In this document: positions 1 through 49,124 of the stretch, one piece after another
Layout of the letters: each line of letters starts with the position of its first letter
Numbering within the stretch: position 1 is the stretch's first letter
Assembly (NCBI GenBank): GCA_019310785.1
Contig: JAFDDR010000002.1
Coordinates: 1-49,124 of the forward strand
Source: Deltaproteobacteria bacterium
GTDB taxonomy: Bacteria > Desulfobacterota > DSM-4660 > Desulfatiglandales > Desulfatiglandaceae
Length of the DNA: 49,124 bases
Reading direction: 5' to 3'
Made by a program: the position numbers and the translations under genes
Notes under the pieces: generated by a model
What the model was told of the DNA's origin: nothing
Seen by the model: only the letters and a program-made list of their open reading frames with translations
The model's database searches: none

Positions 1-11
1 CATCTTTGTGC
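1..11. repeat. 11-bp terminal direct repeat (left copy, CATCTTTGTGC)
   Basis: Identical to the last 11 bases of the window (49114-49124). Confidence 0.85.
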
Positions 12-143
12 CGTATAGTTTTAGGTGCCAGGAAGGACCCGCCGCTTTTCTCCCCCTACCTACCGTAATGGAGGTTGGGAAGAAAATAAAATAGAAGGGG
101 GAAAGGGGAGAAAGAAAACGAGAGAAACTTCTCGTAATATTTT

Positions 144-686
144 CTATCTCAATTTCCTCAGCGTTTCCATTAGATGTTTATAGCCCTGATTCACTTCCAT
201 TACAAAAATATCAAATGACTGAATCCAATCGGCCAGGATATTATGGATCTCAAGCTGAAAGACTGGATTTGTGTCCCTGAAGCCATCCTCTGTAAGTCTA
301 CCAGGTACCGGAGAAAACCAGACAAGCTCCGTGTACTTCTCCAGCCACCAGAGGGCCATCGGGAAGCATGCGTCTACAACGTCGCTAAGGCCGGCGGCCT
401 CGGCATAGGCGAGGTTATCCAGGACGGTCCTGTCGCAAATGATATATTCAGCCTCGGCCTCATCCTTGGCCTCAATCTCTCGCTGTATGTGGTGATGGAA
501 GATCCAAAGCTGTGCCGCCTCGGACGTTTGCCTGTTGACCGGAAGTGGGCATTGCCTGGCGATCCCCGAGACCAGGGCAATGGTATTGTCCGGAAACAAC
601 CCGGTTAACTTTCGATAGATATGGTTGGCATAGGTGGTCTTGCCTGTACCGTGGGTGCCAATTAAACCTATGTGATGTTTTTTCAA
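144..686 (-). CDS. P-loop ATPase/kinase (NadR/AAA_28-like)
   Basis: Walker A GTHGTGKTT near the N-terminus; CDRTVLDNLAY motif. Confidence 0.65.
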   Translation of the reverse strand: MKKHHIGLIGTHGTGKTTYANHIYRKLTGLFPDNTIALVSGIARQCPLPVNRQTSEAAQLWIFHHHIQREIEAKDEAEAEYIICDRTVLDNLAYAEAAGLSDVVDACFPMALWWLEKYTELVWFSPVPGRLTEDGFRDTNPVFQLEIHNILADWIQSFDIFVMEVNQGYKHLMETLRKLR

Positions 687-687
687 T

Positions 688-945
688 TTAAGCCCGGGCC
701 CGGGAGAATGATCCTTGGTTTTTCGGCGATACCGTTTTCAGACGGCCATCCTTAGCAGCTTTGACAAAGTAGTCGGCGATGTTCGCGGTGATGAAATGCG
801 CACAAAGCATGGCGGATTTGAATTCAAGCGGGAAGCCCGAAACCCTCATACCGCCTCCATCAAAAAATGTGGCGTTGATCTGTCTAAAAATCTTTGGCTG
901 TGGTGGTCCGTCCTGTCTCTTTTGTTTGGCTTTTTTCTCAGACAT
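688..945 (-). CDS. hypothetical phage protein
   Basis: ORF starting MSEKKAKQKR; overlaps the end of the upstream ORF by 8 bp. Confidence 0.5.
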   Translation of the reverse strand: MSEKKAKQKRQDGPPQPKIFRQINATFFDGGGMRVSGFPLEFKSAMLCAHFITANIADYFVKAAKDGRLKTVSPKNQGSFSRARA

Positions 946-1444
946 CCTCTTTTCCCTCCCCTCTTGTTCCTTCGTAGAACGCAAGCGTCTCATCCAACTC
1001 TCTTTTAGCCTCTGTCCAGAGGTGCCTGACCCGTGGGACCGGATTTATATCCCGAATTGATTCATGAAACCTTGTAATCGCCGGATAATCATCCAGACAC
1101 TCATCCTCCATTGTAGCCTTATCAGGCAAAATCTCTGTTTTGACAGACAGCTCGCAGCCCACAATATAAGCATGGCGTGCCACCAATGCCCTGGCTATTT
1201 CCAGGCCCCCGGGCTCCTGTAGGAGACGCTTCAACACTTTCTCATGCTTCTCTATCCAGTTTTCGCGGATTGAATCCTCATCGACATACGGCCGTTTTGC
1301 AGTCCATCGACACAGGCTGCGGGGGCCACTATTCTTATGGGGTGATAAACCGAAAAGCTTAATAAGGTAGGTATCTCCGACAAGGTCACGAAACGCGGAA
1401 ATGAATCCGCGGGGCGTCAAAGGGGGGGTCTTTTTGTTATCCAT
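938..1444 (-). CDS. hypothetical protein
   Basis: 168-aa ORF in operon with its neighbours. Confidence 0.55.
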   Translation of the reverse strand: MDNKKTPPLTPRGFISAFRDLVGDTYLIKLFGLSPHKNSGPRSLCRWTAKRPYVDEDSIRENWIEKHEKVLKRLLQEPGGLEIARALVARHAYIVGCELSVKTEILPDKATMEDECLDDYPAITRFHESIRDINPVPRVRHLWTEAKRELDETLAFYEGTRGEGKEDV

Positions 1445-1503
1445 TCAGTCCTCGCAATTGATTGTGGCAGGGTTTATGTTAAATCATCGGCTCCCGGCTT
1501 ATT

Positions 1504-1785
1504 CTACTGTTCAGGGTACAATTCTTTCACATCCAGACCGAGGGCGCCGGCGCTTATTTGCTGGGCATTAGAACTGTGCCTTATGCCCTTGATTGTGTTG
1601 TATAGGGTACTCGATACGATCCCATGATCCTCTGCCAATGCATTTAGCTTGATTTTGTTGCCCTTAAAGAGCATATCGCGCACCGCGGGTAATGAGAAAC
1701 CGATCAGGCTTAAACACCTAAGTGCGGCCCGGTTCCGGTTTTTTTCTCCTTGTATAAATTTATACAGTTTGATACGTTTAAACAT
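1504..1785 (-). CDS. HTH transcriptional regulator (Ner/Nlp-like)
   Basis: KLNALAEDHGIVSSTLYNTIKGIRHSSNAQQISAGALGLDVKELYPEQ resembles a Ner-type HTH; start MFKRIKL; divergent from plus-strand genes. Confidence 0.55.
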   Translation of the reverse strand: MFKRIKLYKFIQGEKNRNRAALRCLSLIGFSLPAVRDMLFKGNKIKLNALAEDHGIVSSTLYNTIKGIRHSSNAQQISAGALGLDVKELYPEQ

Positions 1786-1816
1786 TGATTTCCCCCAAAG
1801 TTGAGCTAATTCCGAT

Positions 1817-2065
1817 ATGAGATACGTCGACCTTTTTGCAGAACTCGCCGCAGAGACAACGGGCGCATCCAAAGACCTCATATTGGCGAAAATGCTGGTT
1901 TACGAGCAACATATGGAGAATGAAAGTATTTTGTATCAAGAGATTTCTCCTGAAGATGCTGATAAATTGCGGGATGCCGCAAGGGCAGATCCATCGGGGT
2001 TTTCTCGGTCATTTGAAAAAGGCTTCGCAGATGTATTGTCTATGGCACATGCGAACAAGGCATAG
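1817..2065 (+). CDS. small protein, distant paralogue of ORF 2584-2829
   Basis: Shared N-terminal M-Y--LF-(E/Q) pattern and similar size. Confidence 0.5.
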   Translation: MRYVDLFAELAAETTGASKDLILAKMLVYEQHMENESILYQEISPEDADKLRDAARADPSGFSRSFEKGFADVLSMAHANKA

Positions 2066-2168
2066 GCGAAAAGCCTTCTAATATAAGAGACTGTTTCTGC
2101 CGGAAAAATATCTGTAAGGGCCTGTTCAAACGTCTGTTTCGGCATGGTGCATCCCTTTCTACTGGAGG

Positions 2169-2405
2169 TTGATAATGAAAGATCCCACAATTGACTTAGA
2201 TATTGACAAAAAGATGAATGCTACGCTCATAATCGGTTGTCCTGAATGCAAAAGGAAAACAAAGTTGGCCGCCAGGAATGCAATACCCGGAAAGAGCATC
2301 TCATGTCTGTGTGGCGTCTCGTTCAACCTCTCCGGAGACGCCCTCCGGCCCATCCAGCGGAGTCTTGACGATCTCCAGCGAACTCTGAAGAGCCTTGGCC
2401 AGTAA
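2169..2405 (+). CDS. small zinc-ribbon protein
   Basis: CPECKRK...CLCG; preceded by ggaggt. Confidence 0.5.
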   Translation: MIMKDPTIDLDIDKKMNATLIIGCPECKRKTKLAARNAIPGKSISCLCGVSFNLSGDALRPIQRSLDDLQRTLKSLGQ

Positions 2406-2528
2406 ATCCCTATTTTGCTTCAACAGTTGATATATGGTTTCCAAATTAACGGTTAGTTTTGATAAGACCCGCTTTGTCTCAGGCTCGAATGTTATTTTGA
2501 GATTATATTCTATTTCTTGTTTCGGCAT
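2301..2528 (-). CDS. hypothetical protein, antisense overlap with 2169-2405
   Basis: ORF starting MPKQEIEYNLKITFEPETKRV with an upstream purine-rich tract. Confidence 0.35.
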   Translation of the reverse strand: MPKQEIEYNLKITFEPETKRVLSKLTVNLETIYQLLKQNRDLLAKALQSSLEIVKTPLDGPEGVSGEVERDATQT

Positions 2529-2547
2529 AATCCCAACCCCCTCTTTT

Positions 2548-2567
2548 CTGTATGTTTTTGGTTGATT
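2548..2567. repeat. 20-bp direct repeat, copy 1 (ctgtatgtttttggttgatt)
   Basis: Identical to 2947-2966; upstream of ORF 2584. Confidence 0.8.
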
Positions 2568-2583
2568 GTGAGAAGGATTTTCC

Positions 2584-2829
2584 ATGACTTATGCAAAATT
2601 GTTTATTCAAATTATTTCCGAGGTTTCCGGTAAACCAGAGCAAGAGATTGCAGACCTGCTTTCCACCTTCCGTGAAGCACATCCGGGCGGAAATTGGGAT
2701 CAGGTAATCCCAGCAAATGAGGCCGAAAAACTACTTAATGATCTTCGTGAAGAGGCCCCTGGAATTCTTGCCTGGCTGGTCAAAGGCGCCATGGACGTTG
2801 CTCGCCACGAAAGCAGCACAATCCATTGA
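2584..2829 (+). CDS. small protein sharing EEAPGILAWLV with the phage helicase
   Basis: 81-aa ORF; same 11-aa stretch occurs in 46013-47620. Confidence 0.55.
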   Translation: MTYAKLFIQIISEVSGKPEQEIADLLSTFREAHPGGNWDQVIPANEAEKLLNDLREEAPGILAWLVKGAMDVARHESSTIH

Positions 2830-2946
2830 CCTGGCAAAAAATAGTCTGAGACTTTCCACACCTTCTTTGGAAACTATTTGCTTCAAAAATCTGTCCCAGT
2901 GGGGAGCCCTATCAGGTGTTGCTGGCATGATTTTAGTCCCCTTTTC

Positions 2947-2966
2947 CTGTATGTTTTTGGTTGATT
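2947..2966. repeat. 20-bp direct repeat, copy 2
   Basis: Identical to 2548-2567; upstream of the repressor-like ORF at 3031. Confidence 0.8.
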
Positions 2967-3030
2967 ATGTAGGGTTTTTGTTCGGTGAGAGGGAGTTTAT
3001 ACAGGGCTTGTAACGTTTGTCAAGGAAAAA

Positions 3031-3597
3031 ATGCAACGTTTTGCAAATAAAACAGAAATAGCTTTTATGCAATTGGCCCAACTATTTGATATTACAATAG
3101 AAAAGGGTTGGAAAACAACTCTTGCAGAAAAGATTGGAATTAAGCGAATTCTGATATCAACCTGGATCAACAGAGACCGGATTTCAAAGAATGGGCTTAA
3201 ACACATCGAAAAAGCATATTTTTCAAAAGATAAATGGTTGACCACAGTTAAGCCTTTCCCCGAAGCCCCTTACGACACAGGTCTCCCGGGCCCTGACAGC
3301 CGGCCACATCTCTATACATTACCAACCGGCCAAGAATTTGCAGTGAAGGCGGTTATTGAGCGTGATCGGCCGGATTCGGAATACATTGACGCGGTGAAGG
3401 AGATCCTGTCCAGCGGCGAAAGGGCCACCATAGAAGCGCTCAAATCCAATATCACGCAGTTTTTCGAGCAGGTAAGGGATAAGACACGTTTGAAGAAACT
3501 GGAAAAACAGGTCGATCAATTAACTAAACAACTCAACACTGAAAAAAACGCAGACGATTTATTACACGAGCCGGAGAACCCTGCGGAAGGGGAATAA
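3031..3597 (+). CDS. CI-like repressor (HTH plus C-terminal coiled coil, no S24 protease domain)
   Basis: TLAEKIGIKRILISTWINRDRISKNGLKHIEKAY resembles a phage CI N-terminal HTH. Confidence 0.6.
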   Translation: MQRFANKTEIAFMQLAQLFDITIEKGWKTTLAEKIGIKRILISTWINRDRISKNGLKHIEKAYFSKDKWLTTVKPFPEAPYDTGLPGPDSRPHLYTLPTGQEFAVKAVIERDRPDSEYIDAVKEILSSGERATIEALKSNITQFFEQVRDKTRLKKLEKQVDQLTKQLNTEKNADDLLHEPENPAEGE

Positions 3598-3683
3598 CGC
3601 GTAAACAGGGAAACATTTGCCATGTAAATTTTGGGACTCTTGTTTAATGCTAACCGTACCATGCATATGGAAAGGGGAATATC

Positions 3684-3923
3684 ATGAAAAGAGCTATCAT
3701 ATTAACCATTTGTTTTTCACTGTTTTTTCTTTTTTTGTCAGGAAGCGGCGGAGCCAATAGAACAGGTACCCAATATGAACCCACGATTCAGTCGGACGCG
3801 AGTTTCAATAATATATTGGAGAAAAGAGGTTGTTGCTCGCATCATGGAGGGGTTTGCGGCTGTAATCAGGAAACCGGAAGGGTGATATGCTGCGACGGTA
3901 CATTAAGCCCTACCTGCACCTGA
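3684..3923 (+). CDS. exported small Cys-rich protein
   Basis: N-terminal hydrophobic signal; RGCCSHHGGVCGCNQETGRVICCDGTLSPTC motif. Confidence 0.6.
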   Translation: MKRAIILTICFSLFFLFLSGSGGANRTGTQYEPTIQSDASFNNILEKRGCCSHHGGVCGCNQETGRVICCDGTLSPTCT

Positions 3924-4303
3924 TAGCTATTTTATTGGCCCTGGCAGGGCCTGCTAAAGCGGGTGAAAATGAACGCCAACCTGAAAGATGGTATCAAGAT
4001 AAATGGTGTTTTGAGAATGGTGGTCGCGTTGAAATAGCGCTCGAAGATCAAACCCGATGTGATTGTGTGACTGCGACCCATGCGGTTGAAATTGAATTCG
4101 CGGAGCGTTGGCACCATGCTATAGGACAAAGCCTACATTATTCTCTAAAAACAGGAAAAAAAGCAGGAATTGCTTTAATACTACATAGAGGCAATGACAG
4201 GAAATACTTCCTTAGGCTCAAGGCTGTTATTGAGCGCTTTAAATTGCCTATACGTATATGGCTTATTTCGGATGAAAAGAGCTTAGTTAACAATCGAGAT
4301 TGA
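3887..4303 (+). CDS. exported PD-(D/E)XK-like protein (tentative)
   Basis: Signal peptide ending AKA; TRCDCVTATHAVEIEFAERWHHAIGQSLHYSLKTGKKAGIALIL pattern. Confidence 0.5.
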   Translation: MLRRYIKPYLHLIAILLALAGPAKAGENERQPERWYQDKWCFENGGRVEIALEDQTRCDCVTATHAVEIEFAERWHHAIGQSLHYSLKTGKKAGIALILHRGNDRKYFLRLKAVIERFKLPIRIWLISDEKSLVNNRD

Positions 4304-4330
4304 CATTTAAGATAAGCGGAGACAATACCC

Positions 4331-5284
4331 ATGAAAAATTCAATCATTATTGCGACTGTCATCTCCCTATTTCTCATCTCAGCTCCGACTGCCGCTGAGA
4401 TCTATAAGTGCATTGATGAAAAAGGCCAGGTCACATTCACCACAAAGCCTGGCCCGGGATGCACGCTGCTGTCGGGCTCGGCATCCAAACCCCGAAAAAC
4501 CACCAAGAACGTAGAAACCATTCCGACGCCACCGGAACCGATAGCATCAAAACTTGATGCAAAACGAATCGTAAGATCATTCCCGTGTTCAAAAGGTGGA
4601 ACCATCGGTGATCACATACGGAATAAGACGAAACTTCCAGCAGTAAAGGATTTGGGGTGGTCGGTTAGACAGTCAGGCAACCAATTCATAGTAGAGAAGA
4701 CCATTCATATCGGCGGTCTTTCTTCTTACACTGTTTATAGGTGGGCTGTAGATTCCAAGGGCAGTGTAAAGGCTATCAATGGCCATGCAATTGGCATAAC
4801 AAAAGAGGAAATAATATCAGAAACAACAGTCACAATACAAAGTGTAGAAGGTTTTTCATCAGGAGCTTTAGGGATATCTCGGCAATCTTGGGAATCACAA
4901 CATAGGCTGTCAGAAGCGCGTAGCGGGTTCTCTCTTTATGAAGGATTGCGATATCTTGTCGGATATCAGAATGAGAATGTCAATCATTTTGAAAGATCCT
5001 GGGGAGAAACAGGGATAGCAAAACGACAGGCTATGATTGAAATAGAGAAGATGATCCCCAGTGACAGCAAGTTCATAAGGAGCTATTCGGCCCCATCTTC
5101 TGGAAGCACTGTGCGTTTGTACTTCAGCAAGTCACTAATTTCACGTTTCCCTAAGACCATAGGGATTGGCAATAGTGAATTCTCTTTATGGACCGGTGGT
5201 GAACCTGGCAATTTCATCGTGATATTCAAGGAAAAAAAGGGGAAAGTCACGCGTGTTCTCATTGCTATTGGGAACAATCCATGA
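4331..5284 (+). CDS. exported DUF4124-domain protein
   Basis: Signal peptide plus AEIYKCIDEKGQVTFTTKPGPGC. Confidence 0.65.
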   Translation: MKNSIIIATVISLFLISAPTAAEIYKCIDEKGQVTFTTKPGPGCTLLSGSASKPRKTTKNVETIPTPPEPIASKLDAKRIVRSFPCSKGGTIGDHIRNKTKLPAVKDLGWSVRQSGNQFIVEKTIHIGGLSSYTVYRWAVDSKGSVKAINGHAIGITKEEIISETTVTIQSVEGFSSGALGISRQSWESQHRLSEARSGFSLYEGLRYLVGYQNENVNHFERSWGETGIAKRQAMIEIEKMIPSDSKFIRSYSAPSSGSTVRLYFSKSLISRFPKTIGIGNSEFSLWTGGEPGNFIVIFKEKKGKVTRVLIAIGNNP

Positions 5285-5471
5285 AATCGCAATCATATCA
5301 GCGTCAGCGTGCCGACATTTGGCAGTAATGGGAACCAGGAGCCATCCATGTGGCAAGGTGCGTTGTCGTCTACATTGTAATTCAGTTTATTTAACGCCGC
5401 CTGAAAGCCCTGAGATTCCAGAGAGATTGCGCGTAACAGCAACTATTGGGAATCACCAATAAGGAAATATT

Positions 5472-6308
5472 ATGTTGAAAAAATTTAGGCTCATTTTATG
5501 CGCGTTTTGTTTTGCTATATTGTCCTTTGGCTTTGGCTTCGCTGGAATAGATTATAAGTTCATAAACTCAAAAGATACGAGCTACGCGAATATCAGAAGG
5601 GGGGTCATAAGGATTCGAATCAAGCATGACATGATTCCATCCGAATCAGAATTGAAACAGGTTTCGAAAGAAGCATGGAAAAAATATCGTGAAAACTGGA
5701 AAACCGGCACAGTCTTTATGTATGTCAAAGATATGCCTGCCAATAGCACGGCTTATGCTGCTTCCGAATTTAAGCGCTCAAGAATTCAGGGATTCTGGAT
5801 TAATACGCAGGCGTTAGAGGTGCATGAATATTCAAAAATGAAAGAGGCAGAGACTGTCAAACAAGGTCCGAATGTAAGCGCTGAGATCTATAAATGCATC
5901 GATGCAGATGGGCAGGTCACGTTTACGACAAAGTCCGGGCCTGGATGCAAGTTGCTGCCGGGGTCTGTGGAAAAAAAGGCACCTCCTGTAAAAACACCTG
6001 CTCCAATCCCATCTCGGCCAGCCGCTAAATCAGTGAAAAAAGCAAAAAAATATAAATTTCCAAGATGCACCACAAATGATGGATATTTCGCATGTCTAAA
6101 GGAAGAATGGCTGGATCACGTGACCAGATTTATCACTGCCAAAGATTATGACAGCATTGATGCATACATCTCCAGTAAGAAATGTCTTGTCATGAAGGGA
6201 GGTCTTGTTGTTACGGTAATCGACAGCCCTGGGATGTTTGGCGGGAAAACAAGCTTTATTTATAACGGAATTAAATTCTGGACCTACAGAGAGGGAGTCA
6301 ACTACTAA
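5472..6308 (+). CDS. exported protein with internal DUF4124-like domain
   Basis: Signal peptide; internal AEIYKCIDADGQVTFTTKSGPGCKLLPGS parallels ORF 4331. Confidence 0.65.
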   Translation: MLKKFRLILCAFCFAILSFGFGFAGIDYKFINSKDTSYANIRRGVIRIRIKHDMIPSESELKQVSKEAWKKYRENWKTGTVFMYVKDMPANSTAYAASEFKRSRIQGFWINTQALEVHEYSKMKEAETVKQGPNVSAEIYKCIDADGQVTFTTKSGPGCKLLPGSVEKKAPPVKTPAPIPSRPAAKSVKKAKKYKFPRCTTNDGYFACLKEEWLDHVTRFITAKDYDSIDAYISSKKCLVMKGGLVVTVIDSPGMFGGKTSFIYNGIKFWTYREGVNY

Positions 6309-6613
6309 ATCCCCCCGCCCCGGGTCTCGATCTTCTTCACCAGTTTCCACATAAAGGCTTTGAGTTCAGGCTCCAGATCACCTGTCTCTATTTTAATCAT
6401 CGTGTCCTGAGCTGATTTATCAGCAATGTCTTTCAGTGATATCGGCGCGCGTCTTCGGAAAGGAAAAAACATTTCTGCGAGCCTATTTAACACAGGCCTT
6501 ACAATTTCTAAAATCTTCTCCAGATAAGGGTCATCTTCTTCGACTTGTAAAGCCGAAAACTCCTTTACCGGAGGATTAGTATCTATCGTCGGTTTATCAT
6601 CATCAGTCGCCAT
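6305..6613 (-). CDS. small phage protein sharing the tape-measure C-terminal motif
   Basis: LEPELKAFMWKLVKKIETR compared with LEPEMEAFMWKLLKKVQVR in 20347-23088. Confidence 0.55.
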   Translation of the reverse strand: MATDDDKPTIDTNPPVKEFSALQVEEDDPYLEKILEIVRPVLNRLAEMFFPFRRRAPISLKDIADKSAQDTMIKIETGDLEPELKAFMWKLVKKIETRGGGI

Positions 6614-6639
6614 AAAAACTACCTCACCTCACAACATCC

Positions 6640-6819
6640 CTACGCGTTATTCCCCCGTGCCAAATACCCCACCAGACCGCCGCCTATGGCCGACACGGCC
6701 TCTTTACTCTCTACCCCGAGGATCAGCATGGCGCCCATGGCGATCACGGTTAGGGCCACGATGGTCAGTTCCTCGGATATATTTACGCTCCACCACGGTT
6801 TGGTCGGTTCCGTTGTCAT
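6640..6819 (-). CDS. putative holin-like small membrane protein (59 aa)
   Basis: Manual translation MTTEPTKPWWSVNISEELTIVALTVIAMGAMLILGVESKEAVSAIGGGLVGYLARGNNA; not in the supplied ORF list. Confidence 0.5.
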   Translation of the reverse strand: MTTEPTKPWWSVNISEELTIVALTVIAMGAMLILGVESKEAVSAIGGGLVGYLARGNNA

Positions 6820-6840
6820 GGGTTTAGCCCTCCTTGCAGG

Positions 6841-7575
6841 TTAAATCTCAACATATTTCATCCCTATCCTGCCATTTTCCACAGTAATCTCCCCTGCCTT
6901 GCTTTTCCCCGGTGAATTATCCGAGGCAAGAATATACTTAATATTCCATCGGTTTTCCCAGTCCATCATTTCGTGTTTGTGGCCGAACAGAATCACATCA
7001 ACCCGATTGTAGAGAACACGCGCCAGTTTTCCGGCGTCCCTTAGCTCCATGAATGGATTGTTATATATGAAGGGATGGTGATGGAAAAACAGGATTTTCA
7101 CCCTGTCATCGGCCCGGTCTAATATTTTGTCCAGTGCAAATAGTTGATTGAACCCAATCTCCCCGCAGGCGAAATCAAACGGGTGATTGGTTTCCAGGTT
7201 TGTGTCCAGGGCGATCAGCCTGACCCCGTCAATATCATTAATCACAGGGGTGTTATTGCCTGAGAAAAAGCCACGCTGCCCGAGGGGTGCGGCCAACATA
7301 TCGTCAAAAAGATCGGCTTTTTTTCTGCTGTAGAGATGTCCTGCAGCGCCGAAATCATGATTGCCGGGAGCGATAAACACCCGACCGGCAAACGCCCCCA
7401 ACGCATCTAAGGCGTTTTGATATTGTTGCCTGTGCCCATCGTCTGTGATATCGCCCGTGATGATCACTGCATGATCCGGGTATCGCTCTTTTATGTTTTT
7501 CAGCAGCCTGTTTGCGTCCTGGTTATTCTCCCCGTCACGATGAAAATGCAGGTCGCTGATATGTAGAAATTTCAT
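6841..7575 (-). CDS. calcineurin-like metallophosphoesterase
   Basis: MKFLHISDLHFH, TGDITDDG, APGNHDF, FHHHPF, LFGHKHE motifs. Confidence 0.85.
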   Translation of the reverse strand: MKFLHISDLHFHRDGENNQDANRLLKNIKERYPDHAVIITGDITDDGHRQQYQNALDALGAFAGRVFIAPGNHDFGAAGHLYSRKKADLFDDMLAAPLGQRGFFSGNNTPVINDIDGVRLIALDTNLETNHPFDFACGEIGFNQLFALDKILDRADDRVKILFFHHHPFIYNNPFMELRDAGKLARVLYNRVDVILFGHKHEMMDWENRWNIKYILASDNSPGKSKAGEITVENGRIGMKYVEI

Positions 7576-7577
7576 AA

Positions 7578-7982
7578 CTATAAGGCTCCTAATCCAAGGA
7601 AAGTTAGCCCGGATATTACCTGTGGTAATTTTAAAAGGCCTGGAGCATACTGTTGAATGATAGCCTGTAAAATTGGACCCATATGAGCAAGCCGCGCTCC
7701 CGCAATAAACCACTTTTGATATTCAGTTAGGACTATCTTCTCGGCGGGAATCCAATTGCCCTTTTCATCCTTCCACCAACTATCAATTTTGTTCAATTTA
7801 TCAATTATGTTTTGAGGCAAATACCCCTCATCCAGGCCACCTCGAATAGCTCCAGACGCTTGGGGCCAATCCATCGCCAGCGTTTCTACGGATGATTCAA
7901 GGGTTTGTTCGGTTTGTCCTAACTGTGTAGTGGCGCAGCCCCCAACCAAAAACGCTAAAATAATCAGGATTACCTTTTTCAT
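7578..7982 (-). CDS. phage-encoded lipoprotein
   Basis: N-terminal signal with LVGGC lipobox. Confidence 0.6.
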   Translation of the reverse strand: MKKVILIILAFLVGGCATTQLGQTEQTLESSVETLAMDWPQASGAIRGGLDEGYLPQNIIDKLNKIDSWWKDEKGNWIPAEKIVLTEYQKWFIAGARLAHMGPILQAIIQQYAPGLLKLPQVISGLTFLGLGAL

Positions 7983-8014
7983 GGATTTAATCTCCTCTTA
8001 ACCTGGTGCTTTCA

Positions 8015-8422
8015 TTAATACACTTCGCGGATAGTCAAACGGCAAATATCATAACCCCTTAGAATTTTCATAAAGGTTGTAAATGTCTTACCGGAAGCAA
8101 GCACCCCTCGGTTGCCCTGCAATCTCCCAAAATGCTGTCCCAAAACAATACAGCCCGCGGTGTCCGGCAACAGGTTCCCCGGATGAAAAAGAATATTCTT
8201 ACGACCGGGCACATTTATAATTTTGAACGTCTCTCCAAATCGCGGGGAGTTATGCCGGATACAGGTATATTGCTGGGCAGGGATTGAGGATCTGCCGGCA
8301 ACATTTTCCATATCAGGCGGTTCCAAGGTCACGCAAAACACCTCTTCACTGATCAGCAATACCCCGAAGGTTCCATATTTAGTACGCTCTTCAAGCCGGA
8401 TGAGTCTGAGTATTGGTTTTAT
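8015..8422 (-). CDS. DUF5675-like protein with unclear start codon
   Basis: CVTLEPPD...IPAQQYTCIRHNSPRFGETFKIINVPGRKNILFHPGN; homologous-looking N-terminus KPILRLIRLEERTKYGTFGVL lies upstream of the ORF-caller start. Confidence 0.55.
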   Translation of the reverse strand: MKPILRLIRLEERTKYGTFGVLLISEEVFCVTLEPPDMENVAGRSSIPAQQYTCIRHNSPRFGETFKIINVPGRKNILFHPGNLLPDTAGCIVLGQHFGRLQGNRGVLASGKTFTTFMKILRGYDICRLTIREVY

Positions 8423-8431
8423 GGCCTTACC

Positions 8432-8752
8432 TCACTTCCCCAACATTTCAATCGTATGTTTTACGACTCCCATGTCAATTTGCAGGCCTGTAACCTGCTC
8501 CAACATTTTATTTAAAAGGTTAGCCTGGGAATTGTAAATAAACCCTACAATTATGATAAGGATGGATATTGTCAGACCCATGAGCGTGAGAAATAATCGT
8601 TGAGAAACCTTCTTTTCAATGCCCTCCCACAAGCGTCTGATGGCCTTCTCTGTGGACGTTTTAGCCTCTTTAAGGGTCTCCACTGCTTCCATAATTCCAG
8701 TGTGTTCTTTGCATGGCGGGCATATTGGTTTATCTCCAGGCATTTTCTGCAC
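8432..8752 (-). CDS. membrane protein (possible lysis or holin accessory)
   Basis: One TM segment RLFLTLMGLTISILIIIVGFIY followed by a helical tail. Confidence 0.5.
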   Translation of the reverse strand: MQKMPGDKPICPPCKEHTGIMEAVETLKEAKTSTEKAIRRLWEGIEKKVSQRLFLTLMGLTISILIIIVGFIYNSQANLLNKMLEQVTGLQIDMGVVKHTIEMLGK

Positions 8753-8949
8753 CTCAGTTAGATTTCATTATAAACAACTCATTGCCTCACGATCTGAAAT
8801 CGCGCACCCTGCACTACACAGGCATCATCTTCAACGCTAATAATAAATGTTACGTTGTGCCTTATGTTCCCATTATCCAGAACAAGCATATCACTCCTGC
8901 AAGCGCGAAGTGGATTATGGATACTCTGAGGTGTTGTTTGCTGGTCATA

Positions 8950-10020
8950 TTACTCCCTGTATTCCTCCATCACAAATACAGGATCATAAACCAAAACCCA
9001 CCGGCCATCCCACATTCTTGCGAACACAAGTTTGATGTCAGTGCCAAACACGGTCAGAAAATACTTTGAAGTCTCATACTCCCATTCTACGGAAATATCG
9101 TCTATTGATACCGTTACTGCCCCCCACGGACACTCAGCATCTTCACCCTCTTTAAAAGTCATACTCAACCCGGACGCTTCTATTAAGGTTGTACCAGGCA
9201 GTGACCACATCCAATTACACTCGGAAGGATCGTGGACTATCGGATCAGGGTCAGGATCAATAGGGGGATTGTAAGGCGGCCAGAATGGGGCAAACGGGTC
9301 ATCATTAGGGTCATTATCTACAGGGGGATCATCCTCTCCGGTAGAAACGAAATTGCAATTACCTGTATGAGTAGGGGTTATTCCATTCGGTAGGGGGTTG
9401 CCGCTCGAATCCCAGCTTGCGGTAGCATACCATGCCTTATAGGCATTCGTGTCTATAGTCACCTCAAAATTGGAAGCTGCCAAGTTAGGGGCGCTTCGGC
9501 CATCATAGAGCACCTTTACATAGAGCCATTCACCGTCTGATGAGGGACTGTAATCCTTGACTATTGGTATGGTTCCGGAATGATTCCTGATACGTATATC
9601 ATTATCTCTAAATTGCTGAAGTGAGCCGCCAGAAAAACCTGCAGCAGATAGCCAGGGCAAGCCGTAAAAGTAGTCTTCTGATGCACTGGTACTGGTGCTA
9701 TATCCAGCTACATTGCACTGTGGCGGAAACCCCAACCGTACAACCACGCCGATCATCTGGTTCTGGGGACAGAACACGGCAAGGCTTACTCTATCCTTTA
9801 CGGCAGGCGGGATATAAAACCTGAAAAGCCACGTATTTTGTCTGCCACCCTGAAAACCCAGTTTCGTAGTTACGTTATCCGGATTATGCGTCATCTTGTA
9901 GCCACCCATCGGGTAAACAGACTTATATTGCGAAGCTGATTCCACTGCGCCGGAAACTGAAACACCCAGGAACAACACCGCCATAAAAATGACGGTTATC
10001 ATAATCGCTATTTTTTTCAT
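8950..10020 (-). CDS. exported protein near the tail-tip region
   Basis: Signal peptide MKKIAIMITVIFMAVLFLGVSVSGA; 356 aa. Confidence 0.6.
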   Translation of the reverse strand: MKKIAIMITVIFMAVLFLGVSVSGAVESASQYKSVYPMGGYKMTHNPDNVTTKLGFQGGRQNTWLFRFYIPPAVKDRVSLAVFCPQNQMIGVVVRLGFPPQCNVAGYSTSTSASEDYFYGLPWLSAAGFSGGSLQQFRDNDIRIRNHSGTIPIVKDYSPSSDGEWLYVKVLYDGRSAPNLAASNFEVTIDTNAYKAWYATASWDSSGNPLPNGITPTHTGNCNFVSTGEDDPPVDNDPNDDPFAPFWPPYNPPIDPDPDPIVHDPSECNWMWSLPGTTLIEASGLSMTFKEGEDAECPWGAVTVSIDDISVEWEYETSKYFLTVFGTDIKLVFARMWDGRWVLVYDPVFVMEEYRE

Positions 10021-10084
10021 AATACCCTCCGTTAAATTCCCACTATTTTTAATTTACTCGTTATCACTTTATTCCATACCTCCT

Positions 10085-10588
10085 TTAAAGTTTATAAAAA
10101 TGAATCATGTCTTTTTCGGGATCAGCTTTCCAGGCATCAAAATCCACTGGAGTAGACACCTCGCCATCAGCATCTTTATGCGGTTGGGGTTCAAAGAACC
10201 AAAGTTCTTTTGTATCGAGCATAATCAGATTAACGGCATGGCTTGTTCTATGCCCATGTAGCCTCGTGCACCAAACTTCTGCCACAGCCCATTCAAGTTT
10301 AGCAGAAGGCTCAAAGGCCCTGATTGACTGTAACCAAAGCACGTGGAGATCCGCCACCACTGCCACAGCCGCCGCCATGTTGGTGCACATCCAGACATCG
10401 TGGGTATATTCTATATTCTTAGCTATCATATTCCATTGCTGACCGATCATTTCATCCACGTTCTTCTTTGATGGCGCCCAGTAATCGAATCGTGGTATCC
10501 AGATAGATCTGGGGTTGTCATAACCCACTGTAAGGTGAGGCCACAGATCCTGTAACGCTCTCGATATTTCAGTGCTTGATACTTTCAT
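10085..10588 (-). CDS. possible papain-like/agglutinin C-terminal-like protein
   Basis: Start MKVSSTEIS; ordered C, SHAVNLIML, FFEPQ motifs. Confidence 0.35.
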   Translation of the reverse strand: MKVSSTEISRALQDLWPHLTVGYDNPRSIWIPRFDYWAPSKKNVDEMIGQQWNMIAKNIEYTHDVWMCTNMAAAVAVVADLHVLWLQSIRAFEPSAKLEWAVAEVWCTRLHGHRTSHAVNLIMLDTKELWFFEPQPHKDADGEVSTPVDFDAWKADPEKDMIHFYKL

Positions 10589-10599
10589 TTTATCCTCCC

Positions 10600-10686
10600 T
10601 TATTTCACCCACCACAGAACAAACAGCAGTCCATTAAGTACTACCGACATAACCAGCATGGCCCTGAGCAGCTCGTTCCGTGTCAT
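10600..10686 (-). CDS. 28-aa single-TM peptide
   Basis: Manual translation MTRNELLRAMLVMSVVLNGLLFVLWWVK. Confidence 0.3.
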   Translation of the reverse strand: MTRNELLRAMLVMSVVLNGLLFVLWWVK

Positions 10687-10694
10687 TTCATCCT

Positions 10695-11174
10695 CTATTC
10701 AAAATCCATATTCTTAATCAACGCCAAAACAGCCTTATAGAGCTTCTTTAAACTGCTTTTCTGTGCTGTTGATAAAGCGCTGAACGTACTGTCAACATGC
10801 GTGTCAATCTGCGCGTAGGTCATGGCTGATATCTGAGCAAGCTTGTCTTGTGCCGTTGTACGATCTGTGGCAACACCCTCAATAGCTACCGTAGCCGTGC
10901 TGGACTCTGCCTCTGCAATAGCGTTTAAAACTTTTAATTTGGACGGCTTGCCCTGGATTGTGACGTAGTTATACCGGTAGAAAGTCTCTGCCTCCATCGG
11001 TCCATCACCATCCGGGTCCTTCTGGATTTCCTGGATGTTGTAATTATAATAGTAACTCTCCGGTGCGATTTTCTGAATAGTCGGCGGTGACGATTTGGAC
11101 TCCGCTGTTTCAGCAAATGTTGATGCCGGGCAGAGTAGGCAGATAAACGCTGTGATTATGAGCAGTTTTTTCAT
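10695..11174 (-). CDS. exported hypothetical protein
   Basis: Signal peptide MKKLLIITAFICLLCPASTFA. Confidence 0.55.
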   Translation of the reverse strand: MKKLLIITAFICLLCPASTFAETAESKSSPPTIQKIAPESYYYNYNIQEIQKDPDGDGPMEAETFYRYNYVTIQGKPSKLKVLNAIAEAESSTATVAIEGVATDRTTAQDKLAQISAMTYAQIDTHVDSTFSALSTAQKSSLKKLYKAVLALIKNMDFE

Positions 11175-11187
11175 TTTAGTATCTCCT

Positions 11188-11508
11188 TTAGCTAAAAATA
11201 TAATACCTGTTTATCTTCTTAATGGTTGCTGAAAATGGGATCTCATTCCCGTATTTTTCGATTTGCTTTATTAGTACGTCAGACCCCGTAAAAACAATCT
11301 TCACCTCGTGTTCAATCTTAATTTGCAGAGTCAAATATTTACCCGATTTGTTTTTAGAATAATTACTGTCACCAATACGATACCCGACAATCTCAATTTC
11401 CTGATTCAAAATGGTGTCCAGCTTTACTTTATCGCCATCTAAAACAGGCGGCTCTGTGGCAAAATCCGAAAAGCGTTTCTTCCGTTTTTCCGCCAATTCT
11501 ATCGTCAT
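11188..11508 (-). CDS. RT-coupled small protein, candidate DGR accessory factor
   Basis: ATGA overlap with the RT stop (11505-11508); beta-rich sequence YLTLQIKIEHEVKIVFTGSDVLIKQIEKYGNEIPFSATIKKINRYYIFS. Confidence 0.6.
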   Translation of the reverse strand: MTIELAEKRKKRFSDFATEPPVLDGDKVKLDTILNQEIEIVGYRIGDSNYSKNKSGKYLTLQIKIEHEVKIVFTGSDVLIKQIEKYGNEIPFSATIKKINRYYIFS

Positions 11509-12650
11509 GTGAATCTCTTTTCTAATGGGTTACTGAACCCGCCTCTCTCACACACATCCGCCAGTATTCCCTTGATTTTTTCGTCAACATGTCTGTGCCA
11601 CAGATTGAGGCAATTAGCATGCCTCATCCATCCGTGATAACTCATAATCGTACTGGCAATGGATACAGGATATTTTTCGTCGTATTTACCCCTCCGAATA
11701 GTGCGCATCTTCCGTTTGAATTCAAATGCGGTGGATTTCCGCAATAGCGTGTATCCCGGAAAAAACCGATACCCGAGAAAATCAATCCCGCGGGCAGCCA
11801 CAGGGTACACCTGCCAGTCAGATTTCAGAGTTAAGCTTAATCTGTCGATCAGGTAGGTCTCGATCTCTCTGCGGATCTCATGTAGTTTACTTTTGTCCGC
11901 TCCCAGAATCACCATATCGTCGCAGTATCGGATATAATATCGGCATCCCAGGCTTTCCTTAATCCAGTGGTCCAGACCGGTAAGATAGAGATTGCCAAAA
12001 TACTGGCTCAGGTAATTACCGATGGGTACGCCCTTATCTGTAGAATCTATAATCCGTCCCAGCAGCCATAACACATCCGGGTCTTTGATCTTTCGGGCCA
12101 GGATGCGCTTTAATATGCCGTGGTCAAGAGACGGATAGAACTTCTTCACGTCCATCTTGAGACAATAGCGGGTTCCCTCCGGATCGATCCTGAGGGCGTG
12201 CTTTATACACTTTACGCCCTTATGGATGCCGCGCCCCTTTAGACACGCCAGGGTGTCCGGAATTAGCCAGGGCACCCAGATAGGCTCGCAAACCTGCACA
12301 ATGCAATGGTGAATGATCCGATCCGGAAAGTAAGGCAGTTTATGAATCACCCGATCTTTCCGCCCCTTTTTCACAAACACCTTATAATGTGAGTTTTTGA
12401 ATATTTTATTCTTCAACATCGTCTGTATCCGTCCGAGATACATCCCCGGGTCCGCGTCAACCATGCGGACCTCATGATAATGGCTTTTGCCCTTTCGGGC
12501 GTTCTCATGTGCCATGCGGACATTGTCCATATCGTATATTTTGTGATACAAGTTTCCGTATCGTTTCATAAGCTGCTTATTTCGCCCTGGAGCGTTCGAA
12601 CCCTCCGGCCTACCAGCACCAAAAACGGGCCTTGCTTTGTGTTTTGCCAA
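11505..12650 (-). CDS. DGR reverse transcriptase
   Basis: KMDVKKFYPSLDH, GVPIGNYLSQYFGNLYL, YIRYCDDMVIL (YxDD), GIDFLGYRF motifs; located immediately downstream of the TR. Confidence 0.93.
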   Translation of the reverse strand: MAKHKARPVFGAGRPEGSNAPGRNKQLMKRYGNLYHKIYDMDNVRMAHENARKGKSHYHEVRMVDADPGMYLGRIQTMLKNKIFKNSHYKVFVKKGRKDRVIHKLPYFPDRIIHHCIVQVCEPIWVPWLIPDTLACLKGRGIHKGVKCIKHALRIDPEGTRYCLKMDVKKFYPSLDHGILKRILARKIKDPDVLWLLGRIIDSTDKGVPIGNYLSQYFGNLYLTGLDHWIKESLGCRYYIRYCDDMVILGADKSKLHEIRREIETYLIDRLSLTLKSDWQVYPVAARGIDFLGYRFFPGYTLLRKSTAFEFKRKMRTIRRGKYDEKYPVSIASTIMSYHGWMRHANCLNLWHRHVDEKIKGILADVCERGGFSNPLEKRFT

Positions 12651-12694
12651 GAGGCATGGTTTCAGACTCCAATGAGCTTTTTTTGCTTATCCAT

Positions 12695-12818
12695 AAGCTG
12701 AGCTGCCCGCCGATATTCACATTGTCATTCGACGACGTGTTATTCGCATTGACGTAAAACGCTCCGGTGTTCGAGCTGTTATTCGCATTACTGCCGAATT
12801 TAACCACGCGCCAGCCGG
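12695..12818 (-). repeat. DGR template repeat (TR)
   Basis: 124 bp aligned without gaps to VR (offset 174); all 24 differences at TR adenines on the coding strand. Confidence 0.95.
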
Positions 12819-12864
12819 GGAGCCTGAAACCAGTAAAAAGTTGCGTGCGTTCTGCGATTTGCGA

Positions 12865-14865
12865 TTAGAAGCAGAGCCGCCCGCCGAAATGCACAACGTC
12901 ATCCGACGACGCGGCATGCGCAACGACGCAAAACGCTCCGGCGTACGAGCCGTAAGCCGCACTACCGCCGAAGCTAACCACGCGCCAGCCGGTAGACTGA
13001 TAATAGTAATCAGTAATATATGTAGAGCTTGACCCGCCAACCGCAGAGGGTAGGAATCCTCCTTTTGTTTGTTCTAAGGTTGTTTGATAACCATCCCCGT
13101 TATGCAGTGTAATCCCGCTGCCGCCGGTATCTAATAATTGACTGTACGCTGTAGTTGTGTCATCTGCAAAATCTGTCTCCGTGTTGGAGACATACGGGAT
13201 ATTATTGTTGATATTGATCCCATCAATCCACTGATAAATATTGCCATAGAAGTTTTCAATACCACGGTAGGTCATATAGGCATCTTCTGCACCGACATCG
13301 TCGGCATCGCCCGAATATTCGGCATTATTGGTTCCGTTTCCATCCCCGTTGGACAATCCTCCCTCAGAAATATAACTACCGTTTACCCATGTCCCGCTTG
13401 ATAGTTGTGTCCGACCTTCGCCGATGACATCCTGGCTATAAAACGACGCATACTCAACCAGATAAAGTAACTGAATGGCACTGTTTAAATAGAAGTCGAG
13501 CTGTCTCCAGCCAGCCCCACGGTTAAGGGCGATGGCCCTGAACTCAGCCCGTGTCTCATCGGTAATTGGGTTTTTTCCACTGACACTGCCAAGTATATCA
13601 TTAACTGTATCAATAGTGCCGCCGCTCCATCCCGTAGCCGCTGTATTACCGTGGTCAATATAAGCACTTGCGGAATCATCCCAGCCGACACCCTCATACG
13701 CCCCGATATACCTGTAATCTACCCAGGCCCCGTCTTTGTAGAACGCGGGATGTGGTTCGTAGCCCGGTAGTGCAACGCCTGATATGCTCCAAGAGTGGAC
13801 ATTTGTGGCCGCAACGTATGAATATTTATAGTAAAACTTCGGGATTTCGACCATAACCTGGCCGTCTGTACCGTCTAAGACGGAGGCAGTAGAGCAGTCC
13901 TCTTTATCCGTGCTGTCAGTGGCACAGAGGTAATATTGCACTACTCCGGCATCGCTGAGAATGCACCGTCGCATAGCCGCTTGGACAGGTAAGCAAACAT
14001 TGCCTGGACTTGATGCCGCTGCTATACCTGCCAAGGCTCCTGTACGAGTCAGTGTGGGGCTTGAATTATCCTCATCCCACGAAACACCATATGCCAACAG
14101 CCCCGCCATAGCGTAGCCAAGCCCTTCAGGGGTTACCGCCCTGTTTTCATCGGTGAACGCAGCCACTTCATCATTCGTGGCTATCTCCATCACGCCTGTA
14201 GCCGATGTCGTGGCAGATTGTTTTAATGCAGTGAACGCAGCCGCAGCCGTGCTCGCACCTGTGCCCCCATCAGCTATAGGGACATCTGTCCCGTCAGCTC
14301 GATATATATATTTTGCCCCGATAGTAACGGCTGTAGGGATATTTGCGCCCCACACAGGATCACTCCCGGGGCCGCCGCCGACAAGGATTTCAGTAGTCGC
14401 GCCGGCATCCCAGACTGTACCAGCCCCCACTAAAGCCGTTCCGTCAGCCCTCGTATAATCCAGGCATCTCCAATCCCCTGAAGCATATTCATAGAAGGCC
14501 GCAAGATCCCCGGCGGCAGTTGTGATGTTAGCCCCTGTCGGTAAAACCAAATCAGCCGAATGGGTGAGCTGAAGGATCGCGTCAAACTGAAGGACAACCA
14601 TCGTTCCAATGCCCTTCGAGGTAATCGTATTAATGGTCGTGGTCCCGGTAATATCAAAGAAATTTCCATCCCCCAGGGTCATAGCGTTTGCGCTTGCTAC
14701 GTCTGAGCCTTGATGAGTTTTGAGGGTCTTTCCGACGGTGACATCACCAGGAAATACGCCCTCGGACTTGCCGGGATTATTAAACGGGTTGCCCTGTTCG
14801 GCGTGGGCGAAGCCGGCGGTAATCAGTCCGGCCAGTATGAACAGTATTAAGGATATTCGTTTCAT
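12865..14865 (-). CDS. DGR variable protein: tail-fibre-like protein with N-terminal signal peptide and C-terminal VR
   Basis: Start MKRISLILFILAGLITAGFAHA; IADGGTGASTAAAAFTALKQ tail-fibre motif; C-terminus GWRVVSFGGSAAYGSYAGAFCVVAHAASSDDVVHFGGRLCF contains the VR. Confidence 0.88.
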   Translation of the reverse strand: MKRISLILFILAGLITAGFAHAEQGNPFNNPGKSEGVFPGDVTVGKTLKTHQGSDVASANAMTLGDGNFFDITGTTTINTITSKGIGTMVVLQFDAILQLTHSADLVLPTGANITTAAGDLAAFYEYASGDWRCLDYTRADGTALVGAGTVWDAGATTEILVGGGPGSDPVWGANIPTAVTIGAKYIYRADGTDVPIADGGTGASTAAAAFTALKQSATTSATGVMEIATNDEVAAFTDENRAVTPEGLGYAMAGLLAYGVSWDEDNSSPTLTRTGALAGIAAASSPGNVCLPVQAAMRRCILSDAGVVQYYLCATDSTDKEDCSTASVLDGTDGQVMVEIPKFYYKYSYVAATNVHSWSISGVALPGYEPHPAFYKDGAWVDYRYIGAYEGVGWDDSASAYIDHGNTAATGWSGGTIDTVNDILGSVSGKNPITDETRAEFRAIALNRGAGWRQLDFYLNSAIQLLYLVEYASFYSQDVIGEGRTQLSSGTWVNGSYISEGGLSNGDGNGTNNAEYSGDADDVGAEDAYMTYRGIENFYGNIYQWIDGININNNIPYVSNTETDFADDTTTAYSQLLDTGGSGITLHNGDGYQTTLEQTKGGFLPSAVGGSSSTYITDYYYQSTGWRVVSFGGSAAYGSYAGAFCVVAHAASSDDVVHFGGRLCF
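12869..12992 (-). repeat. DGR variable repeat (VR)
   Basis: 124 bp homologous to TR; ends just before the stop codon of the target gene. Confidence 0.95.
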
Positions 14866-14926
14866 GGTTTTTACCTCCGACTGCTTCGAGTTTTGAGTTT
14901 TGGGTTTTGAGTTTTGAGTTATCCCA

Positions 14927-15310
14927 TTACTCGTAATATGTAATGGAGACCTTGGCCGCATAGGCTGATATAACAGACATCTGCGTTTCGCCTTCAATCC
15001 ATCGACAGATGGGGTTCAGTTCGCTTCCGGTCCCGTTATTTGTATCACCCGCGGGGATCGCAGCCGTCCCGGTCCCGATCCTGACCCAGATATCAGCGGT
15101 GGACGCGAAAATGACATACCGGGATCCGGTTGGAATGGTTATGGTCTTGGCAGCGCTGGCCGTCAACAGATATGTGTTCACATACCCCTGGGGAATGGCA
15201 AAGGTCTGATCCCCCTTGTAGTTCCGGAAGATCTTGAATGAATCAAGCGCCAAAGCGTTTGAAGCGATAAGCATAATTGCCGCTGTGATAATAATAAGTG
15301 TTTTTTTCAT
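14927..15310 (-). CDS. small exported protein upstream of the DGR target
   Basis: Signal peptide MKKTLIIITAAIMLIASNALA. Confidence 0.6.
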   Translation of the reverse strand: MKKTLIIITAAIMLIASNALALDSFKIFRNYKGDQTFAIPQGYVNTYLLTASAAKTITIPTGSRYVIFASTADIWVRIGTGTAAIPAGDTNNGTGSELNPICRWIEGETQMSVISAYAAKVSITYYE

Positions 15311-15328
15311 AGTGTTTCGCCTCCTGTT

Positions 15329-15400
15329 CTGGATACTGGATACTGGATACTGGATACTCGTTATTCGTCATTCGCTATTCGTCATTCGATTATTTTCTTT
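15329..15400. repeat. CTGGATA heptamer tandem plus half of an intergenic hairpin repeat
   Basis: ctggatactggatactggatactggatac followed by cgttattcgtcattcgctattcgtcattcgattattttcttt. Confidence 0.8.
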
Positions 15401-15476
15401 CATTTAATGAATCAAGCGCCAAAGCGTTTGAAGCGAAAAGCATGATTGCCGCTGTGATGATTAGTGTTTTTTTCAT
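15390..15476 (-). pseudogene. truncated duplicate of the 14927-15310 leader (MKKTLIITAAIMLFASNALALDSLNERK*)
   Basis: Near-identical to 15237-15323 at nucleotide level; terminates within the hairpin repeat. Confidence 0.75.
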
Positions 15477-15507
15477 GGTGTTTTTGCCTCCGTGAGTAAT
15501 TATTATT

Positions 15508-15564
15508 TTAGAAATAGAGACTAAGCTCCTTTTCGATTGCCCTTGTTTCGTCTTTTTGTAACAT
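15508..15564 (-). CDS. possible 18-aa leader peptide
   Basis: MLQKDETRAIEKELSLYF preceded by aaaaggagaaaac; short, weak support. Confidence 0.2.
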   Translation of the reverse strand: MLQKDETRAIEKELSLYF

Positions 15565-15622
15565 TTTGTTTTCTCCTTTTAATTTTCGTTGACCAAAGAA
15601 GGGATCAGGTTCTTTGGGATTA

Positions 15623-17815
15623 CTAATAAACAAAATCTATATAATCCAATTCTACCGCTATGGAGGCTGCAAGAGGCCCTTCTGTGCTTAAAGATATCGT
15701 AAAATACTGTATTTCTTCCCCAGGAGCCATCGAAGCATATTGAGTGAGATCAATTACTGTTTCTTCCCCTAATGTAATAAGAGGCCTGATCCACTCAAGA
15801 CATAGAGCAGGCTTACTTCCGATTGTATAAGGTAGGGTGTCAATTATACCTTGTGACGCTGAAAAATATAGGCGAAGGCCTTCATTTGAGTTTTGTCTAA
15901 TATATATCATCCCGTACCCGTATTGATCTTCTCCGTCTAAATTAGCCTCCGCAATGTTTAAAAATTTAAACTTGAGAGTTCCAAGGAGGGGGTGTTCCTC
16001 GTCTGGATTATATCTGTCTCGCTCCCAAACAATAAAATTAAATAAACTTTGGCCGGCATTGCTGTGACATTCTAATTGAAGACTGTAATTTTGCCTGGAA
16101 GACTCATCCGGTTTCTCAATTTCGTTGAGCTTCATAATCCCGGTTCCACCATTATTCTCCTCATCATCATAAATCCAGGTTGTATCAGGGGGACAAAGAA
16201 GATACTCAGGCATCCCTTCCATATAACACGCCCAATTCTGATTTGCACAAAACGTTGCTCCAAACTCTTCCCATTTTGCAAAATGAATATAATCAATGCT
16301 AAAATTTATGTTTCCTCCCAAGTTCCCCATTCCAAAAAAACCTATTCGGTCAATAGGGTCACCAGGCTCAAATAACTCAAACCTCTCCTCAAAAAGATCA
16401 AGAATTAATTCTTCCCCCACTTCTATCTCATCACCAATCCATACATATTTTCTATCAACAGGTGATGCTGGGGCTTTATCAGTCGCATAAGCAAACCAAA
16501 GTATTAAAAGTTTCCCTGCTTCAGATTTAATATATATATTCCCCTCTACATATGGATACGGCCCGCTGTAATCATAACTATAATTAGAAAACTTAATTTT
16601 TATTTTCCGGCCTAATACGTGTGGCATTGAATCGGATTCACTATTGTAAACGTCCATCTGAGCAAGCGATGTTGTGTTATCATCTTCATGATGCACAGTA
16701 TTGCAAGTCATTGAAATTACTTCATTTTCAAGGGAAAGATCAAGGTAGCTTCCATACTGACCAGTTTCATTAATAGGTAAGGTCACGCAAGAATCTTGAT
16801 AATGAAGCTGATCACCATCTATATATGCCCCCACTTCCCACTCATGTTTTCCGCAAATCAAATCATCTTCCCAATCTTCCCAATAATCTGTTTCTGATTC
16901 CAAGAGCTGCATTACATCTTCATATAAAGTACCATCTCCAAAAATAATCATATCGGTTTCTTTCCACCAATCACCCTCTGTATCCTTAGCTAAATACTGA
17001 GTTGTCTTATATCCTCCTTTCATATATCTCACCCAAAAAGGGCCTGAGCAATCGTAACCCTCTTGGTCACGATTTAAGGCAAATCCCCAATACTCCTCAT
17101 CTTCATCATATTCAAGGTTTATCACACTTTGAGCTACCTGTTCTTCGTTGTAGACTGAGAATAAAACACCCTCGATCAAAGCAGGACCATCGGCACCAAC
17201 AAGCGAAAAACGAAAAAAACAGCAAGCCTTCGGCTCACTCTTAAACCCGATCACTTTAGGGTTTATCCAATTATTATTTGCATCATGGCTAAGCTCTACG
17301 ATCACCTCATCACCATCACTAAAAGCTGAAGCGTCACAGTCCATATATTCGATAGGAACATCTCCAAGTGATGTTTCCTGATTGACATCCAAGCTCTTCC
17401 CGTCAGGTGTGTCAGTTGCCAAGCAAGCCTCTAAGGTCAAATCACACTTATCTGTGTCGCTATAAATATGGGTTATGGTTCCGTATCTGTATTTAGTACG
17501 CCACTTTTGCCAGCCGGGACGCATGGCCCAGTTCCAGTACACCTCGCCTGTGGGGGATGTTGCCGGGAACGGCTGGATCTGTTTCATGGCGCCGTCCCGG
17601 GCAGCGTCATAGACGGCATTTCCATCATGCCCCGGCTGTATGTTCACACCCTTGTCAATATCCCCTGCGATCTCGATCACACCCACCTCTCCGGAGAGAT
17701 CCTCTGTCTTATCGGCGCACCAGGCCTGCATGGTCTGATTATCACCATCGAGCATGTCAATCTCGACATTATAATCGCCATCCGCTCCACCGCTGACTAT
17801 GGTTCCCTTGCTCAT
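15623..17815 (-). CDS. phage structural/tail-tip protein
   Basis: 730-aa ORF downstream of the tape measure in tail gene order. Confidence 0.5.
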   Translation of the reverse strand: MSKGTIVSGGADGDYNVEIDMLDGDNQTMQAWCADKTEDLSGEVGVIEIAGDIDKGVNIQPGHDGNAVYDAARDGAMKQIQPFPATSPTGEVYWNWAMRPGWQKWRTKYRYGTITHIYSDTDKCDLTLEACLATDTPDGKSLDVNQETSLGDVPIEYMDCDASAFSDGDEVIVELSHDANNNWINPKVIGFKSEPKACCFFRFSLVGADGPALIEGVLFSVYNEEQVAQSVINLEYDEDEEYWGFALNRDQEGYDCSGPFWVRYMKGGYKTTQYLAKDTEGDWWKETDMIIFGDGTLYEDVMQLLESETDYWEDWEDDLICGKHEWEVGAYIDGDQLHYQDSCVTLPINETGQYGSYLDLSLENEVISMTCNTVHHEDDNTTSLAQMDVYNSESDSMPHVLGRKIKIKFSNYSYDYSGPYPYVEGNIYIKSEAGKLLILWFAYATDKAPASPVDRKYVWIGDEIEVGEELILDLFEERFELFEPGDPIDRIGFFGMGNLGGNINFSIDYIHFAKWEEFGATFCANQNWACYMEGMPEYLLCPPDTTWIYDDEENNGGTGIMKLNEIEKPDESSRQNYSLQLECHSNAGQSLFNFIVWERDRYNPDEEHPLLGTLKFKFLNIAEANLDGEDQYGYGMIYIRQNSNEGLRLYFSASQGIIDTLPYTIGSKPALCLEWIRPLITLGEETVIDLTQYASMAPGEEIQYFTISLSTEGPLAASIAVELDYIDFVY

Positions 17816-17835
17816 ATGGTACCTTGCGCCTTATG

Positions 17836-17977
17836 CCTTCGTCACTCGTCGCTCGGCTGTTCGTCAATCGATTGCTTTCCTTAACAATCGAGGTAAGCGA
17901 AGACTCCGATCACGAACAATCGAATAATCGAATCACGAACAATCGAACAACGAACAATCGAACATCAATCATCAATC
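17836..17977. repeat. intergenic hairpin/phrase repeat block
   Basis: cttcgtcactcg...ttcgtcaatcgattg...caatcgaggtaagcgaagactccga...aatcgaatcacgaacaatcgaac. Confidence 0.8.
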
Positions 17978-17978
17978 T

Positions 17979-18794
17979 CTAAGTAGCCGCTTCCTCCACC
18001 TCCATAATCTGCAGCTCCGGCGATATACTCAACACAACCTGGTTCACCGTAAACGAATCAGACCCGTACTTTGCCGTGTCTCCCGGATTCAGATACAAGT
18101 CACAAGACGCGCACCGGTAGGCCAGATCTCCGTCAATATCCCGCTTGTAAGTCACGTCATGGAGCCAGCTCACCTTGCTCACAAACGACTCGGTCTTGTG
18201 CCCGGTCAGTATAATGGACTGATTCCGGCCCCCTTCATCAACCCGGATTCCGTCAGGGTCTAAATCGGCCCTTATGATCTCCTCCTGGTACTCGATCACG
18301 CCGTGCAGTTCATAGGCCATTTCAATGATCATCTCGCCGTTTGACCTGGCGTTTATGGCCGCCTCATAATCGGTCCCCGGGATCACCGCGGCGAGAAAGG
18401 TCGGGTCCCCGGATTTGCGCCGGGCCTGGAACGATGTCATGGGGATGGTGATATCTGCCACAGGCGGGGTTTCATTATCTCCGGTCAGGGTCAGATAATA
18501 GTATTTGGTGGCCAGATTCCCGTATGCTTCAACCCATGCTTTCCAAGCTGCACCGTCCCAGACTTTCATTGAACCAGCGCCCAGAATCAACACAGCAGGA
18601 TCGGTTATGGGTATTTGAAACTGTGACATCCCGGAACCGGTCAGACTAAGAATTGCAGCAGCGGCAGGAACTTGCTGTTGGATGCCATTAGACCCGCTCA
18701 ATACCAACGTGGCGGCAGCTAAAGGAATCTGCTGCTGAACACCGCCCGAAGCAGTCAGATTAATAATTGCAGGCGGGAGTGCCACCGTCGTCAT
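17979..18794 (-). CDS. phage structural protein
   Basis: 271-aa ORF with repeated LTxSGxxQxQIPxAAAxLxLxG segments. Confidence 0.5.
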   Translation of the reverse strand: MTTVALPPAIINLTASGGVQQQIPLAAATLVLSGSNGIQQQVPAAAAILSLTGSGMSQFQIPITDPAVLILGAGSMKVWDGAAWKAWVEAYGNLATKYYYLTLTGDNETPPVADITIPMTSFQARRKSGDPTFLAAVIPGTDYEAAINARSNGEMIIEMAYELHGVIEYQEEIIRADLDPDGIRVDEGGRNQSIILTGHKTESFVSKVSWLHDVTYKRDIDGDLAYRCASCDLYLNPGDTAKYGSDSFTVNQVVLSISPELQIMEVEEAAT

Positions 18795-19624
18795 TATGTC
18801 CCCCTTATAATAACATTTTCAAGCAGCAAGCTCGTTCCATCCGTAACCGTGTAATCCGTCCCGAAATCAGTACAGTGAATAATGGTGCCAAGTTCTTTGA
18901 GAGAAAAATTATCAAAGTCACCCGCCGCCGCAGCGTTTGTCTTTGAATATATCCTCAGCTCATGCGCGCCGGTAAACGATTCATCGGCAATAAAATCAAT
19001 CGTCTGGGCTGTGCCTGCAACCGCGTCACCAAGTACCTGTAAAGCCGCACCATTTATTTTGAATTCATATCCTGCCAGTGTTTCGCTATAATCGTATTGC
19101 AGCCTATATCGACCCCCAGCGACCAGGGCCGTGCCAATGTCAGTGAATGTGATTTTACAATACTGACCGGTAGCATCTGACACGAGACTCAAATCAGTAG
19201 TTTCATCAAACGTTGTTCCCAGGTCCCCATTCGTCCAATGAGTCCCTCCGCCGGTGAATGTCCGATCTATTGCCGTGGTAAAAAATTCAGTAGCTTCGAT
19301 AACATCAAAACCAAGGATTATCGCAGCTCCGGAAGGCCCTATAGATCCACCGGCAGCCGACCAACTCACATCGTCCCAGGCAATATTCACCCGGTCGTTT
19401 ACGTCGTCCTCGGTTATAACTATGTTGGCCAATGTTTTATCATTTTGGGTGTATCCATACGCAGTCGCCAATTGATCTGCTGCTATGTCCGACAAAGTCG
19501 CATGAGTATCTTTATCGAATGTAAAAGTATTATTCATCAGAATGATTTTAAACACATAAGCATTGAAAAACTCTGACAATGCTTGAAACTTTCCGTGATT
19601 TGACCAGGTTGTTACTATTGCCAT
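18794..19624 (-). CDS. phage structural/tail protein
   Basis: 276-aa ORF adjoining the next gene at 18794. Confidence 0.5.
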   Translation of the reverse strand: MAIVTTWSNHGKFQALSEFFNAYVFKIILMNNTFTFDKDTHATLSDIAADQLATAYGYTQNDKTLANIVITEDDVNDRVNIAWDDVSWSAAGGSIGPSGAAIILGFDVIEATEFFTTAIDRTFTGGGTHWTNGDLGTTFDETTDLSLVSDATGQYCKITFTDIGTALVAGGRYRLQYDYSETLAGYEFKINGAALQVLGDAVAGTAQTIDFIADESFTGAHELRIYSKTNAAAAGDFDNFSLKELGTIIHCTDFGTDYTVTDGTSLLLENVIIRGT

Positions 19625-19644
19625 GATTACCTCCTTGTTTTACT

Positions 19645-19820
19645 TCGTCACTCGTCATTCGTTGATCGTGATTCGATTATTTTCTTTAACAATCTTTAAC
19701 AATCGAATTACGAACAATCGAATTACGAACAATCGAATTACGAACAATCGAATTACGAACAATCGAATTACGAACAATCGAATTACGAACAATCGAATTA
19801 CGAACAATCGAATTACGAAT
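19645..19820. repeat. intergenic hairpin repeat with 8 x 15-bp tandem (AATCGAATTACGAAC)
   Basis: Exact 15-bp periodicity 19701-19820 (last base differs). Confidence 0.9.
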
Positions 19821-19840
19821 TGCCAGTACCGGTTATTCCT

Positions 19841-20176
19841 TTACTCCGCCACAAGCAGGGTCAATTTCAGTTGCCCGTTATCAGCCTCTATATTTTCCGG
19901 CGCACAGACAAAAAACCCGGCGCGACTCGATATGTTCAACCGGGAATAGGTCTTGATCATGTACTCCAGAGTCGCCTTCTGTGCCTCGGTGATCTCTGCC
20001 TCCACAATCAGGGTCCGATCCATATCCGAATAACCCGAGTCATTCACGACTGCATCGCCGTCAAGCGTGGCTCTCCTGGACACTCTCCGGCTGAAACGGT
20101 CAAGCTTGCTCCCGTCCGGATCCTCCTGCAGCACAACCACATAGCTGCTCGATATCTGTGTGGTGATGGATATCAT
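19841..20176 (-). CDS. small tail protein
   Basis: 111-aa ORF between tape measure and tail-tip genes. Confidence 0.45.
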   Translation of the reverse strand: MISITTQISSSYVVVLQEDPDGSKLDRFSRRVSRRATLDGDAVVNDSGYSDMDRTLIVEAEITEAQKATLEYMIKTYSRLNISSRAGFFVCAPENIEADNGQLKLTLLVAE

Positions 20177-20346
20177 GAAACGTTCCCCTATGGTTTTGAT
20201 TTGTTACTTACCAATCGTTTGGGGTTATCGATAACCGCTTCCGGAACGTTGAAATTGGAAATTAGAAATTCGGTTTTCATATGTGTGCGGACCCTGTTCC
20301 GCTTCCTAATTTCCAGTTTCCAGTTTCGAGCCGTGAAACGGCTCAC

Positions 20347-23088
20347 CTACGTCGCTGCCAATAAAAACTCCGCCCCGCTCTTATTTGCCCTGACCTGTAC
20401 CTTCTTCAGCAGCTTCCACATAAACGCTTCCATTTCCGGTTCCAGACCGTGGGCGTCTATCTCAATAGTACCCCCACCTGCTTCACTCGATGACTTCATG
20501 ACATAAGCCGCTTGATACAACTGAGTAGCCGCTGCATTAATGTTATCTGCCAGCTGTCTTTGAATATCCATCTGCTGCTGTATCGCCCTTTCTATTTGCA
20601 GTCTGGTGCGTAGATTATCGGCATTTTCCAGAGCGTCAAACAGATCAGGCAGACCTGAAGGGTCAAATATATCCTCTATGGGAATAGGCTTATCCTTGAA
20701 CTGGGACGTAACCTGGTCGTATATGCCTCCCACACCCTCTCCTATATCCAATCCTATATTAACCGGCCCCATTGACGCAGGACTGAGATACTGCTTTATT
20801 TTATTTCTGGTATCTTCAAGCTCCTTGTCATCAACATCAACCCCGAGATCAATCTTGTTATCCTCGAGTTCCTCATCAATCTGGTCCAGAAAATCTTCTA
20901 TTCCCTCAAAGGCATCGGGATCCATACCCATCGAGTCAATAGAGTCCTGGGTTTCCTGTAAAGTGTCCAGGGCCTCCCTATTATCGATTGTGAGTGTCTT
21001 TATGGCCTCTGCATATTCCCATTCAGCCATCGCGTCATTTACTATAGCTAAGTTACGCTTAAACGGATCTATGTCAGCATCAATGTCTACTTCAGCACCC
21101 TTCAGGCCACCGACTGCGTCACCCAGTTCTATTGTTTCATCCGTGACCCTGCTTAACGCGATTTTTTGAGCGTTCAAAAAAGCCTCATTTTCCTTTAATG
21201 TCTGGCTCGCGCTCTTCTGGGTCCCGGTCCAGTTGAGGAGTTTGTCGGTCCACTCGATCACCGCGGCCGCACCCTTACGCACGGCCGGCACATTATCGTG
21301 TATAATAGTCCCTGCCGCATACCCGGCCGCGGCTGCCAGACCCAGCATCCCGGCCTTGCCGGCGGTAGTCCCGATAACCGCATTAATGGCAGCGGGGATG
21401 CCCTTGATACTGGCCAGCATAGTGGAGGCGGACCCGGAAAACGACAGGAGCGTCTTTCCCGCCGAGACCCCGGCCATGGCATAAAATGCCCCGCTCAGAC
21501 CGGTTAGGCCCGATGTCAGCGGCGTCACCAATCCGGCGACCTTATTTACGGCCTGGCCAAAGCCCAATATCTTGCCCACAAACTCCTGCACATCGGCCCC
21601 GCCCTGGGAGAACTTGTCTATCCCCTCGCTCAGACCCCGGATAAAGGGCTCCCAGGCATCTAATAAACCACTAACGACATTATTCAGGGCTGCGCCCGCA
21701 TCGATAATCTTCTGCATGGCCTGGGCCAGGCCCTCGGGCGTGGTCAGATCCACATCGCCGAACATGGCGTCAAAGAGATCCCCGATTTCATCGAGCACAC
21801 CCTCTAAAGAACCGGTAAATCCGCTCCAATCCACCTGTTTGAGGGCCTCGGGCATGGCCTTGGCGATCCCCTCAAACATGCCGCCGATGTTATCGGCCAT
21901 ATCGCCCACCACATTCAGCAGGTCGTCAAAGGCGCCGGATTCGGCCAGATCCTGCAAGGTGTTTTCAATATCAGTGGCCCCGGCAATGGCCCTTGTGGCC
22001 GAGTCCCTGAACTTGTCTCCAATCACTGTGGCGAGATTGGTAAATCCCACCTTAAACCGTTCTACAGCCACCTCGCCGGCCGCCAATCTATCGGCCACCT
22101 CTTTGGCTGCGGATCCGGCGGAATTCAGCGCGGTCTTTGTGATGTCAGTGGATTTACTGAGATTATCAAAAACCTGGACCATCCTGGCCGACTGTTGTAT
22201 ACCCACCAACTGCTGTGTGACAAAGAGCTTTTGTGTGTCATCAAGGGTCAAAAAGGCCGTTGACACGTCATAGAGGATATCCTTACCCGAGCGGAGATTG
22301 CCGTTTGCGTCTGCCTGGGCCACACCGATGGATGCCAGGGCCTCCCTTACCGGCTTGGAGTCATCCACCAATTTTAACAGCCCGGTCTTCAGGGCTATGG
22401 CCGCCTCATCCCCGGACCGGAATACCTCAATCACAGGGGTGATCACCCCGGCAGTCTCTTCAAATGAAAAATTCATGGCCTTGGCAATGGGCGAGATCCC
22501 GGCCATGCCCCGGCCCAACTGCTCCACGTCCGTGGCGTAATTATTACTGACCTCGTTAAGGATATTTATAAGACGGGCTGCATCGGACGCGGGCGCGTCA
22601 AAGCCCTTTAAGGCCGCAATCAAAACATCGCTGGCCTCGGCCGCCTCTAAGTCCCCGGCAATCACCAGATCCAGGGCGTCCTTTGTCAGAATCATTGCCT
22701 CCTTAACTGTGAAACCGGCCTGCTTGAATGCGGCCGTGCTCTTCAGCACATTGGAGGCGCTCACCCCGTATTCGCTGGACAGCTCAAAGGCATGTTCCCG
22801 GGCGGAATCAAGCAGCTCGATCTCCTCGCCGATGACCTTTTTCAGATCAATAGTGGCCCCTTCAAACTCGATGGATTTGGCATAGGCATAGGCCAGACCC
22901 CCGGCCGCCAATGCCCCTAAGGCCGCCTCGGTCTTGAGTACGCCCGCGGCCACATCGGCCAGGGGCTGTGTCACGCTCTGGGTCTTTGAGGCAAACCGGT
23001 CCAGGGACCCGGTAACGGTCATCATGGTCTTGGACACGTTGTCTGTACCCGAGAATATGATTTCTACTGTTTTTTCAAGATCAGCCAT
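20347..23088 (-). CDS. tail tape measure protein
   Basis: 913 aa; ATIDLKKVIGEEIELLDSAREHAFELSSEYGVSASNVLKSTAAFKQAGF tape-measure-type core. Confidence 0.85.
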   Translation of the reverse strand: MADLEKTVEIIFSGTDNVSKTMMTVTGSLDRFASKTQSVTQPLADVAAGVLKTEAALGALAAGGLAYAYAKSIEFEGATIDLKKVIGEEIELLDSAREHAFELSSEYGVSASNVLKSTAAFKQAGFTVKEAMILTKDALDLVIAGDLEAAEASDVLIAALKGFDAPASDAARLINILNEVSNNYATDVEQLGRGMAGISPIAKAMNFSFEETAGVITPVIEVFRSGDEAAIALKTGLLKLVDDSKPVREALASIGVAQADANGNLRSGKDILYDVSTAFLTLDDTQKLFVTQQLVGIQQSARMVQVFDNLSKSTDITKTALNSAGSAAKEVADRLAAGEVAVERFKVGFTNLATVIGDKFRDSATRAIAGATDIENTLQDLAESGAFDDLLNVVGDMADNIGGMFEGIAKAMPEALKQVDWSGFTGSLEGVLDEIGDLFDAMFGDVDLTTPEGLAQAMQKIIDAGAALNNVVSGLLDAWEPFIRGLSEGIDKFSQGGADVQEFVGKILGFGQAVNKVAGLVTPLTSGLTGLSGAFYAMAGVSAGKTLLSFSGSASTMLASIKGIPAAINAVIGTTAGKAGMLGLAAAAGYAAGTIIHDNVPAVRKGAAAVIEWTDKLLNWTGTQKSASQTLKENEAFLNAQKIALSRVTDETIELGDAVGGLKGAEVDIDADIDPFKRNLAIVNDAMAEWEYAEAIKTLTIDNREALDTLQETQDSIDSMGMDPDAFEGIEDFLDQIDEELEDNKIDLGVDVDDKELEDTRNKIKQYLSPASMGPVNIGLDIGEGVGGIYDQVTSQFKDKPIPIEDIFDPSGLPDLFDALENADNLRTRLQIERAIQQQMDIQRQLADNINAAATQLYQAAYVMKSSSEAGGGTIEIDAHGLEPEMEAFMWKLLKKVQVRANKSGAEFLLAAT

Positions 23089-23123
23089 GTGTCGCTCCGA
23101 TAGGCGTAAGGCGCAAGGTTTAG

Positions 23124-23210
23124 TTCGTTGCTCGTCATTCGGCTGTTCGTTGTTCGATTATTTTCTTTTCCTCCATTTTTCTTTAACAATCGAATCCCGA
23201 ATTACGAACA
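23124..23210. repeat. intergenic hairpin repeat block
   Basis: ctcgtcattcggctgttcgttgttcgattattttc...ctttaacaatcgaatcccgaattacgaac. Confidence 0.75.
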
Positions 23211-23306
23211 TTATCTCCCTCTCTGTGTCCCCTGCCCGCAATGCTTCGCAACCTGCCCGCCAGTGCCAGGCGATGGCAGGCGGGCGCGAGGCAGGCGGGT
23301 CTGTGG

Positions 23307-23899
23307 CTATTGTTTTGAATCGAAATAATTCGCCCATAGCTGCAGCTCCACGTCGGTCAAAAATCCATAGGGAAAGAGATCCGGGCGGGTCTCATAGAGG
23401 AAGGAATGGTTGATGTGACAGAGGGCCAGGGAGGCCCTCACGCTCATGTCTTGCCAGAGGATGTCGACTTTTTTTTTGTATCAAAGCCCATACCGGTCAG
23501 GCGGTTGATGGTATTGGTAATGGAATAAAACTCGATCGGATAGACCCGGCAGATCTTTATGGCCAGTTCAATATCGGCGGCGGGCTCAACCGATCCCAGG
23601 ACCAGCATCTCCAACCGCTTGGCAATATCGTCAGGTACATCTTCCCGGGCTCCCACCAGTTTACGTACGGCCTCGGCCTTTTTGGCTGACACGGCCGAGA
23701 CAATCCCCTCTAACACGGCCTCGATGTTCCGGTTCCGCTCGGCAGATGCGTTGGCCACCCCCAACTCCTGGCCGTTCAGACCCCGGACCCGCCACACCGG
23801 CTTTTTATCCTCACCGAAAAAATCCTTCATATCCGGGACCGGCACATCCTCTTCCCGGGCCACAAACTGGGCAGACATAAACTTCTTCACATCAAACAT
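23307..23899 (-). CDS. tail assembly chaperone, -1 frameshift product (G-T-like)
   Basis: A AAA AAG slip site near 23468-23474; -1 frame extends as VDILWQDMSVRASLALCHINHSFLYETRPDLFPYGFLTDVELQLWANYFDSKQ*. Confidence 0.75.
23444..23899 (-). CDS. tail assembly chaperone (G-like, zero-frame product)
   Basis: 151-aa ORF immediately upstream of the tape measure. Confidence 0.75.
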   Translation of the reverse strand: MFDVKKFMSAQFVAREEDVPVPDMKDFFGEDKKPVWRVRGLNGQELGVANASAERNRNIEAVLEGIVSAVSAKKAEAVRKLVGAREDVPDDIAKRLEMLVLGSVEPAADIELAIKICRVYPIEFYSITNTINRLTGMGFDTKKKSTSSGKT

Positions 23900-23920
23900 T
23901 CGTTACTCCTGTTCTGCTTT

Positions 23921-24026
23921 CATTCGTCATTTGTCACTCGGCTGTTCGTCGTTCGATTGTTTTTTTTAATAATCGAATAACGAACAATCGAGGTAAGCGA
24001 AGACTCCGAACCCTGAATTACGAACA
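23921..24026. repeat. intergenic hairpin repeat block
   Basis: cattcgtcatttgtcactcggctgttcgtcgttcgattg...aatcgaataacgaacaatcgaggtaagcgaagactccga. Confidence 0.8.
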
Positions 24027-24041
24027 GTAAATCCCTGCCCC

Positions 24042-25064
24042 TTAACTTGCCGCCCTCTGTGACACTTCCTCGGCGCTGATGGTTGCCCCCGCGGTCAGGT
24101 TATCCCCTGCCGGATATGTGGGCGCGATCCCGAGTTTCCCCTGGCAAATGATATACGGATCCTTAAGCCGGTTCTGCTTGAACTTGAAGAGGAGAATCTC
24201 ATTGGCCAACTTGATCAGGTTGTCGGTTATCCCATCCAGGGGGTAGAAGGTGAACGATCCCTGGCCTAAGCTCGCCGTGCTGGCCCCGATCGTGCCCCCG
24301 TACACCTGTTTCGAACTCACGGAATGAGAGTTCTCGGGCGGGACAAAGTTCTCGGCCCTGGGCAGCTCGGCCCAGATCGGCTCGTAATACTCGGCATAGA
24401 CCTTTTTCCCGGCAGTTGTAGACCCGGCGTCATCAGAATGGATCAGGGGAAGGGCCGAAATAAAGTCAATCCCCGCATATCCAACCACCTGATCGGTCAC
24501 GCGGATCCGCTTCTCATCCCATGTGGGATAATCCCACCGCTCCACGTGGGTCCCAACTACCTGGAAGATCTCATCGGCGGTAACTACTGCTGCAGCAACA
24601 CTGGTGAGTCTCACCTGGGCAATCTCGATGGACCCGGTGGGTATCCACGGAGGCCCGCCGTTGGCACCTCTGGTCGTCGAAAATTCCGTGTGATCGGTCC
24701 CGGCCACAATAGCAACGGATCCGCCAGAATCGATGGTCACGGAATTGATGATATGAGTATCGGTAGTTACACCACGGGTTATGTCCTCATCTGCCGCGGC
24801 CCCCACATCGGTTTCAACCCCGGCCAGATAGCAGATCAGGGCGGCCACATCGATCTTGTCATCGCTCCCTGATACACCCGGGATCACGGCCCCGCCGGTC
24901 ATGAGCCCGTTGGGTCTCACCACAGGGGAATACCCGTCCCGGTTGGACCAGAAATTGGCCGCAGAATTAAAGGTAATATGGTCCCCGTCATCGGTCAGGG
25001 CAACCATGGCCGTCGGATCCTGCCCGGCCTCGTAATAAAATATTGCATTTTCTGCTGTTGGCAT
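24042..25064 (-). CDS. major tail tube protein
   Basis: Position between tail terminator and chaperone genes; start MPTAENAIFYYEAGQDPT. Confidence 0.55.
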   Translation of the reverse strand: MPTAENAIFYYEAGQDPTAMVALTDDGDHITFNSAANFWSNRDGYSPVVRPNGLMTGGAVIPGVSGSDDKIDVAALICYLAGVETDVGAAADEDITRGVTTDTHIINSVTIDSGGSVAIVAGTDHTEFSTTRGANGGPPWIPTGSIEIAQVRLTSVAAAVVTADEIFQVVGTHVERWDYPTWDEKRIRVTDQVVGYAGIDFISALPLIHSDDAGSTTAGKKVYAEYYEPIWAELPRAENFVPPENSHSVSSKQVYGGTIGASTASLGQGSFTFYPLDGITDNLIKLANEILLFKFKQNRLKDPYIICQGKLGIAPTYPAGDNLTAGATISAEEVSQRAAS

Positions 25065-25161
25065 TTGTCTACCTCCGTTTCTGGATACTGGATACTGGAT
25101 ACTGCCTGCCCGCAACGCTCTCGCTTGCGCGGCGGGCGGGGATCCTGGATACAGCTCCCAT

Positions 25162-25338
25162 TCAAGATTCGATGTTCGATGTTGGATGTTGGACGTTTAT
25201 CTTTTCCAACAGTTTCTCCCCATCCTCCTGGGTCAGCTCCTTATCCACATGCCAGCCCTCGGGCTTCACCTCCCGCAGATACATATTGACCACATGGGCC
25301 AGCTTTCTCCCGTATCTCTCAATTGGTGTATTTTCCAT
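25162..25338 (-). CDS. small hypothetical protein
   Basis: Start MENTPIERYGRKLAHVVNMYLREVKPEG. Confidence 0.4.
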   Translation of the reverse strand: MENTPIERYGRKLAHVVNMYLREVKPEGWHVDKELTQEDGEKLLEKINVQHPTSNIES

Positions 25339-25350
25339 TTGTTCTCCTCC

Positions 25351-25464
25351 CTTCGTCACTCGTCATTCGGCTGCTCGTCAATCGATTACTGTTTTTCTTT
25401 TTTTTAATAATCGAATAGCGAATAATCGAGGTAAGCGAAGACTCCGATGACGAGTGACGAACAT
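25351..25464. repeat. intergenic hairpin repeat block
   Basis: cttcgtcactcgtcattcggctgctcgtcaatcgatta...taataatcgaatagcgaataatcgaggtaagcgaagactccga. Confidence 0.8.
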
Positions 25465-25480
25465 CATACTTACACCTTCG

Positions 25481-26188
25481 TTATTGGTGATACGGATCCC
25501 CGCTCAACGTCCGATACTTGATATTCCAGTTTGTCACCACGCCGGTGGCTTCATCTGCCCCTTCCGGGTACTCATCGATCCCTCCGCCCGCGTACTCTAT
25601 AGCCTCGGCAAATCCGCCGGCGGTTCCGTCCACCGGATCCGTGCCGGTAGGTGCTCCGGCAATGGTGGCAACATTCAGATCGGTCCCCACATCGAGATTC
25701 TCGGCCTGGAATGTCCCGGTCACCCTTCTCAGGGTCAGGGTCCCGGCCGCGTCGCCGCCGGCCCATGTACCCGTCGCAACACTCACGCCGGTCACATAAC
25801 CGGTGGCTCCACCCGTGGCGCCCTCGATGGTATCCCCCACCTCGATCTCGTAGGTCCCGCCCGAGGTAAAAGAGAGAGACCACACGATCCCCACCATTGC
25901 CTCTATCAGATCACCCAACAGCAGTTCCGCCACAACAGACGGATTGACATCCGCATGCAGCTTGAGCCCTTCCACCTGCAGCGGCATCATATGCAGCCCG
26001 GCCCCGTAGTCGTACTTCATATCCTCGGTCTTGGGCCACACCACTACCCCTGGCAGTTCAGGCGGATCCAGCTTTTTCTGTACCCGTTTCACCAATGCTC
26101 CGGCCTCGGTGTTATACCCGTTGGCCGTGCGGATAATGGCTAATTTACTGATAACCGCTAAGATGATCTGTTCTCGTATGGTTTCCAT
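25481..26188 (-). CDS. tail terminator/minor tail-like protein with inserted beta-rich domain
   Basis: METIREQIILAVISKLAII...; C-terminal GTWAGGDAAGTLTLRRVTGTFQAENLDVG shared with the decoration protein. Confidence 0.5.
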   Translation of the reverse strand: METIREQIILAVISKLAIIRTANGYNTEAGALVKRVQKKLDPPELPGVVVWPKTEDMKYDYGAGLHMMPLQVEGLKLHADVNPSVVAELLLGDLIEAMVGIVWSLSFTSGGTYEIEVGDTIEGATGGATGYVTGVSVATGTWAGGDAAGTLTLRRVTGTFQAENLDVGTDLNVATIAGAPTGTDPVDGTAGGFAEAIEYAGGGIDEYPEGADEATGVVTNWNIKYRTLSGDPYHQ

Positions 26189-26194
26189 TTTTCC

Positions 26195-26287
26195 TTCGTC
26201 ACTCGTCAATCGCTATTCGGCTGTTCGTCAATCGATTATTTTCTTTTAACAATCAAATAACGAACAATCGAATCCCGAATTACGAAC
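26195..26287. repeat. intergenic hairpin repeat block
   Basis: cttcgtcactcgtcaatcgctattcggctgttcgtcaatcgattattttcttttaacaatcaaataacgaac... Confidence 0.8.
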
Positions 26288-26305
26288 ACCTTCCTCACGA
26301 TTAAT

Positions 26306-26938
26306 TTACCTCAATTTGCTGATCTCATAATTAAGCGCCCGATCCATTTCCTTCTTCAGCCTGGGTCCGGCCAGATCCAGCACCGCCTTGATGGTAGGCG
26401 GGTGACCCAATACGTCGGGCACGGCAAAGCTGAAAAGTTGTTTAATGGGAAGTCTGTATTTATGAGGTAATACACCATACCAAGCATAAGAATCTTGGGA
26501 TTTCCTAAGAGGCTGCCTGACCCCCCCCCACTCAGTACGCACAAAAACTCCCTTGTGGCCGCTCCTCATATCATCAATAAAAGCGTGCTTAATGAGGCTC
26601 CTGGACCCTTTTTTCAACACCTGGACGGTCACGCCCTTTTTTGTCTGACGGGCCTTAAAGTGTATCAGGGGCATCTGTTTTCCCTTGCATCGCACATAGG
26701 CGCTGTCATCTGCGGTCGTCATCTTTTTCACGCTGATGCTCGCACGGATCCTGGTCTTTGTAGGCGTAATAACCTTGCTCACCTCATTGGTAGCATCGGT
26801 CCTCACGCCGGTCAGGGTTTTGTTGACCGCCATCCTGGTGACTTTAGGCACCGCATCGCTCAGTCCATCGAGCAGGCTCCTCACGTCATAAAGATCCTGC
26901 TGATTTACCTCCACCCTCAATGGTTGATTCGCCGCCAT
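26306..26938 (-). CDS. minor tail protein Z-like (GPZ)
   Basis: VRSLLDGLSDAVPKVTRMAVNKTLTGVRTDATNEVSKVITPTKTRIRASISVKK. Confidence 0.7.
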   Translation of the reverse strand: MAANQPLRVEVNQQDLYDVRSLLDGLSDAVPKVTRMAVNKTLTGVRTDATNEVSKVITPTKTRIRASISVKKMTTADDSAYVRCKGKQMPLIHFKARQTKKGVTVQVLKKGSRSLIKHAFIDDMRSGHKGVFVRTEWGGVRQPLRKSQDSYAWYGVLPHKYRLPIKQLFSFAVPDVLGHPPTIKAVLDLAGPRLKKEMDRALNYEISKLR

Positions 26939-26953
26939 CCTAACGCCTTTTTC

Positions 26954-27038
26954 CTTCGTCACTCGTCAATCGCTATTCGTTATTCGATTGCTTTTTTTAA
27001 TAATCGAATCACGAACAATCGAATCCCGAATTACGAAC
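26954..27038. repeat. intergenic hairpin repeat block
   Basis: cttcgtcactcgtcaatcgctattcgttattcgattg...aataatcgaatcacgaacaatcg. Confidence 0.8.
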
Positions 27039-27045
27039 GCCATCG

Positions 27046-27360
27046 CTATGCGCTCTTCACCGCCACCTTCACAAACCGCCCGTCATTCTCCATCACATCC
27101 TTCACCGTGTAATCCGTCCCGCCCACGGTAAAGACCTCATCCCGGTCCGCTTCCTTCCCCACCTCGGCCAACCTGTATTCGATGGAGGTCTCCGATCCCC
27201 AGACCTGGGCATCCAACCCGCCCGGCTGGAAATCGGAGCCTTTCTCCAAGTTGACCTTGCACGAAACCGGATCCCCCACCGCAGGGGTGAAGACGGCGTC
27301 CTTGCCCAGCCGATCAAAGATCCGCTCTTCAGCCTTATCGAATATCTCCTCCGCGGTCAT
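27046..27360 (-). CDS. head-tail joining protein (FII-like)
   Basis: 104-aa ORF between capsid-region genes and gpZ-like gene. Confidence 0.5.
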   Translation of the reverse strand: MTAEEIFDKAEERIFDRLGKDAVFTPAVGDPVSCKVNLEKGSDFQPGGLDAQVWGSETSIEYRLAEVGKEADRDEVFTVGGTDYTVKDVMENDGRFVKVAVKSA

Positions 27361-27429
27361 CCTCTACTTCCTTGTTTTAGGTTGTTTAGGCTGAAGGCTG
27401 AAGGTATTTAGGGCTCTCCTCTTCCGTTG

Positions 27430-27511
27430 TCCTTCGTCACTCGTCAATCGCTATTCGATTACTTTCTTTAACAATCGAATAACGAATAATCGAGTCCCGA
27501 ATTACGAACAT
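27430..27511. repeat. intergenic hairpin repeat block
   Basis: ccttcgtcactcgtcaatcgctattcgattactttctttaacaatcgaataacgaataatcgagtcccgaattacgaac. Confidence 0.8.
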
Positions 27512-27527
27512 CATCCTTACGCCTTCC

Positions 27528-27869
27528 TCACACTCCCGCCCCACTACAAACATAAACGCTGTAAGTCTTATCAGCGTCAAAGCCGGTCGGCGTTACCTTG
27601 ATGGCAGTCGCATATCCCTTGAATTGCAGGATATATTGCGTGCTGTCGGTCATATCTATGGTATGGTCCCCAATATTGCCGAGCGATGCGAAATCCGTGG
27701 CCCCCGGTGTCTTAATGGACACATCGAGAGAGCCGGCCGACGGAGTCGCGCTCACCTCCAATTGAATCTGATGCTCGCGGAACCTGTCGTCGGTACCCAG
27801 GCTGATAGTCTGCGCGCCATCGGCCTGGGATTTGCCCTCAACATTTCCGACGAATATTTCACCTGACAT
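27528..27869 (-). CDS. hypothetical structural protein
   Basis: Start MSGEIFVGNVEGKSQADGAQTISLG. Confidence 0.45.
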   Translation of the reverse strand: MSGEIFVGNVEGKSQADGAQTISLGTDDRFREHQIQLEVSATPSAGSLDVSIKTPGATDFASLGNIGDHTIDMTDSTQYILQFKGYATAIKVTPTGFDADKTYSVYVCSGAGV

Positions 27870-27962
27870 GGCTTCTCCTTCGGATTGTTGACTTATGATT
27901 GATGATTTATGATTGATTTTTCTTTTTTCAATCAACAATCAACAATCAACAATCATCAATCC

Positions 27963-28976
27963 CTAGTTCGAACTATGAATCTTCACCAACACACCCGGTC
28001 GATAGCACAGAGGCAGCGGGTTAGACTGCGTATGCAGATCGATACCGCGCCCGAACTTGCGAAGCTCCTGTTTGGCGTACAGCTCGATGCCGAGCGTATT
28101 AGCCGTTTCCACGAAGTCGGCCGGCGCAAAGATGGTCTTAAAGGTATTCATTGTGCCCTCGGGATACGCATGCCCTTCTCCGCTGGCTATAAACCTGCGC
28201 GAGGTCCCGTCCGGATCCGTGGCCACACCCCGGTATTCCTCAAAGATTATGCCACCGAAAATGAAGTTTTTCCGGGGGTCCCCGCCCAACCGGTCTAATG
28301 CGGCCGAGTGATTGGCAAAAACATCCCTCACTTTTGCGTGAGCGATCAGCTTGTCAAAGAACTCCTGGCTTATAAGGGCCCTGACCCCGCTCATAACCTC
28401 ACCCTTGAGATTATCCTCAATATGCCTGGCTACCTCAAAACACTTGGTCTGGATATTTGTGGCAGCCGTGCCGAGAAGAAAATCCACCACTTTCTGGGTG
28501 ATCTCAAACTCAGTATAGAGATTATAGATGGTGGATGCGTCGGCATCGAGAATGACGCCCTTTAAAGCGCCCATCCTCAGATGCTCCAGGGTGATGGCAT
28601 GCTTGGCCCGCATGGTCTCGAGATGATCGTTCATGACCTGGGCCAGGGCCGCCATGTCGGTTTCAGAGCCGAATGCCCTGATCCCTTCATATTCCGCCGG
28701 CAGGATCACGTCGTCATGGGGAATATGCGGGACGGTCAGGCTCCGCACCTTACGCTTGGCCCTGTTGCCCGTTGTGCCCGGGCTTCCCGGCGGCTGGGTG
28801 GGCAAAAGATTGAGCACGCCATGTTTCTCTTCAACCACCACAGCCCGGGTGCGCACGCCCTTTCCCGGCATAAGGTTTAGTTCTCTGACCCTGCCGTAAG
28901 TATTGGGCAGGATATTGATGGAGTCGGTAAGAGACACCACATTAAAGGCATCGATCTCAAAAGGATTTAGTAACAT
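27963..28976 (-). CDS. major capsid protein (lambda gpE-like)
   Basis: MLLNPFEIDAFNVVSLTDSINILPNTYGRV...; located after the decoration gene. Confidence 0.85.
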   Translation of the reverse strand: MLLNPFEIDAFNVVSLTDSINILPNTYGRVRELNLMPGKGVRTRAVVVEEKHGVLNLLPTQPPGSPGTTGNRAKRKVRSLTVPHIPHDDVILPAEYEGIRAFGSETDMAALAQVMNDHLETMRAKHAITLEHLRMGALKGVILDADASTIYNLYTEFEITQKVVDFLLGTAATNIQTKCFEVARHIEDNLKGEVMSGVRALISQEFFDKLIAHAKVRDVFANHSAALDRLGGDPRKNFIFGGIIFEEYRGVATDPDGTSRRFIASGEGHAYPEGTMNTFKTIFAPADFVETANTLGIELYAKQELRKFGRGIDLHTQSNPLPLCYRPGVLVKIHSSN

Positions 28977-28992
28977 TGTAGGACCTCCTTGT

Positions 28993-29104
28993 CTGGATAC
29001 TGGTTTCTGGTTCCTGGTTCCTGGTTCCTGGATATCCCGCCTTAGCGGGAGATACTGGTTTCTGGTTTTATCCAGTATCCAGTATCAAGCATCCAGCATC
29101 CAGT
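28993..29104. repeat. CTGGATA-family imperfect inverted repeat
   Basis: tctggatactggtttctggttcctgg...ccagtatccagtatcaagcatccagcatccag. Confidence 0.7.
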
Positions 29105-29976
29105 TAAGCTCCTTCTCTCTCTATAATGCCTGCAGCAGCTAACACGGCTAAGTTATCCACCGTCTTAAGGGCTGCCGCGATGGCGGCAAAATTGGTGATG
29201 CTCCGGGCGTCGATATCGAGATTCTCGGCCTGGAACTCTCCGGACACTTTTCTGAGCCACAAGGTCCCGACCGCATCGCCTCCGGCCCATGACCCGCTTG
29301 ACAGGGTGATCTTGACGATCTCGCCGGTGTCGGAACTGGTCGCGCCCACCACGATATCACCCACTGCCGGCACATCGGTGCCGCCCGAGGTGAACTCCAT
29401 AGGCCATGCCAAATAATCGGGATTGATAAGCGCATCCCTTATAATGGCTACAGCTAACAGATCGGCCAAGCTGGCATCGTAATCGTCTATGACAAAGCCA
29501 TGGGCATCTTCTGAGCCGTCCACCGCGGCAAATGCGATCCTGACCATTTTGAGTGAGCCTGCCGTAACAGCGATGGTGAAAATATCGCCGACAATAAAAT
29601 CCGCGGCCCCGTCATTAAGGGTTAAGTCGATCTGCTCGCTGGTATACGCGACAGCGACAGTTGCCTGGCCCAGCGTGATATCGTCCGGGTCCCTGACCTC
29701 GAATGTCCCGGCATTGCCGGCCGCCGCAATACAAGTCAGGATATAGGTCCCTAACTTCACCTGTGCCCCGGCAGTGACGCCGGTACAGGTACCGTCACCC
29801 GTGTTTCCACCGTCTGCCGTGCCGGTAGTGGGGCAAGAAGTCTTGACCTTTCCTACGACCGCGCCGCAGGGCAGGTCCTCACCGCTGAGGATGGTGATTT
29901 TCTCCCGGGAGAAGAGATTTTCCATCTCCCATTTGAGCACATCGTTCAATCGATCATTTTCAAGTAGTTTTGCCAT
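29104..29976 (-). CDS. head decoration protein (gpD-like) with extra beta-rich domain
   Basis: LPCGAVVGKV near the N-terminus; GSWAGGDAVGTLWLRKVSGEFQAENLDID module. Confidence 0.65.
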   Translation of the reverse strand: MAKLLENDRLNDVLKWEMENLFSREKITILSGEDLPCGAVVGKVKTSCPTTGTADGGNTGDGTCTGVTAGAQVKLGTYILTCIAAAGNAGTFEVRDPDDITLGQATVAVAYTSEQIDLTLNDGAADFIVGDIFTIAVTAGSLKMVRIAFAAVDGSEDAHGFVIDDYDASLADLLAVAIIRDALINPDYLAWPMEFTSGGTDVPAVGDIVVGATSSDTGEIVKITLSSGSWAGGDAVGTLWLRKVSGEFQAENLDIDARSITNFAAIAAALKTVDNLAVLAAAGIIEREGA

Positions 29977-30052
29977 GATTTATCTCCTTATTAAATTTGA
30001 AGTTCGGAGTTTGAAGTTTGAAGTTCGGGGTTAACTTTAGGCACTCCACACT

Positions 30053-31336
30053 TCAAACTTTCGGTGCTGCCTGATCGCGCCGTTTGCGGGCATCGGCCAA
30101 CAGCGGATTGACCTCGCCGGTATTATTCGGCCCCACCGTTGAGATGATTTCATCCTTGCCGTCCTGTACCGCCTTGTATTCAAGAATTTTTTTCCGGGCA
30201 TCTTCGACGCTCACGCCCTCTTTCAGGAAACCGGCAGCCATCTCCGGCACACCGCCTAAGACACAGAGATCCAATATCCCCGTCATGGTGTCCATAGCGT
30301 CCTTTCGCCCCTGGGCCACGGCATCGGCGGTTATCTTTTCCAGATCCACCGGTTTCTCTTCTGACCGGGGGACATAACCGAGTTCCGCTAACACTGCCCC
30401 GGCGTCCATATCGGGCATGGTGAGAAGTTCCTGCAGTTGTGTTTTAAACTCTGCGCTTGTAATTGGATTTGTTGACATAATTTGACCTCCTTGCTTAGTA
30501 TTGGAATTTATATATTTAATAGCCTGATCCCATGACATGATTTCATCGGCCAGGCCTGCATCTATGGCGGCTTGCCCCTGAAAGGAACCCGCCTCGGTTG
30601 CCATAATCGCCGCTGCTTCGACATTCCTGTTTCTCGCTACGGTGTCTACGAACAGGTCGCGCGTTTTCATCACTCTTTCATGGATTATCTTGTAAGCCTC
30701 GGTGCTCAGTTCCTGATGGGGCGAGAAATCGTTCTTGCGGGCCCCGGCAAAAATCGTGGTATATTTCAGGCCTTCCTTTACATCAAAAGCGCTCTGATCG
30801 ACATGCTCGGCAATCACTCCGATAGAACCAACCAGACCCGTGCGCGGCAAAAATATCCTGTCCGCTGCCGAGGCAATAGCGTAGGCCGCTGATAAGGCCA
30901 TCTCATTGACCATGGCATAGATCGGCTTTTGCCCCCTGGCCTCATAGATCTCATCGACTAAGTCAAAGACCCCGGCCACCTCTCCGCCATGACTTTCAAT
31001 GTCGAAAAGGGTCGCATCCGCGTCAGCATCGTCCATGGCTTGCCTGAAATCGGCCCGTATCTGCTCATACGATGTAAGGCCGGACAGGGTCGTAAGGCCG
31101 CCGGTACGATGCACTAATGAGCCGTGTACGGGGATAACGGCAATTCGCTCATGGGTCTCCTCCAATATCTGTGGATTGGCAGGGATCCAATCCTGTGCCG
31201 TTAAGGGCATGGGCACCTGGAGCCCGATCCGGACACCGATCACGCTGAGTATTATGTCTAACATCTCGCGTTGGATCATAAGCGGCGTATTGATTATCCT
31301 GCCTGCCAACCGCGTCAAAACAGCTTTTTCGTTCAT
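30053..31336 (-). CDS. S49-family capsid maturation protease/scaffold
   Basis: IAVIPVHGSLVHR, DIESHGGEVAGVFDL, SAAYAIASAADRIFLPRTGLVGSIGVI. Confidence 0.88.
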   Translation of the reverse strand: MNEKAVLTRLAGRIINTPLMIQREMLDIILSVIGVRIGLQVPMPLTAQDWIPANPQILEETHERIAVIPVHGSLVHRTGGLTTLSGLTSYEQIRADFRQAMDDADADATLFDIESHGGEVAGVFDLVDEIYEARGQKPIYAMVNEMALSAAYAIASAADRIFLPRTGLVGSIGVIAEHVDQSAFDVKEGLKYTTIFAGARKNDFSPHQELSTEAYKIIHERVMKTRDLFVDTVARNRNVEAAAIMATEAGSFQGQAAIDAGLADEIMSWDQAIKYINSNTKQGGQIMSTNPITSAEFKTQLQELLTMPDMDAGAVLAELGYVPRSEEKPVDLEKITADAVAQGRKDAMDTMTGILDLCVLGGVPEMAAGFLKEGVSVEDARKKILEYKAVQDGKDEIISTVGPNNTGEVNPLLADARKRRDQAAPKV

Positions 31337-31380
31337 TTGAATTACCCTTCGGATTGATGATTGTTGATTGACGCTCTTTT

Positions 31381-31466
31381 TCCTTCGTCACTCGTCATTC
31401 CTTATTCGTCATTCGATTATTTTCTTTAACAATCGAATGACGAATAATCGAATCCCGAATTACGAA
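31381..31466. repeat. intergenic hairpin repeat block with perfect 15-bp stem
   Basis: attcgtcattcgatt (31404-31418) pairs with aatcgaatgacgaat (31431-31445). Confidence 0.9.
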
Positions 31467-31492
31467 GTTTTATCCTTTTGATTCCCGACCCT

Positions 31493-32992
31493 TTATTCCT
31501 CGTTATCTATTAATTGCTGCGCCTTCCCGCTCTTATCGGTCATCCGGCCGTCGCTGTCGTAGACGTTCTCGTGTTTATCGGCCCGCTTATTGTCCCTGCT
31601 GATCTCCTCATCCACTACCTCGCTGTCATGCCCGCGCTCACCCACTACCTGGGACCGCGACTTAAACCCTGACCGGACCGCGTCTTTTTCAGCCTGCACA
31701 TCCTTGAGGGGATCCACCCATGGCCAGCCGTCTATATCCCATTTGATTCGATGATATTTACGCCTGTTGGAAGTATAATCAGGCATGATGAGACCACGGG
31801 AAAGGACGGCGGTATCGACCCACCGTTGTGTGACCCGCCTGCAAAACTGAAAGACCAGCACGGTGTAGATGGTCTGTTTGCAGATTCGTTGAAACTCCAG
31901 ATTGCCCGCGCGAATGGATGAGTAATTGACGTCCTCCAGATTGCCCGAGAATTTTTCGTATGTGAGCCCCCCGAATCCCCTGGCGGCCCTGCGATCCTGG
32001 CGCTTGGTGAATGCCTCGTACCCGCCTCCCACGTCCGCGGGATTGGAAAACTTCACGTCCATTCCCGTTGGCAGAACAGGAAACGTCCCCGGCTCCAGGG
32101 CCACCACGTCGCGGCCCTCGGAATCGTCATCGGTCTTCTTTCCAAGAGGCGGGTAATCCACCGACTCGCCCGGCATCTCGGTAATAAACCCGCCGAACAT
32201 GGCAGCGCCCTTTTTGCGCACTATTTCGGCGTCGTCAAACTGATTGGTTTCGTGTTGGGTTACGATGACCGAGGCGAGCCAGGGAGTGCCGAGAAGCTGA
32301 CCTGCCCTGAGGGGCCGAAAAACATGGATGATTTCCGAAGCTGGGACGCGGATCCGTTTAGAGTGGTCCCCGGAAGTAAGAAACGACTCGCCCGGGTGTT
32401 CTTTCCACAGCCAGTATGCTGCGCGTTTTCCGGCCTTGTTAATCTCGATCCCCATGCGGATCTCGTTTCCGTTGGGCGCCATAGAGTTATATGTTTCATC
32501 GAGATGGTCGCCCTCGAGGAGCTGAAGCTGGAGCGGCACGGAAAACCCTGACTCGGGTCTGCGCGGTCTGAACCTGACAAGCATATGCCCGCCCTCGATT
32601 ATGCCCCTGGTGAGCAGGGACTGAAGACCGTAGAAATCGCATATCTCATCCGCATCCGCCTCTAAGACCCAATCGGCCCAGAGCTCCTGGATCTCGGCCT
32701 TGAGATCCGGATCTTTCAGGAGCCACCTCGGTGTGATGCCCGTACCCACGAGATTGGCCACCAACGTGTCCATCCCGCCTGTGGCCAGGGGATCATTCCT
32801 CACCAACTGACGCGATCGTGCCCGGAGTGTACCGAGAGAGCTGAAGAGCGTTGTATTGGCCCCGGCCGTGGAAGTACCCCAGGTGCTCATCCGCCTGCCA
32901 TAGGCCGCACCCTCATAGGGACCTGCATAGGCTTTCGCGGGTATGGGATCACCCTTTGCGTCTACGATTTTAAGGTATGCTGATCTGGCCAT
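31493..32992 (-). CDS. portal protein (lambda family)
   Basis: 499 aa; NPLATGGMDTLVANLVGTGITPRW, RRAARGFGGLTYEKFSGNLEDVNYSSIRAGNLEFQR. Confidence 0.88.
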   Translation of the reverse strand: MARSAYLKIVDAKGDPIPAKAYAGPYEGAAYGRRMSTWGTSTAGANTTLFSSLGTLRARSRQLVRNDPLATGGMDTLVANLVGTGITPRWLLKDPDLKAEIQELWADWVLEADADEICDFYGLQSLLTRGIIEGGHMLVRFRPRRPESGFSVPLQLQLLEGDHLDETYNSMAPNGNEIRMGIEINKAGKRAAYWLWKEHPGESFLTSGDHSKRIRVPASEIIHVFRPLRAGQLLGTPWLASVIVTQHETNQFDDAEIVRKKGAAMFGGFITEMPGESVDYPPLGKKTDDDSEGRDVVALEPGTFPVLPTGMDVKFSNPADVGGGYEAFTKRQDRRAARGFGGLTYEKFSGNLEDVNYSSIRAGNLEFQRICKQTIYTVLVFQFCRRVTQRWVDTAVLSRGLIMPDYTSNRRKYHRIKWDIDGWPWVDPLKDVQAEKDAVRSGFKSRSQVVGERGHDSEVVDEEISRDNKRADKHENVYDSDGRMTDKSGKAQQLIDNEE

Positions 32993-33102
32993 TTTGGATT
33001 GTTGATTGTTGATCGATGATTGTCTTTGGATTGTTGATTTATGATTGTAACTGCTGTTGATTTGTGATTGTTTGTCCTTTCAATCAACAATCAACAATCC
33101 CC

Positions 33103-33324
33103 TTAAAGCCCCTTACTCGTCTGTGTAAGCAAAAACCGCCTGCGACCGGCACCGGCCTGCAGTTCCGTCTTTATCTCCGTCCGGAGGGTACGCAGCTTAT
33201 CTATTTCGGCCTCGGCATAACGGATCTGCTTGTCGCCAAGCGAGACACTCACCTCCCGCTCGCCGGTGGCCAACGCCACGATCGCCGCTTCAACGTTTGT
33301 TAGATCTGTGTTGGTAAAAGCCAT
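33103..33324 (-). CDS. gpW-like head-tail joining protein
   Basis: MAFTNTDLTNVEAAIVALATGEREVSVSLGDKQIRYAEAEIDKLRTL. Confidence 0.75.
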   Translation of the reverse strand: MAFTNTDLTNVEAAIVALATGEREVSVSLGDKQIRYAEAEIDKLRTLRTEIKTELQAGAGRRRFLLTQTSKGL

Positions 33325-33565
33325 GCTGGATCCTGGATGCTCGATGCTGGATACTGGTTTCTGGATCCTGGATACTGGTTCTTGGATACTGGTTTTTCCT
33401 CCATCCTGCAAAAAAAAGACCGGCCAAAATGCAGGGTGTGCAGCCACTGCACTGGCCGGTCTAAGAAGGAGGAAAAGATTAGATAGGATTATATCATGGG
33501 TTTTTTCTCACTTTTGAAATCTTTTCAAATCTTTTGAAATCTTTTCATATATATGTCATCTTTTT

Positions 33566-33808
33566 TCATATCTTTTCATCTTTTCGCTTGACAGGCTGTT
33601 TTTCCCCCTTCTTTTTCGGCTGTTTTTTCATGCTCCCGTTCAAGATCTGATCCTTGCGCCACTGATCGATCAACCCCGTATCCGATGCCCATATTCCGGA
33701 AAGCTTATTTGCCGGAAAGCCCCTGTGTCGAATCAAGGCCAGGATCGTCGGGGCGCTAAACCCGTAATAATTAGTAATCTCTCCCATCCCGTTAAGTGCT
33801 GTCATGGT
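33566..33808 (-). CDS. small DNA-binding protein
   Basis: NYYGFSAPTILALIRHRGFPANKLSGIWASDTGLIDQWRKDQI resembles an HTH. Confidence 0.45.
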   Translation of the reverse strand, partial: TMTALNGMGEITNYYGFSAPTILALIRHRGFPANKLSGIWASDTGLIDQWRKDQILNGSMKKQPKKKGEKQPVKRKDEKI

Positions 33809-33890
33809 TGATCTCCCCTTTACACAATTTCCGATGTTAAATATCGCCACATTAACTTCAACCACTAACCTATGCCCCCGCCCTTCTTTC

Positions 33891-33936
33891 CTTCGTCACT
33901 CGTCACTCCTTGATCGTCATTCGATTACTTTCTTTA
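33891..33936. repeat. truncated hairpin repeat (left arm only)
   Basis: cttcgtcactcgtcactccttgatcgtcattcgattactttctttaac without right arm. Confidence 0.75.
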
Positions 33937-34081
33937 ACAGTGTAATAGGTGGAAAATAGCCTCTGTGCGCTCTGTGTCTCCGTGGCCTTCTATTCGATGT
34001 TCGATGTTCGACGTTCATCTTTTCTCCGTGTCCTCTGTGAGAGGGTTTTTTCAATCATCAATCAACAATCATCAATTTATT

Positions 34082-36076
34082 TCAACTCATAAACTTCGAT
34101 CGCGCAACCTTGATTGATCCTCTGCCTCCAGCCTTCTTGCCGTCCTTGCCGCCGCTATCCAACCCCAAGTGCTTGAGATAGATATCTGCCATGGCCATGT
34201 GATATCCCGAGATATCCCACGCATGGTTATCGCGACTCTCGATCACCTCCCATATCCCTTTCTCGTCATTCCTGACCTCCGAGCACATCTGCCTCGCCCA
34301 ATCGATGGTAGTGTCCTTATGCAGGTGCCATGCCCCCGGGTCTATGGGAGATATCTGAAGGCGATTTACCAGCATATCCTTATAATGATTTACGTTAAGC
34401 CCGTATAGCCTGATATCGCGGCCTTTCTTCCGGTGTTTTTCCCCGGGTTTATCCCACCGCCAGGCCAGGGCCATGCGGTTGTGGCCTCTGATCCCCATCA
34501 CGCGCGGGTTATGTTTCCGGCACCAGTCATAGACCTCTCCTGTCCGGTGCCCGCCCGTATCGATAAAGACCAGTTGTACGGGGTATTCAGCCCCGTCCAT
34601 ATCCCTGTAGACATCCGAAAACAGTACCTGCTCCAAGGCCCTGAAATCCTTGGAATGCACTGAGGGGACAAATCCCTCGCGCACCTGCCAGCTCTCCAGG
34701 TCGGGCCAGGGGCCCCAGGCCCGGATCTCGTACCAGAATCCGTCATCCTGCGTATCCGCAACCGCGGTCAGTCCCACGAGCGGTTCTGACGGCACTACCC
34801 CTCGGTCCCGATCGTCCCGCAAAGCCAAAATGTCATCTTCTTTTCGTGCCCGGATCTTTGGCCTGTAGGCCTCGGCCTTATGGGCATTGATAAAGTCCTG
34901 TAGCTTTGCCGGATCCTTCCGGCCCCGCAAAAAAGCCGCGGCAACCTTGGACAAAGACATAAAAGAGCTTATCCATGAGGGGACCTGGACGCCGATTTTT
35001 CGGGGGCGCTCTTTTTCGAGATATTTGAACATCTCTATGCCGCCCTCGACCTTTTCTCCTTCATCCCGCTGTCGCGTGCGCCATTGGCCCCCACGAACCG
35101 CCTTATTCCGCTGGTTGTCATCCCATTGGGCCTTACAGATCGCGCATTCATACCAGGCAAGGCCCAGGGCTTCCATCCGCTCCGGATCCGGATGGACCTC
35201 CTTCTCCTCGTCATTGACCTCCTTATCCCACTTGATCTGATCAAACGTCATCAAGTGATGCTTATGGCATCCGGGGCATTTTACCCAATAATCAAACACC
35301 ACCTGGGCCTCGGGCGGTACCTTGCCGGGGATCCCCAGCAATGCCTTCGAGATGGGGGCGCTCTCGAGGGTCGGCTTTGATATCTTGATAATCTTGTGAT
35401 CATGCTGATATGTGATGGTCCGTTTTTCACCCTGAGAGATGGGGTCTGTTTCTCTTTTGCTGGGTTGATCGGGATATAGATCGGTCTCATCGAAGATCAT
35501 GACCTTGATGGGCCGGTTGGCCATCCGCGCGGGAGATCCGGCCCACCCGAGGTAGATCGGCATATGCAGCAGTTTTATGCGCAGCGACGATTTGTCATCC
35601 TCGTACCCGGTCAGATAACTCCTGAGGCGCTGCGAACTCTCGATCATCGGCAGTATGCGGTCCTTGCAGTTCTCTGCCGCGGTCGGACGGTCAGGATAAT
35701 TGTACTGCACCGGGCCCGGACTCCGGTCGATGCACCATCCGACAAAATTATGAACGCATTCCGACTTCCCGACCTGATTGGCCGCGCATATGATCACCGT
35801 GCGCACATAAGGGAGGGCCATGGCATCCATGATCCCGGCCAGATATGGCGTCACCTCATTGCGCCAGGGACCCTCAAGCTTGCTTAGAGTCACAATCCGG
35901 TGCCGCTCGGCCCACTTGCTCGGTCGGATCGGCCGGCGCGTGCGCATGATCTTTTTTTCCGCCCGCGAAAACGAGCCCACATACTCGAGGCGGCCTTTCT
36001 CTTTCAGTTTCTTGAGGAGAACGGGCGACAACCATTTGGAGGGGTTATTAACGACTATTGAAGATTGAATATCCAT
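34082..36076 (-). CDS. terminase large subunit (GpA family)
   Basis: RPIRPSKWAERHRI, PYVRTVIICAANQVGKSECVHNFVGWCIDRSPGPVQYNYPD. Confidence 0.9.
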   Translation of the reverse strand: MDIQSSIVVNNPSKWLSPVLLKKLKEKGRLEYVGSFSRAEKKIMRTRRPIRPSKWAERHRIVTLSKLEGPWRNEVTPYLAGIMDAMALPYVRTVIICAANQVGKSECVHNFVGWCIDRSPGPVQYNYPDRPTAAENCKDRILPMIESSQRLRSYLTGYEDDKSSLRIKLLHMPIYLGWAGSPARMANRPIKVMIFDETDLYPDQPSKRETDPISQGEKRTITYQHDHKIIKISKPTLESAPISKALLGIPGKVPPEAQVVFDYWVKCPGCHKHHLMTFDQIKWDKEVNDEEKEVHPDPERMEALGLAWYECAICKAQWDDNQRNKAVRGGQWRTRQRDEGEKVEGGIEMFKYLEKERPRKIGVQVPSWISSFMSLSKVAAAFLRGRKDPAKLQDFINAHKAEAYRPKIRARKEDDILALRDDRDRGVVPSEPLVGLTAVADTQDDGFWYEIRAWGPWPDLESWQVREGFVPSVHSKDFRALEQVLFSDVYRDMDGAEYPVQLVFIDTGGHRTGEVYDWCRKHNPRVMGIRGHNRMALAWRWDKPGEKHRKKGRDIRLYGLNVNHYKDMLVNRLQISPIDPGAWHLHKDTTIDWARQMCSEVRNDEKGIWEVIESRDNHAWDISGYHMAMADIYLKHLGLDSGGKDGKKAGGRGSIKVARSKFMS

Positions 36077-36096
36077 TATGTTCTCACGCAAGGCCG

Positions 36097-36867
36097 CTAA
36101 GCTTTTTCTATATCCGCTGCTTCGAATACAACTTGAAACTGACCCATCTTGGCCATCTGATTATTCACCTCATCAAACTTCCGAGCCATGGCCGCTATAA
36201 ATTCCGCCTCGAGGTTGGGGTCTCCACGCACAAGCTCAATCCATGCGAGGGCCTGGGTCAGGTGCATATTCCTGACCTCCTGATCGTATACGATTTTATG
36301 CGCAGACGTCTGCAGTTCCACCTCGGCTGTGAGTGTATACATGTCATCTTTTATTCCCAACTCATAATCCAACAGCCGGTTCTGTTTCTCTATTTTATCG
36401 GCCTCGCCTTTGACTTTCCGCCGCTGATTCATATCCATCACGGCTGCCGGGTCACCACGGTAAGCGACATATTTTTTAGCATAGGCAATAAGATCACTTT
36501 CCAGTACTGTGCTATCCTCCTGCACCGTCATTTGCTGATATTTGTTTTTGGCGGCCAGGAGTTTACTTTTTCCGCACGGATAACCTGCCCTGGCCAGACA
36601 CTCTTTCATTTCCTCGCCGGTTTTAAACCGCTTTTCGCTCTCGGCAGGAGCCTGCTGCTTCTCCGGAAAATAAACCGGCCACAACCGGGCCACACACTCC
36701 GTCAGTGCGTCCCTGGCCGCATCTAAATTGGACTTGTTGGCCTTGGCCTCGGCGGGATCGTCCTTAAATGCCTTTTCGCAGGCATCCTTGGTATCCTGGA
36801 AGATCTCCAATTCCTCCCGGTCCGCATCTTCCGCAACCTCTATGAGCCTATTGAATTTATCCGGCAT
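36097..36867 (-). CDS. terminase small subunit-like protein
   Basis: 256 aa directly upstream of TerL; MDMNQRRKVKGEADKIEKQNRLLDYEL. Confidence 0.5.
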   Translation of the reverse strand: MPDKFNRLIEVAEDADREELEIFQDTKDACEKAFKDDPAEAKANKSNLDAARDALTECVARLWPVYFPEKQQAPAESEKRFKTGEEMKECLARAGYPCGKSKLLAAKNKYQQMTVQEDSTVLESDLIAYAKKYVAYRGDPAAVMDMNQRRKVKGEADKIEKQNRLLDYELGIKDDMYTLTAEVELQTSAHKIVYDQEVRNMHLTQALAWIELVRGDPNLEAEFIAAMARKFDEVNNQMAKMGQFQVVFEAADIEKA

Positions 36868-36887
36868 ATTTCCGTCTCACATTAGGA

Positions 36888-37016
36888 TTAATGATTGTTG
36901 ATTGATATTCGATTAAGAAAATAACCCATAACCAGATCCACCAGCCACACCAACCCAAACCCGGCCAACAGCCCGATAAACGCCAAAATCCCAAAAGTCC
37001 CATAAACTGCCGCCAT
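36888..37016 (-). CDS. 42-aa membrane protein
   Basis: Manual translation MAAVYGTFGILAFIGLLAGFGLVWLVDLVMGYFLNRISINNH; SD ggaggaa. Confidence 0.4.
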   Translation of the reverse strand: MAAVYGTFGILAFIGLLAGFGLVWLVDLVMGYFLNRISINNH

Positions 37017-37026
37017 TTTTTCCTCC

Positions 37027-37133
37027 TTCCTTCGTCACTCGTCACTCGGCTGTTCGTCATTCGATTGATTTTCTTTAACAATCGAGCAACGAGTAATCGA
37101 GGTAAGCGAAGACTCCGATCCCGAATTACGAAC
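37027..37133. repeat. intergenic hairpin repeat block
   Basis: ccttcgtcactcgtcactcggctgttcgtcattcgattgattttctttaacaatcgag...ggtaagcgaagactccga. Confidence 0.8.
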
Positions 37134-37378
37134 ATCATCCTTGCCAAAAACGCTAAAGGATTTCTTGGCGCGAAGTGAACTTAACTTCCTCCCCTTTTAC
37201 GATAGGCTCTTCACCCTCTCGTCTGTCTGCCCGGAATACCCACTTCCAGCAAAGCCCGTGTTTTGTTGCTCTAAGCAGAACACAGGTCCATGAACCGCCG
37301 CCGGGAACGTCATGGATAGTTTTCTAACAAGCGGGGGCAGTCATCCGTTCCATCTTAATTCTTCGCGCCAAGCGTTTA

Positions 37379-37672
37379 TCAAAATAAACACAACTGGTTT
37401 TTATTCCTTTTCTTCCACCGTGTCAGCGCATGGTGTTTCGCATCATACCGAAGATGACATGGCGCACACGCGGCACACAGATTCTCAGGTCGGCAATCCA
37501 TCGGCCTGTGATTACAATGAGCCACAGTCAATGTCCTTTTGTGCGTATCAAACATCTCTCCCGGTAACCGGCACTGCTTCCCGCACATCTCACACTGCCA
37601 ATCCGCCTCTTCCTTCACGGCCAACGAGATCTCCGGCCAATCATCCGGATATTTACTCCAGTCTACGGGCAT
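37379..37672 (-). CDS. HNH endonuclease-like protein
   Basis: CEMCGKQC...LTVAHCNHRPMDCRPENLCAACAPCHLRYDAKHH. Confidence 0.75.
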   Translation of the reverse strand: MPVDWSKYPDDWPEISLAVKEEADWQCEMCGKQCRLPGEMFDTHKRTLTVAHCNHRPMDCRPENLCAACAPCHLRYDAKHHALTRWKKRNKNQLCLF

Positions 37673-37704
37673 CTATTCCCCTCACCATCCTTGCGCCTCA
37701 CGCC

Positions 37705-38310
37705 TTACGCCTGTATCATATCCACAAACCAGTACTTATCCACCTTGCGGATGTCGATCTCATACAAATGCTTTAAAACATATTCCTTGATATTTTGATC
37801 CAGGATCCACCAGTGATCACCTCCCTGGCGCTCGTTCCGGGCCGAATGCCCGGCCAGGTTCTGGTGCATCTTCATCCGTCTGAGTTTGAGCACGATGGCT
37901 GTCTCGGACCGGATATAGCCCCGCTCCTTCATCTTTATCCGGATTCGTCCCGGAGAATACCGTGCAAACTTCTGGAGCTGCTCGGTCTCTGCCTCGGTCC
38001 AGGTTGGCCCTTTTGCCTTTTGTTTGGCGATCCACCCCTAGGTAGTGGCATACCGCGTGATCTTCCATCTCGGCAGATGTAACGCCTTGGCCAGTGTCGC
38101 CACCTGCCCGTTGCCCGAATCACGCTTATAAACCGTTTCAATCCGCGTGTGCATCTCCCGCGTGATAATATACTTGACCGGTTTGCGCGGCTGCCCGATC
38201 ATCCCTTCCGTCATACATGGTTTACTGCAGAACCGCGGAGGATGGCCTTCAGGCCGCCACGCCTTTCCCGGTCTCTCGCAAACTTCACATATGTATTTGT
38301 AAGTCGGCAC
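37705..38310 (-). pseudogene. HTH phage protein interrupted by a single in-frame TAG (38038-38040)
   Basis: ORFs 38038-38310 and 37705-37932 are in the same frame; joined ...PRWKITRYATT*GWIAKQKAKGPTWTEAETEQLQKFARYSPGRIRIKMKERG... Confidence 0.65.
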
Positions 38311-38371
38311 TTTATAATTGAATATTGACTATTGAATATTGAATATTTTCTCACGCAAAGGCGCAAACAAT

Positions 38372-38626
38372 TTAAGTCAGCGGGCGGCTACCGCTCCACT
38401 GGACTGGCTTGTTAGCCCGATTGTTCCATGCTTTTATCGCTTCCTCTTTGTAATGCCACCAACATGTTTGGCACCCACATTTCACACAACGTATTTTATA
38501 CCCATGATCTTGATTTCCAATAGCGTAGGGATAACGATCTGAATAACATTGACCATGAAATATGTTGGAATCTGTCTCTATCTCAGATGGATACCCACAA
38601 CATGGGCAAAACTTAATTTCTTTCAT
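38372..38626 (-). CDS. Lar-like restriction alleviation/zinc ribbon protein
   Basis: KFCPCCGYPSEIE...KIRCVKCGCQTCWW...EEAIKAWNNRA. Confidence 0.65.
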   Translation of the reverse strand: MKEIKFCPCCGYPSEIETDSNIFHGQCYSDRYPYAIGNQDHGYKIRCVKCGCQTCWWHYKEEAIKAWNNRANKPVQWSGSRPLT

Positions 38627-38692
38627 TTGTGTGCCTGGATGCTAACAAGTGATTATATAGATCCGCATAACTCCGCTTTTGTAGTATTATCC

Positions 38693-40351
38693 TCACTCCG
38701 CCAGTATCTCCTCCGGCACCACACCGGCCAGGTCAACACCGCTTTCCAGAAATATCCGTTTCAATTCGCCTTTCTTGCAACTCTTGAACTTCTCCCGTTT
38801 TTTCAACAGCGTTTCATAGAGAAAGGTCTTTGCCGCTTTCTGTTCAAACACCTTAAAATCTTCAGCGATCTTGTGTATCTCCGAAATAGTCTTTTTATTC
38901 AGATACTCTTCCGTGATCCGCCACTCCTTTTCAAGGGATATCCCTATATGATCCGCGATCGCCCGCCGGCCCTTCGTATCATATTGATTCTGCATGACCA
39001 CCAGGATAGACGCCTCGTTGAGTTCATCCATAGCGTCGACGTTCTCCATGGCGGACACTATGTCCCATATTTCTTCATTTCGCATGCAAAAGCCCCAGGT
39101 GTCATCCTTCGCCTCTTTGCCGTGCTTGCGGCCAAACCACTCGTGAAGATCCGTGTTTGACTTTAAGAGCGCAAAGAGGTCTATCCGGGCCGATACCTGT
39201 CCCTGCAGCCTCTCCGGCAATACTTCCTTATAAAACTGCTCCCGGAAGTAGGCCCCATGCCAGGCCGGCGGCTTGCGGACGGTGGCGCCGGCCTGCCCGG
39301 TATCCCCGGCATCGGAAGCCTTGCTTGATTCCCTGCATGCGCTGAAGCAATTTTTGTCTCCAATACACACCTTCCCTTCATTCACTCTTCCATCAAGATG
39401 CAGTATTGTTATGAAAGAATCACATTCCTTACATTTTTTAAGGGGTTTATGATTACTGTAACCGTCAAAGGCCTCATAGTCTTGCCAGCCCACATCTCCG
39501 TAAAACCGGAAACCATTGGTCCCGTGCTGTTTCCGGTACCCGGTCTTTTTCCAGTTGGCCGTGAGCCAGTTGTTCTGGTTTTGTTTAAAGCATTTCAGGT
39601 TCAGGCAATGGGCGCCTTTCAGGTCCGTCAGTTCGAACAGGCTTTTCTGGATATCGCTGTTCTGTTGGCACGCTGAACAGCCTGCCTTTTCACGGTTGAA
39701 CTTGGCGGATTTCAACTCGGGCGCATCACTATTAATGTCATTCTTTAATCGTCCGACAGAATACCCGCCGCGCCATTTAATTATCTTCCCCGTGTATTTC
39801 TTAATCTCCTTTTTATCCTGCAACCTGGAGAGCTGCTCTAAATGCCCGTATTTGAGATTCCCCTTTTCCCATGCCGTTAAAGTCTTTGTTGGCAGCGAGA
39901 GTACTCCCACACGCCGGCGGATATATCTCGGGTTGATCCCGGTCCTCTGCGCCAGATCGGGCAAGGCATCCTGCCCCCGTTTGTCAAGATAGGTCTTAAA
40001 TCCCTCCGCCTCCTCCAACTCCGTGAGGTCCTCACGATGTAGGTTCTCGATACACATCATGTCAAAGGCGTCCTCATCGGATAGGTCACGCACCAACGCC
40101 GGGATTTTTTGCCCGTTGAGGCCTCCCCCGGTTTCGGCCACGGTCAGACTCGCCCGGTACCGCCTCTCCCCGGCCACAATCTCCAACCGGTCCTCTTCCA
40201 CAGGCCGCACCAGGATCGGTTCAATCACCCCCTTTTCCCGGATCGATGCCACCAGTTCGTCAAACTTGGCCCCTGAAAACCGCTTGCGCGGGTTCAGCGG
40301 GTTAGGCTGCAACCTCTTCAACTCTACCTCCTGATAAATCTCATTTTCCAT
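38693..40351 (-). CDS. ParB/RepB/Spo0J-like protein
   Basis: LQPNPLNPRKRFSGAKFDELVASIREKGVIEPILVRP...EIVAGERRYRAS, IENLHREDLTELEEAEGFKTYLD. Confidence 0.88.
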   Translation of the reverse strand: MENEIYQEVELKRLQPNPLNPRKRFSGAKFDELVASIREKGVIEPILVRPVEEDRLEIVAGERRYRASLTVAETGGGLNGQKIPALVRDLSDEDAFDMMCIENLHREDLTELEEAEGFKTYLDKRGQDALPDLAQRTGINPRYIRRRVGVLSLPTKTLTAWEKGNLKYGHLEQLSRLQDKKEIKKYTGKIIKWRGGYSVGRLKNDINSDAPELKSAKFNREKAGCSACQQNSDIQKSLFELTDLKGAHCLNLKCFKQNQNNWLTANWKKTGYRKQHGTNGFRFYGDVGWQDYEAFDGYSNHKPLKKCKECDSFITILHLDGRVNEGKVCIGDKNCFSACRESSKASDAGDTGQAGATVRKPPAWHGAYFREQFYKEVLPERLQGQVSARIDLFALLKSNTDLHEWFGRKHGKEAKDDTWGFCMRNEEIWDIVSAMENVDAMDELNEASILVVMQNQYDTKGRRAIADHIGISLEKEWRITEEYLNKKTISEIHKIAEDFKVFEQKAAKTFLYETLLKKREKFKSCKKGELKRIFLESGVDLAGVVPEEILAE

Positions 40352-40426
40352 TCTCTTTTCCTCCTTTACCTTTATTAAGTTTTATTGTGTTCGCTGCGAC
40401 ACCAATTAAACTCAATCTGCACCTAC

Positions 40427-40687
40427 CTAATAAAACAGACTCTCTTGTTGCACCCGTCTCACGGCCTGATCCCTGGCCGCCTTATACACACCCTCGGTCA
40501 CCGCCACTGCATCGGCCATAACCTTTACATCCCGGCCGGGAAGACACACCAACCGGCCGCAATCCTTATCTCTCATGATCACCGCATCCTTGACGCACAA
40601 GAGGAGATCGTCCTTAGGGATCATCCGGATATGGTTATCAGAGTCTCCGTGTTCTCTGTGCCTCTGTGAGAGACATTCAGTCATCAA
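40427..40687 (-). CDS. hypothetical protein
   Basis: 86-aa ORF; N-terminal residues derive from a repeat phrase so the start is uncertain. Confidence 0.35.
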   Translation of the reverse strand: MMTECLSQRHREHGDSDNHIRMIPKDDLLLCVKDAVIMRDKDCGRLVCLPGRDVKVMADAVAVTEGVYKAARDQAVRRVQQESLFY

Positions 40688-40862
40688 AGTTCAACTCCTT
40701 CAGCATTTCATCCTCGGTATTCATTGCCACACATTCGATCGTCATCCCCGTGGCCTCCCAACATGTCCCGTAACAATCCAAACCAAACGTATGAAGATCC
40801 ATATGCCCGCAATCAATCCCTTTATCCCGGCACTCATCCGCCTGCTCACATATCACGTCCAT
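40677..40862 (-). CDS. small Cys-rich protein
   Basis: 61 aa, several Cys residues. Confidence 0.4.
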   Translation of the reverse strand: MDVICEQADECRDKGIDCGHMDLHTFGLDCYGTCWEATGMTIECVAMNTEDEMLKELNFDD

Positions 40863-40896
40863 GGTCTTGCCGCTTTAGTCCTGTTCTTTTTCCTGT

Positions 40897-40981
40897 TCGA
40901 TTATTCGTCAATCCTTGATCGTCATTCGATTACTTTTTTTCAACAATCGATTAACGAATAACCGAGTTACGAATTATGAAC
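40897..40981. repeat. intergenic hairpin repeat block
   Basis: ttcgattattcgtcaatccttgatcgtcattcgattacttttttt caacaatcgattaacgaataaccgagttacgaa. Confidence 0.75.
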
Positions 40982-41005
40982 ATTAAACACTTTACCCCGT
41001 ACTCA

Positions 41006-41719
41006 TCACGCGATAATCGCCACCTCCGGGACCATCTTCTTTATCCAGTCCCGTATCCGCTCAATCGCCTTCAGGCGCCACGCTCCGCCATCTGCCTCAA
41101 ACAGGGCACATAACGGGCTGCCGTTGGGACCGGTCTTTAACCTGAAAACAAACAGGCTCTCGGGCTGACCGATCTCAAAAAACGTCCTGTACGGCTGTAA
41201 CACTATCGGGTTCGGGATCTCGGTCTCTTCCACCCGTGTTATACCGGCCTTTACGGTCACCTCCTGGGTAACACCGTCGTCTTTGAATTTGGTTGTGTTT
41301 GAGTCCTTGAGGTTCCCCACGATGCTTAACAACTGCCTCTGCAGTTCGGTGGGCAAAAATATGGCCTGCAGTTTTATGATAAACATCTCAACACTGTAAT
41401 AATGGTCATAAAGGAAATCAGGGCACTCTGCCGTTGCAGTCAGATAGTGGGGACGTGATAAAAAATCCCCGGTCAGACGCGAGCATAAAGCGACATGTGC
41501 GGGTCCCTGCACGTGGATCAGGAGTTGGGACATATCTAATTTGTCAATATTGGTTTTTAGATAATCCGTCAATCCGGTCAGCGTATGGATATCAGTCAGC
41601 ACGGCAGGCACAGGCTCCATCACCGGGAATATTGTTTTGCTCGAGTATGATCTTTCGTTCACCTTTATTAGTTTCGGGGTTGCCATTTCCACCACTTTTT
41701 CCATCGCTTCCTTTATCAT
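41006..41719 (-). CDS. DUF2303-like phage protein
   Basis: VEMFIIKLQAIFLPTELQRQLLSIVGNLKD...VQ/VTVKAGIT...VLQPYRTFFEIGQPESLFVFRLK...CALFEADGGAWRLKA. Confidence 0.6.
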   Translation of the reverse strand: MIKEAMEKVVEMATPKLIKVNERSYSSKTIFPVMEPVPAVLTDIHTLTGLTDYLKTNIDKLDMSQLLIHVQGPAHVALCSRLTGDFLSRPHYLTATAECPDFLYDHYYSVEMFIIKLQAIFLPTELQRQLLSIVGNLKDSNTTKFKDDGVTQEVTVKAGITRVEETEIPNPIVLQPYRTFFEIGQPESLFVFRLKTGPNGSPLCALFEADGGAWRLKAIERIRDWIKKMVPEVAIIA

Positions 41720-41720
41720 C

Positions 41721-42080
41721 TCATTCCCCTCCTTCCTGGTTCATCGATATCACGTTTCCCTTGTTTTCAAATAACGACCGCTGACCGGTCTCAAGCTCCC
41801 GGGCTTCCATCCGTCCCCGCGAATCCTTGCCAAATATCACCCTTGTCATAAAGGCCTTGGAGCCTGCCAACTTAGATGATACGGCCACATCCACCTGGGC
41901 CAGGTCCCGGTCCTCATCCGGACGGAACTTCACCTTGAGCACAATCTCCCTGGCTGCCTTAGGTTCGGTATTGGGATCCATAATGTTTTTCAGGATCCTC
42001 CCGAGCTCCAAGTCAAACATCTCCATAGCCGCACCATCACCAATGTTCGACAAACTCAATAATTCCTCTTTTGTGTGCAT
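41721..42080 (-). CDS. hypothetical phage protein
   Basis: Start MHTKEELLSLSNIGDGAAMEMFDLELGRI; coupled to next gene. Confidence 0.55.
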   Translation of the reverse strand: MHTKEELLSLSNIGDGAAMEMFDLELGRILKNIMDPNTEPKAAREIVLKVKFRPDEDRDLAQVDVAVSSKLAGSKAFMTRVIFGKDSRGRMEARELETGQRSLFENKGNVISMNQEGGE

Positions 42081-42110
42081 TTTCATCTCCTCCCTTTCCT
42101 TTTCCTTTAT

Positions 42111-42197
42111 TCGATTATTCGTCAATCCTTGATCGTCATTCGATTGCTTTCTTTAATAATCGAATGACGAACAGCCGAGCCCCGAATTACGAACAGC
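42111..42197. repeat. intergenic hairpin repeat block
   Basis: cgtcattcgattgctttctttaataatcgaatgacg hairpin; the repeat encodes the C-terminus of ORF 42153-42338. Confidence 0.8.
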
Positions 42198-42338
42198 ATC
42201 CCTATTCGTCAATTTTTGTAGCGGTATGACCCACTCTCTCAACCACCGCCACACGGAGCGCTCACCGCAGCGGGGACAATTCTCCCCCTCAAAAATCTCC
42301 TCACAGTCAATGCAAAACTTCGCCTTTTTCAATTCCAT
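42153..42338 (-). CDS. small zinc-ribbon protein
   Basis: KFCIDCEEIFEGENCPRCGERSVWRW. Confidence 0.5.
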   Translation of the reverse strand: MELKKAKFCIDCEEIFEGENCPRCGERSVWRWLREWVIPLQKLTNRDAVRNSGLGCSSFDY

Positions 42339-42436
42339 CCTGCACCCCCTTTTTTAAAAAACCTTATCAATGATCCAAATGACCGCTTTAGTCCTATTTT
42401 TCATTTCGTGGGCTTTTTCCATTCGATGTTCATCTT

Positions 42437-43771
42437 TTAAATCCGCCACCCCTTCGGCAGCCCCACCTGTATCCACTCCCTCAGATCCAGCCTCTTAATG
42501 TGTTTTTTAAGTTCCTCCACCTCCCCGATCATTTGTATGGAATCCACAGAAAGACAACGCAGTTTAATTTCAAGTTCCTCCTGGACTCTTTCAATTTTCT
42601 CCCAGTGTCTTTCAATTTCCTCTTCACTTTCCTGCTGAACTATTTCAGTCTCAAGCTGCTTCAGTGCCCTTTTGCTTGAAAACACATCCAGGACGTCCGG
42701 AGGAAGACAAGTTAGTTTAATATCGAGCGCCCTTTTGACTAGCCTCTGCTGCTGGTACATCTCACCCGGATCTTTACCCTCTACTACAATCCACCGCTTG
42801 CACTGGGGCAGATGCCGCGCCCACCACTCGCTCTGGTCTCTGCCGGCCTCGTCGTAATCGAGGGCATTGAGAATCACCGCGGCTCCCTGCAGGCTGTGCC
42901 AGGTCCGCGCGTCCGGCTTCCTTGAGGCGTTACCGAGAGGGATTGGCGCGGCCAGATCTCCGGCCTCGTTTTCGATCAGGTGCGCATCGAGTTCGGATTC
43001 GACAATGATATAGGCCCGGTGTCCCTCCCACCGGAGCATGCAATCCATATTTGACCCCGGTATCACATAATATCGCGGGTCATCCTTCTCGCGCCGGATC
43101 CGGATCCGCCAGACTTCTCCGTCATGGAAGCGGGTCTGCCGGATCATGGGGATCACGATCCCTCGAGGGATCCACAACCGTTTTTTCTGCCCGTTATCCT
43201 TAATCTCTGTCTCGAGACCCCAAGACTCCCTGGGGCGGAAAAGATCCTTCCCGTCCTTTCCCGGGTTCCATCCGAGCCGGCCAAACTTCATGGCATGCTC
43301 ATTAATCCCCCGCTCGAGCAGCATCTTCTTAGGTCCCTCATCCGCCTCCATCCGCATCAGATTCATATGTGCCCACTCCACCAGGGTGCCGGCCTTTTCC
43401 CGCCACAACTCCGGCGGCGGTCCCTTCTCCGGATCCGGTTTCCATTCTTCCATTTTCCTTTCCCTTTTCGCCTTTGGCCCCACATAGGGCCTGAACTCTT
43501 TCGTCTCTATTCCCAACCGGGCGCACGCCTCCTTGTACCCGAGCCCCTCAAAGTCCCTCAAAAACTGGATCGCATCCCCGCTCTTTTTGCATCGCCTACA
43601 CCAGTAGGCCCCCTGGCCCTCATTCGCTTCCGGCCAAACACAAAACCGGTCCGACTTCCCACCTTTCCCCCCATCACCACACCCCGGGCACGCACAATGA
43701 TATTCCCCACCTTTCCTGGAAGAGACCTTCCGAGGCTCATAATATTTTCGTGTCAGATCAAGGACGTTCAT
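42437..43771 (-). CDS. DNA primase (CHC2 zinc finger plus Toprim-like)
   Basis: CPGCGDGGKGGKSDRFCVWPE...CRRCKKSGDAIQFLRD; YIIVESELDAHLI; LNALDYDEAGRD. Confidence 0.85.
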   Translation of the reverse strand: MNVLDLTRKYYEPRKVSSRKGGEYHCACPGCGDGGKGGKSDRFCVWPEANEGQGAYWCRRCKKSGDAIQFLRDFEGLGYKEACARLGIETKEFRPYVGPKAKRERKMEEWKPDPEKGPPPELWREKAGTLVEWAHMNLMRMEADEGPKKMLLERGINEHAMKFGRLGWNPGKDGKDLFRPRESWGLETEIKDNGQKKRLWIPRGIVIPMIRQTRFHDGEVWRIRIRREKDDPRYYVIPGSNMDCMLRWEGHRAYIIVESELDAHLIENEAGDLAAPIPLGNASRKPDARTWHSLQGAAVILNALDYDEAGRDQSEWWARHLPQCKRWIVVEGKDPGEMYQQQRLVKRALDIKLTCLPPDVLDVFSSKRALKQLETEIVQQESEEEIERHWEKIERVQEELEIKLRCLSVDSIQMIGEVEELKKHIKRLDLREWIQVGLPKGWRI

Positions 43772-43774
43772 GAC

Positions 43775-44140
43775 TTAGGCGCTCTCTCGAATATCAGCAA
43801 ACTCGGGCTCAGTTAAGAATTCTTTAAACGTCAGTTCGGGGATCGCGTCACACAGATCCAAAAACCTGGAATATCGCCGCTGAGGTTTTGCTTTCCGGAT
43901 TGTTCTATGGCTCCGTATTGCGGCCAGTTTCCCGGCAGCAGTACACTGAAAATAATCATAATCGGACCCGGCCCTTGCTTCATACCTTTCCACGGCTCCT
44001 AATCGCTCCATTTCAGCAAATTTCTGATCGCCAGGATTTACCGCAGCATAATTTCGATACGGACGCGGAATTCGATCGTTAGGTTTATTGATCCCCAACA
44101 TGTGCCGCAGGGTATATAATTGCTCTTCTGTGAGATTCAT
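43775..44140 (-). CDS. hypothetical phage protein
   Basis: 121 aa, ATGA-type junction with upstream ORF. Confidence 0.5.
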   Translation of the reverse strand: MNLTEEQLYTLRHMLGINKPNDRIPRPYRNYAAVNPGDQKFAEMERLGAVERYEARAGSDYDYFQCTAAGKLAAIRSHRTIRKAKPQRRYSRFLDLCDAIPELTFKEFLTEPEFADIRESA

Positions 44141-44610
44141 GGTGCACCTTCCGCGTTCTTTTCCATAAACGCCTTTGCCTTATCGCACAAATCGTAAATA
44201 TTACTTTTATTGCTCCCATCAAGTGCCATATTTGCCAGAGGGATAACGAATTCATCAACTATTTGGTCTTGAAAAGAAGGCAGCGTCAAATGTTCGAACC
44301 GGATAACATATGGCACACGATGCGGGCCGCCCATCGCGGCAATGTAGGCCATGCGATCCGGCCAGTACCGCGTGCCGCCGTCTCTCAAAAAACTATCTTC
44401 CGTCATGTCCCCTAAAGATTCCTTACGGCAAAAAATCACACGCGCCGGGTGCATCCGTTTCCCGTCGGCACGGAAATCTTTGGTGATACCCATAAAAACA
44501 ACACCAGGTCTGAATTTCTCAGCGTGCCGGGGTTTCCAGAACCGTCTCGTTTCGGTTTTAGACCGGTCAGTAAAAGCCCCCGATGTCATTGCAAATGATA
44601 CATGTAACAT
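44137..44610 (-). CDS. ASCH/PUA-like phage protein
   Basis: SFAMTSGAFTDRSKTETRRFW resembles the ASCH-type TKT-RRW signature. Confidence 0.5.
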   Translation of the reverse strand: MLHVSFAMTSGAFTDRSKTETRRFWKPRHAEKFRPGVVFMGITKDFRADGKRMHPARVIFCRKESLGDMTEDSFLRDGGTRYWPDRMAYIAAMGGPHRVPYVIRFEHLTLPSFQDQIVDEFVIPLANMALDGSNKSNIYDLCDKAKAFMEKNAEGAP

Positions 44611-44637
44611 CTCAATTCTCCTTACCTAACCAGCAGA

Positions 44638-45132
44638 TTAACGGTTGATGTATGGCACCGGCTTTAAGTCTTTCTTGAGATACAGCGGATGCCTGGGGCT
44701 ACCCGCTTTTGTCACCCCCAAACATTGCGGAGCTTTTAAAAGGTGTATTACAGTCGCGGCTCGATCAAGGTAGTCTCCGTGGTTTCCCCACGCTGCAACT
44801 GTGACTTGAGCCTTACTGCTTGCACTGCGTATGTGAAAATCATTGTCAGGCCCGATAGGGTCATCAACGGTATAAAGTCGCTTTGGATCGGTGGAGCGAT
44901 AGGCAAAAAGATTCAACATAATCACTCCGCTATAACCCCAATCTTTCGCATATCTAATGCACCGCCTGATTGTCGGATCGTCTTTGTGTTCATCTGCGGT
45001 CGACGGGTTTAAACCTACAAATGCGGCGTACGCGCTATCCTTGCTCCAGAATCGCCATAGCGAATACCGGTAAACTCTATCAGGCGAGAACTCTGCACCG
45101 CTTTCGATAAATAGATTTGTTTGCATATTCAC
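44638..45132 (-). CDS. DUF1643-like protein
   Basis: RYSLWRFW...AAFVGLNPSTADEHKDDPTIRRCIRYAKDWGYSGVIMLNLFAYRSTDP. Confidence 0.8.
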   Translation of the reverse strand: MNMQTNLFIESGAEFSPDRVYRYSLWRFWSKDSAYAAFVGLNPSTADEHKDDPTIRRCIRYAKDWGYSGVIMLNLFAYRSTDPKRLYTVDDPIGPDNDFHIRSASSKAQVTVAAWGNHGDYLDRAATVIHLLKAPQCLGVTKAGSPRHPLYLKKDLKPVPYINR

Positions 45133-45339
45133 CTCCCTCGGTTTCTCCGCCTACTCGCCCGCGCCATCCGGTTCCGGCTTTTCCGCTTCATTTTTTCTTT
45201 AGGGGTCAAACGGCCTGCGGTCTGCTCCCTCGTTTGCCCCCTGCGGCCAAAAATACCGCCCCAAGATCCGCTTTAGATTGAGAATATCCATATCTACTCC
45301 TCATTCATTATTCGATGTTGAACGTTCAATGTTCGACGT

Positions 45340-45620
45340 TCATCTTCTTAATGGTCCATATGGTCCATCATTTTTCATTCAATGGTCCACACTCTTTTAT
45401 TTATATATATCAATACCTTATATTATCTCTTTTTATAGTAAATGGACTATTGGACTATAGTTGCATAGAAAACGGCTTAAACATTCCTATAAGAACACCC
45501 TGGCTTTATACGGTGCATTTATGGTCTTATGGTCTCACTGCTGCTGTAAAGTGTTGATATTTAAAAATAAAAAGCGTGGACGTTTATCAGGACCAATGGA
45601 TTTATAGTCCGTATGGTCCG
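45340..45620. other. iteron-rich AT-rich noncoding region, candidate replication origin
   Basis: ATGGTCC at 45351, 45360, 45382, 45613 plus variants at 45442, 45450, 45521, 45529 and inverted ggacca at 45590. Confidence 0.4.
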
Positions 45621-45624
45621 GCAT

Positions 45625-45999
45625 TTACGTGAGCAGGCGCAGCCCCTTGTAAAATGTGACACCTCTTCTACGTTTTTCGAAGCGACCAGTCATGAGCTTG
45701 TTAAATTTTTTCCAGGATGGGACCCAGCTTCTTGATATATTTGTCGTGAACCATTCACGAAATGCAACATATAAACCCCATGTCCGAGTCTGCCATGCAG
45801 GATCGATAAGACAATTTTGATCAATGAAATCTGCGAGCAGGTCGTCGTCCGTGATATATCCTCGTTTAAGAATCCGCTCGTTCATCCGCGCTTTTATTCT
45901 CATGCCACAATCATTACAGATAAGCATAAAACCATCGTGGCACGATTCAGGAATGCGATATTTTTTCCCTTCTCGTTTCTTACAGATCCCGCAAAGCAT
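45625..45999 (-). CDS. stand-alone paralogue of the helicase C-terminal domain with N-terminal zinc ribbon
   Basis: DDDLLADFIDQNCLID...GLYVAFREWFTTNISRSWVPSWKKFNKLMTGRFEKRRRGVTFYKGLRLLT aligns with the C-terminus of 46013-47620. Confidence 0.7.
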   Translation of the reverse strand: MLCGICKKREGKKYRIPESCHDGFMLICNDCGMRIKARMNERILKRGYITDDDLLADFIDQNCLIDPAWQTRTWGLYVAFREWFTTNISRSWVPSWKKFNKLMTGRFEKRRRGVTFYKGLRLLT

Positions 46000-46012
46000 A
46001 TGGACATCCTCC

Positions 46013-47620
46013 CTATGTCAACAGGCGCAGCCCCTTGTAAAAATAAACCCCTCTTTTGTACTTCTCAAACCGATCTTTCATTAAATTTCCAAATTTCTTC
46101 TGTGACATGGAACTCTTTTTAGAGACATTCTCAGAAAACCATTCCTTAAACGCATCATACAGACCGGACGCCGGCGCTTCGGCCTCCGAATCGACATGGC
46201 AGCATTGATCTAAGAAATCGCCCAACAGATCTTCATCCCGCTTATATTCGGCAGTGGCATCGATGATCACCTGTGGAGGAGCAAGACCCATCTTCTGCCA
46301 TTGCAGGCACCCGCGCACCAACCAAGCCAAAATCCCAGGGGCCTCTTCCATAAGCTTATCAGGTAGATCATTGTCCGCCCGCAGCTCATTGTCCGCTTGC
46401 GGCGCTCGATCGACAAAACTGAAAGGGAAAGGGATCAAATGCACCCGCTGCCAGAAGGCGAAATCATTAGCAGGGGCATGGGGTTTGTGATTGGTCAATA
46501 AGACGAGAGTGTGTGTGGGTAAAAAGTAGGTCTCATATCGATCATGGGGCGCCCGGCCTACCAGGCTGTCACTGCCGGACAGCCACTTGACCCGGGAAGG
46601 AGAGAACCGGCGGCCCTCATCTGCCTCGGATCCGAACGCGATCCGGAGGCCGCGCAGGGCCATGATATCCGGGCTGGGTCCGGAAGAGTTCTTAACCCGG
46701 CCCTGGTCCAGGAGCATCTCCGACTGGATCGGTGCCGCCAGGGGCCCCAAAACCTTGGAGATTGTTTCCACGATCGTGGTCTTCCCATTCCGTCCCTGAC
46801 CCCACATGATCGGGAGGATATTTTCTTTGGTGAGCCCGGTGCAGGCATATCCCAAAAGACGGTTGACGTAGGCGACCAGATCCTTTGTTTGCCGGATCTC
46901 CTCATCTGTTTCGGCCTTGGCCCCCCCGAATATCTGATAAAGAGTCTCCTCCCAAATGGGCGCCGGCGCATCGATACCCTGGTATTCGACCGGCGAGGCC
47001 TTACAAATCATATCCTGCGGTTTCCCGGGGCGCATCTCCCCGGTCTTGAGATCGATGACCCCGTTCTCACACCCCAACACCCAGGGATCCTGATCCAGCT
47101 CATCACCTATAATATCAAGACTGTGCTTCAGGTTGACCGCCGAGAACTTGAGACAATTCATTCTCCCATTCTCCGTCCGCAACCTTCCAACCCGTTTATA
47201 AATATCCTCCTGGATCTCCTTCAGGGATCCGGCCCGTTTGGTATCCTTTTTCTGCATGGCCCAATCGATCTCTTTGACCAGATCCTGGGCATCCTGCAGG
47301 TACCTCTGCGCCACATTTTCCACCGATGCCACGGCTCGCTGACGGATATCCCGGTCCCAATGATGCCCAGTCCAGGACATCCACTCCCCGCTGCTCTGAT
47401 TCAATAGAAATTGCCCATCATGAAGCGCCGAATACAGCATCCCATCCCCTAACTGATTGGCATAAAGACAATCCCGGACAAACCGGGAATCAACCTCTCC
47501 ATTTACTCCCGCCCGGGTTTCCGCTTGCTTTTTCTCGGCCCGTTGTTTAAACTCCTCCTCAACACGTTTCCGGACCATCTCCTCAACTGACTTTTCATCC
47601 ATAAACCAATCCCAATCCAC
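46013..47620 (-). CDS. phage/plasmid primase-helicase (P4/D5 family, SF3)
   Basis: MWGQGRNGKTTIVETISKVLG Walker A; VLLTNHKPHAPANDFAFWQRVHLIPFPFSF; EEAPGILAWLVRGCLQW. Confidence 0.9.
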   Translation of the reverse strand: MDWDWFMDEKSVEEMVRKRVEEEFKQRAEKKQAETRAGVNGEVDSRFVRDCLYANQLGDGMLYSALHDGQFLLNQSSGEWMSWTGHHWDRDIRQRAVASVENVAQRYLQDAQDLVKEIDWAMQKKDTKRAGSLKEIQEDIYKRVGRLRTENGRMNCLKFSAVNLKHSLDIIGDELDQDPWVLGCENGVIDLKTGEMRPGKPQDMICKASPVEYQGIDAPAPIWEETLYQIFGGAKAETDEEIRQTKDLVAYVNRLLGYACTGLTKENILPIMWGQGRNGKTTIVETISKVLGPLAAPIQSEMLLDQGRVKNSSGPSPDIMALRGLRIAFGSEADEGRRFSPSRVKWLSGSDSLVGRAPHDRYETYFLPTHTLVLLTNHKPHAPANDFAFWQRVHLIPFPFSFVDRAPQADNELRADNDLPDKLMEEAPGILAWLVRGCLQWQKMGLAPPQVIIDATAEYKRDEDLLGDFLDQCCHVDSEAEAPASGLYDAFKEWFSENVSKKSSMSQKKFGNLMKDRFEKYKRGVYFYKGLRLLT

Positions 47621-47738
47621 CGGTCCGATTCGGTCCGATCCAGTAACACTTACAGTATATTTAGTGTTATTTGATGCCGTTGGTAAAGGCGAAGTGTAAT
47701 AAATTCAATAAGTTATGCTACTTACAATAAGGTTCGGT

Positions 47739-47801
47739 AGCCTGCTAAGCGAGTGTAGGGCGCAAGTTCTACCGAGGGTTCGAATCCCTCTCTCTCCGCC
47801 A
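47739..47801 (+). other. attP-like 3' fragment of tRNA-Ser(GCT)
   Basis: gcctgctaagcgagtgtagggcgcaagttctaccgagggttcgaatccctctctctccgcca covers anticodon loop to CCA; no 5' half. Confidence 0.85.
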
Positions 47802-47824
47802 TTTCAACCACTTACATAATATTT

Positions 47825-48877
47825 TTATTGAATCCCTTCTTCCACCTTACCGGTCTGATCGGTCCGATCTTGATTTTCAACGCTATCTAAAATGTCCACT
47901 GCTTGTTGAATTGCCGTTGGAAACATATGGGCATAGATGTCGGTTGTGGTGACCCGTTCGTGGCCCAAATATGCCTGAACCGCCGGCAGAGGTGCATTTG
48001 ATGTTAAGAGACTTGAAGCGCCTAAATGCCGCAATGCATGTAAAGTGAATCGCTGCACTTTCGCTTTTTTACATAAGCGTCGCATCATATGGTCCAGAAA
48101 ATCGGTATCGAATTGAAAAACTCGGGGATCTGATTTGTCGCGTTTCTGATATCGAGAATATAAGACCCTGCGAAGAGTTTTAGTCATCGCCTTAGGCTTC
48201 GAAGTCAACGCGCCATCCTTACGTTTCCTGGTCCAGGCAATAAGCGATGAGGACCCAAAATTAATATCCCGGTCCCACAATAGACGCTGTGCCTCAATTC
48301 TTCTTAAGCCTGCGTGAAATATGGTTTCCAAGAAATCAACCTCATCAATAGAGGCAACCAACTTAACCACCGTATAATCTTGAATCGGTGGGATGTATCT
48401 CACTGTAAGATCCTCACCTATTTTATAAATGTCATTGGCAGGATTAAAAAGCACAGCCTGTCTCCCAAAATGCCAGTTAAACATCGCGCGAATATCCCGG
48501 AGATCCCGATTATGTGTTGATTTTCCCGAATCGATTCGTGTATCCAGATACGATTCAATATCTTCTTTGGTCACTTTATCGACCGGCTTATCTCCAATGT
48601 CGGAAAGAAGACTTGTTAATACGAAATACTTTTGCCGTACCGTATTAGTCGCCATCCTGCGTTTTTTGCAATATTCGAGATACTCGAGGATTATCTCTTC
48701 TAAGCAAGCGGAGGGGATGGCCCCTGTTTGAGCTGGAGCATTTACCCAGCTCCGCTTTTCCGCCTCCGCAAGGATCGCCTCCCTTTGGGTGGCAAACCCC
48801 TCTTTTTTGTACCTTTGTTTTTGGCGTTCGAATTTGTACTTCCATCTTTTTGTTTTTGGATCCTGCCATACGCTCAT
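47825..48877 (-). CDS. int: tyrosine recombinase integrase
   Basis: FHAGLRRIEAQRL, LHALRHLGASSLL, YLGHERVTTTDIYAH motifs; adjacent to the tRNA fragment. Confidence 0.92.
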   Translation of the reverse strand: MSVWQDPKTKRWKYKFERQKQRYKKEGFATQREAILAEAEKRSWVNAPAQTGAIPSACLEEIILEYLEYCKKRRMATNTVRQKYFVLTSLLSDIGDKPVDKVTKEDIESYLDTRIDSGKSTHNRDLRDIRAMFNWHFGRQAVLFNPANDIYKIGEDLTVRYIPPIQDYTVVKLVASIDEVDFLETIFHAGLRRIEAQRLLWDRDINFGSSSLIAWTRKRKDGALTSKPKAMTKTLRRVLYSRYQKRDKSDPRVFQFDTDFLDHMMRRLCKKAKVQRFTLHALRHLGASSLLTSNAPLPAVQAYLGHERVTTTDIYAHMFPTAIQQAVDILDSVENQDRTDQTGKVEEGIQ

Positions 48878-49070
48878 AACCCACCCCCTTCTTGATTTTC
48901 AGATACAATAGCACATCCGAAATATCAAAGCGAGCGGCTTTTAGATCGGTCCCGGTTCCGACGAAAAAATGGGGATACTGCCGCCAGAGCCTCCGCACGT
49001 TTGAACGAGTAGCCTGTAAGTATTGAGCCAGCCCGTCAATTTTGACAATTCGCTGATTGACCGTTTCCAT
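48645..49070 (-). CDS. HTH excisionase-like protein (C-terminus uncertain)
   Basis: METVNQRIVKIDGLAQYLQATRSNVRRLWRQYPHFFVGTGTDLKAARFDISDVLLYL; ORF overlaps the integrase start out of frame. Confidence 0.5.
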   Translation of the reverse strand: METVNQRIVKIDGLAQYLQATRSNVRRLWRQYPHFFVGTGTDLKAARFDISDVLLYLKIKKGVGYERMAGSKNKKMEVQIRTPKTKVQKRGVCHPKGGDPCGGGKAELGKCSSSNRGHPLRLLRRDNPRVSRILQKTQDGD

Positions 49071-49113
49071 TTTTCCGTTCCATTTCAAATCTGAAAAATG
49101 CACGTTTACTGCG

Positions 49114-49124
49114 CATCTTTGTGC
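49114..49124. repeat. 11-bp terminal direct repeat (right copy)
   Basis: Identical to bases 1-11. Confidence 0.85.

What the first reader, a model, noticed from the sequence alone, without database searches (positions are those of the whole stretch)
11505..14865. Complete diversity-generating retroelement with textbook adenine-specific TR/VR divergence
Aligning 12695-12818 (TR) with 12869-12992 (VR) without gaps gives 124 bp and 24 mismatches. Every mismatch is at a T in the plus-strand TR, i.e. an A on the coding strand; no C, G or T of the coding-strand TR differs. By my count 24 of 33 template adenines are changed (13 A->G, 6 A->T, 5 A->C). The VR ends at the stop codon of a tail-fibre-like gene, and an RT with YCDD and IGNYLSQ motifs lies downstream of the TR. 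This is the established DGR signature.
Basis: partly seen in the sequence, partly recalled or inferred. Interest (0 to 1): 0.93.

Follow-up and report, generated by a model that had tools for sequence, protein, structure and literature searches.

The report
Phage diversity-generating retroelement with OB-like accessory
A prophage carries a complete, textbook gene-diversifying cassette that rewrites the tip of its tail-fibre-like protein at template adenines; it is a new example of a well-known system, and its unusual points are a conserved small protein coupled to the reverse transcriptase in place of the usual helper (Avd) and an RNA stem that closes over the template.

Summary
TR 12695-12818 and VR 12869-12992 (minus strand) differ at 24 of 124 positions, all at template adenines (chance 1.5e-18). 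The reading is also correct. The RT's best solved relative by sequence is the Bordetella DGR RT, and it falls inside the DGR clade. The variable domain's only significant fold match is the Thermus DGR variable protein. Near-identical relatives differ almost only in VR at template-A sites. The element lies in the tail module of a siphophage-like prophage contig.

The cassette has no recognisable Avd. Instead, a 106-aa protein predicted to be OB-like overlaps the RT stop by 4 nt. Homologues sit beside DGR RTs in bacterial phages and archaeal viruses and are fused to the RT in hankyphage, but many relatives lack it, so it is optional. The TR-RT spacer is a covarying RNA that matches Rfam RT-17 just under its cut-off. 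A 14-bp stem whose 5' arm abuts the TR brackets the template and covaries across 47 loci (z = -12.8). BPP-1-type IMH and the post-VR hairpin are not evident. This is a new member of a known kind; I could not check whether the accessory protein or stem is already named in papers not held here.

The parts
12865..14865 (-). DGR target gene, 666 aa, tail-fibre-like (phrog_5302), Sec-signal-like N-terminus, C-terminal C-type-lectin-like variable domain
   Evidence: phrog_5302 tail protein E 1.7e-91; model pLDDT 84.7, only significant PDB fold match TaqVP 5vf4 E 3e-8; ATG 14865 with GGAGGT upstream
12869..12992 (-). Variable repeat (VR), codons 625-666, 20 variable codons
12695..12818 (-). Template repeat (TR), 33 adenines, 9 AAY codons in the target frame
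   Evidence: unique in viral contigs
12819..12832 (-). P1 5' arm TGGTTTCAGGCTCC, abuts TR 5' end
12657..12670 (-). P1 3' arm GGAGTCTGAAACCA, 24 nt beyond TR 3' end
12645..12656 (-). P2 hairpin TGCC-TCTT-GGCA directly after P1 3' arm
12573..12661 (-). Spacer RNA, match to Rfam RT-17 (38.4 bits, gathering 40.4, E 5.5e-6); model R1 hit 12558-12672 (83.4 bits)
11505..12569 (-). DGR reverse transcriptase (YCDD, IGNYLSQ); ORF opens at TTG 12650, probable start ATG 12569
11188..11508 (-). RT-coupled 106-aa accessory protein, predicted OB-like barrel, ATG overlaps RT stop

Best explanation
This is a diversity-generating retroelement in the tail module of a prophage. The TR is transcribed as part of an RNA in which a 14-bp stem (P1) closes over the template and the downstream spacer (P2, P3; RT-17-like) docks the reverse transcriptase. 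The RT copies the TR into cDNA with random bases opposite adenines, and the cDNA replaces the VR at the 3' end of the tail-fibre-like gene. That gives up to about 10^18 variants of the lectin-like tip, which probably binds the host surface. The 106-aa protein overlapping the RT gene most likely works with the RT-RNA-cDNA complex, in the place Avd takes in BPP-1, but it is dispensable in some relatives. Shown here: the A-only TR/VR divergence, RT kinship, the variable-domain fold match, covariation of the RNA, linkage of the small protein to DGR RTs, and VR turnover in relatives. Inferred: cDNA mechanism, host-binding role, function of the small protein, present activity of this copy.
For: A-specific TR/VR divergence, p 1.5e-18. 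RT best PDB match is the BPP-1 DGR RT, 150.7 bits versus 59.5 for the next best, a group II intron RT; DGR clade at 99% SH-aLRT. Target domain matches TaqVP fold, E 3e-8, and lies in a phage tail protein family. Most RT relatives carry VR-TR-RT in the same order with A-biased mismatches. Near-identical relatives: L005/L006 differ at 19 A-sites and 2 other sites of 106 VR bases, 0 of 106 TR bases, 8 of 5927 elsewhere; L027/L031 10 A-sites, 0 other VR sites, 1 of 3576 elsewhere; both pairs carry the small protein and no Avd was found in them. Spacer RNA covariation 0.755 versus 0.282 shuffled, 0/500; Rfam RT-17. TR-closing stem: own flanks pair at -18.1 versus -12.2 kcal/mol with foreign flanks, z -12.8.
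Against: No Avd recognised in the cassette; no hairpin signal after the VR and mutated A positions run to within 5 nt of the VR end, so no separate IMH is visible. Two to four non-A VR differences occur in some relative pairs. This exact VR could not be compared with a sibling genome. The small protein is absent from about half the RTs in the tree (some of these are contig ends) and has no confident fold match.
Confidence: 0.93

Rival explanations
1. A DGR that has stopped working: VR was last rewritten in the past and the cassette is now a fossil in a prophage.
For: No sibling genome shows this VR changing; prophage contig of a binned genome; no recognised Avd.
Against: RT ORF intact with catalytic YCDD, TR and VR alike except at A, VR free of stops, RNA stems intact; relatives of the same design are active.
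Confidence: 0.12
2. Two diverged tandem repeats or an assembly chimera, not a retroelement.
For: The two copies are only 174 bp apart.
Against: All 24 mismatches at A of one copy (p 1.5e-18); DGR RT beside it; dozens of relatives with the same layout and other sequences.
Confidence: 0.005
3. The 106-aa protein is an unrelated phage gene that happens to follow the RT (for example a tail-fibre assembly factor) and plays no part in diversification.
For: Absent from many related cassettes; two RT-less loci keep TR and the gene or a remnant (L091, L067); no functional data.
Against: Overlap or near-overlap with RT in most loci, in-frame fusion to RT in hankyphage p00 and in Prevotella L050, 14 of 15 loci found with the protein alone lie beside an RT, and among phage records the homologues inspected lie beside RTs, with most of the 27 Bacteroides-type hits annotated over an RT.
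Confidence: 0.3

Closest known systems
Bordetella phage BPP-1 DGR (mtd-avd-TR-brt)
   Same: Phage tail-fibre-like target with VR at the 3' end, TR next to the RT, A-specific mutagenesis, related RT, structured spacer RNA between TR and RT (Rfam Phage_DGR)
   Different: No Avd between VR and TR; a different small protein after the RT; spacer RNA is of RT-17 type rather than Phage_DGR; IMH and post-VR stem-loop not evident
Hankyphage p00 DGR (BK010646) and ANMV-1 archaeal virus DGR (KP703175)
   Same: Share the RT-linked small protein: separate gene after RT in ANMV-1, fused to RT in p00
   Different: p00 spacer RNA is Rfam RT-3; RT only distantly related. In the papers read, the DGR accessory ORF was identified by Avd-like pI and size (PMC6199706, PMC4372165); its identity with this protein was not checked
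Rfam RT-17 RNA (RF03020)
   Same: Window spacer 12573-12661 matches at E 5.5e-6; seven relatives pass the cut-off
   Different: The match starts inside the 3' end of P1, so the TR-bracketing P1 5' arm lies outside it
TaqVP, Thermus aquaticus DGR variable protein (5vf4)
   Same: Only significant fold match of the variable domain
   Different: 15% sequence identity; here the target is a phage protein with a Sec-like signal peptide

Membership tests
Diversity-generating retroelement | TR/VR pair with substitutions confined to template adenines | tested here: met
   24/24 mismatches at A
Diversity-generating retroelement | RT of the DGR clade ([IVL]GxxxSQ motif, YxDD) | tested here: met
Diversity-generating retroelement | VR in the ligand-binding C-terminal part of a target with C-type-lectin-like fold | tested here: met
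Diversity-generating retroelement | Mutagenic retrohoming activity | tested here: inconclusive
   Shown by sequence comparison for relatives, not for this copy
BPP-1-type (Avd-dependent) DGR | avd gene beside TR | tested here: not met
   Phmmer/HMM with BPP-1 and L003 Avd: hits only in BPP-1, L003 and weakly in L053 and L119; PF05635 none in virus records, but that model also misses BPP-1 Avd
BPP-1-type (Avd-dependent) DGR | IMH plus hairpin/cruciform just after VR | tested here: not met
   DNA folding of the 57 nt around the VR end gives z 0.06; no invariant GC-rich 3' block
Rfam RT-17 RNA | Score at or above the gathering cut-off of 40.4 bits | tested here: inconclusive
   38.4 bits in the window, 41-53 bits in seven relatives
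Group II intron, retron or defence RT | RT closer to those classes than to DGR RTs | tested here: not met
   Weaker matches, all NCBIfam hits below cut-off; tree split 99%
phrog_19665 (small RT-linked protein) | Profile match | tested here: inconclusive
   18 of 25 aligned homologues match, best E 8e-34; the window member itself does not

The most novel reading that the evidence does not exclude
A large branch of phage and archaeal-virus DGRs has replaced Avd by a small OB-like protein coupled or fused to the RT, acting on a template RNA whose TR is sealed by a covarying closing stem that sets the ends of cDNA synthesis.
Probability: 0.35. Interest if true: 0.6.

Novelty: new member of a known kind. 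Interest (0 to 1): 0.4.

Why it matters
As a DGR it adds one more tail-fibre diversifier to a well-surveyed class. The wider gain is a concrete, testable picture of DGRs without a recognised Avd: a conserved RT-linked small protein shared by bacterial phages and archaeal viruses and sometimes fused to the RT; a link between the Rfam RT-17 RNA and DGR template RNAs; and a TR-closing stem that gives a simple hypothesis for how the copied segment is delimited. Such compact cassettes could also be useful as targeted mutagenesis tools in laboratory strains.

Tried and rejected
Second VR for this TR elsewhere in the genome bin: none with up to 3 mismatches outside template A positions. Sibling phage with the same TR: none in viral contigs. 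Foldseek of the small protein: no hit under 0.001, only marginal matches, some to OB domains (RuvBL, RPA, HIN), so the OB label rests on topology alone. Whole-RNA folding energy of the TR region is not unusual (z -0.54); the case for the stem rests on covariation. At first I took the spacer RNA to be absent from Rfam (gathering threshold), but a sensitive search found RT-17 just under the cut-off, so it is not a new RNA family. A strict Avd-replacement reading was weakened by many relatives lacking the small protein. Wu et al. 2018 (NAR), Handa et al. 2018, 2021 and 2025, Naorem et al. 2017 and Weinberg et al. 2017 are not held, so whether the small protein is one of the accessory genes named there, or the stem part of the BPP-1 structure, is open.

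Full report
Check of the observation. On the minus strand 12695-12818 (TR) and 12869-12992 (VR) align without gaps over 124 bp with 24 mismatches, every one at an adenine of the TR; 24 of 33 adenines differ (13 A>G, 6 A>T, 5 A>C). The repeat finder gives the same borders. The chance of hitting only adenines is 1.5e-18. VR covers codons 625-666 of the 666-aa gene 12865-14865; 20 codons can vary, 19 differ from the TR version, and about 10^18.5 proteins are possible; 9 of the variable codons are AAT/AAC, which cannot become stops when A is randomised.

Where it lies. The window equals the whole of contig C324 of the bin G000 and the IMG/VR record 3300033153_011881. Phage genes include an integrase (47825-48877), terminase (34082-36091), portal, protease, major head protein and tape measure, so this is a siphophage-like prophage or phage contig; no terminal repeat was found. 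The DGR sits at the end of the tail module.

The RT. Pfam RVT_1 and phrog_1423 match. By sequence the best solved chain is 8ub7 (E 6e-43, 150.7 bits), whose aligned sequence is that of BPP-1 Brt; the next is a group II intron RT at 59.5 bits. NCBIfam group II, retron and defence RT models score far below their cut-offs. In a maximum-likelihood tree (quick search) the RT lies in the DGR set, which is split from group II and other RTs with 99% SH-aLRT support, next to L092.

The target. The protein matches phrog_5302, a tail protein. A model of residues 258-666 built with 28 sequences (pLDDT 84.7, pTM 0.90; last residues weak) has only three significant PDB matches, all chains of TaqVP, the DGR variable protein of Thermus aquaticus (E 3e-8). 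The gene starts with a good Shine-Dalgarno and a Sec-signal-like N-terminus; by a crude rule 10 of 43 related targets have one. Whether the adhesin is exported is unknown.

Relatives and activity. Most loci fetched with the RT have VR, TR and RT in the same order with A-biased mismatches. Pairs of nearly identical contigs show what the element does: L005 and L006 differ at 19 template-A sites and 2 other sites in the 106-base VR, at none of 106 TR bases and at 8 of 5927 other bases; L027 and L031 at 10 A-sites, no other VR site and 1 of 3576 other bases; L045 and L046 at 20 A-sites and no other VR site, with 37 of 8201 elsewhere. This is population evidence for retrohoming in this group, not for this copy, whose TR has no second occurrence in the collection.

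The small protein after the RT. ORF 11188-11508 begins inside the RT stop (ATGA). Homologues directly follow the RT in many loci, including ANMV-1 and vir525, viruses of archaea. In hankyphage p00 and in Prevotella L050 the domain lies in the RT reading frame. Searching with this protein alone gave 15 loci, 14 with an RT within about 2 kb and one cut too short to tell. Among 394 other genomes of the phylum only one weak match appeared. The AlphaFold model (pLDDT 86.5) has strand-strand-strand-helix-strand-strand topology as in OB barrels, but no confident PDB match. Pfam and PDB profile searches gave nothing convincing; phrog_19665, of unknown function, matches 18 of 25 homologues. No Avd was found in these cassettes. 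Since many related cassettes lack the protein, it is best seen as an optional RT partner; a helper role at cDNA level is inference. Earlier papers reported a small Avd-sized ORF near the RT in hankyphage and ANMV-1 (PMC6199706, PMC4372165); from memory, Wu et al. 2018 named further accessory genes, and that paper is not held.

The RNA. A 14-bp stem brackets the TR: 5' arm 12819-12832, ending exactly at the TR, 3' arm 12657-12670. In 47 loci with dissimilar flanks, own flanks pair far better than swapped ones (-18.1 versus -12.2 kcal/mol, z -12.8; 20 of 47 have their own flank as best partner). In 34 loci with a clear stem, a small hairpin, mostly NNCC-YCTT-GGNN, follows the 3' arm in 24, against 3.9 expected. 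The spacer alignment of 34 loci shows strong covariation (96.7% of cells paired versus 73.6% shuffled; score 0.755 versus 0.282, 0/500; sliding partners destroys it). A covariance model finds it before the RT in many loci not used to build it and only weakly in archaeal viruses; it is not found in BPP-1, p00 or the Avd-type loci L003 and L053. Rfam knows the spacer as RT-17: seven relatives pass, the window is 2 bits short; the BPP-1 spacer is Phage_DGR and hankyphage is RT-3. The RT-17 match does not include the 5' arm of P1. From my memory of the BPP-1 literature, RNA on both sides of TR is needed for cDNA synthesis, so P1 may be the counterpart of something already seen there.

Differences from the textbook layout. 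No recognised Avd; no hairpin signal after the VR; mutated A positions run to within 5 nt of the VR end. None of these features is required in all DGRs (established knowledge of the class), so membership in the DGR class stands, while membership in the BPP-1 subtype does not.

Verdict. The RT-linked OB-like protein and the TR-closing stem are the parts that a specialist might follow up.

Noticed in passing
G000 contig C339 (L173:1488-4393, L003): A second DGR at a contig end of the same bin: target with a caspase-like N-terminal part and an FGE/SUMF1-like C-terminus (by eye), then an Avd-like gene (124 aa), then the start of an RT; no TR found on the contig. The bin has 5.8% estimated contamination.
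   Followed up: partly
window 12865-14865, 14927-15310, 10695-11174, 8950-10020: Several tail-region genes of this phage, the DGR target among them, begin with Sec-signal-like peptides; similar N-termini occur in 10 of 43 related targets by a crude rule.
   Followed up: partly
window 15234-15292 and 15403-15461: A 59-bp direct repeat, 93% identical, carries the signal-peptide coding start of gene 14927-15310, as if this leader had been duplicated.
   Followed up: no
L091:9259-9676 and L067:9434-9771: Cassettes with TR and the small accessory gene (truncated in L067) but no RT between them, as if the RT had been deleted.
   Followed up: partly
L066:9229-9315: Spacer-type RNA directly after the VR gene although no TR/VR pair was detected in this locus.
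   Followed up: no
window 45625-45999 and 46013-47620: The 124-aa ORF resembles the C-terminal part of the neighbouring primase (both end in ...FYKGLRLLT), a likely partial duplication.
   Followed up: no
L162, L163: In these loci the small protein precedes the RT instead of following it.
   Followed up: no
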